From contig NZ_WTYO01000001.1 in NCBI RefSeq assembly GCF_009827515.1, positions 601,501 through 665,500 on the forward strand: 64,000 nt of DNA, written 5' to 3'. The translations under genes and the position numbers were made by a program. Each line of letters begins with the position of its first letter. Position 1 is the stretch's first letter. Shown here piece by piece: positions 1 to 64,000 of this stretch. Below the pieces are notes generated by a model. The model had not been told where the DNA came from, made no database searches, and was given only the letters and a program-made list of their open reading frames with translations. This DNA is from Pelagerythrobacter marinus (GTDB lineage: Bacteria > Pseudomonadota > Alphaproteobacteria > Sphingomonadales > Sphingomonadaceae).

Positions 1-2
1 GC

Positions 3-1244
3 GACGGCATTGCCGAGCTGGTGAAGAGCTACCGGGTCGAGAATGAAATCCTGATCGACGCCGAGACCGGCGAGCCTTCGATTGAGACGATTGACGAGCA
101 GCCGTTTAGTGTTTTCTGCCCGTTCCCGCGTCAGCATCGCCTGATCGGCTATTCGCTGGCCGACAAGGTCATGGATCTTCAGTTGCTGCGCTCGCACTTT
201 GCGCGTCAGCTGATCGACGGGATGGCCTTTGCCAACATGCCGCGTCCTTACGTGGATATGGACTCGGCTACGGACGAGACGCTGGACGACCTGCTTAATC
301 CCATTCCGGGTAGCCCGGTGCGTGGGCGGGGCGTGGCGGCGGTCACGAACCTACAGACCGGCTTCAATATTGGCGACAGTCTACAGGCGATGGAGTGGGT
401 CAGCCGGGAGAAAGAGGGGCGGTCGGGTGTAGGTCGGGCGACCCCGACGCTGGACGAAAACTCGCTCAACAATCAGACTGCCACTGAGTTTGCCGGCCGC
501 GAAGGCAAGGCGGAGACGCAGCAGGAATACATCGCCCGCAATCTGGCGGAAGCGATGGCCCGCGCATTCGCCAAGCTCTATCGCCTGATGCGTGTCGAGG
601 CCGAGCCGTTCCGCATCAAGGTGGACGGCAAATATCGCCTCGTGGACCCGTCGCAGTGGCCCGAAGACATGAATGTCCGGGTCAACGTGGGGCTGGGCAA
701 CGGCAGCAAGGATAAGCGCATCATGGCGCGCACCGCTCTGCTGGGGCCGCTTCAGGCTGCGATCGAACAGGGATTGTCCGGGCCGGAACACGCGTTCAAC
801 TGGTTTGACGGCATGGCGCGGGATACCGGCGTCGGGCAGGGCGAGGACTTCATGTATGACCCGTCCGATCCCGAGGTTCAGCAGCGCATGGCGGCGAAGG
901 AACAGCAGCCCGACGCTGACCTGGTCGAGGTGCAGGGCAAGCTTGAGCTTGAGCGTGAAAAGGCAGGGGCTGATGCGGCGCTCCAGCGGCAGAAGGCCGA
1001 AGAGCAAGCGCTGTTGCAGCGCCAGAAGACCGAGGCCGATATCGAGACGCAGCGCCAGAAGCACGCGATGGACATGCAGGTCATGCGTGAACGCGCGGCG
1101 CTGGAAAGCGAGCTGGCCCGCGACAAGGCGGCTGAGGAACTGAGGCTGGCCCGTGAACGCATGGCGGCTGAGGCGGAGCTGAAGCGCGAGTTTGCTGACG
1201 CGAACGTGTCGCAGAATCGGCCCGGTGGGAGCTTGGCAGAATGA
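3..1244 (+). CDS. Phage portal protein, P22-like (5' end missing)
   Basis: The frame is open from the window edge, so this is the C-terminal part (about 413 residues) of a portal protein, the dodecameric ring through which DNA enters and leaves the head. The segment with HRLIGYSLADKVMDLQ followed by an RQLIDG helix resembles the P22-type portal family. The last 110 residues are a long charged, heptad-rich coiled coil (repeated QRQK, AEEL and ARER patterns), comparable to the helical barrel of P22 portals. The stop overlaps the next start by 4 nt (ATGA). Family assignment is by recognition; the N-terminal clip domain cannot be seen. Confidence 0.8.
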   Translation, partial: DGIAELVKSYRVENEILIDAETGEPSIETIDEQPFSVFCPFPRQHRLIGYSLADKVMDLQLLRSHFARQLIDGMAFANMPRPYVDMDSATDETLDDLLNPIPGSPVRGRGVAAVTNLQTGFNIGDSLQAMEWVSREKEGRSGVGRATPTLDENSLNNQTATEFAGREGKAETQQEYIARNLAEAMARAFAKLYRLMRVEAEPFRIKVDGKYRLVDPSQWPEDMNVRVNVGLGNGSKDKRIMARTALLGPLQAAIEQGLSGPEHAFNWFDGMARDTGVGQGEDFMYDPSDPEVQQRMAAKEQQPDADLVEVQGKLELEREKAGADAALQRQKAEEQALLQRQKTEADIETQRQKHAMDMQVMRERAALESELARDKAAEELRLARERMAAEAELKREFADANVSQNRPGGSLAE

Positions 1245-1609
1245 TGCGTAACCTCGCTGTCCGCCTTATCCTGTGGCTCTGCAATCGTTTCGACGTTTGG
1301 CCCGTAGAGGAAGCCCGTCGCAACATGGGCGGGGACAAGAAGGCCCGCTCGCTTCGGTTCGAAGAGTTCGCCCGCGAGGAAGGCGGCCTGTTCGACCTGC
1401 TGGACAAGATCAAGGCGGAATACCTCGCCAAAATGGGGCAGGTGAAGCCGGGGGATGCAAAGACGCTGGAGACGCTGGCAATCGGCGCTCGGGTTGCCGA
1501 TCAGCTGGCCGCGCAGGTCCGCAGCGTAATCGCGGCGGGCGAGATCGAAGCAGTCAACGAGGATCGCCGGGCGAAGATGAACGTCACGCCGATCCGCAAG
1601 AGCATTTAA
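1241..1609 (+). CDS. Hypothetical phage protein
   Basis: A 122-residue protein whose start overlaps the portal stop by 4 nt, so it is probably translationally coupled to it. The N-terminus is a short hydrophobic/amphipathic segment (LAVRLILWLCNRF). The rest is charged and helical, with no cysteine cluster or recognisable motif. Its place between portal and scaffold suggests a head-assembly role, but that is only inferred from position. Confidence 0.7.
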   Translation: MMRNLAVRLILWLCNRFDVWPVEEARRNMGGDKKARSLRFEEFAREEGGLFDLLDKIKAEYLAKMGQVKPGDAKTLETLAIGARVADQLAAQVRSVIAAGEIEAVNEDRRAKMNVTPIRKSI

Positions 1610-1659
1610 GCCGCCCCTAGCGGGCAAACCCGCCCACGCTGCGAAGCGTCGGCTATCCC

Positions 1660-2682
1660 ATGAGGACGATGACAATGGCCCATCCTGAAACGGAAGCCGC
1701 TGTTTCGACCGCACCTGTCAGTGTGGAAGATAAGGCGGCAGATTTCGAGAATTTCCTGTTTGGCGACGAGGGCGAAGACCCCGAAGACGGGCAGGAAGAC
1801 GACCTTGAAGACGAAAGCGACCTTGAAGAAGGCGCGGACGACGACGAGGTTGAGCAGGACGACGAGGACGACGAACCGGAAGAAGAGCCGGCCATCGAAC
1901 CGCCCGTCAGCCTGAATGCGGAGGAAAAGGAGGTCTTCGCGCAGCTTCCCCCGGAAGCCCAGCGCGCTTGGGCCGACAGTGAAACCCGCCGCAACACTCA
2001 GGTCCAGGAAGCGACCACCAAGGCGAGGGATGCCCAGCGACAAGCCGAACAGGCCGCAGCATCCGCAAATCGCCAGGCCGAGGCGCGCTATGCCGAGCAA
2101 CTTAAGGAGTTCACCAAGGCTTTCGAGCCGCAGGCTCCCGACCCCGCCCGGTATAATGACATTCAGGCATACCAGCGCGACAAGGCCATCTACGACCACG
2201 CGAAAGCCCAGCATGACGAACTTATGCAGCAAATCGCGACGGTCGGCGTCGAGACGGACGAGATGAAGGTGGAGCGGATCAAGGCCCGCAACGCTGAAAT
2301 CGAAAAGCTCCCGATTTATACGGAGGCTGAGGACAAGAAGGCACTGGTCGATGCGGCCATGTCTGTCGCGGCTGAGTTCGGTTACGACCTAGCCGAGCTG
2401 GCGGACAACATGGACGCGACCGATTTCAATGCCCTCGCGACCTTTGCGAAGTATAAGAAGGACAGCGAAGAACTGGCGCGGATCAAGGCCAGGTCGAAAG
2501 AACGCCGTCGCGACAAGAAAACGGGGAAATTCAAGTCCCTGAAGCCCGGCGCAGGCTCCCAGCCCTTGGGCAGGGCCGCGAAGGCCAAAAAGTCATGGCA
2601 GCGCGTAAAGGAAGCGAGCGGCAACCGTGCTGCTCAAGCCGACGCGATGGCCGATTGGCTTGAGGCTGCGGGCCACCTCTGA
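1660..2682 (+). CDS. Phage capsid scaffolding protein
   Basis: A 340-residue protein directly upstream of the coat gene, the usual place for a scaffold. Residues about 25-85 are extremely acidic (runs of D and E), the middle is Gln/Ala-rich coiled coil, and the C-terminal 60 residues are very basic (KERRRDKKTGKFKS), typical of the coat-binding tail of P22-like scaffolds. An in-frame second ATG lies at 1675. Scaffolds guide procapsid assembly and then leave. No protease motif is visible, so release without cleavage is likely but unproven. Confidence 0.8.
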   Translation: MRTMTMAHPETEAAVSTAPVSVEDKAADFENFLFGDEGEDPEDGQEDDLEDESDLEEGADDDEVEQDDEDDEPEEEPAIEPPVSLNAEEKEVFAQLPPEAQRAWADSETRRNTQVQEATTKARDAQRQAEQAAASANRQAEARYAEQLKEFTKAFEPQAPDPARYNDIQAYQRDKAIYDHAKAQHDELMQQIATVGVETDEMKVERIKARNAEIEKLPIYTEAEDKKALVDAAMSVAAEFGYDLAELADNMDATDFNALATFAKYKKDSEELARIKARSKERRRDKKTGKFKSLKPGAGSQPLGRAAKAKKSWQRVKEASGNRAAQADAMADWLEAAGHL

Positions 2683-2698
2683 GTAGGTTTCACTTCAC

Positions 2699-2712
2699 CA
2701 CGTCGAGAGACG
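2699..2712 (+). other. Small hairpin with GAGA loop upstream of the coat gene
   Basis: ACGTC-GAGA-GACGT forms a 5-bp stem (extendable with flanking bases) closed by a GNRA-type tetraloop. It sits 50 nt before the coat start, in the only sizeable gap of the head operon. A role in stabilising or processing the coat mRNA is an inference. Confidence 0.4.
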
Positions 2713-2761
2713 TTGACCCTCCCAATACGCGGCTGCGGCCGCAACAGATGGAATTTTCACT

Positions 2762-3739
2762 ATGGCTGTTCCTACCAATACGATCCAGGCGGTCGGGCGC
2801 GTTGGCGTCCGCGAAGACCTGTCCGATAAGATCTACGAGCTGTTCCCCGACGACTGCCCGTTCCAGCGCTCCATTGGGCGCGAGGACGCAAAGCAGGTCT
2901 ACCACGAATGGCAGACCGACGCCCTCGCCGCTGCGAATGCGGAGAACAAGACGCTTCAGGGCGATGACCTCGCCAACGAGGCGCGTCCGAACACCGTCCG
3001 TCAGGGTAACTACACCCAGATCATGAAGAAGGTGGTTGGTTCGTCCACCACGATGGAGGCCTCGCGCACTGCGGGCCGCCGTTCGGAGCTTGCCCGCGAA
3101 GTCATGAAGGCGGGGCGCGAACTGAAGACCGACGCCGAAAAGCGTTTCTGCGGCAACTACGCTGCTGTGCCGCCGGCCTCGGGCACTGAAGGTGAAACCG
3201 CTGGCGCGCTGGGCTTCCTCGTGACGAACAACGACATGGGGGCGACCGGCACCGCGCCGACCTATTCGGGGGGCGGCACCTCCGGTTACGTGAACGCCGC
3301 TGCTGGCAACGGCACGCTGCGCGACCTGACCGAGACGCTGTTTGCCGATACGCTGGCGGATATCTGGGCCGCTGGTGGCAACCCGACCATGGCGCTCATG
3401 TCGATGTCGCTGAAGCGCACGGCGGCTCGGTTCGCGGGAATCGCGCCCCAGCGTCACGCTGTCACGTCCTCGGCTGCCACTATCGTGGCCGGTGCCGAGG
3501 TTTACGACGGCGATGCGGGCCGGGTGCAGCTTGTGCCCTCACGCTTCACCTCGACCCGTGACGTTCTGGTGATCGACCCGGAATACTGGGCGGTTGCCGA
3601 GCTGGACCCGATGAAGACCATCGACCTGGCGCAGACCGGCCTGGCGAAGCGCAAGGCGCTTTATCAGGAAGTGGCGCTCGTTTGCCGCAACGAAGCGGCC
3701 AGCGGTGCGATCCGCGACGTTCAGGCTGTGGCGGCCTGA
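2762..3739 (+). CDS. Major capsid protein, SU10/DUF5309-like
   Basis: A 325-residue protein following the scaffold, with the feel of the DUF5309 (phage SU10-type) major head protein family. The N-terminus reads VREDLSDKIYELFPDDCPF, where such proteins have a conserved 'layer' of short acidic/aromatic residues. A long middle region with E/K helices precedes a C-terminal beta-rich half ending VCRNEAASGAI. It should build the HK97-fold shell. No strong Shine-Dalgarno sequence is visible before the ATG, yet the reading frame, length and position all fit. Confidence 0.85.
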   Translation: MAVPTNTIQAVGRVGVREDLSDKIYELFPDDCPFQRSIGREDAKQVYHEWQTDALAAANAENKTLQGDDLANEARPNTVRQGNYTQIMKKVVGSSTTMEASRTAGRRSELAREVMKAGRELKTDAEKRFCGNYAAVPPASGTEGETAGALGFLVTNNDMGATGTAPTYSGGGTSGYVNAAAGNGTLRDLTETLFADTLADIWAAGGNPTMALMSMSLKRTAARFAGIAPQRHAVTSSAATIVAGAEVYDGDAGRVQLVPSRFTSTRDVLVIDPEYWAVAELDPMKTIDLAQTGLAKRKALYQEVALVCRNEAASGAIRDVQAVAA

Positions 3740-3787
3740 TTGACCGGGGCCGGCCTTCGGGCTGGCCCCATTTCGCAGGAGGCAAGT

Positions 3788-3937
3788 ATGGCCCGAACGA
3801 AAAAGACTGACGACGGAACGATGACAGTCAAAGTCAGCGGCCGGATTAGCGACGGCAAGGGCGGGTTCTACCGCAAGGGCGACAAGATCAAGCCCGTAGA
3901 TCCCGAAGCGCTGCTGGCGCGGGGGCTGGTCGAGTAG
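3788..3937 (+). CDS. Small phage head-region protein
   Basis: A 49-residue basic protein. The ATG at 3788 is chosen because it has a strong AGGAGG-like ribosome site (3777-3783) 5 nt upstream; a longer in-frame version lacks one. It contains a small beta-like stretch, VKVSGRISDGKGGFYRKGDKI, and resembles short head-decoration or joining proteins only in size and position. The stop overlaps the next GTG start (TAGTG). Confidence 0.65.
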   Translation: MARTKKTDDGTMTVKVSGRISDGKGGFYRKGDKIKPVDPEALLARGLVE

Positions 3938-4275
3938 TGTCCAACTGGGAGCTTATCGACTTCAACCCCGATACCGGGTTGAGGAAGTATGTAGGCGACC
4001 ATCCCGACGACCCTGACGGCGTTCTTGTGCGCTATGAGCAAAGCGCGAAGTCGATCGATGCCATTATCGAGCGGAACAAGAGGGCGCAGATCGATAGCCA
4101 GGGCAAGCGCCTGGGCAGTCTCGAAAAGGTCGCAGAGATACCTGTCGGCGTCATGTATGAATGGCTGGTCAAGTTCGGCGTGGACGCCTGGAACCCCGAC
4201 CATTCGGATGCAGTCAAGAAGCTGCTGAATGACCCCGACTATCGCTATCTCAAGTGCAAGAACATAATTCTCTGA
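3937..4275 (+). CDS. Hypothetical phage protein
   Basis: A 112-residue acidic protein beginning at a GTG that overlaps the previous stop by one base. It contains WELIDFNPDTG near the N-terminus and a helical middle region rich in Asp, Lys and Glu. Similar small proteins occur between coat and adaptor genes in short-tailed phages of alphaproteobacteria, by my recollection. The function is unknown. Confidence 0.7.
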   Translation: MSNWELIDFNPDTGLRKYVGDHPDDPDGVLVRYEQSAKSIDAIIERNKRAQIDSQGKRLGSLEKVAEIPVGVMYEWLVKFGVDAWNPDHSDAVKKLLNDPDYRYLKCKNIIL

Positions 4276-4285
4276 GGGGTGGGCC

Positions 4286-4942
4286 ATGACGATTGCTGTT
4301 TCGACCTCCCCGGCCAACTCTATCTCGAGCCTGTCCGATCTCGTGGCGGAAATCCGCGATGAAATGGACGACGACGCCTATCCGCTCGACAAGATCAACC
4401 GGGCCATCGGGCGGGCTGAGGCGGTGTTCAACCGTGAATTGCGCTGCCCCCGGATGGAGACGGAATACGTCTTCACTACCTCGCAAGAGGAAACGGACCT
4501 GCCGCTGGACTTTCTCCAGCTGCGCTCGGTTTACGCTGAAGGCTCGCCCGACAATCCGCTTACGTCGATGTCTCCGAACGGGCTTCGGCAGCTCTACCGG
4601 GGCATGGCGGGCGTGCCGATGGCCTGCGCTATCGAAAACCGCCGCCTCGTTATCGCCCCCGTTGGCGAGACGACCCTGACGATCCTTTACTACGCGCGCA
4701 TTCCGGCGCTTACGGACAGCAACCCGACGAATTGGCTGCTGGACGAACACCCCGATGTTTACCTGCACCAGGTTCTGTCGATCCTGTTCAATAAGACGGG
4801 TGACAGCGAGCGGGCGGCGCTCAATCTCGACATCGCGACCAGCCTGCTTACGCAGATCAACGACAGCGGCAAGAAGAACCGCTGGGGGGCGGGGCCGTTG
4901 ACCCCGCTGGGCGTAACGCAAGTGTGCGGCGCGCGTATCTGA
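4286..4942 (+). CDS. Head-tail adaptor (connector) protein
   Basis: A 218-residue protein that starts after a GAGGGGTGGGCC ribosome site and lies between coat and tail genes. The N-terminal half is a helical bundle (LVAEIRDEMDDDAYPLDKI then a further helix with IGRAEAVFNREL). The middle is beta-rich (TDLPLDFLQLRSVY) and the C-terminus is helical again. This is the layout of adaptor proteins that sit under the portal in SU10- and T7-like phages (gp4/gp11 role). Assigned by architecture and position. Confidence 0.7.
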   Translation: MTIAVSTSPANSISSLSDLVAEIRDEMDDDAYPLDKINRAIGRAEAVFNRELRCPRMETEYVFTTSQEETDLPLDFLQLRSVYAEGSPDNPLTSMSPNGLRQLYRGMAGVPMACAIENRRLVIAPVGETTLTILYYARIPALTDSNPTNWLLDEHPDVYLHQVLSILFNKTGDSERAALNLDIATSLLTQINDSGKKNRWGAGPLTPLGVTQVCGARI

Positions 4943-4943
4943 C

Positions 4944-6350
4944 ATGCGCTGGCCCCTTCCGCCGTTCCTGCCCGACCAGTTGCCGCGCGGGGACATCCTG
5001 ACTGTCTGTAAGAACGTTTATCCCGCACAGAACGGCTATCGTCCGGTCGGGGGCTTCGAAAGCATTTCGCAGCCGCTTCCTGCGACCTTCAAGGGCGGTG
5101 CCAGCTTCATTTCCACCGGCGGGGGTGCCTTCCTGCTGGCGGGCACGTCGAACGGCCTCGTGCGGCTTTACAGCGGGGTCTGGAGTGATCTTCTTACGTC
5201 GCTCACTGTGCCTTCGCGGTGGAAGTTCGCGCAGTTCGGCGATTACGTGGTGTGCGTCAACGGCGGCATTACGCAGCAAGTGAACCTGCCGGCCAGTTCG
5301 GCAAGCGCCATCGCTGGAGCACCTACCGGGACTGACGTAACGGTCATTGGCGATCACGTCATTATCGCGCAGCCGGATGGCGACAATCTCAAGGTGGCGT
5401 GGAGCGCGTTCAACGATCATACCTCGTGGACGCCCGGTGTCGATCAGGCTGGTGAGCAAATCATGCTGACCGGCGGCGAGGTCATGGGCGTGGCCGGGGG
5501 CGAATACGGGGTAATTCTCCAGCGTCAAAGGCTGGTGCGTATGAGCCGCACAGGGGATGCAGACGCGCCATTCCAGTTTGACGAGATCAGCACGAATTTC
5601 GGGTGCGCTTCGAAGGCCTCGATTGTGCAGTCCGGGCGCACGGTGTTCTTTCTGTCCGACCGCGGCTTTATCGCGCTCGACGACGGGCAGGCCATTCGGC
5701 CTATCGGCAACGAAAAGTTTGATCGCTCGTTTCGCGAGCAGCTTGGCGAGGATGCTTTCGAGAATATCTGGGCTGCGGTGGATCCGAAGCGCACGCTGGT
5801 TATCTGGGGCATCCCCGGCGTGGTCGGCACGGCATGGGTTTACGATTGGGCACTCGACCGGGCCAGCACGATTGAGATGCCGTTCGATGGGGTGTTTGCG
5901 GGCTTCGAGAACAGCATCGACCTGGACGCGCTGGCGGTCCTTTATCCCGATCTCGACGCGATGCCTTACACGCTGGACGATCCGCGCTGGAGCGGCGGTG
6001 CCCCGCGCTTGTATTTCGTGCAGGACGGCGAGGTGGGCACGCTTGAAGGCCAGAACATGACCGCGACCCTGAAGGGTGGGCGGTTTACGCCGAACCCCAA
6101 CCGGGTGACGCGCCTTAGGGCCGTGTGGCCCGACACTGACGCAATCGACGGTGTGACGGTCAACGTTACGTCGGCCCAGCGCCGGGGCGATGCAGGAATT
6201 GTCGATACGGGCAGCAACTTGCAACCCTCAGGGCGGATCCCGCTTCAGGCGCGCGGCAAGTATATGGATTTTGAGACGGTCATCGCGAACGACCGCTGGA
6301 CCTACATCGAAGCGCTGGAGCTGGAACAGTCGGCAGGGGGGCTGCGATGA
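4944..6350 (+). CDS. Tail hub / packaged-DNA stabilization protein, gp10-like
   Basis: A 468-residue, almost entirely beta-rich protein with propeller-like repeats (GDYVVCVNGG, GDHVIIAQPDG, FLSDRGFIALDDG). It starts 1 nt after the adaptor stop. P22 gp10 is 472 residues, occupies the same gene position after the head-completion gene gp4, and seals packaged DNA below the connector. Nozzle proteins of other short-tailed phages also share the beta-propeller fold. The function 'tail hub under the portal' is more certain than the exact family. Confidence 0.65.
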   Translation: MRWPLPPFLPDQLPRGDILTVCKNVYPAQNGYRPVGGFESISQPLPATFKGGASFISTGGGAFLLAGTSNGLVRLYSGVWSDLLTSLTVPSRWKFAQFGDYVVCVNGGITQQVNLPASSASAIAGAPTGTDVTVIGDHVIIAQPDGDNLKVAWSAFNDHTSWTPGVDQAGEQIMLTGGEVMGVAGGEYGVILQRQRLVRMSRTGDADAPFQFDEISTNFGCASKASIVQSGRTVFFLSDRGFIALDDGQAIRPIGNEKFDRSFREQLGEDAFENIWAAVDPKRTLVIWGIPGVVGTAWVYDWALDRASTIEMPFDGVFAGFENSIDLDALAVLYPDLDAMPYTLDDPRWSGGAPRLYFVQDGEVGTLEGQNMTATLKGGRFTPNPNRVTRLRAVWPDTDAIDGVTVNVTSAQRRGDAGIVDTGSNLQPSGRIPLQARGKYMDFETVIANDRWTYIEALELEQSAGGLR

Positions 6351-6550
6351 CGCCGCGCGTTCCGGTTGACGACAAGACTGCTGACTGGCCGCGCAAGGTG
6401 GCGCAGGCGATCAACCGGCTTATCGGCAAGGCGGTCGAGCGGGACGGGCAGACGATCTACACCGCCCCGACGATTAGCGATCCGCCGACACAGGCGCAGG
6501 TGCAGGCAATCGCGGATGCGCTTGAAGCGGTTTCGGACAGGCTGAAATGA
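6347..6550 (+). CDS. Small phage protein of unknown function
   Basis: A 67-residue protein coupled by ATGA overlaps to the genes on both sides. It is mostly helical with a Pro/Thr-rich hinge, and ends in a short helix (IADALEAVSDRLK) that could be a coiled-coil contact. No family is recognised. Confidence 0.65.
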   Translation: MTPRVPVDDKTADWPRKVAQAINRLIGKAVERDGQTIYTAPTISDPPTQAQVQAIADALEAVSDRLK

Positions 6551-6915
6551 GGTTTGGCGAGCAGGCGTATCTGCCATTCCGCGAACAGTTCGTTGCGCTC
6601 GATCCCGAGCGTTACCCGCCAGAATACATCGACGCGCAGGTTTGGGCGGGGTTCTGGGCCTGCTGGGGAACCGACCGCGCCGCGATACTGGCGGAAATCA
6701 AGACGTATCCCAGCGGATTGAGGGAGGTGCATGGCCTCGCCGCTGCGGGCGATATGCAGGAGATCGTCGCGCTCATCCCGATGGCGGAAGCGTGGGGCAA
6801 GCAACAGGGGTGCCGCCTGGCGAGCATCGAAAGTCGTCCGGGGTGGGTCAGGGTGCTCGACGACTACGAGGTCGATCAGGTGCGAATAGTGAAGGAATTG
6901 AGCGATGGGTCTTAG
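6547..6915 (+). CDS. Small virion-associated protein, GNAT-like fold suspected
   Basis: A 122-residue protein coupled to its upstream neighbour by a 4-nt overlap and overlapping the next gene by 11 nt. The segment AEAWGKQQGCRLASIESRPGW recalls the acetyl-CoA-binding part of GNAT-like proteins and the small gp13-type proteins found just upstream of internal virion genes in T7-like phages. A catalytic pocket cannot be verified by eye, so an assembly role without enzymatic activity is equally possible. Confidence 0.55.
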   Translation: MRFGEQAYLPFREQFVALDPERYPPEYIDAQVWAGFWACWGTDRAAILAEIKTYPSGLREVHGLAAAGDMQEIVALIPMAEAWGKQQGCRLASIESRPGWVRVLDDYEVDQVRIVKELSDGS

Positions 6916-7753
6916 CTCGAAAAAGACGAAGACGGAACAGACGAACCGCCCGATTTACAGCCGCCAGATCGAGGGTGCGGCCGCCGCGCAACAGGCGGCA
7001 TATGACCAGTCGAGGGGCAAGATTGCGGACGTTTCGGATAACCTGCTGGGCCTGTCTGACGACCTGCTGGCCCGGTTTCGCGAGGGCGATCCCGCGATTG
7101 ATGCCGCAAAGGGCTATCTCACCGACACGCTGACCGGCGACCCGACGCAGAACCCCTATCTCGACGACATGATCGCGCAGACGAACGACAGCGTTCGCAA
7201 CCAGCTTCAGGCGAAGATGGGCACGCGGGGGCTTACCGGCGGTTCGGATTATTACGGCCTGATCGGGCGCGAGCTGGCGAAGAACGAAACCGGCCTGCGC
7301 TATACCGACTATGACAAGGCGATGGATCGCAAGACGCAGGCGGCCGGGTTGGCTCCGGGCGTCACGGCGGCGGAGTATATCCCGGTCGCCGGTGCGATGG
7401 AGGCGGGCCAGGCGGGCGCGATGCTGCCGCTTCAGGGTGCGCTTGCCAACTCTGCTGGCGTTGGCGGGCTGTTGGGCCAGTATCAGAACGTGAAGGGCAC
7501 GCAAAAGCAATCCGGCAGCTTCATGGACATGCTTGGCATGGGGCTTCAGGCGGCGAGCATGTTCAGCGACCGGCGACTGAAGACCGACGTGCGCCGTGTT
7601 GGGCGGACTGACGCGGGCACCCCGATCTACACCTATCGCTACGGTGGCGAAGGGCCGTTCCACATGGGGGTCATGGCCGACGAAGTGAACGAGAACGCTC
7701 TTGGCCCGGTCGTCGATGGCTTCGCAACCGTCCGGTATGAGGAGGTGGCCTAA
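6905..7753 (+). CDS. Internal virion protein with C-terminal S74-like chaperone motif
   Basis: A 282-residue protein. Residues 1-215 are helical and Ala/Gln/Gly-rich, like DNA-ejection proteins. From about residue 220 the sequence changes to SDRRLKTDVRRVGR...YTYRY...HMGVMADEV, which matches the intramolecular chaperone auto-processing (peptidase S74) signature. The Ser and Lys of SDRRLK are spaced as the catalytic pair of endosialidase chaperones. Such domains normally end tail fibres, and here the domain appears shortened (about 65 residues). It heads the block of internal virion genes. Cleavage is predicted only if the dyad is active. Confidence 0.7.
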   Translation: MGLSSKKTKTEQTNRPIYSRQIEGAAAAQQAAYDQSRGKIADVSDNLLGLSDDLLARFREGDPAIDAAKGYLTDTLTGDPTQNPYLDDMIAQTNDSVRNQLQAKMGTRGLTGGSDYYGLIGRELAKNETGLRYTDYDKAMDRKTQAAGLAPGVTAAEYIPVAGAMEAGQAGAMLPLQGALANSAGVGGLLGQYQNVKGTQKQSGSFMDMLGMGLQAASMFSDRRLKTDVRRVGRTDAGTPIYTYRYGGEGPFHMGVMADEVNENALGPVVDGFATVRYEEVA

Positions 7754-8316
7754 TGGCTGTCGGCTTCAGGAACGCCCGCAGGGGCCTGTTCGGCGCGCCA
7801 CGAGACGTGCAAATGCCCCCGATTGTCCCCCAGCGGACGCCACAGGGCGAATACGGGCTTGGTTTCCAGAAACCGGACGCAAAGCCCGGCCTCGGCACCC
7901 GCCTGCTGGGCGAGGGGTGGGAGGACAAGGCGTTCGCGGTGGGCGGGCTGATGCGCGGCGACCCCTCGGGGGCCTACATGCTTCAGCAGCGCAAAGACAT
8001 GGCGGCCCAGCAAGCGGCGCAGACTGCGGCCGAGCAGCGCAAGCGGGCGGCCGATCTGGCGGACTGGCGGTGGAAACAGGACTACCAGCGGGAAAATCCC
8101 GGCGGAACCGCTTTGCAGCAGAATTACGAATGGCTCAGGGAAACCAATCCCGACGCTGCCGACGCCTACCTTGAGCGCATGACGTCGAACTACGAATACC
8201 GCCAAGGGCCGGACGGTCGGTTCTACCGGATCGACATTGCTGAACAGCCTGCGCGACCGGTTGGGGGCCTCAAGCCAATGGGAGGCACCGGTGGCAACGC
8301 CGGTGGCGGGTTTTGA
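7753..8316 (+). CDS. Internal virion protein, unknown function
   Basis: A 187-residue protein starting on the last base of the previous gene (TAATG). The N-terminal half is Gly/Pro-rich and low in structure. The centre is a Gln/Ala-rich helix (MAAQQAAQTAAEQRKRAAD), and the end is again Gly-rich. This composition is common in proteins injected with phage DNA. It overlaps the following peptidase gene by 26 nt. Confidence 0.65.
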   Translation: MAVGFRNARRGLFGAPRDVQMPPIVPQRTPQGEYGLGFQKPDAKPGLGTRLLGEGWEDKAFAVGGLMRGDPSGAYMLQQRKDMAAQQAAQTAAEQRKRAADLADWRWKQDYQRENPGGTALQQNYEWLRETNPDAADAYLERMTSNYEYRQGPDGRFYRIDIAEQPARPVGGLKPMGGTGGNAGGGF

Positions 8317-8635
8317 TGCCGATTTCGACCCGCTGGGGTGGGCGCGTCAGCAGGGATTTACCCCGACCAGTGGTTTTCGCACGCAAGCGCATCAGGACGC
8401 GCTGCGGGCGCAGGGGCTGACGAAAACGCGGCATAGCTCGCACACGCGGGGCGATGCACTGGACTTCGCGGTTCCTAAGGGAATGACGAAGGCCCAGGCT
8501 ATCGCGATGGTGCAGCGTCAATATCCGGGGGCCAAGGCCATCCCGAGTAACGGTAATTCAATTCACGTCACCTTCCCGGGTTGGGGGAAGGCACCGGACG
8601 TTAGCGGTTCGCGCCGCAGATATGGGGGACGCTGA
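8291..8635 (+). CDS. M15-type peptidase-like virion protein
   Basis: A 114-residue protein. GTG at 8291 is preferred because GGGAGG lies 6 nt upstream; a TTG at 8237 is in frame but has no ribosome site. GFRTQAHQDALRAQG, HSSHTRGDALDFAVP and a final IHVTFPGW reproduce the His...Asp...His zinc pattern of D-Ala-D-Ala carboxypeptidase/VanY-like (M15) peptidases. These cut peptidoglycan cross-links. Its place among internal virion genes suggests local wall opening during DNA entry rather than host lysis. Confidence 0.7.
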   Translation: MATPVAGFDADFDPLGWARQQGFTPTSGFRTQAHQDALRAQGLTKTRHSSHTRGDALDFAVPKGMTKAQAIAMVQRQYPGAKAIPSNGNSIHVTFPGWGKAPDVSGSRRRYGGR

Positions 8636-11223
8636 TGCCTCGTTTTGTCGATGATGCTGGCAACATTTGGGAGGCGTCGGGGCCGAATGACCCGAACCCG
8701 GTGTTTGTCTCAGGCCCGCAGTCGCAGATGCCGGCCGATCCGACGTATCAGTATGAAGGGCCAAAGGCGGCGGCGGATGCTCGCCGTGCTGAGGCCAATG
8801 CTACGGTTGCGGCGTCCACCATGGATGCCGAGATCCGCAAGGCCAATGCGGAGGCTGCTGCCGCGCAGGCGCAGGCCAACAAACTGATTGCGGAGCAGAA
8901 CAGCGGCGGAGGACTTACCCCGGGGCAGCGCAAGGTCGATGAAGCGTTCGCGACCGACTATGCCGATTGGACGGCGGGTGGCGGTTTGGCCGGGCTGGAG
9001 AACAAGCTGCGCGTGCTGGAGGAAGCGCTCGACACCATCGAGGGCAGCGATACGATCACTGGCCCCGTCTTCGGCCGGCTCCCCAAGTTTATCCAGCAGA
9101 TGGTCAATCCGGCGAGCCAGGACGTTCGTGCAGACGTTGAACGGGCCATTCAGGAAACCCTGCGCCAGACGCTGGGCGCGCAGTTCACGCAAAAGGAAGG
9201 CGAAGGCATCCTAGCCCGAACGTTCGACCCCACTCAGAACGAGGAATCGAACGCGCGCCGCCTGCGTAACCTTATCAGCGAGTTGCGGTCCTCCGGGGCA
9301 GCGAAAGACAGCGCCGCCCGCTATTACGAGCAGCACGGCACGATTAAGGGTTGGACCGCGCCGCGCGGCAGCAACATCGGGCAGGAATATCGTAACGCCC
9401 TGACCATGCCGCGTGCGATCCGCACGGGCGGCCCACAGGCGGCGGGGGCAGGCGCGACCACTACGGCAGAGCCGTATCCCCCTGAAATGGTCGCAGCGCA
9501 CGAGCAGCTGGTGAACCGCCTCTTGCAACAGGGCGGCGGCCGTCTCGACCCGCAAGCTTACGCTCGTGCCCGCGCGGACCTTAACCGCCAGTTCGGGTAT
9601 CAGGGCGACGAACAGGGTGACATTGCCTGGGCAAGCCGCATCAACGATTATCTCGATCAGGGCGGATCCTCAGTCCCGGCGGGCATTACCCCGCCCGAGC
9701 GCGACCTATCTACCAGCGAGCAAGTGCGGAACGACATTGCTGCCTCGCCTCTCGGGGCCGCGGCAATTGGTGCAGCCGACATGGGCGGATTCGGCGGTGT
9801 GTCCGCGCTCGCGCCCGCTCAGATGCAGGCCCTCAGCGAGGAACAGCCCCTTGCGCTGACAGCAGGACAGATCGGCGGCTCGATCACCGGGACTGGGCTG
9901 TTGGCGCGCGGTGCAGGCGCACTTGCCGGAAAGGCAGCGCCGAGCCTGCTGGGCGGCGGTAGCCGGGCACAGTTTGGCCGCAACGTTGCAACGGATGCAG
10001 CATACGGCGGCATTTACGGCGGCATTACCGAGCAGGATCCGCTGGCCACCGCCGCATTCGGCGCGGGCGGCTCTGTCCTGGGGCAGGGTGTCGGCCGGGC
10101 GGCAGGCAAGGCCGTGGGAGGCATCAACGCTTCGCAGCCGGTGCAGGCTCTGCGCGCCCGAGGCGTCCCGCTGACGGTGGGGCAGTCGCTGGGCGGTATG
10201 GCCAAGTCGGTTGAGGACAAGGCCACGAGCATCCCGCTGGTGGGCGATATGATAAACGCTCGCCGCCTTGAGGGGTTGCAGGCGTTCAATCGCGAAGCGT
10301 TCGACGAAGCGGGCAAGCCCATCGGCGCGCGGGTTGACGCTATCGGCCGGGAGGGCACCGAAGCACTCTACGAACAGGCCGGCAATGCCTACGATAGCGC
10401 GACGGCAGGCGTGGAAGTGCCGCTTGACGGCCAGTATGCCAGCGACTTCAGCGAAATTGCGGCGATGGGGCAAAGGCTCCCCGACGACCTGCGGAATAAG
10501 CTCGGCCTCGCGCTGAACAATCGCGTCAATCCGATCAACGACGCTGGCGCGATGACGGGCGACACTTACCAGCAGGCCATTCGCGGCCTCAAGTCCTACA
10601 AGTCGGAGAACATCAAGCCGGGGTTCGAAGGCGACTACCGAGCGGCCCTCACAAAGGCTCAGGATGCCCTCACCCGACAGATGGAGCGCGGCGGCGGGGA
10701 AAGCGTCGTGCGGGGGCTTGATAATGCCAACGCGGCTTATCGGAACACGAAGACGCTAGAGGATGCTGTCTCGCGGGCAAAAGGCGGCTCGCAATCCGGC
10801 GAGATTTACACCTTCACGCCGTCGCAGCTTCAGGGTGCGGTGGCAAAAACGCAAAAGAAGTATCCGGGTGAGATGGCTCTCCGGGATCTGGCCGACGAAG
10901 GGCAGGCGGTCCTCCCTTCGCAGATCCCCGACAGCGGGACGGCCGGACGCGGAGCCCAGATGCTCATGGGCGGCAGTCTTGTCGGTGCAGGTGCCGGCGC
11001 AGGTGCGGGCCTCGGCGGCGGTGAAGGCGCACAGACGGGTGCCATCGGGTCCGCGCTCGCCACCCTCGCACTAATGGCAGGGGGCACAAGGCGGGGACAG
11101 AAAGCGCTGACGAAAGCCCTGCTGGATCGTCCCGAGGCGATGAAAACGGCGGGACGCATCATCAATGCCCGCCGTGGGCTGTTCGGCCGGGCAACCCTGC
11201 CGCTCACTGTGTCCGAATACTAA
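8635..11223 (+). CDS. Large internal virion (DNA ejection) protein
   Basis: An 862-residue protein, the longest in the phage block. It starts on the last base of the peptidase gene (TGATG). The N-terminus is Ala/Gln-rich coiled coil, the middle mostly helical. Residues about 385-500 and 775-830 are long Gly/Ala-rich hydrophobic segments able to enter membranes. Size, composition and position fit the ejection proteins (P22 gp16/gp20 role) that form the trans-envelope DNA channel. No lytic transglycosylase motif is visible. Confidence 0.65.
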   Translation: MPRFVDDAGNIWEASGPNDPNPVFVSGPQSQMPADPTYQYEGPKAAADARRAEANATVAASTMDAEIRKANAEAAAAQAQANKLIAEQNSGGGLTPGQRKVDEAFATDYADWTAGGGLAGLENKLRVLEEALDTIEGSDTITGPVFGRLPKFIQQMVNPASQDVRADVERAIQETLRQTLGAQFTQKEGEGILARTFDPTQNEESNARRLRNLISELRSSGAAKDSAARYYEQHGTIKGWTAPRGSNIGQEYRNALTMPRAIRTGGPQAAGAGATTTAEPYPPEMVAAHEQLVNRLLQQGGGRLDPQAYARARADLNRQFGYQGDEQGDIAWASRINDYLDQGGSSVPAGITPPERDLSTSEQVRNDIAASPLGAAAIGAADMGGFGGVSALAPAQMQALSEEQPLALTAGQIGGSITGTGLLARGAGALAGKAAPSLLGGGSRAQFGRNVATDAAYGGIYGGITEQDPLATAAFGAGGSVLGQGVGRAAGKAVGGINASQPVQALRARGVPLTVGQSLGGMAKSVEDKATSIPLVGDMINARRLEGLQAFNREAFDEAGKPIGARVDAIGREGTEALYEQAGNAYDSATAGVEVPLDGQYASDFSEIAAMGQRLPDDLRNKLGLALNNRVNPINDAGAMTGDTYQQAIRGLKSYKSENIKPGFEGDYRAALTKAQDALTRQMERGGGESVVRGLDNANAAYRNTKTLEDAVSRAKGGSQSGEIYTFTPSQLQGAVAKTQKKYPGEMALRDLADEGQAVLPSQIPDSGTAGRGAQMLMGGSLVGAGAGAGAGLGGGEGAQTGAIGSALATLALMAGGTRRGQKALTKALLDRPEAMKTAGRIINARRGLFGRATLPLTVSEY

Positions 11224-11489
11224 CTGACGGGTTGAATGGGGAGTTGGCCCGTAAGTAGCCACACCCCTGCCATGGCCATGACGGTCAAATACCCGATGAA
11301 GGCGAAAGCGAGGACGCTTAGCTCTTTGGCAACGGTCCAGCGTCTGTCCCAAGGGGAGGCTTCGTCGCTGCGGGTGAGGGCGTCGATCTTCGCTTGATGC
11401 CGTTTCGCCAGGAACAGTTCCACGTCCCACGGTTCGAACCGAGATTGCCGTAGTTCCGCTTCTATCCGCTCGATGGTGGGATCGCTCAC
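11220..11489 (-). CDS. Antisense-oriented small membrane protein (possible moron)
   Basis: An 89-residue protein on the strand opposite to the late operon, with a 4-nt convergent overlap of the ejection gene's end. About 55 hydrophilic residues precede one clear membrane helix (LSVLAFAFIGYLTVMAMAGVWLL). The GTG at 11489 is proposed as start because a promoter-like TTGGAG-17-TATGGT ends 7 nt before it. A longer form from 11507 is possible. Isolated opposite-strand genes in late regions are often lysogeny-expressed 'morons'; that role is inferred. Confidence 0.5.
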   Translation of the reverse strand: MSDPTIERIEAELRQSRFEPWDVELFLAKRHQAKIDALTRSDEASPWDRRWTVAKELSVLAFAFIGYLTVMAMAGVWLLTGQLPIQPVS

Positions 11490-11495
11490 CCGGGC

Positions 11496-11524
11496 ACCAT
11501 ACCACAACCTAGCAGCCGCTCCAA
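11496..11524 (-). promoter_or_regulatory. Putative promoter of the opposite-strand membrane gene
   Basis: Read on the minus strand, TTGGAG (11524-11519), a 17-bp spacer and TATGGT (11501-11496) form a sigma70-like promoter. The expected transcription start falls at about 11489, the same base as the proposed GTG, so the mRNA could be leaderless. The -35 box lies inside the stem of the plus-strand terminator. Confidence 0.35.
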
Positions 11525-11540
11525 TACGGGGCGGCTTTTT
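11515..11540 (+). terminator. Rho-independent terminator after the ejection-gene region
   Basis: GCCGCTCC pairs with GGGGCGGC around an AATAC loop and is followed by TTTTT. It ends transcription coming from the internal virion genes, just 17 nt before the next tail gene. Confidence 0.7.
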
Positions 11541-11556
11541 CGTTTGGAGCGCCGCA

Positions 11557-11892
11557 ATGTCCTTCAGCGACTACAGCCTTACGCCATCGAACAATCTGAC
11601 CATCGACGGGCAGTCCATTGCCGAGGGCACGACCTCGCCAGGCACGATCAATATGGCAATTCGCCAGCTCATGTCTGACGGGCGCGAGCTTTACGATCAG
11701 GTGACCGCAATTGACCTGTCGGGCTACGCGCCGCTCGACGCCCCTGCCTTCACCGGACAGCCCACAGTCAGCGCGCGCGGGGCGGTCCTGCACCATGGAA
11801 ATGCGGCAAACGCCTCGGGCCGCATATTCGTCCAAGCAGAGGGCGCGGCCACCCCAACAATGTCAAATGGGGACATTTTAATGACGTATTAG
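11557..11892 (+). CDS. Small tail appendage protein
   Basis: A 111-residue protein. It has a helical region with INMAIRQLMSDGRELYDQV, then a LSGYAPLDAPAFTG linker that is commonly seen between repeats of phage tail fibres, and ends NGDILMTY, a typical C-terminus of small phage surface proteins. It is therefore probably a complete short fibre or adaptor, not a truncated one. The ribosome site is weak (GGAGCGCC). Confidence 0.6.
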   Translation: MSFSDYSLTPSNNLTIDGQSIAEGTTSPGTINMAIRQLMSDGRELYDQVTAIDLSGYAPLDAPAFTGQPTVSARGAVLHHGNAANASGRIFVQAEGAATPTMSNGDILMTY

Positions 11893-11919
11893 GTTGCTCA
11901 GATTCGCCCTTTGTTCTAA

Positions 11920-11965
11920 GGTCAGCGGGCCGCAACGGTGCTGGTAACACCGCGCGGCCCTGACC
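11920..11965 (+). other. Long RNA hairpin in front of the HNH gene
   Basis: GGTCAG-(CG)-GGCCGC pairs with GCGGCCCTGACC (12 bp with a 2-nt bulge), and an inner CGGTG/CACCG stem closes a CTGGTAA loop. It is not followed by a T-run, so it is not a terminator. It is 25 nt upstream of the HNH start and may control its translation or belong to the mobile module. Confidence 0.55.
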
Positions 11966-11989
11966 AACACGAGCGATAGGAGCGCCCGT

Positions 11990-12559
11990 ATGGCTGACCA
12001 AGCCGATAGCCCGCCCGATGAAGTTTGGAAAGCCATTCCCGGGTGGGAGGACCGTTACGAGGTTAGCAACCTTGGGCGCGTGAAGTCTAAAGCACACGTT
12101 CAGCACTTCCTATCGAAACGCGGGAACCCCGTTACCCGCAAGGTGGGGGAGCGCTTGATGAGGGCTACTGCAGGGCCCTACGGTTATCTCCGGGTTTCGT
12201 TGCAACGCGATACTAAGATCAGACCGGCGCTTGTCCATCGTCTCGTTTGTGAGGCATTTCACGGCCCTTGCCCGCCCGACAAAGAACACTGTGCTCATTG
12301 GGATGGCAATACCGGCAATAATCGAGCGGAAAATCTGCGCTGGGTGACAGCCCGAGAAAACGGATCGGATCGAATTCGACTGGGGGCCGCCCCTCGCGGA
12401 GAGCGGGTCCATAACTCCAAATTGGATGCGGCGTCTGTCCGGCAGATGCGCCTCCGTTACAGGCGGGGCGAGGGCACCAATGCGCTGGCGAGGGAATACG
12501 GGGTGTCCCCTGCCACCGCCTGCAATGCGATCAAGCGAAAAACCTGGAAGCACATTTAA
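11990..12559 (+). CDS. Free-standing HNH homing endonuclease (NUMOD4-HNH)
   Basis: A 189-residue protein. The N-terminal WKAIPGWEDRYEVSNLGRVKS is a NUMOD4 DNA-binding module. HRLVCEAFHGP...HWDGNTGNNRAENLRWV is the HNH nuclease core with its conserved His and two Asn. The C-terminus (LAREYGVSPATACNAIKRKTW) is a helix-turn-helix. Such selfish enzymes nick cognate DNA and spread by recombination. It interrupts the tail gene block and is bracketed by a hairpin leader and a terminator. Ribosome site GATAGGAG. Confidence 0.85.
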   Translation: MADQADSPPDEVWKAIPGWEDRYEVSNLGRVKSKAHVQHFLSKRGNPVTRKVGERLMRATAGPYGYLRVSLQRDTKIRPALVHRLVCEAFHGPCPPDKEHCAHWDGNTGNNRAENLRWVTARENGSDRIRLGAAPRGERVHNSKLDAASVRQMRLRYRRGEGTNALAREYGVSPATACNAIKRKTWKHI

Positions 12560-12587
12560 GGGGGCTTCGAAATGAAAAGACTGAGGG

Positions 12588-12611
12588 AGCGGCCTACGGG
12601 CCGCTTTTTTT
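12588..12611 (+). terminator. Rho-independent terminator after the HNH gene
   Basis: AGCGGCC-TACG-GGCCGCT is a perfect 7-bp stem followed by seven T. It lies only 8 nt before the ATG of the next tail gene, whose own ribosome site is not obvious. Confidence 0.75.
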
Positions 12612-12618
12612 GTGCCTG

Positions 12619-13071
12619 ATGGCCCTGCAAATCCGCGACGCGGGCACGCTCCGCACGATCACGAGACTGACTATCCGGCAGGCGGGGGTCAATCGCAGCA
12701 TTCGCACCTTGAAGGTCATGGATGGCGGCGTGTTGCGGACGGTTGCGATCTTTGCCGATCCGCTTGCGGTCACTGCGCCCGATACGAGCGGGCATCAGGA
12801 CAGTTCGACGGTTGTAACGAACCTTGTGACGGCCAGCCCCAGCGGGGGCTTCAGTCCCTACACTTACGCCTGGTCGCTGGTTGCGAATGGGGGCGCAAAC
12901 CCCTCGACCGCCACCGCGCCGACCAGCGCTGGCACCAGCTTCAGCAAGAGCGGCCTGATCCCCGGGCAGATCGTCACTGACACCTGGCGTGTCATCGTGA
13001 CCGACTCTCTCGGCCAGACCGCCTCCCACGACATTTCCGCGACTTTCACCAGGGGGACCGGTGGCGCATGA
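12619..13071 (+). CDS. Tail protein with Ig/PKD-like domain
   Basis: A 150-residue protein. The first 45 residues contain short Arg/Thr-rich beta repeats. From about residue 55 onward the sequence (TASPSGGFSPYTYAWSLV ... TDTWRVIVTDSLGQT) has the strand pattern of PKD/immunoglobulin-like domains often used for adhesion on phage surfaces. The stop overlaps the tailspike start by 4 nt. ATG at 12619 is chosen; no Shine-Dalgarno sequence is seen because a terminator lies directly upstream. Confidence 0.6.
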   Translation: MALQIRDAGTLRTITRLTIRQAGVNRSIRTLKVMDGGVLRTVAIFADPLAVTAPDTSGHQDSSTVVTNLVTASPSGGFSPYTYAWSLVANGGANPSTATAPTSAGTSFSKSGLIPGQIVTDTWRVIVTDSLGQTASHDISATFTRGTGGA

Positions 13072-14981
13072 ACAAGTATTATGAAACGCTGACCAACCTG
13101 CGCGGCGACGTGCTGTTTGGCTATCGGGCGCAGATCGTGGACGACACCGGCGCGGTGGTGGACATTTACCAGGACCGCTCAGGCACGCGGTTCACTGACG
13201 GCGCTGGCAATATCGTCAACTACGCCACGTCGGACGAAGACACCGGCATGGTGCAGTTCTACTGGACCGCCGCGACCGGGCAGCTCTTGCAGGTGTTGGA
13301 CCCGGGGGGCGACCTTGCTCGCCCGCCGATTGAGGGGTTTGGCGACAACTACGTCCTGAACAACTTGCCGGGCGATATTCCGCAGAGCGCGGTCACCGAC
13401 CTGACCACCGACTTGGATGCGAAAGAAAACTCGGCCGATCTCGCCGCGTCCGGTGGCGCAGGCCGTGTTGGCTGGATCGACAGCGGGGCCGGGGCCGCGT
13501 TGCGGGACGTGGAAGCCAAGCTGCGCGAACGTCCTTCGGTTCTCGACTACGGCGCGGACCCGACCGGGGCGACGGATAGCACGGCGGCATTTGTCGCGGC
13601 TTACGACGCGCACTTGGGGCAGGAAATTTTCATCCCCGATGGGACCTACACCCTCTCCCCTGGGGCCATGAAGTTGAACGCCGCAGGAACGCGATGGGTC
13701 GGGGCCTCTAAGTCCAGCACGATCATAAAGGCTGCGTCGGGTGCCACTGGCGCGATTTGTCAGAACACTAATTCGGCGTTCGGATCTACCGCTTATTGCG
13801 GGGTCGAGAAGCTGCATTTCGATCTTAACGGTGAGGACTGCATAGCGGTTGATCTCGCCAGTGTTAATAACGCTGTGGTGCGCGATTGCTCGTTTACGGG
13901 CGGCGCGGGGTTCGGAAGTCCGACCACCACGGGCGGTTCTGCCGTGGTTACGCTATCCGGTGCGGGGGGGAATAACACGTCTCGGGTCAGGGCTGGGCAG
14001 TCGGTTTTCGGCCCCCATATTCCCGCCGGGACGACCGTTCTATCCGTAGATAGCGCAACGCAATTCACCATGTCTGCCAACGCAACGGGCGCGGGCCAGC
14101 CTGTCTATTGCGCGGGCGGGATTAGCGTCAGGTGTTCGGCTCCTCTTGATGCTGCCTCCTACACTAACTCCATCATGGACTGCGCGGCGATATATATGAA
14201 GCGTTCGTTTGTGGCCGAAGATGCGGCAAACGAAAACAGCTTCTTCAACTGTGAGGCCATCGCCTGCGATTTTGGTTTCGACGTTGAAAATGGTGTCGAT
14301 ACAATTGGCATCACCAGGGGGCGCGCGGAAGGCTGCCGGGTCGGGCTGAGAACCGGGGGGCGCGAAACCGCTTGTGTCGGGGTTCGATTTGAGGCGAGCC
14401 AGGCCGCTGATGTTGAATTTGCGGCGGGATGCACCCGGCCTTCGTTCCTGTCCTGCCATACCGCGACAAGCCCGGTGGTGTTTCTCAATCCGGCAAACTC
14501 CACGGGCCTTTATTCCCGTGGCGGGACGTTCCCCCAAAGGGATATCGAGCCGAACACCTCCAATCCCGTTCTCCACGCTGCGCGGCAGACGTTCGCGGCG
14601 GCGGGGTCGTCCCCTGCCTCGTCCACGGCGAGCACGGGATATTCGGCATATTTCCAGGACTTTGCTCTGTTCAGGAGCCAGGTCGCAATTGAGTGGGAGA
14701 ATTACAACGGCGGTAGCCCTGACAACAGGATTGTCTTCGCGAGTGCCGACACCAGCGATAACATCAATATTTCCGCTTATCGGCGCAAGACGGGGACTTA
14801 TGGCAATGTGAACCTCAGTCAGCGGCTGTCCGCCCGCCCGGATGGCCTGTATTACACTGGAACAAAGGTTCTGGGCGCGCAACAGCCCGCAATTGCTGAC
14901 GATGCCAGCGGTGCCCCCAATCAGGCGACCCTCAATGAGGTTATAGCGGCACTTCGCAACCATGGGATAATCGCGTCATGA
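13068..14981 (+). CDS. Tailspike with pectate-lyase-like beta-helix
   Basis: A 637-residue protein. Residues 1-115 form the particle-binding head and include a region rich in beta strands (NYATSDEDTGMVQFYW). A short helix follows, then SVLDYGADPTGATDSTAAF, the classic entry of the pectate lyase 3 superfamily, leading into a right-handed beta-helix with repeated small-residue turns. The C-terminal 130 residues are probably the trimerisation/receptor part. It most likely binds and degrades a surface polysaccharide. Catalytic residues cannot be picked out safely. Confidence 0.75.
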   Translation: MNKYYETLTNLRGDVLFGYRAQIVDDTGAVVDIYQDRSGTRFTDGAGNIVNYATSDEDTGMVQFYWTAATGQLLQVLDPGGDLARPPIEGFGDNYVLNNLPGDIPQSAVTDLTTDLDAKENSADLAASGGAGRVGWIDSGAGAALRDVEAKLRERPSVLDYGADPTGATDSTAAFVAAYDAHLGQEIFIPDGTYTLSPGAMKLNAAGTRWVGASKSSTIIKAASGATGAICQNTNSAFGSTAYCGVEKLHFDLNGEDCIAVDLASVNNAVVRDCSFTGGAGFGSPTTTGGSAVVTLSGAGGNNTSRVRAGQSVFGPHIPAGTTVLSVDSATQFTMSANATGAGQPVYCAGGISVRCSAPLDAASYTNSIMDCAAIYMKRSFVAEDAANENSFFNCEAIACDFGFDVENGVDTIGITRGRAEGCRVGLRTGGRETACVGVRFEASQAADVEFAAGCTRPSFLSCHTATSPVVFLNPANSTGLYSRGGTFPQRDIEPNTSNPVLHAARQTFAAAGSSPASSTASTGYSAYFQDFALFRSQVAIEWENYNGGSPDNRIVFASADTSDNINISAYRRKTGTYGNVNLSQRLSARPDGLYYTGTKVLGAQQPAIADDASGAPNQATLNEVIAALRNHGIIAS

Positions 14982-15076
14982 CGACGCTCGAATCCCGCTT
15001 TCTTATCAGCCTTTTGGCCGGTGCGGCGCTTTGTTCGCTGGCGGCCTGCGCCTTCGTTTGGGGGAGGTGCAGGTGA
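14978..15076 (+). CDS. 32-residue single-span membrane peptide
   Basis: An ORF that fills the gap between tailspike and XhlA-like gene exactly: ATGA overlap with the former and GTGA overlap with the latter. It is nearly all one hydrophobic helix (FLISLLAGAALCSLAACAFVW) with a charged end. The two perfect overlaps are the main evidence that it is translated. It may be part of the lysis set or just a coupling peptide. Confidence 0.45.
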   Translation: MTTLESRFLISLLAGAALCSLAACAFVWGRCR

Positions 15077-15312
15077 AAATGACACAGGGGGAGCGATTGG
15101 CCCGCATCGAAACCTTGCTCGAAGAGGGCGTGGTCAAGCGCATCGACGAACTGAGCGCGGACATGAAGGCCATTCGCGCCGATCTCGATACCGACAAGGC
15201 GGAACTGGCGCAATTGAAGAACCGGGGCATCGGCCTGCTGGTGGGGGTTGGCCTCGCCGGTGGGGCTGCCGGGGCCGGGTTCATGAAGCTCTGGCAAGGG
15301 ATATTCGGGTAA
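15073..15312 (+). CDS. XhlA-like small membrane protein (lysis-associated)
   Basis: A 79-residue protein. An N-terminal coiled coil (RIETLLEEGVVKRIDELSADM and onward) is followed by one membrane helix (GLLVGVGLAGGAAGAGF) and a short tail. This is the layout of haemolysin XhlA/holin-accessory proteins. GTG at 15073 is used because of GGGGAGG upstream and the GTGA overlap; ATG at 15079 is an alternative. Confidence 0.6.
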   Translation: MKMTQGERLARIETLLEEGVVKRIDELSADMKAIRADLDTDKAELAQLKNRGIGLLVGVGLAGGAAGAGFMKLWQGIFG

Positions 15313-16514
15313 TGCCCACACCGCGGCTAAGCGAAGATCAGCTTCTAGAGGCCCTTCGCGTCGTCTCTGAGTACGGCAGCATTGCGGAGGCGGCCCGCCG
15401 GTTGAACATGCCGCGCCAGACTCTTTCCGATCAAGTCCATAAGGCGAGGGAGAGGTTCCAAACCGGCGACGAACTGAAAGCCGACATGGAAGGCCGCATT
15501 GCCGAGGGCTTCGAGCTTCGCGGCTATTCCCAGTTCACGAAAACGCAGACGGGTGAGCCGATATGGCTCAAGACGCGCAAAGCGGAGCGTGACTATTGGG
15601 AGGGGATCGCCAGCGCAATCGAGCGGGTCAAGCCAATCGATCCGACGCGCATTCCGGCCGCCCCGGACGAACCCGATGCAGACGTAATCCCGTGGCTGCA
15701 AATCGGGGACGCCCATATCGGGATGCTAGCGAGCGAGGTGGAGACGGGAGCCAACTTCGACATCGCGATTGGCAAGCGCGAGATCATGGAAGCCGCCGCC
15801 GCGTTGATCGATGCAGCGCCGGATTGCGAGCGCATGGTCATTAACGACCTTGGCGACGGGACACACTTCGAAACGTTCAAGGCGGAAACCGAGGCGAGCG
15901 GTCACGCGGTCGATCAGGACACCCGCTATTGGAAGATGATCGACGCTTACCTGGAGATCAGCGAGTTCATTTGCGAGCGCGCGCTGGCGAAGGCGCAGAA
16001 AGTGGACCTGCTCTATAATCAGGGCAATCACTCGCGGTCGAACGATGTCTGGATGGCGGCGCATATGCGTTCGCTCCACCGGAACAATCCCCGCGTGACG
16101 GTCCTGCCAAACCAAAGCCCCTACATCGCCTATCGCATGGGCAAGACGCTGGTGGTTGTCCACCATGGCGACAAAGCCAAGCCCGAAAAGTTCCGCGACG
16201 TGGCTTCAAGCGATTTCAGCGCGGATTGGGGGGAGGCTGAGTTCCGCTATCTCGACGGCGGCCACGTCCACCATTCGCAGCGGAAAGAGCTTGCCGGGTG
16301 CGTGTTCGAAAGCTGGAACAACCTCGCGCCCCGCGACAAGTATGCCCATGACGGGGGCTGGCGCTCAAAGCAGTGCATGAGCCTTGTCCTGCGGTCCCGC
16401 CGCTACGGCGACCGGGGGCGGATTGTCATGCCTATCGAGATGGTGCGCGACCGCATCCTTCAAAAGCATCCCGACCACTACACTCCGCCGCAATTGAGGG
16501 CCTTCGCAGCATGA
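15312..16514 (+). CDS. HTH-metallophosphoesterase fusion
   Basis: A 400-residue protein starting on the last base of the previous gene (TAATG). Residues 1-45 form a helix-turn-helix (GSIAEAARRLNMPRQTLSDQV). The rest is a calcineurin-type metallophosphoesterase with the expected metal ligands in order: IGDAHIG, NDLGDGTHF, NQGNHS, VHHGD and GGHVHH. The enzyme needs two metal ions and could be a nuclease or nucleotide phosphatase. A DNA-binding head on a phosphoesterase placed in a late operon is unusual; terminase-like or packaging-linked cleavage is a guess. Confidence 0.75.
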   Translation: MPTPRLSEDQLLEALRVVSEYGSIAEAARRLNMPRQTLSDQVHKARERFQTGDELKADMEGRIAEGFELRGYSQFTKTQTGEPIWLKTRKAERDYWEGIASAIERVKPIDPTRIPAAPDEPDADVIPWLQIGDAHIGMLASEVETGANFDIAIGKREIMEAAAALIDAAPDCERMVINDLGDGTHFETFKAETEASGHAVDQDTRYWKMIDAYLEISEFICERALAKAQKVDLLYNQGNHSRSNDVWMAAHMRSLHRNNPRVTVLPNQSPYIAYRMGKTLVVVHHGDKAKPEKFRDVASSDFSADWGEAEFRYLDGGHVHHSQRKELAGCVFESWNNLAPRDKYAHDGGWRSKQCMSLVLRSRRYGDRGRIVMPIEMVRDRILQKHPDHYTPPQLRAFAA

Positions 16515-16633
16515 TCGACCGTCTCGCATTTTGGCTTGGCGATGAAGCCGAGGCCGTTTGGCAAGCCCATCTCGACCAGTGCGAGGCGGACGCCGAGGAA
16601 CAGCGCCAGCGCAGGGAGGAAATCGATGAGTGA
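16511..16633 (+). CDS. 40-residue phage peptide
   Basis: A small acidic, helical protein coupled by ATGA overlap to the phosphoesterase and overlapping the next ORF by 8 nt. It has a Trp-rich first half and a Glu/Arg-rich coiled end (ADAEEQRQRREEIDE). Function unknown. Confidence 0.5.
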   Translation: MIDRLAFWLGDEAEAVWQAHLDQCEADAEEQRQRREEIDE

Positions 16634-16790
16634 CCGCACCCGCCCGGAAGGCTTCGCCGTGTCCGAAACCAACGCCGGTTTCGCGAACGTGCTGTTCAAG
16701 ATCGTGAAGCGCCTGGACGCTGGCGAGCCCGCCTCTGACTGGGGGTGCTGGGTGCAGGAAATTGGCCGTTCGATGGGGAGGTCACGATGA
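16626..16790 (+). CDS. 54-residue phage protein
   Basis: A small protein with an overlapping start (8 nt inside the previous gene) and an ATGA overlap with the endolysin gene. It has a helical centre (FANVLFKIVKRLDAG) and no recognisable motif. The ribosome site AGGGAGGAAATCG favours this ATG. Confidence 0.5.
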   Translation: MSDRTRPEGFAVSETNAGFANVLFKIVKRLDAGEPASDWGCWVQEIGRSMGRSR

Positions 16791-17374
16791 ACCGCAAGAC
16801 CGTGTTCGATGCAGTCCGCCGCCTGTTGGGCCGTAGCTTCAAGCAAGTCGAGGTCGAAGCACTCGACCGTGCGCTAGACGCTGCCATGCGGAACCTCGAC
16901 TATGCCGGGAACGAACTGGCCCTGAGCGACGATGGGCTGGATCTGATTAAGGAATTCGAAGGCTGCAAGCTGACGGCCTATCCCGACCCCGGCACCGGGG
17001 GCAAGCCTTGGACTATCGGTTACGGCGCAACCCGCATTGACGGGCGGCCCGTTCACCCCGGCGAGACGATCACGCAGGCGCAGGCTGACAAGCTGCTGCT
17101 AGTGGACATTGAGCGTCACGCTGACCCTGTGCGGGATATGCTCGGCAGCGCCCCCACTACGCAAGGCCAGTTCGATGCGATGGTGTCGTTCGCGTTCAAC
17201 CTTGGCCCTGATAGCCTCAAACGCTCCACGCTGTTCCGCAAGCATATGGAAGGCGACTACGAAGGCGCTGCGAACGAGTTTGCGCGCTGGAACAAGGCCA
17301 ACGGTAGGGTGCTACGCGGGCTGACGCGTCGCCGTGCTGCCGAGGCCTCCATGTATCGCGGAGAGGCCCGGTGA
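16787..17374 (+). CDS. Endolysin, GH24 lysozyme (T4/P22 type)
   Basis: A 195-residue enzyme that cuts the glycan strands of peptidoglycan. Residues 1-45 form an amphipathic helical extension. The catalytic core starts at LIKEFEGCKLTAYPDPGTGG and continues PWTIGYGAT, giving the Glu...Asp...Thr triad of family GH24. A C-terminal FARWNKANGRVLRGLTRRR is typical of the family. There is no signal peptide or SAR-type membrane helix, so it should need the holin to reach the wall. Ribosome site GGGGAGG; ATGA overlap upstream, GTGA overlap downstream. Confidence 0.9.
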   Translation: MNRKTVFDAVRRLLGRSFKQVEVEALDRALDAAMRNLDYAGNELALSDDGLDLIKEFEGCKLTAYPDPGTGGKPWTIGYGATRIDGRPVHPGETITQAQADKLLLVDIERHADPVRDMLGSAPTTQGQFDAMVSFAFNLGPDSLKRSTLFRKHMEGDYEGAANEFARWNKANGRVLRGLTRRRAAEASMYRGEAR

Positions 17375-17694
17375 AGGCCCTAGCGGCCATTGCAGCCGGT
17401 CTATCGGTAGCATCGGCCGCGCCGGTCGAGCGCCCCTACTTCGCCGGAATGCCGCCTGAGCGGTTCCAAGGGGAAGGGGTGGCAATCGTCATGTTCGCAG
17501 ATGACGTGAACGATCATTGCCCGTTGGGAGTGCCTGCTGGTTACACCCTGCTGGGATGCGCGTTCCAGGTTGAGGGAACGCCGGTGCTGGTGCTGCCGAA
17601 CCCGTGCCCGATGGGGGACGTAGAGTTGTTCGCGCGGATTGCCTGCCACGAACTAGGGCATCGAAACGGGTGGAGCGGAGGGCACGAGCTATGA
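17371..17694 (+). CDS. Secreted HExxH mini-metalloprotease candidate
   Basis: A 107-residue protein with a signal peptide (MKALAAIAAGLSVASAAP) and a C-terminal CHELGHRNGWSGGH, i.e. HExxH followed by another His, the zinc signature of metallopeptidases. Four cysteines could make disulfides in the periplasm. It starts at a GTG overlapping the endolysin stop and its own stop overlaps the holin start, so it is locked into the lysis cassette. It might cleave envelope proteins at lysis or be an inactive structural relic. I do not recognise a named family. Confidence 0.65.
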   Translation: MKALAAIAAGLSVASAAPVERPYFAGMPPERFQGEGVAIVMFADDVNDHCPLGVPAGYTLLGCAFQVEGTPVLVLPNPCPMGDVELFARIACHELGHRNGWSGGHEL

Positions 17695-17921
17695 AACTGC
17701 TGCGCGACCTGCTGTATGCGCGGGGCAACGAAAACCTCGACATTTCGCGGCTGTCTTCGCTGCTGGGCGTCTTGACGTTTCTCGGCGCGTCGATCTGGCA
17801 TGTGTTCGTGAACAAGAGCTTCGACCCGGTGGCATTCGGCGGGGGGTGGACTGCCCTGTGCGCCGGTTGCGGGGGGTGGATCTATGCGCGCCAGAAATAT
17901 GAGGCGGAGGGAGGGGATTAG
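17691..17921 (+). CDS. Holin candidate
   Basis: A 76-residue protein with two hydrophobic segments (LLGVLTFLGASIWHVFV and a second around GGWTALCAGCGGWIYA) and a charged tail (RQKYEAEGGD). It lies directly after endolysin and mini-protease with an ATGA overlap. Size, topology and position match phage holins, which open the inner membrane for the endolysin. Confidence 0.65.
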   Translation: MKLLRDLLYARGNENLDISRLSSLLGVLTFLGASIWHVFVNKSFDPVAFGGGWTALCAGCGGWIYARQKYEAEGGD

Positions 17922-18085
17922 CTAGGCGCGGACAGGTTCGTGGACCTGTTGACGCGGAGGCGTTCCAGCTTGTCTAGCGCCTCGCCCTCTGCCTCAATCC
18001 GGCTCCATCCCTTCCGTCGCAGCCCGTCCACCACGCTATCATAGAAGCGTTGCTCGCCATCGGGCAGAAATTGACGGTCACTCAT
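17918..18085 (-). CDS. 55-residue phage protein
   Basis: A small acidic/basic helical protein at the end of the leftward cluster, overlapping the holin stop by 4 nt on the opposite strand. The ribosome site GAAGGA sits just before the ATG, which overlaps the upstream stop (ATGA). Function unknown. Confidence 0.5.
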   Translation of the reverse strand: MSDRQFLPDGEQRFYDSVVDGLRRKGWSRIEAEGEALDKLERLRVNRSTNLSAPS

Positions 18086-18228
18086 CCTTCACTCGCTTTC
18101 TGCCTGCAAAGGCACTCGACAGTGACTTCCGGCGGATCATCGCGATGGTGATAGATGCGCAGGAACCGGCCATCGTAGTGCATCGGCGGCGGCCTCCACG
18201 TCACTCGATAGGTGGTTTCCTCGCTCAT
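18082..18228 (-). CDS. 48-residue phage protein
   Basis: A small protein with a beta-like start (MSEETTYRVTWRPPP) and several His/Asp residues (IYHHRDDPPE). It is coupled by 4-nt overlaps to its neighbours on both sides. No family recognised. Confidence 0.45.
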   Translation of the reverse strand: MSEETTYRVTWRPPPMHYDGRFLRIYHHRDDPPEVTVECLCRQKASEG

Positions 18229-18374
18229 TCCCTGCTCGCTTTCTGCCTCTTAACGAGGCGGTCCATGATCTTTCTCCGCTCTTTTCGGGCGGGGGCTGCA
18301 AATGCGATTATGGCGTCCAGTTCCTTTAAGCGCTGCCTCTCTTTGTCGGTGGCGTAGTCGAGGGGATTAGGCAT
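18225..18374 (-). CDS. 49-residue basic phage protein
   Basis: A helical, strongly basic small protein (KERQRLKELDAIIAF then KERRKIMDRLVKRQK). The ATG at 18374 lies within the last codons of the upstream DUF551-like gene and the stop overlaps the next start. Function unknown; nucleic-acid binding is possible from the charge. Confidence 0.5.
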   Translation of the reverse strand: MPNPLDYATDKERQRLKELDAIIAFAAPARKERRKIMDRLVKRQKASRE

Positions 18375-18576
18375 CGGGCGCTTTCGGTAGGGGCATCCAC
18401 TTGAGGGGCTTACCCCGCCCGCTCGCCCCAGCCCAAATTGCCGTGAGCCACCATTCATCGCCGCCCAGCCATGTGCCGACGGTGTGCCCCGTGGCCTTTG
18501 TGTCGGTGAACGGCCCCTCATAGAAAAGCAAAACTGCCTCACCTTGCGGTAGTGTTTCAATCGGCTGCCAGTCCAT
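18367..18576 (-). CDS. DUF551-like phage protein
   Basis: A 69-residue protein beginning MDWQPIETLPQGEAVLLFYEG, the characteristic opening of DUF551-type proteins found in many phages, with several Trp residues (GTWLGGDEWWLTAIWAG). The start at 18576 has an AAAGGGG site upstream; longer in-frame versions have none. It is the first gene of the leftward four-gene group. Role unknown. Confidence 0.65.
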   Translation of the reverse strand: MDWQPIETLPQGEAVLLFYEGPFTDTKATGHTVGTWLGGDEWWLTAIWAGASGRGKPLKWMPLPKAPDA

Positions 18577-18686
18577 ACTCAATCCCCTTTCTCGACAGAT
18601 ACTGCCGAATCCGGCCCGATAAAGCAAGCGGAAAATACTTGCCAAAACCTGCGGAACATGGCAAGAACATAGCGAAAGGAAGTGCG

Positions 18687-18995
18687 ATGCTCTTAGCGTG
18701 GCTCGGGACAAAGGCGCTTGGCCTACAGCGGTGGATATGGCTCGCCATCCTGCTGGCGGCCCTTATCGGCGGCATTCTGTGGCTCCAGGCCCGCGAGGAA
18801 GCGGACGACAGGGCCAATCAAGAGATCGGCGCGAAGGTCCAACGGGAAGGGGATCTACGCAAGACTATCGAACGGGCGGAGAAAGCCAATGAAGCGCGCG
18901 ATGACATTCGGACTGGTGATCGCACTCGTTACGAGCAGTGCCTGCGGTCGGCACGAACCCCCGCGAACTGCCAGCGACTTCTGCCTAGCCGCTAA
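18687..18995 (+). CDS. i-spanin (Rz-like)
   Basis: A 102-residue protein with an N-terminal membrane helix (WIWLAILLAALIGGILWL) and a periplasmic coiled coil rich in Glu/Arg/Lys, the build of the inner-membrane spanin subunit. ATG at 18687 is preceded by GAAAGGAAG. Together with the nested downstream lipoprotein gene it should fuse or disrupt the outer membrane in the last step of lysis. Confidence 0.7.
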   Translation: MLLAWLGTKALGLQRWIWLAILLAALIGGILWLQAREEADDRANQEIGAKVQREGDLRKTIERAEKANEARDDIRTGDRTRYEQCLRSARTPANCQRLLPSR

Positions 18996-19143
18996 ACGGC
19001 TGACCGTGGAGCCGCACCCGATCGCTCCCGACGCGGACGACCCGGGGAACCTGTTCGATACCGAGCAAACCTTCCTAGAGGTGCTTGCCCATAACGAGGT
19101 TTACGACCGGCTTTGCTCTAAGCGGTCAGCTTCGGCATCGTAA
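18889..19143 (+). CDS. o-spanin (Rz1-like lipoprotein), nested start
   Basis: An 84-residue protein in a different frame, starting inside the i-spanin gene and running 148 nt past it. The first 20 residues are a lipoprotein signal (MTFGLVIALVTSSAC) with Cys as the predicted lipidated residue. The remainder (DFCLAAKRL ... FLEVLAHNEVYDRLC) resembles Rz1-like proteins of many phages, with the AHNE block and two more Cys. The overlapping arrangement is itself typical of Rz/Rz1 pairs. Confidence 0.7.
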   Translation: MKRAMTFGLVIALVTSSACGRHEPPRTASDFCLAAKRLTVEPHPIAPDADDPGNLFDTEQTFLEVLAHNEVYDRLCSKRSASAS

Positions 19144-19258
19144 ACGCGGCCCAAGCGAAGAACGCTGCCCCTGCCACCAGCAACAGGCCAAAGGCAAACC
19201 GCGCGATCTTGTTCCCCCTGTCATGATCGGGGTTCGGAACGAAAGCGGCCACCCCCAT
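19118..19258 (-). CDS. Small two-helix membrane protein (start uncertain)
   Basis: The frame encodes a hydrophobic protein ending FGLLLVAGAAFFAWAAFTMPKLTA. The ATG at 19258 gives 46 residues, but the hydrophobic helix continues upstream (ALSVTAACCLLWGIA), and no ATG/GTG/TTG is available there in frame before 19320. Translation may therefore start at a rare codon next to the preceding gene's stop. It overlaps the o-spanin end on the other strand. Confidence 0.4.
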   Translation of the reverse strand: MGVAAFVPNPDHDRGNKIARFAFGLLLVAGAAFFAWAAFTMPKLTA

Positions 19259-19307
19259 GGCAATGCCCCATAAGAGACAGCACGCGGCGGTAACGGAAAG
19301 GGCAACG

Positions 19308-19433
19308 TCAGGGATGGCTAGTCTCTCGTATCGTCTCTGCCTCTAGGGCAAGCATGGTCAGTATAAGATACTCTCTCATGCGTCCCTTACGGAAGGCAAG
19401 ACGAGCGCGGGCCAGGATGTTTTCTCGAATCAT
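19308..19433 (-). CDS. 41-residue phage peptide
   Basis: A small basic-then-hydrophobic protein (MIRENILARARLAFRKG, then EYLILTMLALEAE). It directly precedes the two-helix membrane ORF. No good ribosome site is visible, so confidence is moderate. Confidence 0.4.
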   Translation of the reverse strand: MIRENILARARLAFRKGRMREYLILTMLALEAETIRETSHP

Positions 19434-19770
19434 GGCCTGCGGTCTATGCAGGGTGGGGGCGTGTAGGAAAGTGAAATTGCACTAGGGCCGGGCGCGACTC
19501 CGGCTGTGTGGGCGATAGGCGCTCACCTGCGCCTCGTTTTAGTCCAGTCGAGGGTCCGGTTGGAACCGGGCGGGAATCGAACCCGCATAAGGCGATTGGG
19601 TTGTTTACCGACCGCTGCCTATCACCAGTTACAGCCACCGGCTCCACAATCAGATATTCGACTTCTCGCTCCACTGATTAGCGCTTCTGCTTTCAGCGCC
19701 GCCTAGTGCGATGGCCTCACTACCACATTTTTTCCTTGGCTACAAGCCGGTATTCCGCTACAGAGAGAGG
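19434..19770. other. Non-coding stretch with a tRNA-like sequence
   Basis: No convincing gene is seen. The stretch holds the degenerate tRNA-like sequence listed separately (19,560-19,646), a CCGGTTGGAACCGG palindrome (19,556-19,569) at its 3' end, and otherwise unremarkable sequence leading to the structured RNA at 19,771. Confidence 0.5.
19560..19646 (-). tRNA. Degenerate tRNA-like sequence, isotype undetermined
   Basis: On the minus strand a near-perfect T arm (GCGGG-TTCGATT-CCCGC), an acceptor stem of 7-8 bp (GGAGCCGG with CCGGTTCC) and a D-arm-like GCTG/CAGC stem are present with normal spacing. The anticodon arm, however, does not form a proper 5-bp stem with a T at position 33. It is either a decayed phage tRNA or a tRNA mimic. 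tRNAscan-type scoring would be decisive. Confidence 0.45.
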
Positions 19771-19855
19771 GTGACGCGGCGGTTCAGTGACGCACCCGCG
19801 ATACACCTGATCGCGGGTGAGGCTGCGCGTAAGGACGCTTTGGCCGCTGCGTCAC
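19771..19855 (+). ncRNA. Structured RNA element upstream of a micro-ORF
   Basis: An outer 12-bp stem (GTGACGCGGCGG with CCGCTGCGTCAC, one G-U pair) encloses an inner perfect 10-bp hairpin (CACCCGCGAT-ACACCTG-ATCGCGGGTG). There is no T-run, so it is not a terminator. It ends 6 nt before a GATAGGAG ribosome site and a 16-codon ORF. It could be a leader controlling that ORF or an independent RNA. No known riboswitch class is recognised. Confidence 0.5.
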
Positions 19856-19872
19856 AACGATAGGAGATCACC

Positions 19873-19923
19873 ATGCGCGAAGGCGTCGGCAGTATGACAG
19901 GCGAAGGCTGGGGCGGCGATTAG
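19873..19923 (+). CDS. 16-residue Gly-rich micro-ORF
   Basis: MREGVGSMTGEGWGGD. It has the best-placed ribosome site of the region (AGGAG, 6 nt before the ATG) and follows the structured RNA. It overlaps the end of the opposite-strand membrane peptide gene. It could be a leader peptide or a tiny phage effector; coding status is unproven. Confidence 0.35.
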   Translation: MREGVGSMTGEGWGGD

Positions 19924-20033
19924 CCCGGCAGCTCCGGTCCCACCTCGATCCGCTCAGCCCTATGGGAATAGATCACCACCGCTAACCCCAGGATAATCAG
20001 GGTTCCTAATACGCCTATAAGAGTGCGGCTCAC
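19920..20033 (-). CDS. 37-residue membrane peptide
   Basis: One membrane helix (LIGVLGTLIILGLAVVIY) followed by a short charged tail. The GTG start overlaps the upstream stop (GTGA), which supports it as translated. Function unknown. Confidence 0.5.
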   Translation of the reverse strand: MSRTLIGVLGTLIILGLAVVIYSHRAERIEVGPELPG

Positions 20034-20284
20034 TTGGCGGCTTCGATCACGGCGCGGTAGATGCGGAGGACGTCTCGCTCGGGATCGTCTGAGTCTAGGC
20101 ACCAGTTATCCAAGCCTCTCTCCACCATCGCTTCCGTAGGCTCCACAGGCAACACAACAAGCCCTGCTTGCTTGAAGAACGCCAGCAGCTTCTTCGCCTG
20201 TGGTTCGTAGGACCAATCTTCGTCGCAGCCCTCGGGATCGCTTTCCCGTAACCCTCTCGCTATCACCTCTCTAAGATCAGTCAT
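20030..20284 (-). CDS. 84-residue phage protein
   Basis: An acidic protein beginning MTDLREVIARGLRESDPEG, with EPQAKKLLAFFKQAGLVVLPVEPTEAM in the middle. This style, a small protein ending in a predicted helix IYRAVIEAAK, is common among early-region phage proteins of unknown role. ATG at 20284 is chosen, overlapping the upstream gene by 8 nt; longer versions lack support. Confidence 0.65.
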   Translation of the reverse strand: MTDLREVIARGLRESDPEGCDEDWSYEPQAKKLLAFFKQAGLVVLPVEPTEAMVERGLDNWCLDSDDPERDVLRIYRAVIEAAK

Positions 20285-20426
20285 ATTTGCCGTCCTCCTT
20301 GTGGTGGTCGAGGCGTTCAATATGCGCGGCGACATTCCATGCGGCCATTTCGTCTAGTCCGATGACGCTTGGAAAAGTCCGCAGCCACGCCACAATCGCA
20401 GCCCGTTCGCGTTCTGCCTCAGTCAT
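20277..20426 (-). CDS. 49-residue phage protein
   Basis: A small helical protein (MTEAERERAAIVAWLRTF ... HIERLDHHKEDG) starting after a GGGAGAATAG ribosome site and overlapping the downstream gene by 8 nt. The N-terminal sequence style is shared with small phage proteins of unknown function. Confidence 0.55.
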   Translation of the reverse strand: MTEAERERAAIVAWLRTFPSVIGLDEMAAWNVAAHIERLDHHKEDGKYD

Positions 20427-20447
20427 CGCTCTATTCTCCCTTACCGA

Positions 20448-20654
20448 TCATTCAGGGCGGGTAACCGCGATCTCCGTTGGCGACCACTCGTTGCCTTCTA
20501 GGCGTATCTCTGCCCGAACAAGATCGTCACTCGAATACTCCCCGGCAGCGCGCATCATATCGCGCATCCCGGCCATGCTATTCGGCGCAAAGCCCGAAAT
20601 AACCGGGCCGTCGCTCGGAATGATACGCCAGAAAAAGCGCCCGCTGTGCTGCAT
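20448..20654 (-). CDS. 68-residue phage protein, possibly the 3' part of a longer frame
   Basis: A plausible protein (VISGFAPNSMAGMRDMM then DLVRAEIRLEGNEW). No ribosome site precedes the ATG at 20654. A better initiation site, GGAGAGACATC plus GTG at 20714, belongs to another frame whose N-terminus (MRNAANDTEEGVAIPYIAARC) also looks genuine. The two frames could be joined by a one-base slip at the TTTTT run near 20638, so the intact protein may be about 87 residues. Confidence 0.5.
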   Translation of the reverse strand: MQHSGRFFWRIIPSDGPVISGFAPNSMAGMRDMMRAAGEYSSDDLVRAEIRLEGNEWSPTEIAVTRPE

Positions 20655-20723
20655 CGGGCGGCAATGTAGGGGATCGCTACCCCTTCTTCGGTGTCATTGG
20701 CTGCATTACGCACGATGTCTCTC

Positions 20724-20765
20724 CTATTGTTCGCTGGTGGCTTTGCGGTGGGAGGCGAGGGCGGC
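20724..20765 (-). pseudogene. 3' remnant of the phage gene split by the IS1595 element
   Basis: After removal of the element and one copy of the 8-bp duplication, these 42 nt complete the interrupted gene with 13 more residues (AALASHRKATSEQ) and a stop. Reconstructed protein: 104 residues. Confidence 0.85.
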
Positions 20766-20773
20766 TTCAATAG
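20766..20773. repeat. Target-site duplication, left copy
   Basis: TTCAATAG, identical to the 8 bases at 22,596-22,603 on the other side of the insertion element. An 8-bp duplication is what IS1595-family transposases produce. Confidence 0.95.
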
Positions 20774-20792
20774 GGGAATTATATACTTGACT
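20774..20792 (+). repeat. IS1595 terminal inverted repeat, left
   Basis: GGGAATTATATACTTGACT; the reverse complement is found at 22,577-22,595 without mismatch. Confidence 0.93.
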
Positions 20793-20802
20793 TCCCATCC
20801 TC

Positions 20803-20934
20803 CTAATCCTGCTTCTTTCGGCGACGCTTCACGCGGCGTTCGATCTTCTTCGCCTGCTGGCCTTTGTCGGCAGGTCGGTAAGCCATCACCTTGTCGGTTA
20901 CAGCGTCGAGTATTTGCTTGATGCGTTCGGTCAT
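20803..20934 (-). CDS. IS passenger ORF: 43-residue basic peptide
   Basis: Begins MTERIKQILDAVTDKVMAY and ends in a very basic run (KKIERRVKRRRKKQD), suggestive of nucleic-acid binding. Its ATG overlaps the stop of the preceding passenger gene (ATGA). It is the last gene before the left terminal repeat. A longer in-frame version from 20997 has no support. Confidence 0.6.
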   Translation of the reverse strand: MTERIKQILDAVTDKVMAYRPADKGQQAKKIERRVKRRRKKQD

Positions 20935-21242
20935 TCTTCCCGCTCCTTTGCCAGGAAAGAGGCAGGACAACCATGCATTGAGTGACGCGCAGGGCATTGC
21001 TCAATGCGCTGGCGAAGGCTGGCGATCTCCGCCGCCGCTTGTCGGATTAGTCCATAGGCAACATCGCGCTCTTCATCTCCCCCAAGGGGATTTTCCCAGC
21101 ACAAGTCCACGAACTCCAATAGGCGAGTTTCTAAGGCCACAGTTCTGCCGAACCTCGCTGCCTTGTGGCGCTCCCAAGCCGCGTCAATCATCGCGGTTTC
21201 CTTCTCGGTCAAAGGCCGGTTTTCATCGTTCGTATTATTCAT
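20931..21242 (-). CDS. IS passenger ORF: 103-residue phage-like protein
   Basis: A charged helical protein (PLTEKETAMIDAAWERHKAARFG ..., AAAEIASLRQRIEQCP) whose ATG overlaps the transposase stop by 4 nt. The C-terminal helix with three Cys and LRQRIEQ is typical of small phage early proteins of unknown role. Being inside the terminal repeats, it travels with the element. Confidence 0.7.
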   Translation of the reverse strand: MNNTNDENRPLTEKETAMIDAAWERHKAARFGRTVALETRLLEFVDLCWENPLGGDEERDVAYGLIRQAAAEIASLRQRIEQCPARHSMHGCPASFLAKEREE

Positions 21243-22159
21243 GCGATCAACTCCGCGTAGGTGATGCGCCGCCCAATGGCTGCACTGAACAGCCGCTCAA
21301 GGCGTTGCATGGTGTGATGGCTCACATCGCCGTCACCAAGGCGGAAAGCGAACTCTCCGACATAGCGATGCAGATGCTTCGGGCTTGCGTGGTGATAGAC
21401 CCCGTGCAGACCGCGCTTGAGCAACGCGAACACGCTCTCAATGCCGTTCGTGGTCACATCGCCTCGCACATACTCGCCAGCGGAATGGTTGATGCGCTCA
21501 TGCTTGTAGAGCAGCCCGCCGACGCGGTTGTAGATCGCACTTTCGTCAGTGTGGATGGTCGAGCCGACTTGAACATGGCGACTAGTGAAGCCGTTGGCAT
21601 TGCGGCCCGTGACAGTATCGCGGACTTCTGCCTTGACCTGTCCGCTCTCGCGTTCGCGGCCAGCGATCACGGCAGTCTTACCGACACCGCCACGCCCCAG
21701 CTTGAGACGCTTGCTTTCGTGCTTCGCGGACTCTTTGCCGCCAATGTAGCATTCGTCGATTTCGACCGTTCCTGCCAGTTCAGTAGGGTCGTTGCCGCAG
21801 GCTTCGCGCAGCCGTTGAAGCATGAACCAAGCGGTCTTTTGCGTGACGCCGATCTGCGCGTGAAGCTGGACGCTGCTGATACCCTTGCGAGCCGTGACGA
21901 GCAGATACATGGCGTAGAGCCATTTGTGCAGCGGCACCTTGGACCGCTCGAAAATCGTGCCCGTGCGGACGGTGAAATCGAGCAAACAGGCGTTGCAGCG
22001 GTAGAAGCCGCCTTTGCGCGTTCCGATGCGTTCCGCCTCGCCACAAGCGGGGCAGGTGGCCCCGTCAGGCCAGCGTCGCTCCTCGAAATAGGCGCGGGCG
22101 CTCTCCTGATCGGGGAACATCTGAAACAGTTCGAAAGTGGAGATGGTCGATTTGCTCAT
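21239..22159 (-). CDS. IS1595-family transposase
   Basis: A 306-residue DDE transposase. The N-terminus carries a zinc ribbon (CPACGEAERIGTRKGGFYRC and a following C). The catalytic domain has EIDECYIGGKE, IHTDESAIY and, near the end, GIESVFALLKRGLHG, which supply the acidic residues of the ISXO2-like/IS1595 family. The start overlaps the upstream passenger stop by one base and the stop overlaps the downstream passenger start by four, so expression is coupled. The reading frame is intact. Confidence 0.93.
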   Translation of the reverse strand: MSKSTISTFELFQMFPDQESARAYFEERRWPDGATCPACGEAERIGTRKGGFYRCNACLLDFTVRTGTIFERSKVPLHKWLYAMYLLVTARKGISSVQLHAQIGVTQKTAWFMLQRLREACGNDPTELAGTVEIDECYIGGKESAKHESKRLKLGRGGVGKTAVIAGRERESGQVKAEVRDTVTGRNANGFTSRHVQVGSTIHTDESAIYNRVGGLLYKHERINHSAGEYVRGDVTTNGIESVFALLKRGLHGVYHHASPKHLHRYVGEFAFRLGDGDVSHHTMQRLERLFSAAIGRRITYAELIA

Positions 22160-22509
22160 TACGCAACTCCTTGTTCGCGCAACGCGTCACGAGCGATAGC
22201 TTTTGATGCGGCGCAGCAATCAACATCGGCAACGATTGCCGCCAGCGCTCCACGGTAATGGAGTAGCGCGTCCGCTGCGGAACGATGCTTTATAGATGAC
22301 ATATCACCTGTATCTTCGAGATTGGGTTGATATGTCATTCGCCATTCCTCATTGAGCCTTTCAATCTTCCGCATCGCGGACGCGTAAGTCTCATGGCAGG
22401 AAACTAGCGATCCATCGAGCCTATCCCAAACCTGATGATAGCGGAACCGAGCGGTATAGCCTTTCTCATATTCATAACGAACCGGCATGGTATACGGACT
22501 TTGTCCCAT
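22159..22509 (-). CDS. IS passenger ORF: 116-residue protein
   Basis: First gene of the element, 86 nt inside the right terminal repeat, with a strong AAGGAG ribosome site before the ATG at 22509. The sequence is aromatic-rich at the N-terminus (VRYEYEKGYTARFRYHQVW) and helical afterwards, with two adjacent Cys (DVDCCAASK). No family recognised. A regulatory or transposition-helper role is conceivable from its fixed place before the transposase. Confidence 0.7.
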   Translation of the reverse strand: MGQSPYTMPVRYEYEKGYTARFRYHQVWDRLDGSLVSCHETYASAMRKIERLNEEWRMTYQPNLEDTGDMSSIKHRSAADALLHYRGALAAIVADVDCCAASKAIARDALREQGVA

Positions 22510-22556
22510 GTTTTTCTCCTTTTCTTTAGCGGCTTACCCGCCCGATAAGAAGATAG

Positions 22557-22868
22557 CTACCCTATCTGTTTTCGGGAGTCAAGTATATAATTCCCTTCAA
22601 TAGCATCCCATGCAGACTGGATGCACTCTCCGTCAGCTTCGTTGGGAACGGGCCAGTCAGCGGGGATTTGTGGACCACCATCCTGTAAGCATTCAGCCGG
22701 TATAAGAAGTGCGAGTTCCTCTTTCGCGCATTGGAGTGCCGCTGCCGACTCCCGCAACGCCGCTGCCTGAGCTTCGATGCGATCACACAGTTCGTCAATC
22801 GTTACGCTGTGCGGATCGTCCTGGCCGCTCGCCAGAAAGCGGGCGCGCTCTACCAGTTTATCCTTCAT
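22557..22868 (-). pseudogene. Phage gene interrupted by the IS1595 element (5' part)
   Basis: Codons 1-91 (MKDKLVERARFLASG ... SAWDAIE) are phage sequence; the frame then runs 12 codons into the insertion element and stops at 22557. The real 3' end is at 20,724-20,765. The uninterrupted product is a 104-residue helical protein with two predicted coiled stretches (IEAQAAALRESAAALQCAKEE). A truncated product of nearly equal length (103 residues) is still made, so function may not be fully lost. Confidence 0.8.
22577..22595 (+). repeat. IS1595 terminal inverted repeat, right
   Basis: Exact reverse complement of the left terminal repeat; the adjoining TTCAATAG at 22,596-22,603 is the second target-duplication copy. 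Confidence 0.93.
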
Positions 22869-22869
22869 G

Positions 22870-23280
22870 TCAGTTATCCTTCTTGCTGGGGGAGAGGCGG
22901 GCGATCTCGGCGCGCAATTGCTCGTTCTCTCGATTGAGTTCTTTGTTGCGGGCCTTGGCCTTGGTGAGCGCCTCCTGGAGTGTGCCAAGCTGCCTCGCCT
23001 GTCGCTTGGCCTTCTGCTTGAAGGATTCATCCGCCGGAGCTTCGTCCAACTGGGCGAGGCGGTTCTTGATCCACAGGATCGACAGGCGCGTGAAACCGAG
23101 CTTCCTGGCGACCCCGATCCCGCCGCCGGTCCCGGACATGGCCTTCTTCATCTCCGTAAGCTCAGCGGCCTGCGCGGATTGCTCCCGCAACCATCCCTGT
23201 AGAACGTCGGGATCGCTTTCCTGCTCGACAGTTTCTCGGTCGAGTTCTTCAACGTCGAGGGGTTCGAAATATACGTTCAT
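22870..23280 (-). CDS. Phage protein with C-terminal coiled coil
   Basis: A 136-residue protein. ATG at 23280 (MNVYFEPLDVEELDRETVE) is chosen over an upstream ATG at 23367 because the intervening translation looks like non-coding sequence. The N-terminal third is acidic, the middle has RKLGFTRLSILWIKNRLAQ, and the last 45 residues are a heptad coiled coil (ARNKELNRENEQLRAEIARL). It immediately precedes the IS-interrupted gene. Function unknown. Confidence 0.65.
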   Translation of the reverse strand: MNVYFEPLDVEELDRETVEQESDPDVLQGWLREQSAQAAELTEMKKAMSGTGGGIGVARKLGFTRLSILWIKNRLAQLDEAPADESFKQKAKRQARQLGTLQEALTKAKARNKELNRENEQLRAEIARLSPSKKDN

Positions 23281-23288
23281 GTCGGGCC

Positions 23289-23477
23289 TCAAAAGATGCA
23301 GGCGTGCAGGGCGCGCCGGTTGGTCGGAAGCCGCGATACGGACAGCGGCCCGGCAAGCAGTAGCCACCCCTTTTGCCCGACCAAGCGGACGAACCGCGGT
23401 CGATGAAGCGCGCTCATGAAGGCGATGACCACGCCTGCGAAGCCGAACTGGAAGCCGGTGATTTTAAGTTTAGCCAT
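23289..23477 (-). CDS. Small hydrophobic phage protein at the prophage edge
   Basis: A 62-residue protein with two moderately hydrophobic segments (FGFAGVVIAFMSAL and GWLLLAGPLSV) separated by basic residues. ATG at 23477 has an AGATAGGAAA site upstream. It is the gene nearest the right attachment site. Function unknown. Confidence 0.5.
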   Translation of the reverse strand: MAKLKITGFQFGFAGVVIAFMSALHRPRFVRLVGQKGWLLLAGPLSVSRLPTNRRALHACIF

Positions 23478-23520
23478 GTTTCCTATCTCCATTGCTAGAG
23501 GGAAGGCGGGCGCAGAAAAG

Positions 23521-23539
23521 TGGTCCGCGATTGGTCCGC
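23521..23539 (+). repeat. Direct repeat TGGTCCGC x2 next to the attachment site
   Basis: TGGTCCGC at 23,521-23,528 and again at 23,532-23,539, 11 bp apart (one helical turn) in the last 150 bp of the prophage. This is the spacing and position of arm-type integrase binding sites; the role is inferred. Confidence 0.45.
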
Positions 23540-23585
23540 AAATGCTCGTTTGTTCTGCATTGAATCCCGCCTTGTTCTCGCGACG

Positions 23586-23599
23586 TTGGACAGGTCCAA
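23586..23599. repeat. Perfect palindrome TTGGACAGGTCCAA
   Basis: Six-base arms around AG, 20 bp inside the prophage from the half-tRNA. Possibly a site for integrase or excisionase. Confidence 0.5.
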
Positions 23600-23618
23600 G
23601 GCGAAAAGGCGGCTGTCT

Positions 23619-23661
23619 TCTCGGTGTAAACGAGATGCTCTACCAACTGAGCTAACCGCCC
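23619..23661 (-). pseudogene. 5' half of tRNA-Val(TAC) at the right prophage junction (attR)
   Basis: On the minus strand the acceptor 5' strand GGGCGGT, a normal D arm (TAGCTCAGTTGGTAGAGCA) and the anticodon arm TCTCG-TTTACAC-CGAGA (anticodon TAC, Val) are intact. The following sequence (AGACAGCCGCC...) provides neither a T arm nor the 3' acceptor strand ACCGCCC. The break at the anticodon arm marks the probable recombination point of the prophage. The complete gene or the missing 3' half should be at the left prophage end. Confidence 0.75.
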
Positions 23662-23760
23662 CACGGGAGCGCCAGCACATAGCGCGCATGGCCGGATAAT
23701 CAATCGCCCGCGGCGCATGGGCATTGGCGGCGCGGCGCGGCGGCGCTAGGGCGCGCGGAC

Positions 23761-24741
23761 ATGAGCCAACCGCACATTCGCATCCTGGCCACCGGCGGCA
23801 CGATCGCGGGCATCGCCGGCTCCGCGATCAAGCACGAATATCGCGCGGGCGAGATCGGGATCGACGAATACCTGGAGAAGGCCGGCGGCCTGGGGCTGGG
23901 GGCGGAGCTTTCGGGCACGCAGATCGCCAACATCGATTCGGCCAATATCGGCCCGGCGGTGTGGGACGCGCTTCACGCGGCGGCCCAGGGCGCGTTGGCC
24001 GAGGACGATTGCCACGGCGTGATCGTCACCCACGGCACCGATACGCTGGAGGAAACCGCCTTCCTGCTCGACCAGGTCCTGCCCGCGCACAAGCCGGTGG
24101 TGGTCGTGGGCGCCATGCGACCGGCCGATGCCGTCGGCTATGACGGCCTGCGCAATTTCGCCAATGCGGTGCGCGTCGCCAGCGATCCGCAGGCGGCGGG
24201 GCGCGGCGTTCTGGTGGTGATGGGCGACCGTGTCTTCGCCGCGCGCGACGTGTACAAGGTCCGCACCCGGGGCACCGAGGCTTTTCGCGGCTTTCCGCGC
24301 GAATCGGTCGCCCTGGTGACGCCCGCCTCGCTCGAATGGTTCGGCGCCCCCTGGCGCAACGGGACCGGCGCGGCCTTTCGGTGGACGGCGGACCTGCCCG
24401 AAGTCGCGATCGTCTACGTCCATGCCGGTCTCGATGCCGAGGCCCTGCGGCGACAGGTCGGGCCGGGCACGCGCGGGGTGGTGATCGCCGGCGTCGGCGA
24501 AGGGAACATGCCCGATGCCGTGCGGGGCGAACTCGCGAAACTGGCCAGAGAGGGTGTCCGCGTGGTCCGGTCGAGCCGCGCGGACGAGGGGCTGGTGGAC
24601 CGCGAGCCGGCCGACGACAAGCGCGGTTTCGTCGCCGCGCGGGCGCTCAACCCGCAGAAGGCGCGCATCCTGCTGCAACTGCTGCTGGCGAGCGGGCAAG
24701 GCGATCCCGCGGCCATCCAGCGCGCCTTCGACGGCGGCTAG
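23761..24741 (+). CDS. L-asparaginase
   Basis: A 326-residue enzyme converting asparagine to aspartate and ammonia. LATGGTIAG at residues 9-17 contains the nucleophilic Thr, and VTHGTDTLEETAF at 89-101 is the second conserved signature with Thr, Asp and, later, a Lys. No signal peptide is present, so it is probably cytoplasmic, though the sequence does not decide between the type I and type II subfamilies. It is the first chromosomal gene after the prophage. Confidence 0.92.
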   Translation: MSQPHIRILATGGTIAGIAGSAIKHEYRAGEIGIDEYLEKAGGLGLGAELSGTQIANIDSANIGPAVWDALHAAAQGALAEDDCHGVIVTHGTDTLEETAFLLDQVLPAHKPVVVVGAMRPADAVGYDGLRNFANAVRVASDPQAAGRGVLVVMGDRVFAARDVYKVRTRGTEAFRGFPRESVALVTPASLEWFGAPWRNGTGAAFRWTADLPEVAIVYVHAGLDAEALRRQVGPGTRGVVIAGVGEGNMPDAVRGELAKLAREGVRVVRSSRADEGLVDREPADDKRGFVAARALNPQKARILLQLLLASGQGDPAAIQRAFDGG

Positions 24742-24766
24742 CCTCCCCGCCGGGCGGGCGGGGAGG
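24742..24766. terminator. GC-rich hairpin between convergent genes
   Basis: CCTCCCCGCC pairs with GGCGGGGAGG directly after the asparaginase stop and before the stop of the facing gene. There is no T-run, so factor-independent termination would be weak; it may act for both strands. Confidence 0.45.
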
Positions 24767-24780
24767 GCACGGTGCGCGGA

Positions 24781-25899
24781 TCAGCCGTGCGGCGTGACCA
24801 GGTATTTCTCGCCGGTCTTCATCTGGCGATAGTCGAGGATCGCGTCCCTCGTCAGCATCCCTTCGAGATCGACCTTGGTCTTGTAATGGCTGGCGAAAGT
24901 CGTGGTGAGGTTGTCGAGCACGCGCTTGCGCATCCGCATCACCGTTTCCATCCCCGCGTTCTGCAGGAACGGCGTCAGCAGCCAGCCCGATAGCGTCCAG
25001 CCGAAGCCGTAGCTGGGCGTCAGCGTGGTCGGCCCGAAGTCGAGGCGGCCGTAGATGAACATGCGCTTCTGCTGGTTGGAGCCATAGCGCGAGTATTCGC
25101 TCATCTTGCCGACCGCGACCTGCTCCATCGCCTTGAAGCAGGTATCGACCATCTTGCCGCCGCCGATCGGGTCGAAGCCGTAGAAGGCATCGGTCTCGTC
25201 GATCGCTGCCTTGAGCTGTTCGAGGAAGTCGTCGTCCGACGAGTTCACGACATGCGTCGCACCTTGGTCCTTGAGCAGCTTCGCCTGCTCGTCCTTGCGG
25301 ACGATGTTGACGAGGCCCATGCCGTCTTCGAGGCAGATGCGGTTGAGCATCTGGCCGAGGTTCGACGCGCCGACGGTGTGCAGGATCGCCTTCTGGCCAT
25401 CCATCCTGGCGTTTTCGACGAAGCCCAGCGCGGTCATCGGATTGACGAAGCTGGATGCGCCCGCCTCGGCGCTGTGATCGCCCAGCGGCAGGCACATCGC
25501 AGCATCGGCAATCGCATATTCGGAGAAGGCGGTGCCGGGCACGCAGGCGACGCGCTGGCCCATCAGCGCCTTTGCCATGTCGCTGTCGCCGGTGGCCACG
25601 ACGGTGCCCGCACCCTCGTTGCCGGCGGGCAGGCGCTGGCCATGGCGGGCTTTCTGCCCCGAGTTGAACGGCTCGGGCATCTTGGCGACGACTTTGCCTG
25701 GCGAATAGTCGGCATTCTCGAAATCGGCCGCGCCGGTCAGGATCGCGAGGTCCGACGGGTTGATCGGCGCGGCTTCCATCTTGACCAGCACCTGGTTGCC
25801 GGTGGGATCGGGAAACTCGCTCTGCGCGATCTCGACGGTCAGCGTACCGTCGCTTTCAAGAGTGGTGAAAAGCTGTTTGCCCGTGGTCGTCATCTGCAT
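24781..25899 (-). CDS. Zinc-type alcohol dehydrogenase/quinone reductase family (MDR) protein
   Basis: A 372-residue medium-chain dehydrogenase/reductase. The N-terminal GroES-like half includes EAAPINPSDLAILTG and GNEGAGTVV, and the Rossmann half includes LHTVGASNLGQML. The Cys/His zinc ligands of classical alcohol dehydrogenases are not evident, so it is more likely a zinc-free NADPH:quinone/enoyl reductase type. Substrate unknown. It stands alone, convergent with the asparaginase gene. Confidence 0.8.
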   Translation of the reverse strand: MQMTTTGKQLFTTLESDGTLTVEIAQSEFPDPTGNQVLVKMEAAPINPSDLAILTGAADFENADYSPGKVVAKMPEPFNSGQKARHGQRLPAGNEGAGTVVATGDSDMAKALMGQRVACVPGTAFSEYAIADAAMCLPLGDHSAEAGASSFVNPMTALGFVENARMDGQKAILHTVGASNLGQMLNRICLEDGMGLVNIVRKDEQAKLLKDQGATHVVNSSDDDFLEQLKAAIDETDAFYGFDPIGGGKMVDTCFKAMEQVAVGKMSEYSRYGSNQQKRMFIYGRLDFGPTTLTPSYGFGWTLSGWLLTPFLQNAGMETVMRMRKRVLDNLTTTFASHYKTKVDLEGMLTRDAILDYRQMKTGEKYLVTPHG

Positions 25900-25974
25900 T
25901 CTCCCGCTTCGATCCTCGATCGATCGGGCCTATCGCTAAGCGCGAGAGAAGCGCTTGGCTAGGGTGTCGTTAGG

Positions 25975-26355
25975 TCAAGCATCGTTCGTCCTTTCCCGGG
26001 TGAGTTCTGCCATCACGATCATGATCGCCCAGACAGCAAGGGTCGGCTGGAGTTGCGGAACCTCTGCGCGTGCCACTCCAACCACTTCAAGCAGGAATGG
26101 GAGAAACACGATACTGGACGCGGTCGCCAATGCATAAAACAGGGTATATTCGGTCGATCCGAGATAAAGGATCATCACCACAACGAACGCGCTGATAAAC
26201 AGAAGACCTGCGAAATCGTGTGGCGGCAGGCCCTCGGCGCCGGCCAGGACGAACCCCAGGACCGCGCCAAAAACGATGTTTATTCCATTGATATTGGCGC
26301 GATACTCGCGCTCGGTAATTCTGAAGGTCAGTGGGATCTTGTACCACTTCGCCAT
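25975..26355 (-). CDS. Four-helix membrane protein of unknown function
   Basis: A 126-residue protein with four hydrophobic segments ([44 protein letters not shown] and [13 protein letters not shown]). The start lies 28 nt inside the truA 3' end, so it is co-transcribed with it. Base composition is visibly less GC-rich than the flanking genes, which may indicate later acquisition. Confidence 0.7.
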
Positions 26356-27113
26356 GTCTCGTCCCCCGCGTTCGTGCCGTAGCTGGCACTAACGAAATAC
26401 AGGCCATGCGGCGGGGCATTCAATCCCAATTCCTGCCGGTCGCGAGCCTCGAGCGCGCGCGCGACCCGCTCCACCGGCCAGCGCCCCATGCCCACGAGCG
26501 CGAGGCAGCCGACCATCGAGCGGACCTGGTGGTGGAGGAAGCTGCGCGCTTCGGCCGCGATCGAAACCTCTTCGCCCGCGCGCCGCACGGCGAGGCGGTC
26601 GAGCGTCTTGACCGGGCTGGCGGCCTGGCAGTGAACCGAGCGGAACGTGGTGAAATCGTGCCGCCCGACCAGCGCCTGCGCCGCGCGATGCATCGCCTCG
26701 GCGTCGAGCGGCTGGGGCACCTGCCAGGCGCGGTTCCGCTCCAGCGTCAAGGGCGCGCGCCGGTTGACGATCCGGTATTCGTAAGCCCGCCCTGTGCAGG
26801 AAAAGCGCGCGTGCCAGTCGCCGGGCACGATCTCGCAGGCGGTGACCGCGATCGGATCGGGCCGGAGCAGCGCGTTCAGCGCCTCCATCAGCCGGAAGGG
26901 TTCGAACGGCTTTTCGATATCGACATGGCTGCGCATGGCCAGTGCGTGGACGCCGGTATCGGTCCGCCCGGCCGAATGCAGCGTCGCCTCCTCGCCGGTC
27001 ACGGCATGGACGGCGCGCTCGACCGATTCCTGCACGCTGGGGCCGTGCGGCTGGCGTTGCAGGCCCATGAACGGCGTGCCGTCGAACTCGAGGGTGAGGG
27101 CGAAGCGGGTCAT
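26328..27113 (-). CDS. truA: tRNA pseudouridine synthase A
   Basis: A 261-residue enzyme that makes pseudouridine at positions 38-40 of tRNA anticodon arms. [14 protein letters not shown] at residues 47-60 contains the catalytic Asp52, and [14 protein letters not shown] near the C-terminus is the second conserved block. Size is normal. Its ATG overlaps the hydrolase stop by 4 nt, and the fmt-hydrolase-truA order extends the common fmt-truA pairing. Confidence 0.95.
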
Positions 27114-28177
27114 GTCCCGGTGGCGGCGCGCTTCTCGGCCCGGGCCAGCGCCTGGAGCAGGCGCGGCTCGAACACCTCGGGCGCCTCGACCTGCGGCGAA
27201 TGGCCCAGATCGTCGAACGTCACCAGCGTCGCGGCGGGGAAACGCGGCGCGGCGGATTGGGCCAGGGCCGGGATCGCGTCCAGCCGCCGCTGCACCTCTT
27301 GCGGAGCCTGCCCCTTGCCGAACGTGGTCGTGTCGCGCATCCCGATCATCAAGGTTACTGGCATGGCGATGCCCTCGATGTGCTGCGCGATCGGCTGGGT
27401 CAGGATCATCTCGCTGGTCTTGGCCTGGGCATGGGCCACGGCGTCGCCGCTGGCATATTGGCCCGCCAGCATCCGCACCCAGCGATCGTAGCGCGGCTTC
27501 CAGTGGCCGTGATAGTAGGTTTCCAGCTGATAGCGGCGGATCGCCTCGTAATCCTTCGCCCGCTCCTGCGCGATCAATTGCGACAGGGGGACGTAGGGAA
27601 CACCCTCGGCCATGCGATCGGTCAGGCCGAGGGGGTTGATCAGCACGAGCTGCCGCGTCGCGTCCGGATAGGCATGGGCGAAATGCATCGCCAGCATCCC
27701 GCCAGTCGAATGGCCGACGATCGCGGCCTGCGCGATCCCCTGCCGCTCCATCAGCTTGCGCGTGAACGAGGCCAGCATGGCGAAGGTATATTGCGCCTCG
27801 CGCGGCTTGGACGACTTGCAGAAGCCGATCTGGTCGGGGATCAGCACGCGGTAGCCGGCGCCCAGCAGGGCCCGCGCCGTGTCCTCCCAGGTCGCGCCGC
27901 AGAAGTTCTTGCCGTGCAGCAGGACGACGCTGCGCCCGTTGGGCCTGTCGGGCGCCAGGTCCATGAAGGCCAGCTGCGCTTCGCGGTCCCCCACTTCGAC
28001 CGGCATCGTCTCGACCGGCCAAGGGTAGGCGAAGTATTCGAGATCGACGCCGTAGCGTTCGACCGCCGGGCCTGACTCAGACGGGCCGGGCTCGGCAGCG
28101 GTGGTCGCACCCGCCGGGGCGAGGCCGAGCGCAAGCGCAGCGAACAGAGTGAAACGGGCGATCGGCGTCCTGGTCAT
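27110..28177 (-). CDS. Exported alpha/beta hydrolase
   Basis: A 355-residue protein with a signal peptide ([18 protein letters not shown]) and the alpha/beta-hydrolase set: oxyanion HGKNF region, nucleophile elbow GHSTGG, and late Asp/His (MRDTTTF, LGHSP). It resembles esterases/epoxide-hydrolase-like proteins of the periplasm. Substrate unknown. It sits between fmt and truA. Confidence 0.85.
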
Positions 28178-28209
28178 CGGTCAGCTCCCGTGATCGTGCA
28201 GAGTGCGGG

Positions 28210-29115
28210 TCATTCCACCATCGTTCCCGCCGGCACGGCGCGGCCGCGCAGGAAGGCTGCGACGTCCATCGTCGGCTTGCCAGCGCGCTGGATGCGGGTG
28301 GGGCGCAACGCGGCATAGCCGCAGGCGATGGTGAGATCGTCGTCCAGCGTCACGCCCGGCTTGCCCTCGCGCGCGATGACATCTGCGGCGAGCAGCTTGA
28401 TCCGCTCCCCGCCCAGGGTGAACCACGCCCCGGGAAACGGGGCGAAGGCGCGCACCTGGCGCTCGATCGCCTCGGCATCGTGCGACCAGTCGACCCGGGC
28501 CTCCGCCTTGTCGATCTTGGGCGCGTGGGTGGCCATGGCATCGTCTTGCGGGACGGGTTGCAGGGCCGGCAGGTCGATCAGCGTGCCGACCATCAGCTGC
28601 GCGCCCATTTCGGCCAGCTCGGCGGTCAGCTCGCCCGCGGTCTTGCGCTCGACCGGGGTGCGCGCGGTCGCCAGCATCGGCCCGGTGTCGAGCCCGGCCT
28701 CCATCTGCATGATCGTGACGCCGGTAACCGCGTCGCCCGCCAGGATCGCGCGCTGGATCGGTGCTGCCCCGCGCCATTTCGGCAGCAGGCTGGCATGGAT
28801 GTTCAGGCACCCGCACGCCGGGATGTCGAGCACGGCCTGCGGCAGGATCAGCCCGTAGGCCGCGACCACCGCGACATCGGGCTTCGCCTCGGCCAGCGTG
28901 TCCTGCACGTCCTGCGGCTTCAGCGAGGCGGGGGAATGGACCGGGATGCCGAGCGTTTCCGCCTCGCGCTGGACCGGCGACGGCTGCAGCTTCCTGCCCC
29001 GGCCGGCCGGCCGCGGGGGCTGGGTATATGCGGCGGCGATCGTATGCCCGGCCGCGTGCAGCGCCTTCAGCGCCGGCACCGCGAAATCGGGCGTTCCCAT
29101 GAAGACGATGCGCAT
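28210..29115 (-). CDS. fmt: Methionyl-tRNA formyltransferase
   Basis: A 301-residue enzyme that formylates initiator Met-tRNA using 10-formyl-tetrahydrofolate. [16 protein letters not shown] opens the protein, [21 protein letters not shown] holds the catalytic Asn/His, and [11 protein letters not shown] holds the catalytic Asp. ATG at 29115 is selected because homologues begin with this exact motif. Divergent from recR; the deformylase gene lies close by. Confidence 0.95.
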
Positions 29116-29167
29116 AAGCGGGCGGGCCACCTTTCGTTGCGGACGCGCAGCCCCTATCTCCGCCCCC

Positions 29168-29764
29168 ATGGCATCGCAAGAGATCGAGAACCTGGCATCG
29201 GCGCTCGCGCGGCTGCCCGGGCTCGGCCCGCGCTCGGCGCGGCGCGCGGTGCTGTGGCTGGTCAAGCGCCGCGAAACCGCGCTGGAGCAATTGCTCGCCG
29301 CGATGGCCGAGGTGAAGGACAAGCTCGTCGAATGCCCGGTGTGCGGCAATATCGATACCCGCGCGCCCTGCGGGATCTGCGCCGATCACCGCCGCGACGC
29401 GCGCTCCATCTGCGTGGTCGAGGACGTGTCCGATCTCTGGGCGCTCGACCGGGCGAAGCTGTTCACGGGCAAGTACCACGTGCTCGGCGGGCGGCTGTCG
29501 GCGCTCGACGGCGTGCGGCCGGAAGACCTGACGATCGGCGCGCTGCTTGAACGCGTGCGCGAAGGCGGGGTGGACGAGATCGTCCTGGCGATGAACGCCA
29601 CGCTCGAAGGGCAGACGACGGCCCATTACATCGCCGAACGGCTGGAGGACCTGCCGGTGCGCGTGACCCAGCTCGCCCATGGCCTGCCGGTGGGCGGGGA
29701 GCTGGACTATCTCGACGAGGGCACGCTGGCCCAGGCCCTGCGCGCGCGGCGCCCGGTGGGGTAA
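29168..29764 (+). CDS. recR: Recombination mediator protein RecR
   Basis: A 198-residue protein acting with RecF/RecO to load RecA at gaps. It has a helix-hairpin-helix at the N-terminus ([14 protein letters not shown]), a four-cysteine zinc finger (CPVCGNID...CGIC) at about residues 57-74 and a Toprim domain with [11 protein letters not shown] and later EIVLAMNAT. Full length. It faces away from fmt and is followed by def. Confidence 0.95.
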
Positions 29765-29806
29765 CCCTCACTTGAGATTTGCCGGGCGGCGCACTATTTC
29801 CCCGCC

Positions 29807-30373
29807 ATGGCTATTCGCGAAATCCTGGAAGTGCCGGACCCCCGGCTCAAGGTCGTGTCCGAACCGGTGACCGAGTTCGACGACGAGTTGAAAACGCTGG
29901 TCGAGGACATGTTCGACACGATGTACGACGCGCCGGGCATCGGCCTGGCCGCGATCCAGGTCGGCGTGCCCAAACGGGTGCTGGTGATCGACCTGCAGCC
30001 GGAAGACCCGGACGCGGAGCCCGAGGTCTGCGACCACGGTGGGCACCAGCACACGCACCAGCCGACGATCCGGGAACCGCGCGTCTTCATCAATCCCGAG
30101 ATCCTCGATCCGGCGGAAGAACTGGCAACGTACCAGGAAGGCTGCCTCTCGGTCCCCGAGATCTACGCCGACGTCGATCGCCCGGCGACCTGCCGCGTGC
30201 GGTGGCAGGACCTGGAAGGCAATGTCCACGAAGAAGCGATGGAGGGGCTGATGGCCACCTGCATCCAGCACGAGATGGACCACCTCGAAGGCATCCTGTT
30301 CATCGACCACCTCAGCCGGCTGAAGCGGCAGATGGCGCTCAAGAAGCTGCAGAAACTGCGCCAGGCAGCCTAG
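29807..30373 (+). CDS. def: Peptide deformylase
   Basis: A 188-residue metalloenzyme removing the N-formyl group from new proteins. All three motifs are present: GIGLAAIQVGV, EGCLSVPE (metal Cys) and CIQHEMDHLEG (two metal His and catalytic Glu). A short insertion with several His (GGHQHTHQPT) around residue 75 is unusual but lies in a variable loop. Confidence 0.95.
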   Translation: MAIREILEVPDPRLKVVSEPVTEFDDELKTLVEDMFDTMYDAPGIGLAAIQVGVPKRVLVIDLQPEDPDAEPEVCDHGGHQHTHQPTIREPRVFINPEILDPAEELATYQEGCLSVPEIYADVDRPATCRVRWQDLEGNVHEEAMEGLMATCIQHEMDHLEGILFIDHLSRLKRQMALKKLQKLRQAA

Positions 30374-30507
30374 GCCGGCGGGTTCGACGCCCGGGGCGCC
30401 TGCGCGCCGCCTGCACGCCAGCTGCGCGACGCTTGGGCAAGGCTCTGCCTGTGGGTTCCCGGCAGGCGCCTCTGGCGTTCCCTCTCCGTTCCGCGTAATG
30501 GGCGGGC

Positions 30508-31974
30508 ATGGACCCGACAGTTCTTGCCATTGCCGCCATCGTCCTCGGCCTCGCGCTGGGATACTTCCTCGGTCACCGGTCGGGCGCGGCCCCGGTCAGG
30601 GACTGGCAGGCGCGCCATGGCGAGCGCGATGCCGAGGCGCGCGAGCTCGACGAGAAGTTCCGCCGCGCGATCGTCGAGCTGGAAAATGCCACGGTCCGCG
30701 CCGAGCGGGCCGATGCGCTCGACGGCGAGTTGCGCGAGGCGCGCCGCCAGCACGAGGCGGCGATGGAGGAACTGCGTCGCAGCAATGGCGCGCTGGCGGC
30801 CGAACTGGCCATGCTGAAGGAAAAGACCGCGAACTTCGACGAGCAGAAGCGCCTGCTGATCGAAGCGCGCGAGGAACTGCTGAAGGAATTCCAGAACACC
30901 GGCTCTGCCGTGCTGACCAAGGCGCAGGAAGCCTTTCTCGCCCGGGCCAACGAGCGGCTCGGCCATTCCGAGAAGACCTCGGAGGAAAAGCTGCGCGCGC
31001 TGCTCGACCCGGTCGGCAAGCGGCTGGAGGCTTACGAGAAGCAGGTTGCCGCGCTGGAGGAAAAGCGCACCGATGCCTTCGCGCGCCTCCACCAGCAGAT
31101 CACCGAGATGCAGCGCGGGCAGGAGGAAGTGCGGCGCGAGGCGCAGCGGCTGGGCAACTCGCTGACCAATGCGCCCAAGGCGCGCGGCCGCTGGGGCGAA
31201 CGCGCCCTGCAGAACGTGCTCGAGCAATGCGGGCTGTCCGAACACACCGATTTCAACCTCGAACACTCGATCGATACCGAGGAAGGGCGCCTGCGGCCCG
31301 ACGCGGTGGTCCACGTGCCCGGGCAGAAGAAGCTGGTGATCGATGCCAAGGTCTCGCTCAACGCCTACCAGGCGGCGTTCGAGGCCGATGACGAGGGCGA
31401 GCGCTCGCGCCAGCTCGATCTCCACGCGAAATCGATGCGCGGCCATGTCCAGACGCTGGGCTCGAAAAGCTACCAGAGCCAGTTCGACGACGCGCCCGAT
31501 TACGTGGTCATGTTCGTTCCCGGCGAGCATTTCGTGGCCGCCGCGCTCGAACACGATCCCGAGCTGTGGGATTTCGCCTTTCGCAACAAGGTGCTGCTGG
31601 CGACGCCGACCAACTTGGTGGCGATCGCGCGCACGGTCGCGCAAGTCTGGCGGCAGGACAGGATGGCGGACGAGGCGCGCGCGATCGGCGCAATGGGGGC
31701 GGAGCTCTACGACCGCCTGCGCGCGGCCTCGGAGCATCTGAAGCGGGTCGGCGGCGGCCTCGAAACCGCGGTGAACAACTACAACAAGTTCGTCGGCAGC
31801 TTCGAACGCAACGTGCTTTCTTCCGGTCGCCGGATGGCGGAAAAGGGGGTGGAAATCGGCAAGGCCGAGATACCCGACGTCCCCCTGGTGGAGGCGACGC
31901 CGCGCTATACTGCCGACGATGTCCGCGAAGAGGGCGAACGCGTGCTGCCCTCGCTTGACAAGGGCGCCGGTTGA
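30508..31974 (+). CDS. rmuC: DNA recombination protein RmuC
   Basis: A 488-residue protein with an N-terminal membrane anchor (LAIAAIVLGLALGYFLG), a long coiled coil (residues 30-220) and the RmuC nuclease-like domain containing RGRWGERALQNVLEQ and VIDAKVSLNAY. It limits DNA rearrangements at inverted repeats. The ending overlaps the non-selected upstream start of the next gene. Confidence 0.9.
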   Translation: MDPTVLAIAAIVLGLALGYFLGHRSGAAPVRDWQARHGERDAEARELDEKFRRAIVELENATVRAERADALDGELREARRQHEAAMEELRRSNGALAAELAMLKEKTANFDEQKRLLIEAREELLKEFQNTGSAVLTKAQEAFLARANERLGHSEKTSEEKLRALLDPVGKRLEAYEKQVAALEEKRTDAFARLHQQITEMQRGQEEVRREAQRLGNSLTNAPKARGRWGERALQNVLEQCGLSEHTDFNLEHSIDTEEGRLRPDAVVHVPGQKKLVIDAKVSLNAYQAAFEADDEGERSRQLDLHAKSMRGHVQTLGSKSYQSQFDDAPDYVVMFVPGEHFVAAALEHDPELWDFAFRNKVLLATPTNLVAIARTVAQVWRQDRMADEARAIGAMGAELYDRLRAASEHLKRVGGGLETAVNNYNKFVGSFERNVLSSGRRMAEKGVEIGKAEIPDVPLVEATPRYTADDVREEGERVLPSLDKGAG

Positions 31975-31991
31975 CGGGGAAAAGCGCGACG

Positions 31992-32711
31992 ATGCGCCAC
32001 CTCGCGATCCTGACTCTCCTGCCTGTCTCGCTGGCTCTTGCCGGGTGCGGGGAAGGCCGTGCCCCGTCGGAGCAGTTGCGCGATGCGACCGAGAAACTGG
32101 TGGAGGAAGCGGCCGGCCAGCCCGCGCCGTCGCTCGCCAGCGGGCCCTATGCGCCGCGCGACGAATGCGCGGACCTGCCCGGGGCGGCCGATTTTCGCCG
32201 CGACCTGGCCGCCGCGATCGCGGCGCGCGATGTCGATGCCATGCTGGCGCTCGCCGCCCCCGACGTGAAGCTCGACTTCGGCGGCGGGGCCGGCCGGGCG
32301 CAGTTGCGCCGCGAGCTGGAGGCGCCGGGCGGCGCGCTGTGGGCCGAGCTGGAAACGCTCCTGTCGCTGGGCTGCGCGGCCGAGGGGCAGGCGAGCATGA
32401 CGATGCCGTGGTACTTCGCCCAGCCGATCGACGGGGTCGATCCGATGATGGGAATGATCGTGACCGGCGAGGACGTTCCGCTGCGAATGGCGGCGCAAGA
32501 GCGGGCCGAGCGCCTGTGCGCGCTTTCGTGGGAAGCGGTCGAGGTGGTGGAAAGCTACGTGCCCGAGGCGCCGTTCCAGCACGTCGAGACGGCCGACGGC
32601 GTGCGCGGCTACATCGCCAGCGAGCGGCTTCGCAGCCTGATCGATTATCGCCTGATCGCGTCGAGTCGCGACGGCACCTGGAGCATTACCAGCCTCGTCG
32701 CCGGCGACTAG
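31992..32711 (+). CDS. Lipoprotein of unknown function
   Basis: A 239-residue protein. It begins MRHLAILTLLPVSLALAGC, a classical lipoprotein signal with the lipobox LAGC, which decides the start at 31992. The mature part has a region reminiscent of NTF2/SnoaL-like folds (AAIAARDVDAMLALAAPDVKLDF) and a C-terminal beta region ending in an SH3-like block (GVRGYIASERLRSLIDYRL). Role unknown. Confidence 0.7.
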   Translation: MRHLAILTLLPVSLALAGCGEGRAPSEQLRDATEKLVEEAAGQPAPSLASGPYAPRDECADLPGAADFRRDLAAAIAARDVDAMLALAAPDVKLDFGGGAGRAQLRRELEAPGGALWAELETLLSLGCAAEGQASMTMPWYFAQPIDGVDPMMGMIVTGEDVPLRMAAQERAERLCALSWEAVEVVESYVPEAPFQHVETADGVRGYIASERLRSLIDYRLIASSRDGTWSITSLVAGD

Positions 32712-32724
32712 CGCGCGGGAAAGG

Positions 32725-33132
32725 TCAGGAAGCGTCGGCCCCGAGCCGTTCGAGCTGCGCCTCGTGCCCGCTGGAGCGCAGGACCAGGTCCTCGCCGCGC
32801 CATTCGATCACCGGCGCGGCGACCAGGAGGGCGGAGATCGCCTGTTCCTGTTCCCACACGTCGCCTTCGCAGAACATCCGCGTGCCGGCCAGGGGGCCGG
32901 CGATCAGGCGGCCCTGTTCCACCCGCCATTCGCCACCGATCGCGTTGCAGCCGACGCTGGCGGACATGCGATCGTCGGCAAAGGTGAGGGTCGAGCGGCC
33001 GGGGTCGACCGGGGAATCGCCGTCGATGGTGACGAAGCGCCACTGGCTTCCGGCCAGGCGCTCGGGCACCGCCGCCCGCGGGACGCAGGCGGCGCACGCG
33101 ATCGCTGCAATCGGCAGGAGGGCGAATCTCAT
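32725..33132 (-). CDS. META-domain lipoprotein (HslJ-like)
   Basis: A 135-residue protein with a lipoprotein-type signal (LLPIAAIACAAC). Its single META domain includes LAGSQWRFVTIDGD, STLTFADDRMSASVGCNAIGG and GTRMFCEG. Such proteins are envelope stress-associated; the biochemical role is unclear. Confidence 0.8.
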   Translation of the reverse strand: MRFALLPIAAIACAACVPRAAVPERLAGSQWRFVTIDGDSPVDPGRSTLTFADDRMSASVGCNAIGGEWRVEQGRLIAGPLAGTRMFCEGDVWEQEQAISALLVAAPVIEWRGEDLVLRSSGHEAQLERLGADAS

Positions 33133-33197
33133 GCGCGCGGGCCTAGGGTTGAATGGCTGAGTCGCGGCTGAATGAACCGCCCCCGGCGAGCCTTTCG

Positions 33198-34019
33198 TCA
33201 GCTATCGCCACGCTCGAGCGAGGCCAGGACCTCGTAAGCGAGCACGGCCCCGGCCACCGCGGCATTGAGGCTGTCGGCACGGCCGCGCATCGGCATGGTG
33301 ACGCGCAGGTCGCAGGCGCTCTCGTAATCGGCGGGCAGGCCGCGCGATTCATTGCCGACGAGGATGAAGCACGGCGCGGCGTAGGGCGCCGCGCGATAGG
33401 GCACGGCATCGCGCAGGCTGGCGGCGACCAGCTGGCCCGGGCCGCCGCGCAGCCAGGGGAGGAATTCGTCCCACCGCGCCTGGGCGATCCGCTGGGTGAA
33501 GATCGCGCCCATGCTGGCGCGCACGGCCTCGACCGCGAAAGGATCGGTGCAGTCGTCGATCAGGATTAGGCCGCCCGCACCGACCGCATCGCCGGTGCGC
33601 AGCATCGTGCCGAGGTTGCCCGGATCGCGCAGCGCCTGCGCGACCAGCCAGATCGGCGCGGCATCGCGCTCGATCGCGGCAAGCGAGGTATCGAACGCGC
33701 GAAAGACGCCTGCGATCGCCTGCGGATTGTCCTTGCCGGTGATCTTCGACAGGATTTCGGGCGTCGTCTCGACGATCGTTCCGCCCGCGCTTTCGACCGC
33801 CTGTTCGAGCGCGTCGGCCAGCGGATGCGGGTCGCGCCGGTCGGCCATGACCAGCATTTCCGGCACGAAGCCCGATTCGCGCGCGTCGGTCAGCAGGCGC
33901 AGCCCTTCGGCAAGAAAGCGCCCTTCGCGCCGGCGGTGCTTCTTGTCGCGCAGCGAACGCAGGAACTTGACCGTGGGGTTGGAAAAGCCGGTGATCAGCC
34001 GGCGCGGCGCGCCCGGCAT
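33198..34019 (-). CDS. TrmH/SpoU-family RNA methyltransferase
   Basis: A 273-residue SPOUT methyltransferase that 2'-O-methylates RNA. The N-terminal substrate-binding part has RRREGRFLAEGLRLL. The knot motifs are ALRDPGNLGTMLRTGDAVG, FILVGNESRGL and RADSLNAAVAGAVLAYE. ATG at 34019 overlaps the HPr stop by one base, hence coupled to the PTS genes. The exact target (rRNA or tRNA) cannot be told. Confidence 0.88.
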   Translation of the reverse strand: MPGAPRRLITGFSNPTVKFLRSLRDKKHRRREGRFLAEGLRLLTDARESGFVPEMLVMADRRDPHPLADALEQAVESAGGTIVETTPEILSKITGKDNPQAIAGVFRAFDTSLAAIERDAAPIWLVAQALRDPGNLGTMLRTGDAVGAGGLILIDDCTDPFAVEAVRASMGAIFTQRIAQARWDEFLPWLRGGPGQLVAASLRDAVPYRAAPYAAPCFILVGNESRGLPADYESACDLRVTMPMRGRADSLNAAVAGAVLAYEVLASLERGDS

Positions 34020-34291
34020 CAGTCTTCGCCGAAGCCGTTGGCCACCAGCTCGCACAGTTCGTCGAGCACTTGCGGGGCGCGCTCGCCGCTAACGATCACC
34101 TCGATCGTGTCGCCCCTGGCTGCGCCCAGCATCATCAGGCCGAGGATGGAGCCGCCGGCCGCCTCGTTCCCGCCCTTGGCGACGCGCACTTGTGTGCCGG
34201 GCGGCAACTGGCTGACGGCATTGACGAATTTTGCGCTGGCCCGGGCGTGAAGCCCGCGGCTGTTGACGATGGTAACCTCGCGCCGCTCCAT
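34019..34291 (-). CDS. ptsH: Phosphocarrier protein HPr
   Basis: A 90-residue phosphocarrier. SRGLHARASAKF carries the phosphorylated His, and GGSILGLMMLGAA carries the regulatory Ser targeted by HPr kinase, whose gene is two genes upstream in this cluster. It starts at the last base of the EIIA gene. In alphaproteobacteria this incomplete PTS is regulatory rather than a sugar importer. Confidence 0.95.
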   Translation of the reverse strand: MERREVTIVNSRGLHARASAKFVNAVSQLPPGTQVRVAKGGNEAAGGSILGLMMLGAARGDTIEVIVSGERAPQVLDELCELVANGFGED

Positions 34292-34704
34292 CACGAGATA
34301 TCGGCGTGCTGCCCGAGCAGTTCGGATGCCACGGTGATATAGGTCTGGCCGGCCTCGCGCGCGGCGCGCACGGCCTCGGCAGCGGTGGCCTTCTTGCGCA
34401 CCCCGGCGAGGCGGATCAGCATCGGCAGGTTGATCCCGGCGATCACTTCCACCCGTCCTGCCTCGAGCAGCGAGATCGCGAGGTTGGAAGGCGTGCCGCC
34501 GAACAGGTCGGTCAGGATCACGACGCCCTTGCCGCCATCGACGCGCTTGATTTCGCGGGCGATATCCTTGCGCCGCTGCTCCATGTCGTCGCTGGGGCCG
34601 ATGCACACGGTCGCGATCGCGTCCTGCGGGCCGACGACATGCTCCATCGCGTGAACGAATTCATCGGCCAGGCGGCCGTGGGTAACCAGGATGACGCCGA
34701 TCAT
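34291..34704 (-). CDS. PTS EIIA component, mannose/fructose type
   Basis: A 137-residue EIIA of the mannose family: MIGVILVTHGRLADEF has the phosphorylatable His9, and VVILTDLFGGTPSNLA is the conserved loop. No EIIB/EIIC genes are next to it, consistent with a regulatory phosphorelay with HPr. It is followed without gap by ptsH. Confidence 0.93.
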   Translation of the reverse strand: MIGVILVTHGRLADEFVHAMEHVVGPQDAIATVCIGPSDDMEQRRKDIAREIKRVDGGKGVVILTDLFGGTPSNLAISLLEAGRVEVIAGINLPMLIRLAGVRKKATAAEAVRAAREAGQTYITVASELLGQHADIS

Positions 34705-34797
34705 TGTCTGGTGCTTCGTCCGGGTAGGGGGAGGGCGGGCTGGAGGAGGGCGGGTTGGGGCAGGGAAATCATGCGAACCATGGCCGACGGCAGTGAC

Positions 34798-35709
34798 TCA
34801 TTGCGGGCCTTCGATCTCGTCGGCCGCGCGCGATCCAAGATTGCGATGGATGACCGTGGGGGAAAAACCCGCCTCGCGCAAGGCCTGCGCGAAACGCTGC
34901 GCGGCATAGACCGACCTGTGCCGCCCGCCGGTGCAGCCGAAGGCGATGTTGACGTAGCTCTTCCCCTGCGCCTCGTATCGCGGGATCAGCGTCAGCACGA
35001 GGTCGCGGATCTGCGCGAAGACCGGCGCGAAGCTGGCGTCGCGCTCGATATGGTCGCCCACGGCCGCGTCCAGCCCGGTCTGCTCGCGCAGGCCATCCAC
35101 CCAGTGCGGGTTGTCGAGAAAACGCATGTCGAAGACCAGGTCGGCCAGCGGCGGGGTGCCGCGCGCGAAGCCGAAACTGGACACGATGATCGCCATTTCA
35201 CGCGGGGCCGTGTCGGCGAACTGGCCCCGGATCGCCTGCTGCAGGTCGTTGCTGGAGAAATTCGAGGTGTCGATCACCGCGTCGGCCCAGCGCCGCAGCG
35301 GCTCCAGCAGCTCGCGTTCGGCCTGGATGCCGGTGCGCACGGGCCGGTCGGCCGCCATCGGGTGGCGTCGGCGCGTCTCGTTGTAACGCCGCTCCAGCTC
35401 GCCGCTGTTGCAGTCGAGGAACAGCGTCGTGACCACGAGGTCGGGCCGCCGGGAAAGGTCCTTCACCTTGCCGATGATCTCCTCGGGCACGAACCCGCGG
35501 GTGCGCGAATCGAACCCGATCGCCAGCGGGTGGCGCGTCGCCTCGGGATTGGGCGGCCCGATCAGGCGGCCGACGAGGCGGATCGGGAAATTGTCGATCG
35601 CCTCCCAGCCGAGGTCTTCCAAAACCTGCAGGGCAGTCGTCTTCCCCGCACCCGAAAGCCCGGTGACGAGGAGGATATGCTGGCGATCAGCGGGCGAATC
35701 GTCGGCCAT
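34798..35709 (-). CDS. rapZ: RNase adapter/nucleotide-binding protein RapZ
   Basis: A 303-residue P-loop protein with LVTGLSGAGKTTALQVLED at the N-terminus and NIAFGCTGGRHRSVYAAQ in the C-terminal domain, both diagnostic of the RapZ/YvcJ family. In enterobacteria it guides RNase E to a small RNA; in alphaproteobacteria it lies with HprK and PTS genes as here, and the target is less certain. Confidence 0.93.
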   Translation of the reverse strand: MADDSPADRQHILLVTGLSGAGKTTALQVLEDLGWEAIDNFPIRLVGRLIGPPNPEATRHPLAIGFDSRTRGFVPEEIIGKVKDLSRRPDLVVTTLFLDCNSGELERRYNETRRRHPMAADRPVRTGIQAERELLEPLRRWADAVIDTSNFSSNDLQQAIRGQFADTAPREMAIIVSSFGFARGTPPLADLVFDMRFLDNPHWVDGLREQTGLDAAVGDHIERDASFAPVFAQIRDLVLTLIPRYEAQGKSYVNIAFGCTGGRHRSVYAAQRFAQALREAGFSPTVIHRNLGSRAADEIEGPQ

Positions 35710-35751
35710 GATGATGGGCTGTGTGCGCTCTCTGCCGCGAAATGGAAAGTG

Positions 35752-36195
35752 TCAGTCGGGCCCTGTTCCACCGCCGGGCAGGCCATGGGCGCGCAGCGCC
35801 AGCTCGGCGCGCAGCGCGGCCGGGGCGATGCGCGGGTCGAACGCGAGCGTGGGCACCGCGATCCCGGCCATCTGCGTGGCCGCGGCCCGCTCGACGAAAC
35901 GCGGCGCGTCCGGGTCGAGCAAGAGGCGCAGGGCGATTTCCGCTTCCGCGCAGGCGAATGTCAGCAGGCCGACGTTGCGAACTTCGACCAGGCCGCGGGT
36001 GCGCGGGTGGGGCAGGGCCCACAGCGTGTTTGCGCGCGGGGCGAGCAGGATGCCGTCGTCGCCCACCAGGCTGGCCCCGCGATCGATCAGCGCCAGCGCC
36101 AGGCCGGTCTTGCCCGCGCCGGGCGGCCCCTCGATCAATATCCCGCGCCCGCCGATCGCGACGCAGGTCGCCTGGTGCTGGACCGGCGCGCTCAC
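35752..36195 (-). CDS. hprK: HPr kinase/phosphorylase, short alphaproteobacterial form
   Basis: A 147-residue protein consisting only of the catalytic domain: ILIEGPPGAGKTGLALALI (P-loop), LVGDDGILL, and VEVRNVGL downstream. Canonical enzymes are about 310 residues with an N-terminal domain that is absent in alphaproteobacteria. It phosphorylates the Ser of HPr encoded in the same cluster. The start overlaps the chvG stop. Confidence 0.9.
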   Translation of the reverse strand: MSAPVQHQATCVAIGGRGILIEGPPGAGKTGLALALIDRGASLVGDDGILLAPRANTLWALPHPRTRGLVEVRNVGLLTFACAEAEIALRLLLDPDAPRFVERAAATQMAGIAVPTLAFDPRIAPAALRAELALRAHGLPGGGTGPD

Positions 36196-37772
36196 CGGGC
36201 GATCCGGGCCGCCGGCAGGCCGAGGACGAGGCAGGCGCCCCGCTGCCCGTCGGGTCGGTCGCGCGCCTCCAGCGTGCCGTCGTGCGCCTCGGCAATCGTG
36301 CGGGCGATGGCGAGGCCGAGGCCGCTGTGATCGCCGAAAGCTTCCGCGTCGGGGCGCACCGAGTGGAACCGCTGGAACACCTTTTCGCGCGCTTCCTCGG
36401 GGATGCCGGGGCCTTCGTCGCAGACCGAGAGGACGACGCGGCCGTCCTCGTCACGCTCGATCGTGACGTCGATGATCCCGCCGGAGGGGGAGAACGACAC
36501 GGCGTTGTCGAGCAGGTTTTCCACGATGCGCTCGATCCGCAGCGGCACCCCCATGACGAGGGCCGGGGCGCCTGACGGGTGCAGCCGGATCCGGCGCCCG
36601 TCGTTCTCCGACCGGTCCTCGCGCGCCGTGATGATCGCCGCGGCCAGTTCGCCGAGGTCGATCCGCTCGAACGTCGCGCGCGAGATTTCCGCATCGACCC
36701 TGCTGGCATCGGAAATCTCGGTCACCAGCCGGTCGATCCGGCGGATGTCGTGCTCGGCAATCGCGGTGAGCTGGCTGCGCAGGCCCGGTTCGTCGACCTT
36801 GGCAAGCGATTCGACCGCGCTGCGCAGCGAGGCGAGCGGGTTCTTGATCTCGTGCGCGACGTCCGCGGCGAAGTGCTCGACCGCGTCGATCCGGTGGCGC
36901 AGGGCGGCGGTCATGTCCGAAACGGCGCGGGCGAGGGCGCCGATCTCGTCGCGCCGGTCGGGCATTCGCGGAACCTCGATCGCGCGTTCGCGTCCCAGGC
37001 GCACGCGCATTGCCGCCCGTGCCAGCGATTGCAGGGGCTGGACGATCGTCCGCGCGAGATAGAGCGAGAGGAAGATCGAACCGAGCAGGGCGATCAGCAC
37101 CGCCATGCCCAGCGTGGAGCGTGCCTCGCGCACTTTCTCGGTGATGTCGATCGCGTTGCGCGTGGTCAGCAGGGTGACCCCGTTCAGGCCCACGGGGACC
37201 GCGGCGTTGATGACCGGCGATCCGTCGGGCGCATCGCGCAGCTGGATCTGCGAGACGCCTTCCTCCCGCGCGCGGGCGAGTTCGGGCCAGGAATCGGCCA
37301 CCGGCTGTTCCGGCTCGATGTAGTCGGGGATCGGATCGGCCCCGACGATCGCGTCGACCGCCCGGTCGAGCCAGCGGGCGAACTCGATGGAGAACGAATC
37401 GTCGCCCACGTCGTCGAATTCGAACGCCGGGCCGTCCAGCGCGAAGCTGTCGGCCCACAGCAGCCCCTCGGCATCGAACATGCGCAGGCGCATCTTCTGT
37501 TCCTTGCCGATCTGGATCAGCAGGGCCTCCTGCCGCTGGCGCGATGCGCCGGCCAGCGCCTCGGCCGTGATCTGCGCCTCGATCCGGGCCAGCTTGTAGC
37601 GTTCGGACAGGAGCTGCTTGCGATAGGTGTCGAGATAGAAGATCCCGCCGCCGAGCAGCGCCAGCGGCAGGAGGTTGACCGCCAGGATCCGCGTGGTGAG
37701 CGAGAAACGCCGCGACCAGCTGAGCCGGTCGAGCCGCTCGTCGATCCGGTCGCGCAGGCCGGTTTCAGCCAT
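36192..37772 (-). CDS. chvG: Sensor histidine kinase ChvG
   Basis: A 526-residue membrane kinase: first transmembrane helix [19 protein letters not shown], a periplasmic sensing region of about 200 residues, a second helix ([19 protein letters not shown]), HAMP, the H-box [18 protein letters not shown], and N/G boxes ([26 protein letters not shown]). ChvG/ExoS-type kinases sense acidity or envelope state. It overlaps chvI by 8 nt and precedes hprK. Confidence 0.92.
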
Positions 37773-38511
37773 CGCCGAAGCTGTATCCGGCGCCGTAGAG
37801 CGTCTCGATGGCGGCGAAGTCGGGGTCGACCGCGCGGAATTTCCGCCGCATCCGCTTGATATGGCTGTCCACCGTGCGATCGTCGACGAAGACGTCGTCG
37901 GGATAGGCGGCGTCCATCAGGGCATTGCGCGACTTTATCACCCCCGGGCGCGCGGCCAGCGCCTCCAGCAGGAGGAACTCGGTCACGGTCAGCGAGACCG
38001 GTCTGTCGTCCCAGGTGACGTGGTGTCGGGCCGGGTCCATCGTCAGGCGGCCGCGGACCAGCGGCTCGCTCGCCACCTCGTCCGTGCCGGCCGGGCGCTC
38101 GGCCTTTTCCTCCCGCAGTTCGGTCCGCCGCAGGATCGCGCGAATCCGCGCGAGCAGGAGCCGCAGGCTGAAAGGCTTGGCGATGTAATCGTCGGCTCCC
38201 AGCTCCAGCCCGGTTTCCTCGTCCTGCTCGTCGTCCTTGCTGGTGAGGAAGATGACCGGCAGGCTCGAATGCCGGCGCAGGCGGTTGAGCAGTTCCAGCC
38301 CGTCCATCCGCGGCATCTTGATATCGAACACCGCCAGGTCGGGCGGATCGTCGAGCAGGGCCTTGAGCGCGGTCTCCCCGTCGGAATAGAGGCGCGTCGC
38401 ATAGCCTTCCGCCTGCAGGGCGATCGAGACGGTGGTGAGGATGTTGCGGTCGTCGTCGACCAGCGCGATGACCTGTTCCCCGTCGGCCTGCGAACGCTCT
38501 TTCTCGGCCAT
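37765..38511 (-). CDS. chvI: Response regulator ChvI
   Basis: A 248-residue OmpR-family regulator. The receiver domain has the phosphorylated Asp in [16 protein letters not shown] and the Lys in [11 protein letters not shown]. The C-terminal winged helix contains [11 protein letters not shown] and [16 protein letters not shown]. It is the first gene of the chvI-chvG-hprK-rapZ-EIIA-ptsH-methyltransferase cluster and is divergent from pckA, a known kind of ChvI target, so the 207-bp gap likely holds shared control sites. Confidence 0.93.
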
Positions 38512-38718
38512 TTCGCCTCCGTCGTCAGGGTGTTGCGAGCACGTGGCTGCGACGGTTAGCCGTATCCGCGGCGCGAGACAACGCGGGCGAACGACGGCGG
38601 TGTTTGACGCGGGCGCAGCGCGCGATTATGCGCTTGCGGACATTCCGTGCATTCGTATGCGAACGACTCGCCGGGGCGCCTTCCACGGGCCGCCACCCGG
38701 CGCGACCAGGAGATCAGA

Positions 38719-40317
<1,599 letters not shown>

Positions 40318-40354
40318 CGCCGCCGCGCCAGGCCTTTACGGTTGGAGAGGAGAG

Positions 40355-40388
40355 CCCCCGCCCGGGAAACCGGAGCGGGGGCCTTTTC
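40355..40388 (+). terminator. Terminator after pckA
   Basis: GCCCCCGC and GCGGGGGC form an 8-bp stem with an inner CCGG/CCGG extension, followed by CTTTTC. Confidence 0.8.
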
Positions 40389-40500
40389 GTATCGGGCCGC
40401 CCCGGCGGGGCGGTCGTGACCGCGGGGCGCGGATTCGCGCCTTTTGGTTTGCGGCGCGCGCGGTTACAGTCGCCCGGCAACAACGCGCAGGAGAATGACA

Positions 40501-40821
40501 GTGGCTCTTTTCGATCAGTTGCTCGGTGCGGCGCAGAACCATCCGACCGTGAAGAACATGGCCGACAAGCTCGGCATCGACGCGGCCCAGGCCGAACGCG
40601 CGATCGCCGCGCTGGGGGAGGCCCACCACGAGGAAGGCGACACTGTCGGTCTCGCCGCGCAGAAGACCGGCCTCGATGCCGGCGTGCTGCAGCAGGTCGT
40701 GGAACAGATCGGCGGCGAGGGGTCGCTGGCCAAGTTCGCGCAGATCCTCGACCAGGACGGTGACGGCAACCCGTTCGACGATATCGCCGGCTTTGCCAGC
40801 AACTTCTTCGGCAGGAAGTAA
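40501..40821 (+). CDS. DUF937-like small protein
   Basis: A 106-residue protein beginning MALFDQLLGAAQNHPTV, with two helical repeats and an EF-hand-like loop (LDQDGDGNPFDDI) near the end. This is the build of DUF937-type proteins. GTG start with AGGAG upstream. Unknown function; convergent with the helicase gene. Confidence 0.7.
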   Translation: MALFDQLLGAAQNHPTVKNMADKLGIDAAQAERAIAALGEAHHEEGDTVGLAAQKTGLDAGVLQQVVEQIGGEGSLAKFAQILDQDGDGNPFDDIAGFASNFFGRK

Positions 40822-40861
40822 CCGGCTTGGGCCGGCGCGGGCGGCGCGGACGGGGGGCCGG

Positions 40862-43168
40862 TCAGGCGAGCGTGACGAAGCTGTCGATGACCCGTTTCGT
40901 CCCGGCCTGTTCGAACGCGATTTCGAGCCGGTTGCCTTCCTGCCCCGTCACCGTGCCATAGCCGAACTTGTCGTGGAACACGCGCTGGCCGACCGTCACG
41001 TCGGTGCGCGGCTTGGCGGCGAAGCTGGCGGCGCTGCGGGTGGTTTCGCGCACCCGCCGCGGCGTCGCGTCGTAACCGGTCGAAAGCGCCCGCTGCCAGC
41101 CGGGGCCGCGGCTGCCCGAGCGCTCGGGCCGGCTCGTCGCGACGTGGGCGAACGGGTCTTCGCGCTCGCTCATGCCCGCGCGCCATAGCGATGCGCCCCC
41201 GGTCAGCGTCGTTTCCTCCTCCACATGGTCGGCCGGCAACTCGCCGACGAAACGGCTCGGTATGCTGCTGGTCCACTGGCCGTAGATCCGCCGGTTGGCC
41301 GCGTGCAGGATCGTGCAGCGCCGCCGGGCGCGGGTGATCGCGACATAGGCCAGCCGGCGTTCCTCCTCCAGGCTGGCGAGGCCGCCTTCGTCGAGCGCGC
41401 GCTGCGAGGGGAAGACCCCCTCTTCCCAGCCGGGCAGGAAGACATTGTCGAACTCCAGCCCCTTGGCCGCGTGGATCGTCATGATGGTGACTTTCTCTCT
41501 GTCGTCGCCGGCCTCGTTGTCCATCACGAGGCTGACGTGTTCGAGGAAGTCGCCCAGCGTCTCGTATTCCTCCATCGCGCGGGCGAGTTCGGACAGGTTC
41601 TCCAGCCGGCCCGATGCCTCGGCGGTCTTCTCGGCCTGGAGCATGGCGTTGTAGCCGGTTTCCTCCAGCACGGTGCGCAGCAGCTCGGCCGGGGTCGCTT
41701 TCTCCGCCTGTTCGCGCCAGGCGAGGAACTGGCGCATCAGCCCGCCGATCGTGTTCGCCGCGCGGGCCGGCAATTCGTCGCTGTCGGCCAGTTGCAGCGT
41801 TGCCGCGGCCAGCGGCAGGCCCGTGCGGCGCGCGTGCTGGTGCATCTTTTCCAGCGTCTTGGCGCCGAGCCCGCGCTTGGGCTGGTTGTAGATCCGTTCG
41901 AAGGCGAGATCGTCCTGCGGCTGGGCGATGACCCGCAGATAGGCCAGCGCGTCGCGGATCTCCGCCCGTTCGTAGAACCGGAAACCGCCGACGATGCGGT
42001 AGTTCAGGCCGATCTGGATGAAGCGGTCTTCGAACTCGCGCGTCTGGTACTGGGCCCTGACGAGGATCGCGATACGGTCGAGCGGGGCGCCTTCGCGCTC
42101 CAGCCGCTCGATCTCTTCCCCCACGCGGCGCGCTTCCTCGGGCGCGTCCCACACGCCGATCACGCGGACCTTGTCGCCGCCGTCCACCTCGGTCCACAGG
42201 CTCTTGCCCAGCCGCTGGCTATTGGCATCGATCAGGCCCGAGGCGGCCCCGAGGATATGCGGGGTGGAGCGATAGTTCTGTTCCAGCCGGACGACGTGGG
42301 CGCCCGGAAAATCCTTCTCGAAGCGCAGGATATTGGCGACTTCGGCCCCGCGCCAGGAATAGATCGACTGGTCGTCGTCGCCCACGACGCAGATGTTCTT
42401 GCGCTCCTGCGCGAGAAGGCGCAGCCAGAGGTACTGGACCTGGTTGGTATCCTGGTACTCGTCCACCAGGATATATTTGAAGCGCTGCTGGTAATGGGCG
42501 AGCACGTCGCGTTCGCGCCGAAAGACGTTGAGCATGTGCAGCAGCAGGTCGCCGAAGTCGCAGGCGTTCAGCGCTTTCAGCCGGTCCTGATAGAGGCGAT
42601 AGAACTGCTGCCCGCGGCCGTTGGCGTAACCCTCGTTCTCCACCGCGTCGAGATCCTCGGGGTTCAGGCCCTTGTTCTTCCACCGGTCGATCAGGCCGGC
42701 GAGCTGGCGCGCGGGCCAGCGCTTCTCATCGAGGTCGTTGTCCGCGATCAGCTGCTTGAGTAGGCGCAACTGGTCGTCGGTGTCGATGATCGTGTAGTTC
42801 GATTGCAGGCCCACCAGTTCGGCATGGCGGCGCAGCATTTTTGCGCCGATCGAATGGAACGTGCCGAGCCAGGGCATCCCCTCGACGGCTTCGCCCAGGT
42901 GGTGGGCCACGCGCTCGCGCATTTCGCGCGCGGCCTTGTTGGTGAAAGTGACGCAGAGGATCTCGCTCGGCCAGGCGCGCCTCGTCGCGACGAGATGTGC
43001 AAGGCGCGCGGTAAGCGCCGCGGTCTTGCCGGTGCCGGCCCCAGCCAGCATCAGCACGGGCCCTTCCGTGGTCAGCACGGCTTCCCGCTGGGGCGCGTTA
43101 AGTCGCGCTGCGTAAAGGGGAATTTCGCCGTCGTCGGCGTGTTCGGGGGCAAGCGGGGATGGGGGCAT
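40862..43168 (-). CDS. UvrD/PcrA-type DNA helicase
   Basis: A 768-residue superfamily-1 helicase that unwinds DNA in repair and replication restart. Motifs run in order: LAGAGTGKTAALTAR (I), VTFTNKAAREM (Ia), LVDEYQDTNQ (II), GDDDQSIYSWRGAE (III), LEQNYRS (IV), MTIHAAKGLEF (V) and VAITRARRR (VI). The C-terminal VGQRVFHDKFGYGTV is the RNA-polymerase-binding Tudor-like end seen in PcrA/UvrD. Start at 43168. Confidence 0.93.
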   Translation of the reverse strand: MPPSPLAPEHADDGEIPLYAARLNAPQREAVLTTEGPVLMLAGAGTGKTAALTARLAHLVATRRAWPSEILCVTFTNKAAREMRERVAHHLGEAVEGMPWLGTFHSIGAKMLRRHAELVGLQSNYTIIDTDDQLRLLKQLIADNDLDEKRWPARQLAGLIDRWKNKGLNPEDLDAVENEGYANGRGQQFYRLYQDRLKALNACDFGDLLLHMLNVFRRERDVLAHYQQRFKYILVDEYQDTNQVQYLWLRLLAQERKNICVVGDDDQSIYSWRGAEVANILRFEKDFPGAHVVRLEQNYRSTPHILGAASGLIDANSQRLGKSLWTEVDGGDKVRVIGVWDAPEEARRVGEEIERLEREGAPLDRIAILVRAQYQTREFEDRFIQIGLNYRIVGGFRFYERAEIRDALAYLRVIAQPQDDLAFERIYNQPKRGLGAKTLEKMHQHARRTGLPLAAATLQLADSDELPARAANTIGGLMRQFLAWREQAEKATPAELLRTVLEETGYNAMLQAEKTAEASGRLENLSELARAMEEYETLGDFLEHVSLVMDNEAGDDREKVTIMTIHAAKGLEFDNVFLPGWEEGVFPSQRALDEGGLASLEEERRLAYVAITRARRRCTILHAANRRIYGQWTSSIPSRFVGELPADHVEEETTLTGGASLWRAGMSEREDPFAHVATSRPERSGSRGPGWQRALSTGYDATPRRVRETTRSAASFAAKPRTDVTVGQRVFHDKFGYGTVTGQEGNRLEIAFEQAGTKRVIDSFVTLA

Positions 43169-43278
43169 GATCGCGTGAACAACTAGAGAACGGCCGCCCC
43201 ACGCGCAAGGGGCAGGGCGGAACTGGCCCCCGGCTGCGGCGTATGTGGGGTGTACACGAACAGCAGGAGAATGCTCCG

Positions 43279-43875
43279 ATGCAGAAGACGATACTGGCCG
43301 GCACGGCCGCCGCCCTTGCCCTTGCACTTCCCGCCGCCGCGAGTGCGCAGGACGTGGCCGCCGGCGCCGAAGTGGAAACGACGGTCGAGATGGATGCGAA
43401 CCAGCAGGCGGCCTATGACGCCTGGCCTGCCGATCGCCGCGCGGCCTACGATGCATGGTCGCCGGACCTGCAGGTCTATTTCTGGAGCCTGACGCCGGCC
43501 CAGCAGCGCGGCTGGTGGGCGCTGACCGACGAGCAGCGCGCGCGGGTCTACGCGATGACGCCGCAGCAGCGCAGCACGGCCTGGGCGCAGATCGCGGCGC
43601 AGATGGGCGGCACGGCCGCCACGCGCAACCCGTCCGCGAACACCGCCGCCGCCGCGTCGGCCAGCGGCAACATGCGCTTCGTGCAGAGCACGATGGTCCA
43701 GGACGCCCCGCCGCCGGCGGAGGAATACCCGGTCTGCGGCGCGCAGATCCAGGACAACTGCATCAACCCGCGCGAGGCGGGCAAGAACTACGGCAACGTG
43801 CCGCTCGACTACTGGCCGGGCCGCCCGGCGAGCGAGATCGACGGTCCGCTGCCGGCGCAGAGGCCGAACGACTGA
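43279..43875 (+). CDS. Secreted YDAWP-repeat protein A
   Basis: A 198-residue protein with a signal peptide (ILAGTAAALALALPAAASA) and AGGAG ribosome site. The mature part has two consecutive degenerate motifs of the form YDAWPxxxxxAYDAWSP, followed by LQVYFWSLTPAQQRGWWALT, and a Cys-containing C-terminal segment (CGAQIQDNCINPREAG). It is paralogous to the next gene. Probable periplasmic or surface protein of unknown role. Confidence 0.7.
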   Translation: MQKTILAGTAAALALALPAAASAQDVAAGAEVETTVEMDANQQAAYDAWPADRRAAYDAWSPDLQVYFWSLTPAQQRGWWALTDEQRARVYAMTPQQRSTAWAQIAAQMGGTAATRNPSANTAAAASASGNMRFVQSTMVQDAPPPAEEYPVCGAQIQDNCINPREAGKNYGNVPLDYWPGRPASEIDGPLPAQRPND

Positions 43876-44300
43876 GACTGACCGACCTCGGCCCGCCGCG
43901 GCCGGGCGACGAGGGCGAGGCCGGGCAACCGGGCTCGCCCTTCGCATGTCCGGGATGAGCCGCGGGGTGGTGGAGGCGCCGCGGGCGGGGTTGGGTGGGT
44001 TCCTGCTTTCGCAGAAACGCGGGTGCGCGGTGGAGCAAAATGGGGATTGGCCCGCCAGGGCGCGTCGGCTGTTCGCGCGCGCGCGACGGCGCCTTTGGCA
44101 GGCCAATGACACCCGTTTGTGACGTCCTGCCCTGTTTTCGACACATTTGCCGCCAGCCCGTGCGCGGCGGGCGATAGCGGGGCCGGGGCCCGGCTTGCCC
44201 CCTCCCGCCGCGCTCCCCACGCTCGGGGTAATCCCGGCCAGGGGACCAAAAGGCCAGGAGCAGTTCGCGTTCGTCATTCGGCAATCGAAGGAGAATCGCA
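43876..44300. other. Intergenic region with REP-like palindrome and long inverted repeat
   Basis: No gene seen. A TTCCTGCTTTCGCAG palindrome-like stretch at about 44,000 resembles interspersed repeats common in sphingomonads. Farther on, 44,046-44,067 and 44,085-44,107 form an imperfect inverted repeat (ATTGGCC... and ...GGCCAAT ends). Confidence 0.5.
44046..44107. repeat. Imperfect inverted repeat (about 22-bp arms)
   Basis: Left arm ATTGGCCCGCCAGGGCGCGT..., right arm ending GCCTTTGGCAGGCCAAT; the tips ATTGGCC/GGCCAAT are perfect. Could be a small palindromic mobile repeat or a structured RNA. Confidence 0.5.
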
Positions 44301-44705
44301 ATGCGTATCAGAAATGTCCTCCCCGCCGTCGCCGTGCTGGCGATCGCGTCTGCCCCCGCGCTCGCCCAGGATGCGCCCGCTGGCCCGATGCCTCCCGGCG
44401 CGACGGCCGAAGTGGGTGCCGAGGCGACGCTGACGGCCGATCAGCAGGCGCAGTACGACGCCTGGCCGCCCGCCCAGCAGGCGCAGTTCGATGCCTGGCC
44501 GGCCGAGACGCAGGCCTATTTCTGGTCGCTCACCGGCGATCGCCAGGAGCTGTTCTGGCGCCTGGCGGACAGCGACAAGGTCACGCTGGCCGGGCTCCCG
44601 GCGGAACAGCAGGACCGGGCATGGGCGCAGATCGAGGCGCAGGTCGCCGGCGGCACGGTCGCCGGAACACCCGATGACGACGGGGCCGGCGAAACCCCGA
44701 TGTAA
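44301..44705 (+). CDS. Secreted YDAWP-repeat protein B
   Basis: A 134-residue paralogue of the upstream gene: signal peptide (LPAVAVLAIASAPALAQ), then AQYDAWPPAQQAQFDAWPAE and TQAYFWSLTGDRQELFWRL, aligning block for block with protein A but lacking its Cys-rich C-terminus. Strong GAAGGAG ribosome site. Unknown role. Confidence 0.7.
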   Translation: MRIRNVLPAVAVLAIASAPALAQDAPAGPMPPGATAEVGAEATLTADQQAQYDAWPPAQQAQFDAWPAETQAYFWSLTGDRQELFWRLADSDKVTLAGLPAEQQDRAWAQIEAQVAGGTVAGTPDDDGAGETPM

Positions 44706-44712
44706 GGAACAG

Positions 44713-44749
44713 GACGGCGCGGACCGGTAACGCCCGGTTCCGCGCCGTC
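44713..44749. terminator. Strong hairpin between convergent genes
   Basis: GACGGCGCGGA pairs with TCCGCGCCGTC, extended by CCGG/CCGG, around TAACG. It lies between the stops of the secreted protein B gene and rsmD and may serve both strands. Confidence 0.6.
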
Positions 44750-45295
44750 ACCCCGGGTCGGCGAGGCGGAGCAAAGTCAGCTTCGCCTTGCCGACTTTGC
44801 GTTCGGCCTCCACGGCCAGGCCCTTGACCGCGACCGTTTCCTTCGCGCCCGTTTCCACCGCGATCCAGGTGGCATCGCCGATCCAGCCCAGCCGCAGCAT
44901 CCGGTCGAGCGCCACGCTACCAGCCCCGGTGTCATAGGGCGGATCGAGGAGGAGCAGGTCCGGCGCGCTCTCGGCCGGGCCGAGCGACAGGACCGATCCC
45001 GGGCGCACCGTGCTTCGCCCGCGCGCGCCCAGTTCAGCGATATTGGCGCGGATGGCCTTGAGCGCGGCCTCGTCCTGCTCGACGAAGAGGCAGTGGCCGG
45101 CCCCGCGCGACAGGGCCTCCAGCCCCAGCGCGCCGGACCCGGCGAAGAGGTCCGCCACCTGCAGTTCGGCAAAATCGCCCAGCCGACTGGCCAGCATCGA
45201 GAACAGGGTTTCACGGGTCCGGTCGGCAGTGGGACGGGTTTCGCCGCCCTTCGGCGCAACCAGCCGGCGGCCGCGCCATTCGCCGGCGATGATCC

Positions 45296-45299
<4 letters not shown>
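44748..45299 (-). CDS. rsmD: 16S rRNA (guanine(966)-N(2))-methyltransferase RsmD
   Basis: A 183-residue class I methyltransferase. MRIIAGEWRGRRL is the diagnostic start, VADLFAGSGALGLEAL binds S-adenosylmethionine, and LLLLDPPYD is the catalytic N-methylation motif. It modifies G966 in the small subunit. Its ATG overlaps the pseudouridine synthase stop. Confidence 0.93.
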
Positions 45300-46051
<752 letters not shown>

Positions 46052-46068
46052 GCGGCGCGCCTACGCGC

Positions 46069-47232
46069 TCAATTGGCTGCGCGCAACGCCTCCTCCACCG
46101 TTTCGTGGAACCGCCGGATGCCGCCTTCGAGCGTCCCGAGCGTGAGTTCGGGCACCGCTCCGGTCGCCAGCCCCTGCTGCCCCAGTTCGGCGGCGCGGAA
46201 ATCCTCGCTGGCGAAAACGCCCCCGTCGAGCAGGGCCCAGCTGCGTTCCCAGTGATCGCGCGCCTTGTCGGTCGCGGGATGTTCGGGGATGAGCATGAAG
46301 TCTTCCACCAGCGTGCGATCGTGGGCCTGCGGCATCATCGTCATCACGTTGACGTAGTCGGGGCTGGGAATGATCAGCGCACCGGGAATCAGCTGGTAGG
46401 CGAACGTGACCACGCGGCGCAGTGCGGCCATGTCGGTCAGGTCGACGTCCTCCATCTCCTCCAGCCGGCCGACGGCGGAGCGGGCATGCGGCCCGACCAT
46501 GTCGCCCGATGTCACCCCGTCCTTGAAGAACGGCCCAATCGTCTGGGCGTGGAGCCTGGTGACGTGATAGCTTTCGAGGAAGGCATCCATGATGAGCTTC
46601 CAGTTCGCCGCCACCTCGTGGGTCTTGCGGCGAAACAGGACGTGGTCGCCCATGCCCAGCGCGTCGAAATCCTCCCCCAGCTTTTCCGCGTCGGTGAAAT
46701 CGGCGGTTTCCTCCTGCGGGCAGAACCAGATCAGCCCGCCGGTCTCGCGGCTGGGCAGCTCCACCAGCCCCATCGCCCCCTTGTCGAGACCGGGGAAAGT
46801 ATCGGGACGGGGCAGGGCGAGCAGCCGGCCGTCCACCGCGTAAGTCCACGCGTGGTAGGGGCACACGAGCCGCTTCTGGCACAGCGGCTCCGTCCCTTCG
46901 ACCAGTCGCGTCCCGCGGTGGCGGCAGACGTTCAGGAACACGTGCGCCTTGCCTTCGCCGTCGCGGGTTATCAGCAGCGGCCGGCCGGTGGCATCGTGCG
47001 GCGCCGCCATGCCCGCATCGGGCAGCAGCGCCGACGGCGCGAGGATCTGCGGCAGGCGGTCGTAGATCGCGCTCTTCTCCCGCTGGAAATGCCCGGCATC
47101 GGTATAGACGCTGGCCGGGACCCGGGCGACGCCCGGTTCGGCCCGCGTTTCCCCGCCGGCGATCGCGCGGGCGAGCGCCAGCATTCCATCGGTCGGGCGG
47201 CGTGCGGGGTGTTTGGTGTCGATAGTTGTCAT
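46069..47232 (-). CDS. Rieske oxygenase alpha subunit
   Basis: A 387-residue ring-hydroxylating-type oxygenase. The [2Fe-2S] site is CRHRGTRLVEG...CPYHAWTYAVDG, and the mononuclear iron ligands lie around ESYHVTRLH in the centre with an Asp near the C-terminus. The substrate may be an aromatic compound, betaine-like amine or sterol; it cannot be told. No reductase or beta subunit gene is adjacent. Confidence 0.88.
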   Translation of the reverse strand: MTTIDTKHPARRPTDGMLALARAIAGGETRAEPGVARVPASVYTDAGHFQREKSAIYDRLPQILAPSALLPDAGMAAPHDATGRPLLITRDGEGKAHVFLNVCRHRGTRLVEGTEPLCQKRLVCPYHAWTYAVDGRLLALPRPDTFPGLDKGAMGLVELPSRETGGLIWFCPQEETADFTDAEKLGEDFDALGMGDHVLFRRKTHEVAANWKLIMDAFLESYHVTRLHAQTIGPFFKDGVTSGDMVGPHARSAVGRLEEMEDVDLTDMAALRRVVTFAYQLIPGALIIPSPDYVNVMTMMPQAHDRTLVEDFMLIPEHPATDKARDHWERSWALLDGGVFASEDFRAAELGQQGLATGAVPELTLGTLEGGIRRFHETVEEALRAAN

Positions 47233-47303
47233 GGTGCCTGTTCCTGGCCCTTTCCCGGCGCTAGTGTCGCAAAAATTCGGGTTGAACGGAAGGACGTTAG
47301 GGA

Positions 47304-49040
47304 ATGGCCGCGGTGGCAGGGAACAAGAAGAAGATCTCCGCCTGGCGCGCGCTCGGCATGGCGCTGGGCGACCGCAAGACCGCCTTCATGCTCCTGTTCG
47401 GCTTCGCCAGCGGGCTGCCCTTCGCGCTGTTCCTGGGCACGCTGTTCGCCTGGCTGACCGAGGCTGAGGTCGATCTGGAAACGATGGGCATCTTCTCGCT
47501 GATCGGGCTCGCCTATGCGTTCCAGTTCCTGTGGTCGCCGCTGATCGACAAGGTCAACATACCGCTGCTGCGGCGGCTGGGGCGGCGCAAGCAGTGGATC
47601 GTGCCGATGCAGCTGGCGCTTGGCGCGATCCTCGTCACGATGAGCCTGCTCGAACCGCGCACGCAGCTCGGCTGGTTCAGCCTGCTCGCCGGGATCGGCG
47701 CTTTCGCCAGCGCCACGCAGGACATCGCGATCAACGCCTGGCGGATCGACGTGGCGGACGAGCGCGCGACGATCGACATTCTCTCCACCGTCTACCAGAT
47801 GGGCTATCGCCTGTCCTCGCTCGTGGGCGGGGCGCTGGGCCTGATCATCGCGGCGCGGATCGGCTGGCCGGAAACCTACGCCCTGATGGGGGCGATCCTG
47901 CTCGGGGTGGGCTTCATCGGGCTCTGGGCGCCCAATTCGGGCGAAAATGCCGCCGATGTCGTGACCGAGAGCGAACGGCAGGTGCGCGCGCTTCGCCGGG
48001 CGGGCGAACTGGCGCCGGCGGTCCGCAACCGTGCGCTGGCGCTCGTCGCCCTGCTCTGGGCCGCGGCGATCGGCATCGTGCTCGCCTTCATGGTGATGTC
48101 GATGACCTATGCGCCGGAAGACCGGCCGAACCCGACCGAGTTCACGCTCAACATCGGGCCGTGGATCATCGTCGCCACGATCATCCTGCCGGCGCTGATC
48201 GCGGGCTGGCTCGCGTCGAAGAAGAATCGCGGCGAACACCTGCTGGCGGCCGACGAGGCGCCGGCGCGCGGCGGGGCCTATGTCCTCGACCACCTCTATC
48301 GCGCGCTCGTGCTGCCGCTGGTCGAATTCGTCGGCCGGATGGGCTGGTCGCTGGTTCTGATCCTTGCCGTGGTGCTGACCTATCGCATCTGCGACGCGAT
48401 CTGGGGCACCTTCGCCTATCCCTTCTACCTCGGCGAGCTGGCCTATACGAACGACGATGTGGCCTTCGCCTCGAAGTTCTTCGGCGTGGGGGCGATCATC
48501 GCCGGGCTGGCGCTCGGCGGGCTGATGCTCACGGCGCTGGGCCGGATGGCGACCCTGCTGATCGGCGGCGTCCTCGCCGCGCTGACCAACCTGCTCTATG
48601 CCGACATGGCGATCGGCGGGCACAACATGCAGGCCTTCAGCGACGCGGTCGGCTTTACCTACCTGATCGAACAGGTGCCGGGGATCGGCGATGCCGCGCT
48701 GGCCAAGCTGACGATCACCGTCGCATTCGAAAATCTCGCGATCGGCATTGCCGGGGCGGCCTATGTCGCCTGGCTTTCCTCGATCGTGTCGAAGAAGTTC
48801 AGCGCCGTGCAATATGCGCTCCTGTCATCGTTGACCCTGCTGGTCGGAACGCTCGGGCGCGGCGCGCTGGGCGAGATGATCGAGGAACAGGGCTATTTCG
48901 ACGTCTTCATCCTCACGACCTGGATCGGGCTGGGCGCGGCGGTGCTCGTGTGTTTCGAATGGTGGCGCCAGAGCCGGATGAAGGATGCGGCCGGGGTGAT
49001 CGCGCCCGAGGCGGGCCAGGCGGCGCAGCCGGCCGAATGA
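47304..49040 (+). CDS. ampG: AmpG-type muropeptide/MFS transporter
   Basis: A 578-residue inner-membrane permease with at least 12 hydrophobic helices. LFGFASGLPFALFLGTLFAWL and SATQDIAINAWRID are typical of AmpG, which imports anhydromuropeptides for cell-wall recycling. It is somewhat longer than E. coli AmpG (491) owing to an extended central region. Divergent from the Rieske gene. Confidence 0.85.
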   Translation: MAAVAGNKKKISAWRALGMALGDRKTAFMLLFGFASGLPFALFLGTLFAWLTEAEVDLETMGIFSLIGLAYAFQFLWSPLIDKVNIPLLRRLGRRKQWIVPMQLALGAILVTMSLLEPRTQLGWFSLLAGIGAFASATQDIAINAWRIDVADERATIDILSTVYQMGYRLSSLVGGALGLIIAARIGWPETYALMGAILLGVGFIGLWAPNSGENAADVVTESERQVRALRRAGELAPAVRNRALALVALLWAAAIGIVLAFMVMSMTYAPEDRPNPTEFTLNIGPWIIVATIILPALIAGWLASKKNRGEHLLAADEAPARGGAYVLDHLYRALVLPLVEFVGRMGWSLVLILAVVLTYRICDAIWGTFAYPFYLGELAYTNDDVAFASKFFGVGAIIAGLALGGLMLTALGRMATLLIGGVLAALTNLLYADMAIGGHNMQAFSDAVGFTYLIEQVPGIGDAALAKLTITVAFENLAIGIAGAAYVAWLSSIVSKKFSAVQYALLSSLTLLVGTLGRGALGEMIEEQGYFDVFILTTWIGLGAAVLVCFEWWRQSRMKDAAGVIAPEAGQAAQPAE

Positions 49041-49056
49041 TGTCGCCGCGCGCCGG

Positions 49057-50346
49057 CTAGTCCGGCCGCTCGCCGTTCAGGCGCAGGACCTCGCCCGCGA
49101 GGTAGAGTGAACCCGCGACAAGGACCGGCAGGCCGTCGGCGGGCAGCGCGTCGAGCGCCGCCGGCACGTCGCGCGCGGCCCGGGCCCGGGCGCCGAAGGC
49201 TTCTGCCGGGTGGTGATCGTGGCCGGGAACCGGCACGGCGGTGAGGCTGGCGATGCTGCCTTGCAGCGGGCCGGTCAGAGCCGCGGGGTCCTTCCCCTCG
49301 ATCATGCCGAGCACGAGGTGGAGCCGCCGGCCCGCGAAATGCCGCGCCAGGATCGCACCTGCGCTGGGATTGTGTCCGCCGTCCAGCCAGACCTCGCGCT
49401 CGCCGGCCAGCGGGCCCGCGGCGAGGCGCTGCAGCCGTGCGGGCCAGGTCGCCGCGCGAATGCCCTGCGCCATCGCCTCGGGCGATACCGGCACCGCGCC
49501 CTGGTGCCGCAACATGGCCACCGCGAGCGCGGCATTTTCCGGCTGGTGGGGGCCGGGCAGGGCGGGCAGCGGCAGGTCGAGCGACCCCGCCTCGTCCGAA
49601 TACCGCAGGGCGTCGTCGTCGGCGCCTGCCTGCCAGTGGCGACCGCGCATGGCCAGCACGGCGCCGGTGCGCTGCGCGGCGCGTTCCACTTCCTCTGCCG
49701 CTTCGCCGGGGTAGGCCTGCGTCACCAGCGGCGACCCGGGCTTGGCGATACCGGCTTTCTCGAACGCGATCCGGGCGAGCGGCAGGGTGGGGGTGCCTTC
49801 CTCGGGCGCGAGAAGGAAGCGTTCATGGTCGATCCCGAGCGCGGCGATGCCGCAGGCGGCGGGGCGGGGGACGACGTTGGTGGCATCGAACCGTCCGCCC
49901 AGGCCGACCTCGATCACGCAGGCATCGGCAGCGAGGCGGGCGAACGCGGTGAAGGCGGCGGCGATCGTCACTTCGAAGAAGCTCGGCCGCAAGTCCTCGC
50001 CCGCGTCGAGCACCTCGCACAGCAGCGCCGCCAGCCGCGCATCGGCGATCAGCGAGCCGGCGATCCGGATCCGTTCGTTGTAGCGCACGAGATGGGGGCT
50101 GGTGGTGGCGTGGACCCGCAGGCCCTGCGCCTCCAGCATCGCGCGCAGGAAGGCGCATGTCGATCCCTTGCCGTTCGTCCCCGCGACGTGGAACACCGGC
50201 GGCAGGGCCAGGTGCGGATCGCCCAGCCGTGCGAGAAGCGCGCGGATCGTGTCGAGGCCGAGGCGGCCCTGCGGCACGCTGAGCGCCGCGAGACGGTCGA
50301 GCTGGGCCTGCACCGCCGGGTCGGCGGAACTGCCGAAATCCCTCAT
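49057..50346 (-). CDS. folC: Dihydrofolate/folylpolyglutamate synthase
   Basis: A 429-residue Mur-ligase-family enzyme adding glutamates to folate. HVAGTNGKGSTCAFL is the ATP site, TTSPHLVRYNERI the folate loop, and EVGLGGRFDATNV a conserved block. It follows accD in the same direction, a common arrangement in proteobacteria. Confidence 0.93.
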   Translation of the reverse strand: MRDFGSSADPAVQAQLDRLAALSVPQGRLGLDTIRALLARLGDPHLALPPVFHVAGTNGKGSTCAFLRAMLEAQGLRVHATTSPHLVRYNERIRIAGSLIADARLAALLCEVLDAGEDLRPSFFEVTIAAAFTAFARLAADACVIEVGLGGRFDATNVVPRPAACGIAALGIDHERFLLAPEEGTPTLPLARIAFEKAGIAKPGSPLVTQAYPGEAAEEVERAAQRTGAVLAMRGRHWQAGADDDALRYSDEAGSLDLPLPALPGPHQPENAALAVAMLRHQGAVPVSPEAMAQGIRAATWPARLQRLAAGPLAGEREVWLDGGHNPSAGAILARHFAGRRLHLVLGMIEGKDPAALTGPLQGSIASLTAVPVPGHDHHPAEAFGARARAARDVPAALDALPADGLPVLVAGSLYLAGEVLRLNGERPD

Positions 50347-50371
50347 CCGCTCCCCCTCTCGGGGGAAATCA

Positions 50372-51220
50372 CTAGGCCGCCGCCCTTGGCTGGAGATAGT
50401 CGAGCAGGCTCGCCAGCGTGCCCCGCAGCTCGTGCCGCCCGACCACCATGTCCACCATGCCGTGCTTGTGCAGGTACTCGGCGCGCTGGAACCCCTCGGG
50501 CAGCTTCTCGCGGATCGTGTCCTGGATCACGCGCTGGCCGGCAAAGCCGATCAGGGCGCCCGGCTCGGCGATATGAACGTCGCCCAGCATGGCGTAGCTG
50601 GCCGTCACGCCGCCGGTCGTGGGATCGGTGAGCAGCACGATATAGGGCAGCCCGGCTTCCTTCAGGCGCCGCGTCATCACGGTCGCCTTGGGCATCTGCA
50701 TCAGCGACAGGATACCTTCCTGCATCCGCGCGCCGCCGGCGGCGGTGGCCACGATATAGGCGCACTTGCGCGTCAGGGCGCGCTGGGCCCCCTGGCAGAA
50801 GGCCGTGCCCACGGCCATGCCCATGCTGCCGCCCATGAAGCCGAAATCCTGCACGCCGACGACCGCCGGGTGCCCTTCGATCGCGCCCGAACCCACGGTG
50901 AAGGCGTCGCGATGCGGGTTCTTCGCCCGCGCCTGCTTCAGCCGGTCGGTATATTTCTTCGAATCGCGGAACTTCAGCGGGTCTTCCGCGACCTCCGGCT
51001 GGGGCAGCACTTCGTAGCCTTCGTCGAGCAGCTGCCGCAGCCGCTCGTCGGCCCCGATCCGGCCGTGGTGGCCGCAACGCGGGCAGACCCGCAAGTTTTC
51101 CTCGTACTCGCGGGTGAACAGCATCTCGGAACAGCCGGGGCACTTGACCCACAGCGTTTCCTCGGTCGAGCGCTTGGCCACGAAGGGCAGCGAATTTCGT
51201 ACGCGGGTGAACCAGTTCAT
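50372..51220 (-). CDS. accD: Acetyl-CoA carboxylase carboxyltransferase subunit beta
   Basis: A 282-residue subunit transferring CO2 to acetyl-CoA for fatty-acid synthesis. The N-terminal zinc ribbon is [20 protein letters not shown] plus PRCGHHG, followed by the crotonase-like core ([26 protein letters not shown]). Lies between trpA and folC, a frequent neighbourhood. Confidence 0.95.
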
Positions 51221-51292
51221 GGGCAGGGCCTATAGTCGTCCTGAACGAAACCTCAAAGCATCGTCGTCCCCGCGGGCGGCGGGGGCCGCGCG

Positions 51293-52072
51293 TTATCGCG
51301 CGCCGCGCACGGCACCTGCCAGCGCGGCGGTGAGTTCGCGCAGCCGCCCGGGTGCGTCGTTGCCGTGTTCGGCGACGAGCTCCACCAGTGCAGATCCGAC
51401 GACGACGCCATCGGCGACCCGCGCGATCGCGCCGGCCTGCTCCGGCGTGCGCACGCCGAAGCCCACCGCGACGGGGATCTCGGTGGCGCCCTTGATGCGG
51501 GCGACATTGGCCTCGATCGATTCGATCGCCGCCTGCTGCATTCCGGTGATACCCGCGACCGCGACGTAGTAGAGGAAGCCCTCGCTCCCCTCGACCACGG
51601 CAGGCAGGCGCTTGTCGTCGGTGGTCGGGGTGGCGAGGCGGATCGGCGCGATGCCCGCATCGCGCAGCGCGGGGCCGAGCGCGTCATCCTCCTCGGGCGG
51701 GACATCGACGCAGATCACGCCGTCCACACCTGCGTCGCTGGCGGCGGTGGCGAACCACTCCGGCCCGCGCCGGACCATCGGGTTGGCATAGCCCATCAGC
51801 ACCAGCGGCACTTGCGCGTGGCGCTGGCGGAACTCGGTCGCGATGCGCAGGACATCGGCGGTCGTCGTCCCCTTGCCGAGCGAACGGATATTCGCCTGCT
51901 GGATCGCGGGACCGTCGGCCATCGGATCGGTAAACGGCATCCCCAGCTCGATCACGTCCGCGCCGCCTTCGACCAGCGCGTCGAGATTGGCCGCGGTGTC
52001 GCCATCGCCAGCGGTGATGAACGTGACGAGCGCGGGGTGAGGCTTGGCAAAGGCGTTGGAGAGGCGGGTCAT
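51293..52072 (-). CDS. trpA: Tryptophan synthase alpha chain
   Basis: A 259-residue enzyme subunit that cleaves indole-3-glycerol phosphate. IELGMPFTDPMADGPAIQ contains the catalytic Asp of the family, and the barrel ends in GFGVRTPEQAG. Its start overlaps the small membrane gene's stop by 4 nt. Confidence 0.95.
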   Translation of the reverse strand: MTRLSNAFAKPHPALVTFITAGDGDTAANLDALVEGGADVIELGMPFTDPMADGPAIQQANIRSLGKGTTTADVLRIATEFRQRHAQVPLVLMGYANPMVRRGPEWFATAASDAGVDGVICVDVPPEEDDALGPALRDAGIAPIRLATPTTDDKRLPAVVEGSEGFLYYVAVAGITGMQQAAIESIEANVARIKGATEIPVAVGFGVRTPEQAGAIARVADGVVVGSALVELVAEHGNDAPGRLRELTAALAGAVRGAR

Positions 52073-52377
52073 TCCGGGGATCGACGTCCGTTGCGGGTTA
52101 GAACTACAAGATCAACGATAAGAAGCGCTGCACCAACACCACAGAGGGCAATCAAGAACTCCCAACCACCTAGTGAACCCGTTCCGCCAAGGACTAGTTT
52201 TGATACTATCCAGCCACCGCCAGCACTTCCTACACCCGCGACAGTACGCCTGACTGAATGACTGAACGACGTTGGGGTCGTGTAACCATTAACGACATGA
52301 ACGACGTAAATGACCAAGAGAGCTAGGCCGATTATTACTGCAAACGGAATAAGAGCTTCTAGCCCAAATGTATCCAT
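52069..52377 (-). CDS. Small membrane protein inserted between trpB and trpA
   Basis: A 102-residue protein with two or three membrane helices (LIPFAVIIGLALLVIYVVHVV and FLIALCGVGAALLIVDLVVL) and a Gly-rich middle. It starts 2 nt after the trpB stop and ends inside the trpA start. Its DNA is visibly AT-richer than both neighbours (for example the 52,100-52,370 stretch). Function unknown; not part of the tryptophan pathway as known. Confidence 0.75.
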   Translation of the reverse strand: MDTFGLEALIPFAVIIGLALLVIYVVHVVNGYTTPTSFSHSVRRTVAGVGSAGGGWIVSKLVLGGTGSLGGWEFLIALCGVGAALLIVDLVVLTRNGRRSPE

Positions 52378-52379
52378 AG

Positions 52380-53618
52380 CTATATCTCCACTCCCAGCCG
52401 CTCCGCCACGGTGAAGATATCCTTGTCGCCGCGTCCGCACAGGTTCGCGAGTATCACGCTGTCCTTCGGCATGTCCTTCGCGCGCTTGGCCACCGCTGCG
52501 ATGGCGTGGCTCGGTTCGAGCGCGGGGATAATGCCCTCGGTGCGGCAAAGGAGCTGGAAGGCCTCGAGCGCCTCCTCGTCGGTGATCGCGGTATATTCGA
52601 CGCGCCCCGTGTCTTTCAGCCAGGCGTGCTCGGGGCCGATCCCGGGATAATCGAGCCCGGCGCTGATCGAGTGGCCTTCGGTGATCTGGCCGTCCTCGTC
52701 CTGCAGCAGATACGTCTTGTTGCCGTGGAGCACGCCGGGGAAACCGCCGAGCAGCGAGGCGGCGTGCTCGTCGCCGTCGAGACCATGGCCCGCCGCCTCG
52801 ACGCCGAGCATCTTCACGTCCGGATCGTCGAGGAAGGGATGGAACAGGCCCAGCGCGTTCGATCCGCCGCCGATCGCGGCCACCAGCAGGTCGGGCAGGC
52901 GGCCGATGCGGTCCTGCATCTGCGCCCGCGCTTCCTTGCCGATCACGCTCTGGAAATCGCGCACCAGCTCGGGATAGGGATGCGGTCCGGCGGCGGTGCC
53001 GATGATGTAGAACGTGTCGTGGACGTTGGCGACCCAGTCGCGCAGCCCCTCGTTCATCGCGTCCTTCAGCGTCCCGCGACCGCTGGTCACCGGCACGACT
53101 TCGGCACCGAGCAGCTTCATGCGGAAGACATTGGGAGACTGCCGCTGCACGTCTTCCGCGCCCATGTAGATCACGCACGGCAGGCCGAAGCGCGCGCAGA
53201 CCGTGGCCGTGGCCACGCCGTGCTGGCCCGCGCCGGTTTCCGCGATGATGCGCGTCTTGCCCATGCGGATCGCGAGAAGGATCTGCCCGATGCAATTGTT
53301 GATCTTGTGCGCGCCGGTGTGATTGAGCTCGTCGCGCTTGAACCACACTTGCGCGCCGCCCAGCGCCTCGCTCAGCCGTTCGGCGTGATAGAGCGGGGAC
53401 GGGCGGCCGACGTAATGTTCGAGCAGGTCGTCGAACTCGCGCTGGAAGGCCGGATCGGCCTGGGCCTTGCGATATTCGCGCTCCAGCTCGAGCACGAGCG
53501 GCATCAGCGTCTCGGCGACATAGCGGCCGCCGTAGTCGCCGAAGTGCCCCCGCGAATCGGGCATCTGGCGATAGCTGTTCGCGGGTGGCGACGCGGGATC
53601 GGATTTGCCGTGGTTCAT
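52380..53618 (-). CDS. trpB: Tryptophan synthase beta chain
   Basis: A 412-residue pyridoxal-phosphate enzyme joining indole and serine. [15 protein letters not shown] holds the cofactor Lys, and [13 protein letters not shown] binds the phosphate. It heads the trpB-trpA-accD-folC run. Confidence 0.95.
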
Positions 53619-53813
53619 CGTGCCCGCCGCTTGTCACAGGCCCGCGATGCTGTCCACCCGAAGTCGCTCGTCGATCCGGATCGCCGCTTCTGGTGACGCT
53701 GCTCGACCGGCCGGGGCCGTTCGTCGACGGTACATCCGCGATACAGGATTCCGGCGCCAATCCGCCGCCTCCCGCCGGGAATGGCCCGGCGGCGATTGTG
53801 AGGAAAGAAAGAA

Positions 53814-54263
53814 ATGCGCAAGTTCGCAATCGTTCTCGGCGCGGCCGCTGCCGCGCTGGCCGTCCCGGCACAGGCCAACGAGGCGCGGGTCGAGGCCCGC
53901 GGCGGCATCGCCTGGGCCGAAGGGGTCGAGGAAGCGGTCGCCGGCATTGCTGCCGGCTACGACTTCGATCTCGGCGATACCGCCTTCCTCGGCATCGAGG
54001 GTTCGGCGGACAAGGTCCTGGTCGACGGGGCCAAGGTGGTCTGGGGCGCCAGCGCGCGCGTCGGCACCCGCCTGGGCGCCAATGGCAAGCTCTATGCCGC
54101 CGGCGGCTACACGTTCGGCGAGGGCGAAGACGTTCCGCACCTCGGCGCCGGCTACCAGCACGCGGTGGGGACCAATCTCTACCTCAAGGCCGAATATCGC
54201 CACTTCTTCAGCGATTTCGTCGATGTGAACACCGCGGTCGTGGGGCTGGGTTACAGCTTCTGA
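53814..54263 (+). CDS. Outer-membrane beta-barrel protein (149 residues)
   Basis: Signal peptide (FAIVLGAAAAALAVPAQA) and a series of alternating amphipathic strands ending in a C-terminal aromatic (VVGLGYSF), the signature of small outer-membrane barrels. YLKAEYRHFFSDF and the Gly/Tyr pattern resemble opacity-type porins, as in the larger protein at 57,653. Role unknown. Confidence 0.75.
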   Translation: MRKFAIVLGAAAAALAVPAQANEARVEARGGIAWAEGVEEAVAGIAAGYDFDLGDTAFLGIEGSADKVLVDGAKVVWGASARVGTRLGANGKLYAAGGYTFGEGEDVPHLGAGYQHAVGTNLYLKAEYRHFFSDFVDVNTAVVGLGYSF

Positions 54264-54284
54264 TATCGCCGCGTCCGGCACGAG

Positions 54285-54317
54285 AGGGGCGATCCGCGCG
54301 CGGCTCGCCCCTTTCTT
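54285..54317 (+). terminator. Terminator after the barrel gene
   Basis: AGGGGCGA pairs with TCGCCCCT followed by TTCTT. Confidence 0.75.
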
Positions 54318-54342
54318 GCGCGCGGGAGCGGCCGCGGAGGCG

Positions 54343-54984
54343 CTAGGCCGCCCGCGCGGCGGCGCAGAAGGCACGGACCAGGTCCGGGTCCTTCGCACCC
54401 GGCGCACTTTCCACGCCGGAGGAAGTATCGACCAGCCGCGCGCCCGTGGCCGCGATCGCCGCGCCCACGTTGCCCGGCGCCAGCCCGCCCGCCAGGCCCC
54501 AGGGCAGGGTGCCTCGATAGGCCGCGAGCAGCGACCAGTCGAATTTCAGCCCCATCCCGCCGGGCAGCGCGCCGCGCGGCGTGCGGGCATCGAACAGGAC
54601 CAGGTCGGCCGCCCCGCCATAGGCATCGGCCCGCGCGACATCGCCGGCGGCGGCGACCGCAACGGCTTTCCACACCGGCAGGCCGAAGCGCGCGCGGATA
54701 TCCGCCGCGCGCGCGGGGCTTTCGCTGCCGTGAAGCTGGATGACGTCGAGCGAGCCCGCGGCCACGCTTTCGGCCAGGAGGGCATCGTCGGGATCCACGA
54801 ACAGGCCGACCTTGCCGATACGCGTGCCGGCATGGGCCGCCAGCTCGTGCGCGGCCGCCGTGCCGAGCGTGCGGGGCGAAGGCGGGTAGAACACGAACCC
54901 GCAATAGTCGGCCCGCGCCTCGATCGCGGCGTCCAGCGCCGCGCGGGTGGTCAGCCCGCAAATCTTGATCTGCACCGCGGGCAT
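54343..54984 (-). CDS. trpF: Phosphoribosylanthranilate isomerase
   Basis: A 213-residue TIM-barrel enzyme of tryptophan synthesis. QIKICGLTTRAALDAA holds the catalytic Cys, FVFYPPSPRTL a conserved loop, and LAGGLAPGNVG the phosphate site. Lies downstream of pyrF and close to trpB/trpA, in the usual trpF-trpB-trpA neighbourhood, though a barrel gene on the other strand separates them. Confidence 0.93.
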   Translation of the reverse strand: MPAVQIKICGLTTRAALDAAIEARADYCGFVFYPPSPRTLGTAAAHELAAHAGTRIGKVGLFVDPDDALLAESVAAGSLDVIQLHGSESPARAADIRARFGLPVWKAVAVAAAGDVARADAYGGAADLVLFDARTPRGALPGGMGLKFDWSLLAAYRGTLPWGLAGGLAPGNVGAAIAATGARLVDTSSGVESAPGAKDPDLVRAFCAAARAA

Positions 54985-54990
54985 TGCAGG

Positions 54991-55665
54991 CTAGAGCGTG
55001 GCCTCGATCGCGCGCGCGGCGGCGGCGGGATCGTCGGCGCGGCTGATCGGGCGCCCGACCACGAGCACGCTGGCCCCGTCGTCGCGGGCCTGGCGCGGGG
55101 TGACGACCCGTTTCTGGTCGCCGACGCCGTGGCCTGCCATGCGCAGGCCGGGGACGACGAAGAACCCGTCCTTCCACTGGCGGTGGACCGCGCCGACTTC
55201 CTGGCCCGAGCAGACGATACCGTCGAGCCCCGCGGTCTGCGCCAGTTCGGCCAGCCGCAGGACCTGGTCGTGCGCCTTGCCGGCGACGCCCGTCTGCTGC
55301 AGGTCCCGTTCGTCCATGCTGGTCAGCATCGTCACGGCCACGACCCGGGTGCCGTTGGCCGCGGCGGCCTTGGCATCTTCCATCATGGCCCGCCCGCCGC
55401 TGGCATGGACGGTGACGATGGCCGGTTCCAGCACGTGGATCGCCTGCATCGCCCCGGCGACCGTGTTGGGGATGTCGTGCAGCTTCAGGTCGAGGAAGAT
55501 CGGCAGCCCGAGGTGCGCGATCTCGTGAACGCCGTGGTGCCCGTGGGCACAGAAGAACTCCAGCCCCAGCTTGACCCCGCCGATATGGGCGCGCGCCTTC
55601 TGCGCGAGGGCCTTCGCCGCGTCGAGCTGCGGCAGGTCGAGGGCGAGATAGACCGGGTTGCTCAT
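54991..55665 (-). CDS. pyrF: Orotidine 5'-phosphate decarboxylase
   Basis: A 224-residue enzyme forming UMP. LALDLPQLDAA and the catalytic LDLKLHDIPNTV (Asp-Lys-Asp) are present. Its start overlaps the LapA-like stop by 4 nt. Confidence 0.95.
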   Translation of the reverse strand: MSNPVYLALDLPQLDAAKALAQKARAHIGGVKLGLEFFCAHGHHGVHEIAHLGLPIFLDLKLHDIPNTVAGAMQAIHVLEPAIVTVHASGGRAMMEDAKAAAANGTRVVAVTMLTSMDERDLQQTGVAGKAHDQVLRLAELAQTAGLDGIVCSGQEVGAVHRQWKDGFFVVPGLRMAGHGVGDQKRVVTPRQARDDGASVLVVGRPISRADDPAAAARAIEATL

Positions 55666-56030
55666 AGCGGTGGCTTGCCCGGATCCCCCCTGTCGGCGGC
55701 CGGCACGTCGCCGCCTGCAGCCGTGGCCGCCGGCATGTCGCGGCTCTCGCGCGCGGCGGGCGGCGGCGCGGCGGCGGCGTTCGCCACGGCCGTGCGATGG
55801 GCGGTCTCGAGCGAGCTGATCCGGCGGTTCAGGCGCCATTTCGAGCCCTGGTGAAGCAGCCACATGGGCAGGAGGCCGAGGAGGAACGAGACGATCACGA
55901 GGGCAGGGATCTTGGTTTCGAGGACCATCCCCTGCCAGATCTTGACCTCTACCGGCGTCCAGTTGAACGCCGAGAACACCAGCAGCGCGGCCAGCAGCAG
56001 CACCCAGACGACGGTTCTTACGATTTGCAT
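55662..56030 (-). CDS. LapA-domain membrane protein
   Basis: A 122-residue protein with two membrane helices (VVWVLLLAALLVFSAFNWTPVEV, then LVIVSFLLGLLPMWLL) and an Ala/Pro-rich cytoplasmic tail. This is the lipopolysaccharide assembly protein A domain (DUF1049) family. Co-transcribed with pyrF and trpF. Confidence 0.8.
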   Translation of the reverse strand: MQIVRTVVWVLLLAALLVFSAFNWTPVEVKIWQGMVLETKIPALVIVSFLLGLLPMWLLHQGSKWRLNRRISSLETAHRTAVANAAAAPPPAARESRDMPAATAAGGDVPAADRGDPGKPPL

Positions 56031-56111
56031 GGTCGAATTCGCTCCCCTTGCAGGCCCTGCAACACTAGTCGCGATGCGGGGGCAAGGGAAGTCCTGGCAC
56101 CGGCGCGAGCA

Positions 56112-57389
56112 TCACGGCGCGGCCGCCGGGGAGGGCGCGGCCTCGGCCGCCTCGCGCCCGGCCGCGGCCTGCGCCTCGCGGTCGCGCTGGGCCCGGCTCA
56201 TCTTCTGCGCGGTCGTCTTCAGCTGGCCGCAGGCCGCGTCGATGTCGCGCCCGCGCGGGGTGCGGACCGGGGCGGAAATCCCCGCTTCGAACACGATGTC
56301 GGAGAAACGGCGAATCCGTTCCGGGCTGGAACATTCGTAGGGCGCGCCGGGCCAGGGGTTGAACGGGATCAGGTTCACCTTGGCCGGCAGGTCGAACTTG
56401 CGGAGCAGGCGGACCAGCTCGCGCGCGTCCTCGTCGCTGTCGTTCTTGTCCTTCAGCATCACGTATTCGAAGGTGATCCGGCGGACATTGGACGCCCCCG
56501 GATAGGCCGCGCAGGCGGCCAGCAGTTCCTCGATCCCGTACTTGCGGTTGAGCGGCACGATCTCGTCGCGCACGTCCTTCGTCACGGCGTGGAGCGAAAC
56601 GGCCAGGTTGACCCCGATCTCCTCCCCGCACCGCGCCATCATCGGCACGACGCCGCTGGTGGACAGGGTGATGCGGCGTTTCGACAGCGCCAGCCCGTCG
56701 CCGTCCATCACCAGGCGCAACGCATCGCGGACATTGTCGAAGTTATAGAGCGGTTCGCCCATGCCCATCATCACGATATTGGTCAGCAGGCGCCCGTCGG
56801 CGGTATATTCGGCCTCGTCCTCGACTTCGGCGACGTCCATCCGGCCCCGCGGCCATTCGCCCAGCGCGTCGCGGGCGAGCATGACCTGGCCGACGATTTC
56901 CCCGGGGGTGAGGTTGCGCACCAGGCGCATCGTGCCGGTGTGGCAGAACCGGCAGTTCAGGGTGCAGCCGACCTGGCTGGACACGCACAGCGTCCCGCGG
57001 TCCGCATCGGGGATGAAGACCATTTCGAACTCGTGCCCGTCGGCGGTGCTGAGCAGCCACTTGCGCGTGCCGTCGCTGGAATGCTGCGCCTCGACCACGT
57101 CGGGCCGCCCGATCACGAAGCGTTCGGCCAGCCACGGGCGCATTGCCTTGGCGATGTCGGTCATCGCCTCGAAAGAGGTCGCGCCGCGGTGATAGAGCCA
57201 GTGATAGACCTGCTTCGCGCGCAGTTTCGCCTGGCGCGGGTCCAGCCCGGCCTCTGCGAACAGTTCGGCGATGCGCGGGCGCGGCAATCCGATCAGGTCC
57301 ACGCGCCCGTCGGCACGCGGGGTTATGTCGCGCGCGACGGGAACGGGGTCAACCTGCCCCGGAATGCTCATCAATGTGGTGTCGGCCAT
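56112..57389 (-). CDS. rlmN: Dual-specificity RNA methyltransferase RlmN
   Basis: A 425-residue radical-SAM enzyme methylating A2503 of 23S rRNA and A37 of tRNAs. [12 protein letters not shown] is the CxxxCxxC iron-sulfur motif. A second conserved Cys is near [11 protein letters not shown]. The C-terminal Ala/Glu-rich tail is an extension. MADTTLM at 57389 or MSIPGQ at 57371 are possible starts. Confidence 0.93.
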
Positions 57390-57652
57390 GGCGCCTGCGC
57401 ATATAGGGGCCGCGATCGCACATGGCAAAGGCAACGCGCCCCGGCGTGCGCCGGCCGCCCGGGACGGGTGCTGCCCGCGATCCGGTTCCCACCCGCTCGT
57501 CGCCCGAAACGCTCGGCCCGTCGCGATACATGTGACTGAAAAACAACACGAACATCGTTGTGTCAGGTTCATGAAACCAGGCCGAACCGCGCGCCGTTGG
57601 GGTGGTCCAGGCGGGCGGATGACGCCCATGCCGGACAACAATGGAGTACGTA

Positions 57653-58324
57653 ATGAAAAAGGCATTCGCACTTATCGCAACCGGATCGCTCGTCGCGCTC
57701 GCGGCCCCCGCGACGGCGCAATCGACCGCGGATTCGCCGTTCCACGGCCCGCGCATCGGCGTGATCGGCGGCTACGACCAGACCCGGGCCGGCAGCGAGG
57801 TCGATGACGACACCGACGACAACAACAACGACCAGTCGATCGAAGGCTTCGGCTACGGGATCGAGGCCGGTTACGACCTCGACACCGGCGGCGCGGTCGT
57901 CGGCATCGAGGGCGAGTTCATGGGCTCGACCGCCGATACCGATTTCGAGGACGGCGACTTCGAAGGCTTCGGCCTCGGCAGCGTGGACACCAATCGCGAC
58001 CTCTACATCGGCCTGCGCGCCGGCGTGAAGGCGACGCCGAACACGCTGGTCTATGCCAAGGGCGGTTATACCAATGCCAAGTTCGACATCCTCTCGAACG
58101 ACGGCACGACCGAATTCGCGAACGATATCGACACCGACGGCTACCGCGTGGGCGCGGGCGTCGAGTACGCGATGGATTCGGGCATGTATATCAAGGGCGA
58201 GTATCGTTACTCGAACTACTCGGAAGCCGAGATCGACATGGAAGGCACGCTGCCCGACAGCGAGCGTTTCGACGTTGACCTCGACCGGCACCAGGTCATG
58301 GCCGCGGTCGGCTGGCGCTTCTGA
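57653..58324 (+). CDS. Outer-membrane beta-barrel protein (opacity-like, 223 residues)
   Basis: Signal peptide ([17 protein letters not shown]), a Gly-rich strand pattern, an acidic loop ([13 protein letters not shown]) and a terminal aromatic (VMAAVGWRF). It resembles opacity/OmpA-like barrels and the smaller protein at 53,814. ATG at 57653 is chosen because of the signal peptide. Confidence 0.8.
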
Positions 58325-58351
58325 TCGCGCCGGACGGTGGATTGAAACGGG

Positions 58352-58379
58352 AAGGGCGGGGCTGCGGCTCCGCCCTTTT
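58352..58379 (+). terminator. Terminator after the opacity-like gene
   Basis: AAGGGCGGGGC and GCTCCGCCCTTTT form a stem with one G-U pair followed by TTTTC. Confidence 0.75.
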
Positions 58380-58390
58380 CGCGTGCGCGG

Positions 58391-58891
58391 TCAGCGTCTG
58401 GCGCAACCCACGCTCGCCGCGTCCATCGCGGTGGCCGCGCCGGTCAGGTCGTAGCGGTCGGTGAAGCGCCGGTTCCTGGCGTCGGTGGCCGAAATGGACA
58501 TCTGCCCCGCGGCCCGCATGGCGGCGACGATCGCGGCGTCCATCCCCTTGTCCAGCGCCCAGGCATCGCCGCCGCCGCCCGTCAGGGCAAAGCGCCGGTC
58601 GCCCACGACGAGGCTGATCCTCGGTTCCGCGGCGAGCTTTCGCGACAGGCGGAAGTGGACCTGGCCGCGAACCTGCCGCCGCGGCCAGGTGCCGACGCTG
58701 GCGAATGCGCGGTAATCGGCGGGCCGGGAACTGGGCAGCGGGCGCGCGATGGCGTAACAGCGCGGCACGCCCGGGTCGCGGAACGCCGCCCAGCTGGCGA
58801 ACATGCCCAGGCTGTCGCGCGCCGCGGCCGGCCCCGCCAGCGACAGGGCGGCGAGCGCCGGGCCGAAAAGAGCGATCGGCCACCTCGTCAT
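58391..58891 (-). CDS. Exported protein, IalB-like
   Basis: A 166-residue protein with a signal peptide (PIALFGPALAALSLAGPAAA). The mature part (FASWAAFRDPGVPRCYAIA ... VVGDRRFALTGGGGDAWALD ... MDAAIVAAMRAAGQMSI) is organised like the invasion-associated locus B family. Two Cys could form a disulfide. The ATG at 58891 is the last of four near-identical start regions (see repeat). Confidence 0.6.
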   Translation of the reverse strand: MTRWPIALFGPALAALSLAGPAAARDSLGMFASWAAFRDPGVPRCYAIARPLPSSRPADYRAFASVGTWPRRQVRGQVHFRLSRKLAAEPRISLVVGDRRFALTGGGGDAWALDKGMDAAIVAAMRAAGQMSISATDARNRRFTDRYDLTGAATAMDAASVGCARR

Positions 58892-58943
58892 TAGGCGCCA
58901 CCTGATCATAATAGCCACCTCATCATAGGCGCCACCTAGTCAT
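58879..58943 (-). repeat. Four imperfect tandem copies of a start region
   Basis: On the minus strand ATGA(N)(N)AGGTGGC occurs at 58,943, 58,926, 58,909 and 58,891 (17, 17 and 18 bp apart). The most upstream copy contains the stop of greB (ATGACTAG) and the most downstream is the ATG of the exported protein gene. Confidence 0.85.
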
Positions 58944-59421
58944 AACTGATCGCGACCACTTCCCATTCCTTTTCCCCGCCGGGCAAGCGCACGGTCCGCA
59001 GGTCGCCCACCGCGGCGCCGCGCAGCGCGCGGGCCATGGGGCTGGACCAGCCGATGCGGCCGCTGCCGGCATCCTGCTCGTCGTCGCCCACCAGGATCAC
59101 GGTCCTGCGCCGGTCGTCCTCGTCGGCCAGCTCGATCCGCGCACCGAAGAACGCGCGCGAGCGGTCGGGCTGCTCGCGCGGGTCGATCACCCGGGCGGCC
59201 TTCATCCGGCGGGCCAGGTGCGCCAGCTCGCGGTCGATCTCGCGCATGCGCTTGCGGCCATAGAGATAGTCGCCGTTCTCGCTCCGGTCGCCATTGCCCG
59301 CGGCCCAGGAAACGATCTCGACGATCTCCGGCCGCTCGACCCCCAACAACTGGTCGTAGCGCGCCTTCATCGCGGCGTAGCCGGCGGGCGTGATCGGGTT
59401 GGTCTTGGCAGGGGCTGGCAT
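58936..59421 (-). CDS. greB: Transcription elongation factor GreB
   Basis: A 161-residue Gre factor that stimulates cleavage of backtracked RNA in RNA polymerase. It shows the N-terminal coiled coil with SWAAGNGDRSENGDYLYGRKRMREID and the C-terminal FKBP-like domain (IGWSSPMARALRGAAVGD). The GreB-specific RKRMREIDREL stretch separates it from GreA. It ends inside the tandem repeat. Confidence 0.9.
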   Translation of the reverse strand: MPAPAKTNPITPAGYAAMKARYDQLLGVERPEIVEIVSWAAGNGDRSENGDYLYGRKRMREIDRELAHLARRMKAARVIDPREQPDRSRAFFGARIELADEDDRRRTVILVGDDEQDAGSGRIGWSSPMARALRGAAVGDLRTVRLPGGEKEWEVVAISYD

Positions 59422-59474
59422 CGAAGGCTTCTGGCGCGGATCGCGGACGAGGGAAAAGGCGGGGCGCCCGGCGA

Positions 59475-61448
59475 TCAGCCGGGCGTCGCCTTGCCGAGGA
59501 ACCGGCTGACGCCCTTGGGGCCGCCGTAGCGGACCCGGTCGGGGTGCATGGCCTCGTAGACCACGGCGTTCTCGATCACCCGCTGGACGTAGTTCTTCGT
59601 TTCGAAGATCGGGATTTCCTCGATCCAGCGCAGCCAGTCCACCGACCCGTTGCGCGGATCGCCGTTGGCCCGCAGCCACTTGTTCACGTTGCCCGGCCCG
59701 GCGTTGTAGGCCGCGATGGCGAGTGGGTAGCTGCCGCCGTAATAATCCATCATGCGCGCGAAATAGGCATCGCCCAGGCGGATGTTGTATTCCGGGTCGG
59801 CGATGAGGTTGCCGTAATTGTAGCTCATCGACAGCATCCCGGCCTGTTCGCGCGCGGTCCCGGGCATCAGCTGCATCAGCCCGCGGGCGCCGGCGTGGCT
59901 GACCCGGTCCTGGTCGAACTCGCTTTCCTGCCGGGCGATGGCATGGACGATGGTGAAGTCGGTGCCGGCCGGTTGGTCCACGACGGGAAAGCCGACCCGT
60001 TCGAAGCCCGCGATCCCTTTTTCCGGCGCGGCGCGGCCGATCACCACGGCCAGTTCGGGCAGGCGCAGTTCCTGCGCCAGTTCGGCCACCAGCTGCATTT
60101 CGGCCGCGTCCTGGGCCCAGTCGGCCAGCTGGGTGAAGAAATACCGTTCCGTCCGCCAGTCGGTCCGGCCCCGCGCAAGCTCGCGAACGGCAAGCGCGAG
60201 CGGGTTGTTGCGGAAGGCCGCGCGCTGTTCCGCCGTCGGCCGCGCGGCCGGCGCCGTGCCGAAGGGCGGCAGCGGCCGGCCGAGCCGTTCGCGCGCCAGC
60301 AGGCCGTAGAAATACTCCGGATACTCGGCCGCCATTTCCCAGTAACGCCGCGCCTCGCCAGCGTCGCCGGCCCGGTGCGAGGCCAGCCCCGCCCAGTAGA
60401 AGCCCTTGGAGCGGGTCTGGGGCGTGCGCGCCGCGGCGCCATAGCGGTAGAACAGCGGCGCCGCGCTCTCGCCGTCGCCCAGGGTCCACAGGGCCTTCGT
60501 CCCGCCTAGCCACATGAGCGAGGTGTAGTCGTCGCGCAGGCGATAGCTCATGCCCGAGATATCGGCACCGGGCGCGAACAGGTCGTCCACCTTGGCCGCG
60601 ATCTGCGCCGCCGGGCGCGCCCCGGCCCCGCGCGCGATCCGCAGCGCCTCGGTGACGTAATCCTGCGCGTCGAACGGCAGCCCGGCGAAGCGCGGGCGGC
60701 TGGCGAGCAGGTCGATCGCCTGCGGCAGGCGGCCGGTGGAGCGATAGTGACGGGCGAGGTTGTAGACGTAACCAGGATCGCTGCGCGCCCCTGCGGGCAC
60801 CGGCAGGCCAGCGGCGGCCGGGTCCGTGCCCTGGAGGATCGAGAGCCGCGCCATCGCCAGGTCGCGATAGGCGGGGGAAACGTTGGGCATGTGCCGCGCG
60901 GCGGCGTCGGCCTTGCCCTGCCAGAGCAGCGCGGCCATCCGGGCGTCGTGGTCTTCCGGGCTCAGGCGCGATCCGAACAGGCCGAGCATGTAGGCTTCTG
61001 CCGGCGTGCTCATGTCGCCGCCGCGCCAGGCCTCGCGCGCGACATCGAACGCCTCGGGCCGTTGCAGGCCGGCGAGGGCGAGCGCGTAGCGCGCGCGGGC
61101 CGGGTTGCTGCGCGGAGGATTGCGGTCGAAATAGGCGACCAGCGCCTCCGAGCTCGGGGCGCCGCGTTCCAGCGCCTCTTCCGCGTGGCCGCGGATCACG
61201 TCCATGCGCGGAAACTCGGGGAAGGCGAGGGCGAACCCGGCGTAGGAATCGAAATCCATCCGGTCGTTCGCGGTAAGGAATTTCCAGCGATCGATCGCCT
61301 GCCCGACCTGCGAGGGAACGGCGGCGACCATCTGCTGGCGCGCGCTTTCGACCCGGTCCGGCTGTGCGACCAGCGGGGCCGATGTCGACAGCACGGTGCT
61401 CGCGAGAAAAGCCAGCCCGTACAAGGAAATACGTGTCATGCTGGACAT
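59475..61448 (-). CDS. Lytic murein transglycosylase (Slt-type)
   Basis: A 657-residue exported enzyme with a signal peptide (YGLAFLASTVLSTSAPLVA) and a helical superhelix of repeats. It ends in an SLT domain: IARQESEFDQDRVSHAGARGLMQLMPGTA holds the catalytic Glu, followed by NYGNLIADPEYNI and YNAGPGNVNKW. It cleaves glycan strands non-hydrolytically. Divergent from dapA. Confidence 0.92.
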   Translation of the reverse strand: MSSMTRISLYGLAFLASTVLSTSAPLVAQPDRVESARQQMVAAVPSQVGQAIDRWKFLTANDRMDFDSYAGFALAFPEFPRMDVIRGHAEEALERGAPSSEALVAYFDRNPPRSNPARARYALALAGLQRPEAFDVAREAWRGGDMSTPAEAYMLGLFGSRLSPEDHDARMAALLWQGKADAAARHMPNVSPAYRDLAMARLSILQGTDPAAAGLPVPAGARSDPGYVYNLARHYRSTGRLPQAIDLLASRPRFAGLPFDAQDYVTEALRIARGAGARPAAQIAAKVDDLFAPGADISGMSYRLRDDYTSLMWLGGTKALWTLGDGESAAPLFYRYGAAARTPQTRSKGFYWAGLASHRAGDAGEARRYWEMAAEYPEYFYGLLARERLGRPLPPFGTAPAARPTAEQRAAFRNNPLALAVRELARGRTDWRTERYFFTQLADWAQDAAEMQLVAELAQELRLPELAVVIGRAAPEKGIAGFERVGFPVVDQPAGTDFTIVHAIARQESEFDQDRVSHAGARGLMQLMPGTAREQAGMLSMSYNYGNLIADPEYNIRLGDAYFARMMDYYGGSYPLAIAAYNAGPGNVNKWLRANGDPRNGSVDWLRWIEEIPIFETKNYVQRVIENAVVYEAMHPDRVRYGGPKGVSRFLGKATPG

Positions 61449-61540
61449 CTTGCCCCCCGCCTCCTTATCAGGCGCTGAATGAATGGATCCCCCAGCGCGG
61501 ATTTCGCCCCGCGCTTAGGGCAATGGCAAGGATGGTGGCA

Positions 61541-62422
61541 ATGTTTTCGGGTTCGATTCCGGCTCTGGTGACTCCTTTTCGCGATGGATCGTTGGACGAA
61601 CCGGCCTTTCGCCGCCTCGTCGACTGGCAGATCGAGAACGGCAGCAAGGCGCTGGTGCCGTGCGGCACGACGGGCGAGGCATCGACCCTGTCCAATGCCG
61701 AGCATCACCGCGTGATCGAAATCTGCATCGAGCAGGCGGCGGGCCGGGTCCCCGTCATTGCCGGCTGCGGCAGCAACGACACGCGCAACGCGCTGCTCCA
61801 CATGAACTTTTCGCGCAAGGCGGGGGCGGCTGCCGCGCTCTGCGTCGCGCCCTATTACAACCGCCCGGGACAGGCCGGGCTGATCGCCCATTTCAGCTAC
61901 CTGGCCGAGAATTCGGAGCTGCCGATCGTGCTCTACAACGTGCCCGGCCGCACGGTGACCGACATCGAGCCGGAAACGGTGTGCGAACTGGCCAAGCGCT
62001 ATCCCGAGCGGATCGTGGGGATCAAGGACGCCAGCGGCGACCTGTCGCGCGTGACCGATCACCGCATGGGGATCGGCAAGGATTTCTGCCAGCTTTCGGG
62101 CGACGACGAACTGGCCCTGCCGGCCAATGCGGCCGGCTCTGCCGGGTGCATTTCGGTGACGGCCAACGTCGCCCCCGCGCTCTGCGCGCAGTTCCAGCAG
62201 GCCTGCGCCGACAACGACCTTGTCCGCGCGCGGGAACTGAACGACCTGCTCTATCCGCTGCATTACGCGATGTTCGAGGATGCGAGCCCGGCTCCGGTCA
62301 AGTACGCCCTCAGCCGGGTGCACGACTGGATCCTGCCCGACGTTCGCCTGCCGCTGGTCAATTGCTCGGACCATGCGCGCAAGGCCGTCGACGCCGCGCT
62401 CGAGCATGCCGGGCTGGTCTAG
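61541..62422 (+). CDS. dapA: 4-hydroxy-tetrahydrodipicolinate synthase
   Basis: A 293-residue enzyme of lysine/diaminopimelate synthesis. PCGTTGEASTL, APYYNRP (catalytic Tyr) and VGIKDASGD (Schiff-base Lys) are present. ATG at 61541 (MFSGSIPALVTPF) matches the typical family start; another in-frame ATG lies at 61523. Confidence 0.95.
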   Translation: MFSGSIPALVTPFRDGSLDEPAFRRLVDWQIENGSKALVPCGTTGEASTLSNAEHHRVIEICIEQAAGRVPVIAGCGSNDTRNALLHMNFSRKAGAAAALCVAPYYNRPGQAGLIAHFSYLAENSELPIVLYNVPGRTVTDIEPETVCELAKRYPERIVGIKDASGDLSRVTDHRMGIGKDFCQLSGDDELALPANAAGSAGCISVTANVAPALCAQFQQACADNDLVRARELNDLLYPLHYAMFEDASPAPVKYALSRVHDWILPDVRLPLVNCSDHARKAVDAALEHAGLV

Positions 62423-62572
62423 GCGGGAAGGGGCGCACCGGCGCGATCGGGCGCCGGGGCAGGGTGCCGTCTCTTGACCGGTCGGGCGAATCCCCGTAAG
62501 GGCGCGCGCATCCGAAGCGGGTGCATGTCCGCGTCGGCCAGATAGAGCTGAACATTGCCGGTCATGTCCCGG

Positions 62573-62606
62573 AGGGCCTTGGCGCTGAGCGCCGAAGGCT
62601 CTTTTC
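62573..62606 (+). terminator. Terminator-like hairpin upstream of the str operon
   Basis: GCCTT-G-GCGC and GCGC-CG-AAGGC pair around TGA, followed by TCTTTTC. It probably ends dapA transcription, 150 bp downstream of its stop. Confidence 0.6.
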
Positions 62607-62753
62607 TATTGAAACGGCCCGCAAGGGCGTTTCGGGGCAGCCGTCAAAGTAACCCGGTGGCCGCAGGGCCGTTCGGGTGGAGTGTTTCAGACTCGCCGCC
62701 GGGCCCCGCCGCACTTGCGGAAGGGCCGGTGCCGCGGCCCAGGCGCCGCGACG

Positions 62754-62776
62754 GGGTTTCCGCCTGGCGGAAACCC
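62754..62776. repeat. Perfect 9-bp inverted repeat in the rpsL leader
   Basis: GGGTTTCCG and CGGAAACCC around CCTGG, 70 bp before the rpsL start. No T-run; may be a leader structure or binding site. Confidence 0.5.
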
Positions 62777-62846
62777 GGGCGCAGTCCGGACTTTCTCCAT
62801 CCCTCGGCCCGGTGTCACCTCCATACGGTGAAGAGAGAAAGTCTTA

Positions 62847-63218
62847 ATGCCGACGATCAACCAGCTGGTCCGCAAGGGCCGCGTTCCGCAGAAGGCCAAG
62901 AGCAAGGTCCCTGCGATGGAGCAGAACCCGCAGAAGCGCGGCGTCTGCACCCGCGTCTACACGACGACCCCGAAGAAGCCGAACTCGGCTCTGCGTAAAG
63001 TTGCCAAGGTCCGCCTGACCAACCAGCGCGAAGTCATCTCCTACATTCCGGGTGAAGGCCACAACCTGCAGGAGCACTCCGTCGTGCTGATCCGCGGCGG
63101 CCGTGTGCGCGACCTTCCGGGCGTGCGCTACCACGTGCTGCGCGGCGTGCTCGACACGCAGGGCGTGAAGGACCGCAAGCAGTCGCGCTCCAAGTACGGT
63201 GCCAAGCGGCCGAAGTGA
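62847..63218 (+). CDS. rpsL: 30S ribosomal protein S12
   Basis: A 123-residue ribosomal protein of the decoding centre. [18 protein letters not shown] carries the Lys (position 43 in E. coli numbering) associated with streptomycin sensitivity, so the wild-type residue is present. First gene of the str operon. Confidence 0.97.
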
Positions 63219-63231
63219 CCTGTCCGGGGGA

Positions 63232-63364
63232 CAGGTCATCCTGAACAGGTCGCCATAAGCGACCGTGGTTCAGGATCCATGTGTCCCCCTGGCCTGAGTT
63301 TGCAAGTTTATTGATAGGTCCACCCCTCGCGGCACAATAGACCCTGAAACAAGTTCAGGGTGAC
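63232..63364. repeat. REP-like palindromes between rpsL and rpsG
   Basis: A first palindrome ATCCTGAAC-AGGTCGC-CATAA-GCGACC-GTGGTTCAGGAT and a second CCCTGAA-ACAAG-TTCAGGG (about 63,343-63,361). The second resembles interspersed palindromic repeats of sphingomonads. A CCTGTCC/GGACAGG hairpin precedes both. Confidence 0.6.
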
Positions 63365-63396
63365 GGTAAGGGGAAGGGCTGACAGGAGAATATCCG

Positions 63397-63867
63397 ATGT
63401 CACGTCGTCGTCGTCCCGAGAAGCGGGAAATCCTGCCTGATCCGAAGTTCGGTGATCAGGTGCTGTCCAAGTTCATGAACAACCTCATGCTGGACGGCAA
63501 GAAGTCGGTTGCCGAGCGGATCGTCTACGGTGCGCTCGACACGGTCGAGGCCAAGGCCAAGGCCGATCCGATCGCGCTGTTCCACGATGCGCTGAACAAC
63601 ATCAAGCCGCAGGTCGAGGTCCGTTCGCGGCGCGTCGGCGGCGCCACCTACCAGGTGCCGGTCGAGGTTCGTCCCGAGCGTGCGCAGGCCCTGGCGATCC
63701 GCTGGCTGATCTCGGCCGCGCGCGGCCGGGCCGAAACCACGATGTCCGCCCGCCTCTCGGGCGAGCTGCTGGACGCGGCCAACAATCGCGGCAACGCGGT
63801 GAAGAAGCGCGAGGACACGCATCGCATGGCCGACGCCAACCGGGCCTTCTCGCACTACCGCTGGTAA
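63397..63867 (+). CDS. rpsG: 30S ribosomal protein S7
   Basis: A 156-residue protein that nucleates the small-subunit head and can bind its own mRNA. Begins [20 protein letters not shown], a standard opening, and ends [16 protein letters not shown]-like with FSHYRW. Ribosome site ACAGGAG. Confidence 0.97.
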
Positions 63868-63954
63868 GGCGCGACCGGTCTTCAACCGGTCACAAAAACA
63901 ACCATATGGGGGCTGGCCCGAACGGGCGCCCCCACACGATCCGAGGAATTCATC

Positions 63955-64000
63955 ATGGCCCGCGACTATCCGCTGGAGCGCTATCGCAACTTCGGCATCA
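63955..64000 (+). CDS. fusA: Elongation factor G (start only)
   Basis: The first 15 codons (MARDYPLERYRNFGI) after a GAGGAATTC ribosome site match the start of EF-G in alphaproteobacteria, which follows rpsG in the str operon. The rest lies beyond the window. Confidence 0.88.
   Translation, partial: MARDYPLERYRNFGI

Follow-up and report, generated by a model that had tools for sequence, protein, structure and literature searches.

The 64-kb stretch of DNA analysed here (the window) carries an intact and probably recent IS1595-family element at 20774–22595, which occurs in a single copy in its genome and is filled by four genes forming one operon. With a probability of about 0.6, we read it as a member of a phage-associated IS1595 lineage built as a cargo chassis, in which both ends, the short leader, the transposase and a basic, translationally coupled peptide would be fixed, with cargo sitting in slots between these parts and swapped at gene boundaries. 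Our confidence is held to this level because intergenic insertion is marked in one bacterial assembly as well and because defence-type cargo is a credible rival.

Boundaries, setting and family membership

The terminal inverted repeats match at 19 of 19 bases (GGGAATTATATACTTGACT), or at 21 of 22 when extended, and lie at 20774–20792 (forward strand, the 3′ end of the operon) and 22577–22595 (reverse strand, the 5′ end). They are flanked by an exact 8-bp target-site duplication, TTCAATAG, at 20766–20773 and 22596–22603. Exact 14-bp inverted ends with an exact 8-bp flanking repeat, placed 0.7–6 kb apart, occur as this sole pair in the window and not at all in 50 base-shuffled windows. Comparison of the ends and flanks, together with the ORF list and the gene layout between the ends, bears out an earlier sequence-only reading of mismatch-free 19-bp ends, an 8-bp duplication and an operon of four ORFs, overlapping by 1, 4 and 4 nt, that fills the whole element; the span given in that reading, 20766–22603, counted in both copies of the target site. 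Next to the right-hand copy lies a small prophage gene (22604–22868, reverse strand) whose last 13 codons were severed by the insertion, the frame running on across the joined flanks when traced by hand. No empty insertion site was found among 397 genomes of the family, where the only matches were the element's own two flanks and two stretches no longer than 30 bases, and DNA searches of phage and plasmid records with the element and its flanks gave no match. The element sits inside a tRNA-Val prophage with structural, tail and endolysin genes, between two copies of a tRNA-Val 25-mer repeated 42.9 kb apart, in agreement with the link to life inside phages that had been suggested earlier.

The transposase (306 aa; 21239–22159, reverse strand) matches the Pfam families DDE_Tnp_IS1595 (3.4e-40) and Zn_ribbon_IS1595 (3.5e-10). 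D135 and D205 are present in 101 of 101 aligned transposases and E241 in 100 of 101, and these we take to be the catalytic acidic residues; C36, C39, C55 and C58 are each found in 98–101 of the 101. IS21 with IstB is a two-component transposition module with an ATPase helper gene, but none of the four genes here matched an ATPase helper family of this type, and the partner is instead a peptide of 43 residues whose matches stay at noise level. The available portion of the IS1595 family definition (PMC8101967) places an N-terminal zinc ribbon in all groups except IS1016, and the element shares with that definition a DDE domain, here with its acidic residues intact, the zinc ribbon with its four cysteines, a single transposase gene (one transposase ORF among the four) and the exact 8-bp duplication. 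It departs from the definition, as given in that portion, in that its lineage has cargo slots and a companion peptide found across the clade.

Relatives and their insertion sites

Relatives have ends of this kind and are likewise flanked by 8-bp duplications. A transposase match was present at 191 of 192 loci (L001, L002 and L163 are the window itself), and the 191 yielded 109 complete elements, the window's included, six of which are identical copies; the 82 loci without a complete element (contig ends, missing or changed duplication) were left out of the element counts. Viral loci number 80, from 256 IMG/VR matches. A transposase tree of 82 rows, from which transposases below 43% identity, most copies from the CATOTD01 assembly and identical proteins were left out, contains a clade of 60 rows (SH-aLRT 96) comprised of 48 viral sequences, 11 cellular sequences and that of the window.

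Three profiles revealed a terminase or portal in 31 of 50 tested viral records from the 80 viral loci, the remaining 19 IMG/VR records having no hallmark by these profiles. Among isolate phages, 3 of 50,697 INPHARED records matched, all at less than 35% identity, and since no close relative is found there the phage link rests on the IMG/VR contigs and on this prophage. The lineage is also found in bacterial genomes, and we do not call it exclusive to phages because a phrog_2 terminase lies on the same contig in just 1 of 17 bacterial genomes.

The transposase would carry the operon as a unit into sites that are rich in A+T and often intergenic, with an 8-bp duplication. On viral contigs, 27 of 49 insertions were intergenic against 4.0 expected (24 of 45 once four rows repeating a same-insertion record are removed by hand), and 332 of 392 duplicated bases were A or T. 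Intergenic insertion was likewise frequent in a group drawn mostly from one gammaproteobacterial assembly (13 of 28 against 3.9 expected) and in other bacterial loci (4 of 15 against 1.3 expected), and the excess is not special to phages. No prior description of the clade or the peptide was found among the matches listed in the open-licence PMC literature. A paper considered as a precedent for linking IS1595 and Aeromonas phages was set aside, as it concerned host genomes.

Leader and companion peptide

The leader holds a probable promoter, with a probable −35 (TTGACT, 22577–22582, reverse strand) located within the terminal repeat. A possible −10 (TAGCTA, 22554–22559, reverse strand) stands 17 nt from it at a position backed by the −10s of transposase-first relatives, and is weak, with 2 of 6 consensus bases. 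The ribosome site of the first gene (AAGGAG, 22516–22521, reverse strand) is predicted to pair, in read-through RNA, with an anti-ribosome-site, TATCTTCT, at 22548–22555 (reverse strand). Ribosome-site pairing in the window's leader was 0.80 in read-through RNA versus 0.02 from the presumed own start. Across the leaders of one subclade (15 related sequences), the mean was 0.77 versus 0.53 for shuffled sequences (z 5.0, a value that kinship makes too generous) and 0.35 in RNA beginning at the presumed own start, from which the site was still paired (≥0.65) in four of the 15. The folding predicts that the leader of this subclade would mask the ribosome site of the first gene when RNA enters from phage genes and leave it more open in RNA from the element's own start, such that expression would be confined to the element's own weak promoter. 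We claim the hairpin for the subclade only, because wider leader sets show no clear excess pairing: leaders outside the subclade gave no excess, and as a general trait the hairpin was rejected on 41 cargo-first leaders, subclade included (0.67 versus 0.61 shuffled), and 7 transposase-first leaders (0.62 versus 0.68). Protection from outside promoters is a property of IS10. The ISPpu9 transposase mRNA leader, according to the available part of its description (PMC8450116), folds to control translation; common to both cases is a 5′ leader whose folding, predicted here, limits translation, and ours differs from that account in that its support consists of folding statistics in one subclade only.

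The companion peptide (orf43, 43 aa; 20803–20934, reverse strand) begins at one of two possible starts, the same frame opening 21 codons earlier (64 aa). An orf43 HMM, applied only to ORFs downstream of the transposase, identified the peptide in 57 of the 60 distinct elements whose transposase is at least 58% identical, window included, and in 1 of 43 elements below that identity, 22 of these 43 being copies in one assembly. As it is tied to the transposase clade in this way, the peptide is, judging from sequence, likely to be a real partner of the clade and to have a part in the life of the element itself. The earlier suggestion that the partners may be needed for transposition fits this peptide but not the 116- and 103-residue ORFs, which are absent from the closest relatives. 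The AlphaFold2 model (mean pLDDT 87) has two predicted helices, residues 3–18 and 24–42, and the peptide would most likely act at the ends or together with the transposase, perhaps as a small helper or regulator that binds DNA. Library searches gave noise-level matches only (best E 0.06 in PHROGs, 0.04 in NCBIfam, 0.01 in Pfam and 0.25 in PDB sequences), and orf43 was not found in other genomes of the 397 in the family among the matches listed (at most 17 candidates scored per genome).

The constancy of the peptide might instead reflect a device for translation coupling or termination and not a protein function. Of 60 elements, 39 have their transposase stop within ATGA, 33 of 58 have the peptide stop inside the terminal 19 bp, and peptide N-termini run into cargo enzymes (the N-terminal part leads four cargo proteins, the motif in L014 having been seen by eye), all of which would suit such a device. 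We consider it quite unlikely, because conservation is seen in the amino acids, with a pooled pN of 0.33 versus pS of 0.63 over 284 non-independent pairs (those with a transposase synonymous difference outside 0.05–0.62 excluded), because the alignment has a constant core, LDxIxDxVLxYRPK, and because the peptide is retained in a 457-bp element, L212, that has no transposase. Peptides without a transposase occur in at least five records, namely L212, L206 and a single place seen in L211, L213 and L214.

Proposed cargo slots and gene exchange

Slot A, the interval between leader and transposase, contains orf116 (116 aa; 22159–22509, reverse strand), and slot B, between transposase and peptide, contains orf103 (103 aa; 20931–21242, reverse strand). 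In the nearest relative, L003 (98% transposase identity), the leader, transposase and peptide are kept and both slots are unrelated DNA, with homology to the window element at positions 1–83, 438–1359 and 1661–1801 only; slot B of L003 holds a different ORF in place of orf103, and other ORFs occupy slot A in relatives. Among 19 comparable pairs whose transposase genes are 85–93% identical, 18 have no more than 21% of their upstream cargo DNA in common (removal of 5 same-insertion pairs and 6 duplicate-record lines left 20 pairs, with members shared among them, 19 of which had a comparable slot).

A four-gene transposition module, in which each of the three partners evolved together with the transposase and is required for transposition, would agree with the tight overlaps, the one probable promoter and the conserved peptide. 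It is nevertheless highly improbable, as the slot A and slot B genes do not co-occur with the transposase in the nearest relatives bearing the same transposase type and ends, and L084, an element of 1308 bp whose ends match and whose duplication is exact, holds no ORFs besides the transposase, the peptide and one of 41 residues. By sequence comparison, orf116 and orf103 are interchangeable cargo, and their absence from close relatives with matching ends implies that both would be dispensable for transposition. In a cargo chassis they would be small accessory genes with no part in transposition, more probably serving the phage or lysogen.

Orf103 had a single match in IMG/VR (100%, record 2915110188, taken as the same genome's own prophage), orf116 had none in the IMG/VR viral contigs, and neither matched INPHARED. 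A weak relative of orf103 (L218) was found in a different genome of the same family, and the ∼3.2 kb of sequence examined there contains neither a transposase nor a terminal repeat; the sequence-only reading had held that passengers unlinked to the transposase would speak against it, and this weak relative of orf103 is in such a state. No credible relative of orf116 outside its own genome was found in family libraries, viral contigs, INPHARED or genome searches. Two further weak genome matches for the window cargo were dismissed as chance, one (L219) having stops in its frame and the other (L221) covering only a short part of a long, unrelated frame.

The cargo of the 60 distinct elements comprises 101 ORFs in 95 clusters, six of which are common to two elements. 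Scans of 100 representatives of 119 clusters matched 16 Pfam families, each from a single ORF, with most cargo lacking a named family; 56 PHROG phage families, matched by part of the ORFs; and 98 PADLOC families, including models for restriction enzymes, type II methyltransferases, SspD and PD-Lambda-2_C. Among the named cargo are DNA methyltransferases of phage type, as well as proteins resembling restriction or defence factors. A methyltransferase carried by L103 has relatives in 655 INPHARED phage records, and the cargo proteins of L138 and L004 had no match in INPHARED. A seven-member cluster among 143 cargo ORFs, outside the 58% group, was rejected, its members being transposases or fragments by their lengths and places.

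An ordinary IS with neutral trapped DNA, reaching phages through AT-rich sites and common prophages and of no benefit to phage or element, would equally give fast turnover. Such an IS would accord with most cargo ORFs being small and unnamed, with orf116 and orf103 being almost without relatives, and with intergenic insertion being marked in one bacterial assembly too. This account seems somewhat unlikely, as it leaves the conserved peptide unexplained, several cargo ORFs are full-length enzymes and four are led by the peptide's N-terminal part. Moreover, in the 15-element subclade the first cargo ORF begins at position 87–106 and the last upstream ORF stops −8 to +9 nt from the transposase start in 14 of 15.

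The PADLOC matches above, and the pairing in L026 of an EcoRI-type methylase with a GmrSD_N/HNH protein, could mean that the cargo consists of anti-phage defence or restriction genes aiding the host or lysogen against other phages, and not of phage helpers. This is unlikely, since few ORFs are of this kind, L026 lies outside the 58% group, methyltransferases suit counter-restriction equally, that of L103 having relatives in 655 phage records, and the window element's cargo holds nothing of the sort.

Some IS1595 members are transporter IS, bearing passenger genes unrelated to transposition. The cargo chassis proposed here resembles these as an IS-like element carrying such genes, but its cargo is operonic with the transposase and, from one close relative to the next, is exchanged at gene boundaries. 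Phage morons are small accessory genes of phages; the cargo likewise consists of small genes gained and lost freely, the L103 methyltransferase with its many phage relatives among them, but it is carried within a transposon that encodes a transposase of its own.

Insertion sequences are generally regarded as uncommon in the compact genomes of phages. We tentatively propose a phage-adapted transposon lineage that may act as an accessory-gene shuttle among phages, with a promoter-in-end chassis, a dedicated 40–50-residue peptide and slots for small genes, including methyltransferases, that would be expressed with the transposase; in some members the N-terminal part of the peptide may now be a tag on a cargo enzyme. 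If true, a recurrent lineage on phage contigs, mostly intergenic and with swappable small genes, would constitute a transposition route for accessory-gene exchange among phages, standing beside homologous and illegitimate recombination, and the conserved peptide, which matches no family in the libraries searched, would offer a direct way into the workings of such small elements.

The element and its prophage setting

The element occupies positions 20774–22595 (1822 bp) and is bounded by perfect 19-bp terminal repeats, with the 8-bp duplication TTCAATAG at both flanks. Nowhere else in the window are two exact 14-bp ends, 0.7–6 kb apart, flanked by an exact 8-bp repeat, and 50 base shuffles of it yielded no such arrangement. 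The end sequence (up to two mismatches) occurs once per orientation in the 3.0-Mb genome, and the element is therefore single-copy. Its four minus-strand genes (orf116, the transposase gene, orf103, and the gene for a 43-residue peptide) overlap by 1, 4, and 4 nt. The transposase, of 306 residues, belongs to the IS1595 family and retains D135, D205, and E241 together with four zinc cysteines. The sequence-only reading of an intact element of this family with four coupled genes is thus borne out. The 3′ end of the element (20774–20796) is of the ...ATACTTGACT type, unlike the ...ATAGATGACT of L003, the nearest relative, and several other close relatives, which may reflect exchange or conversion at this end.

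Phage structural, DNA ejection, tail spike, and endolysin genes are found at 1–19 kb of the window. A 25-base piece of tRNA-Val is present twice on contig 8: the copy at 582.2 kb belongs to an intact tRNA-Val gene, whereas the one at 625.1 kb (window 23619–23643) has no intact tRNA around it. These repeats are consistent with a prophage of ∼43 kb, with the fragment at its right end, ∼1 kb from the element, and the intact copy at the opposite end. A small prophage gene lost its last 13 codons to the insertion, as its reading frame, read by hand, continues over the joined flanks; a search of 397 family genomes gave no uninterrupted copy of the site. The IMG/VR record IMGVR_UViG_2915110188_000001 (L193; 40,428 bp) has a 100% match and ends within the element at orf103, so that provirus prediction apparently split the element.

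A constant peptide and interchangeable cargo

Relatives were drawn from the best 80 of at least 583 bacterial matches, the best 80 of 256 viral matches, and loci in a further set of 98 genomes that includes the window's own. Among 191 loci with a transposase match, the window's included, 109 are complete elements whose ends match and whose 8-bp duplication is exact, 103 of them distinct. In 62 of the 109, an HMM seeded with the window peptide recognised it downstream of the transposase. It is present in 57/60 distinct elements whose transposase is at least 58% identical to that of the window and in 1/43 below this value, 22 of the 43 being copies in one assembly. The three of the 60 with no HMM match are L105, L136, and L014, the last of which has the motif by eye. 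The co-occurrence of passengers and transposase raised by the sequence-only reading stands for the peptide and fails for orf116 and orf103, in whose place relatives carry unrelated cargo. On sequence grounds, the peptide appears to be a constant part of the lineage and the other two passengers appear to be cargo.

The peptide has the core LDxIxDxVLxYRPK followed by a basic stretch and is predicted to form two helices. Its amino acid sites vary less than its silent sites, with a pooled pN of 0.33 and pS of 0.63 across 284 pairs that are not independent; the corresponding means for the transposase are 0.17 and 0.55. Its gene starts in the transposase stop (ATGA) in 39/60 elements and ends within the terminal repeat in 33/58 cases. 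In four elements the N-terminal part continues into a larger protein, namely DNA_methylase (L008), N6_N4_Mtase (L014), Beta_protein (L012), and P63C (L023). Searches of Pfam, PHROGs, NCBIfam, and PDB sequences gave matches at noise level only. A search of the 397 family genomes, with no more than 17 scored candidates in each among the matches listed, found the peptide in no genome but its own.

A peptide query found 22 viral contigs, 13 of which also contain the transposase, truncated in L199 and L205; at L199 2078–2653 terminal repeats enclose a shortened transposase whose reading frame continues into the peptide. In four of the other nine, the peptide lies at most ∼310 bases from the record end (L194, L203, L207, and L215). 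L212 carries at 1475–1931 a 457-bp element with ends, an 8-bp duplication (found by hand), a small ORF, and an intact peptide, with the transposase absent; it was probably moved in trans. At L206 2495–3413, and at one place represented by L211, L213, and L214 (around 2258–3614), the peptide accompanies end-like sequences, and the upstream 2.5 kb contains no transposase. L211 also shows a short element-like stretch in two near-copies with their own inverted ends. From their sequences, L212, L206, and L211/L213/L214 look like elements that lost the transposase, and because they keep the peptide its link to the transposase is not absolute.

DNA homology between the window and L003 is confined to the leader (1–83), transposase (438–1359, 90%), and peptide gene (1661–1801, 85%). 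Cargo was compared in 20 pairs of different insertions (some sharing members) with transposase genes 85–93% identical. The upstream slot was comparable in 19, and only L086/L087 have that cargo in common; in the other 18 at most 21% of upstream cargo DNA is shared, including L120/L137, where it is still related at the protein level. DNA downstream of the transposase remains similar in 17/20 pairs. The 101 cargo ORFs of the 60 distinct elements form 95 clusters, six of them common to two elements. In the window's subclade (n = 15), the first ORF begins at element position 87–106, and in 14/15 the final ORF ahead of the transposase ends anywhere from 9 nt short of its start to 8 nt past it; in other members of the lineage the transposase comes first and cargo after.

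A scan of 100 representatives of 119 cargo clusters, in which one ORF may match several families, gave matches to 16 Pfam, 56 PHROG, and 98 PADLOC families; as each Pfam family was matched by one ORF, the majority of these representatives lack a Pfam name. Named cargo includes DNA methyltransferases (L008, L014, L026, and L103), a Mom-like protein, PAPS-reductase-like proteins, and HNH proteins, and the PADLOC models include restriction enzymes, SspD, and PD-Lambda-2_C. Genes of this kind may benefit the phage or protect its lysogen from other phages. Relatives of the L103 protein occur in 655 of 50,697 phage records, whereas two other cargo proteins had no match there. One weak relative of orf103 (∼30%, with CPARxSMHGCP in common) lies in a different family genome, on a 3.2-kb stretch that shows neither a transposase nor a terminal repeat; by eye, it sits among small ORFs and adjoins one resembling the L103 methyltransferase. 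For orf116, the searches made gave no relative that stands up.

Distribution and insertion sites

A transposase match was found in 28 of 98 genomes searched (own included), the best outside its own genome being 45% identical. Among the matches listed, at least 13 viral and at least 4 bacterial loci (two of the latter partial) reach 72% identity, and at least 79 viral and at least 19 bacterial loci reach 58%. In a quick transposase tree the window and L003 (from Novosphingobium marinum; 98% identical) fall together within a group of 15 rows (SH-aLRT 98), itself nested in a clade of 60 (SH-aLRT 96) that comprises 48 viral and 11 cellular rows besides the window. A phrog_2 terminase is present in 26 of the 50 viral records tested from the 80 viral loci; 4 of the remaining 24 have a portal, and one further record has Terminase_6N over the cut-off. 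Because a terminase or portal is thus found in 31/50 viral records, as against a phrog_2 terminase on the same contig in 1/17 bacterial genomes with a relative, and INPHARED gave only three matches, all below 35% identity, the lineage is phage-associated and not phage-exclusive. No named relative appeared among the open-licence papers listed by literature searches; PMC5869506 reports that the elements present in some single-virus genomes from saliva include IS1595, and it calls the origin of such genomes uncertain. One gammaproteobacterial assembly, CATOTD01, holds 27 loci within L027–L066, 23 of them complete elements of 1451–1459 bp with transposases ∼55–57% identical to that of the window, and these copies are a burst in a cell genome; at one of them, L029, a 93-residue downstream ORF replaces the peptide.

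Of 53 complete viral elements, 49 had enough flank for an insertion-site test with a rough gene caller of our own, and 27 of these insertions are intergenic against 4.0 expected at 92% coding cover; 332/392 duplicated bases are A or T. The non-viral groups, which overlap, gave 13/28 against 3.9 (mostly one gammaproteobacterial assembly), 4/15 against 1.3 (other bacterial loci), and 5/19 against 1.9 (distant loci). Since the excess also occurs outside phages, it is interpreted as a feature of the element itself, through A+T-rich targets or survival of harmless insertions, rather than as phage adaptation.

Expression and proposed mode of action

A −35 match, TTGACT, lies within the terminal repeat at the 5′ end. 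In relatives where the transposase directly follows the leader, a −10 match (at least 4 of 6 bases) occurs at 15–19 nt in 10/15, as compared with 6.6% at random places; the equivalent position in the window is a weak TAGCTA. Several cargo-first leaders (L107, L110, L132, and L156 among them) show by eye a second ACTTGACTCCC-like stretch 40–90 bp inside the 5′ end, accompanied by promoter-like sequence. In the window's subclade, a conserved TATCTTCT is predicted to be able to base-pair with the first gene's ribosome site. Over 15 elements, the mean predicted probability that this site is paired is 0.77 as compared with 0.53 (sd 0.05) in shuffled leaders, a z of 5.0 that is too generous because the leaders are related; when the RNA begins at position 49 instead, the mean is 0.35. 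For the window alone the values are 0.80 for the full leader and 0.02 from position 49. Four of the 15 keep the site paired from position 49 too, and no excess of leader pairing was found in the wider clade. Given the related leaders, these exceptions, and the wider clade, a leader that shields against outside transcription is a prediction for the window's subclade only.

With matching ends, a target duplication, and conserved key residues all read from sequence, the transposase would move the whole unit by DDE chemistry, and the constant peptide may help or regulate it. The interchangeable cargo, here located in a prophage, would be exchanged by recombination at gene boundaries and may serve the phage or the lysogen.
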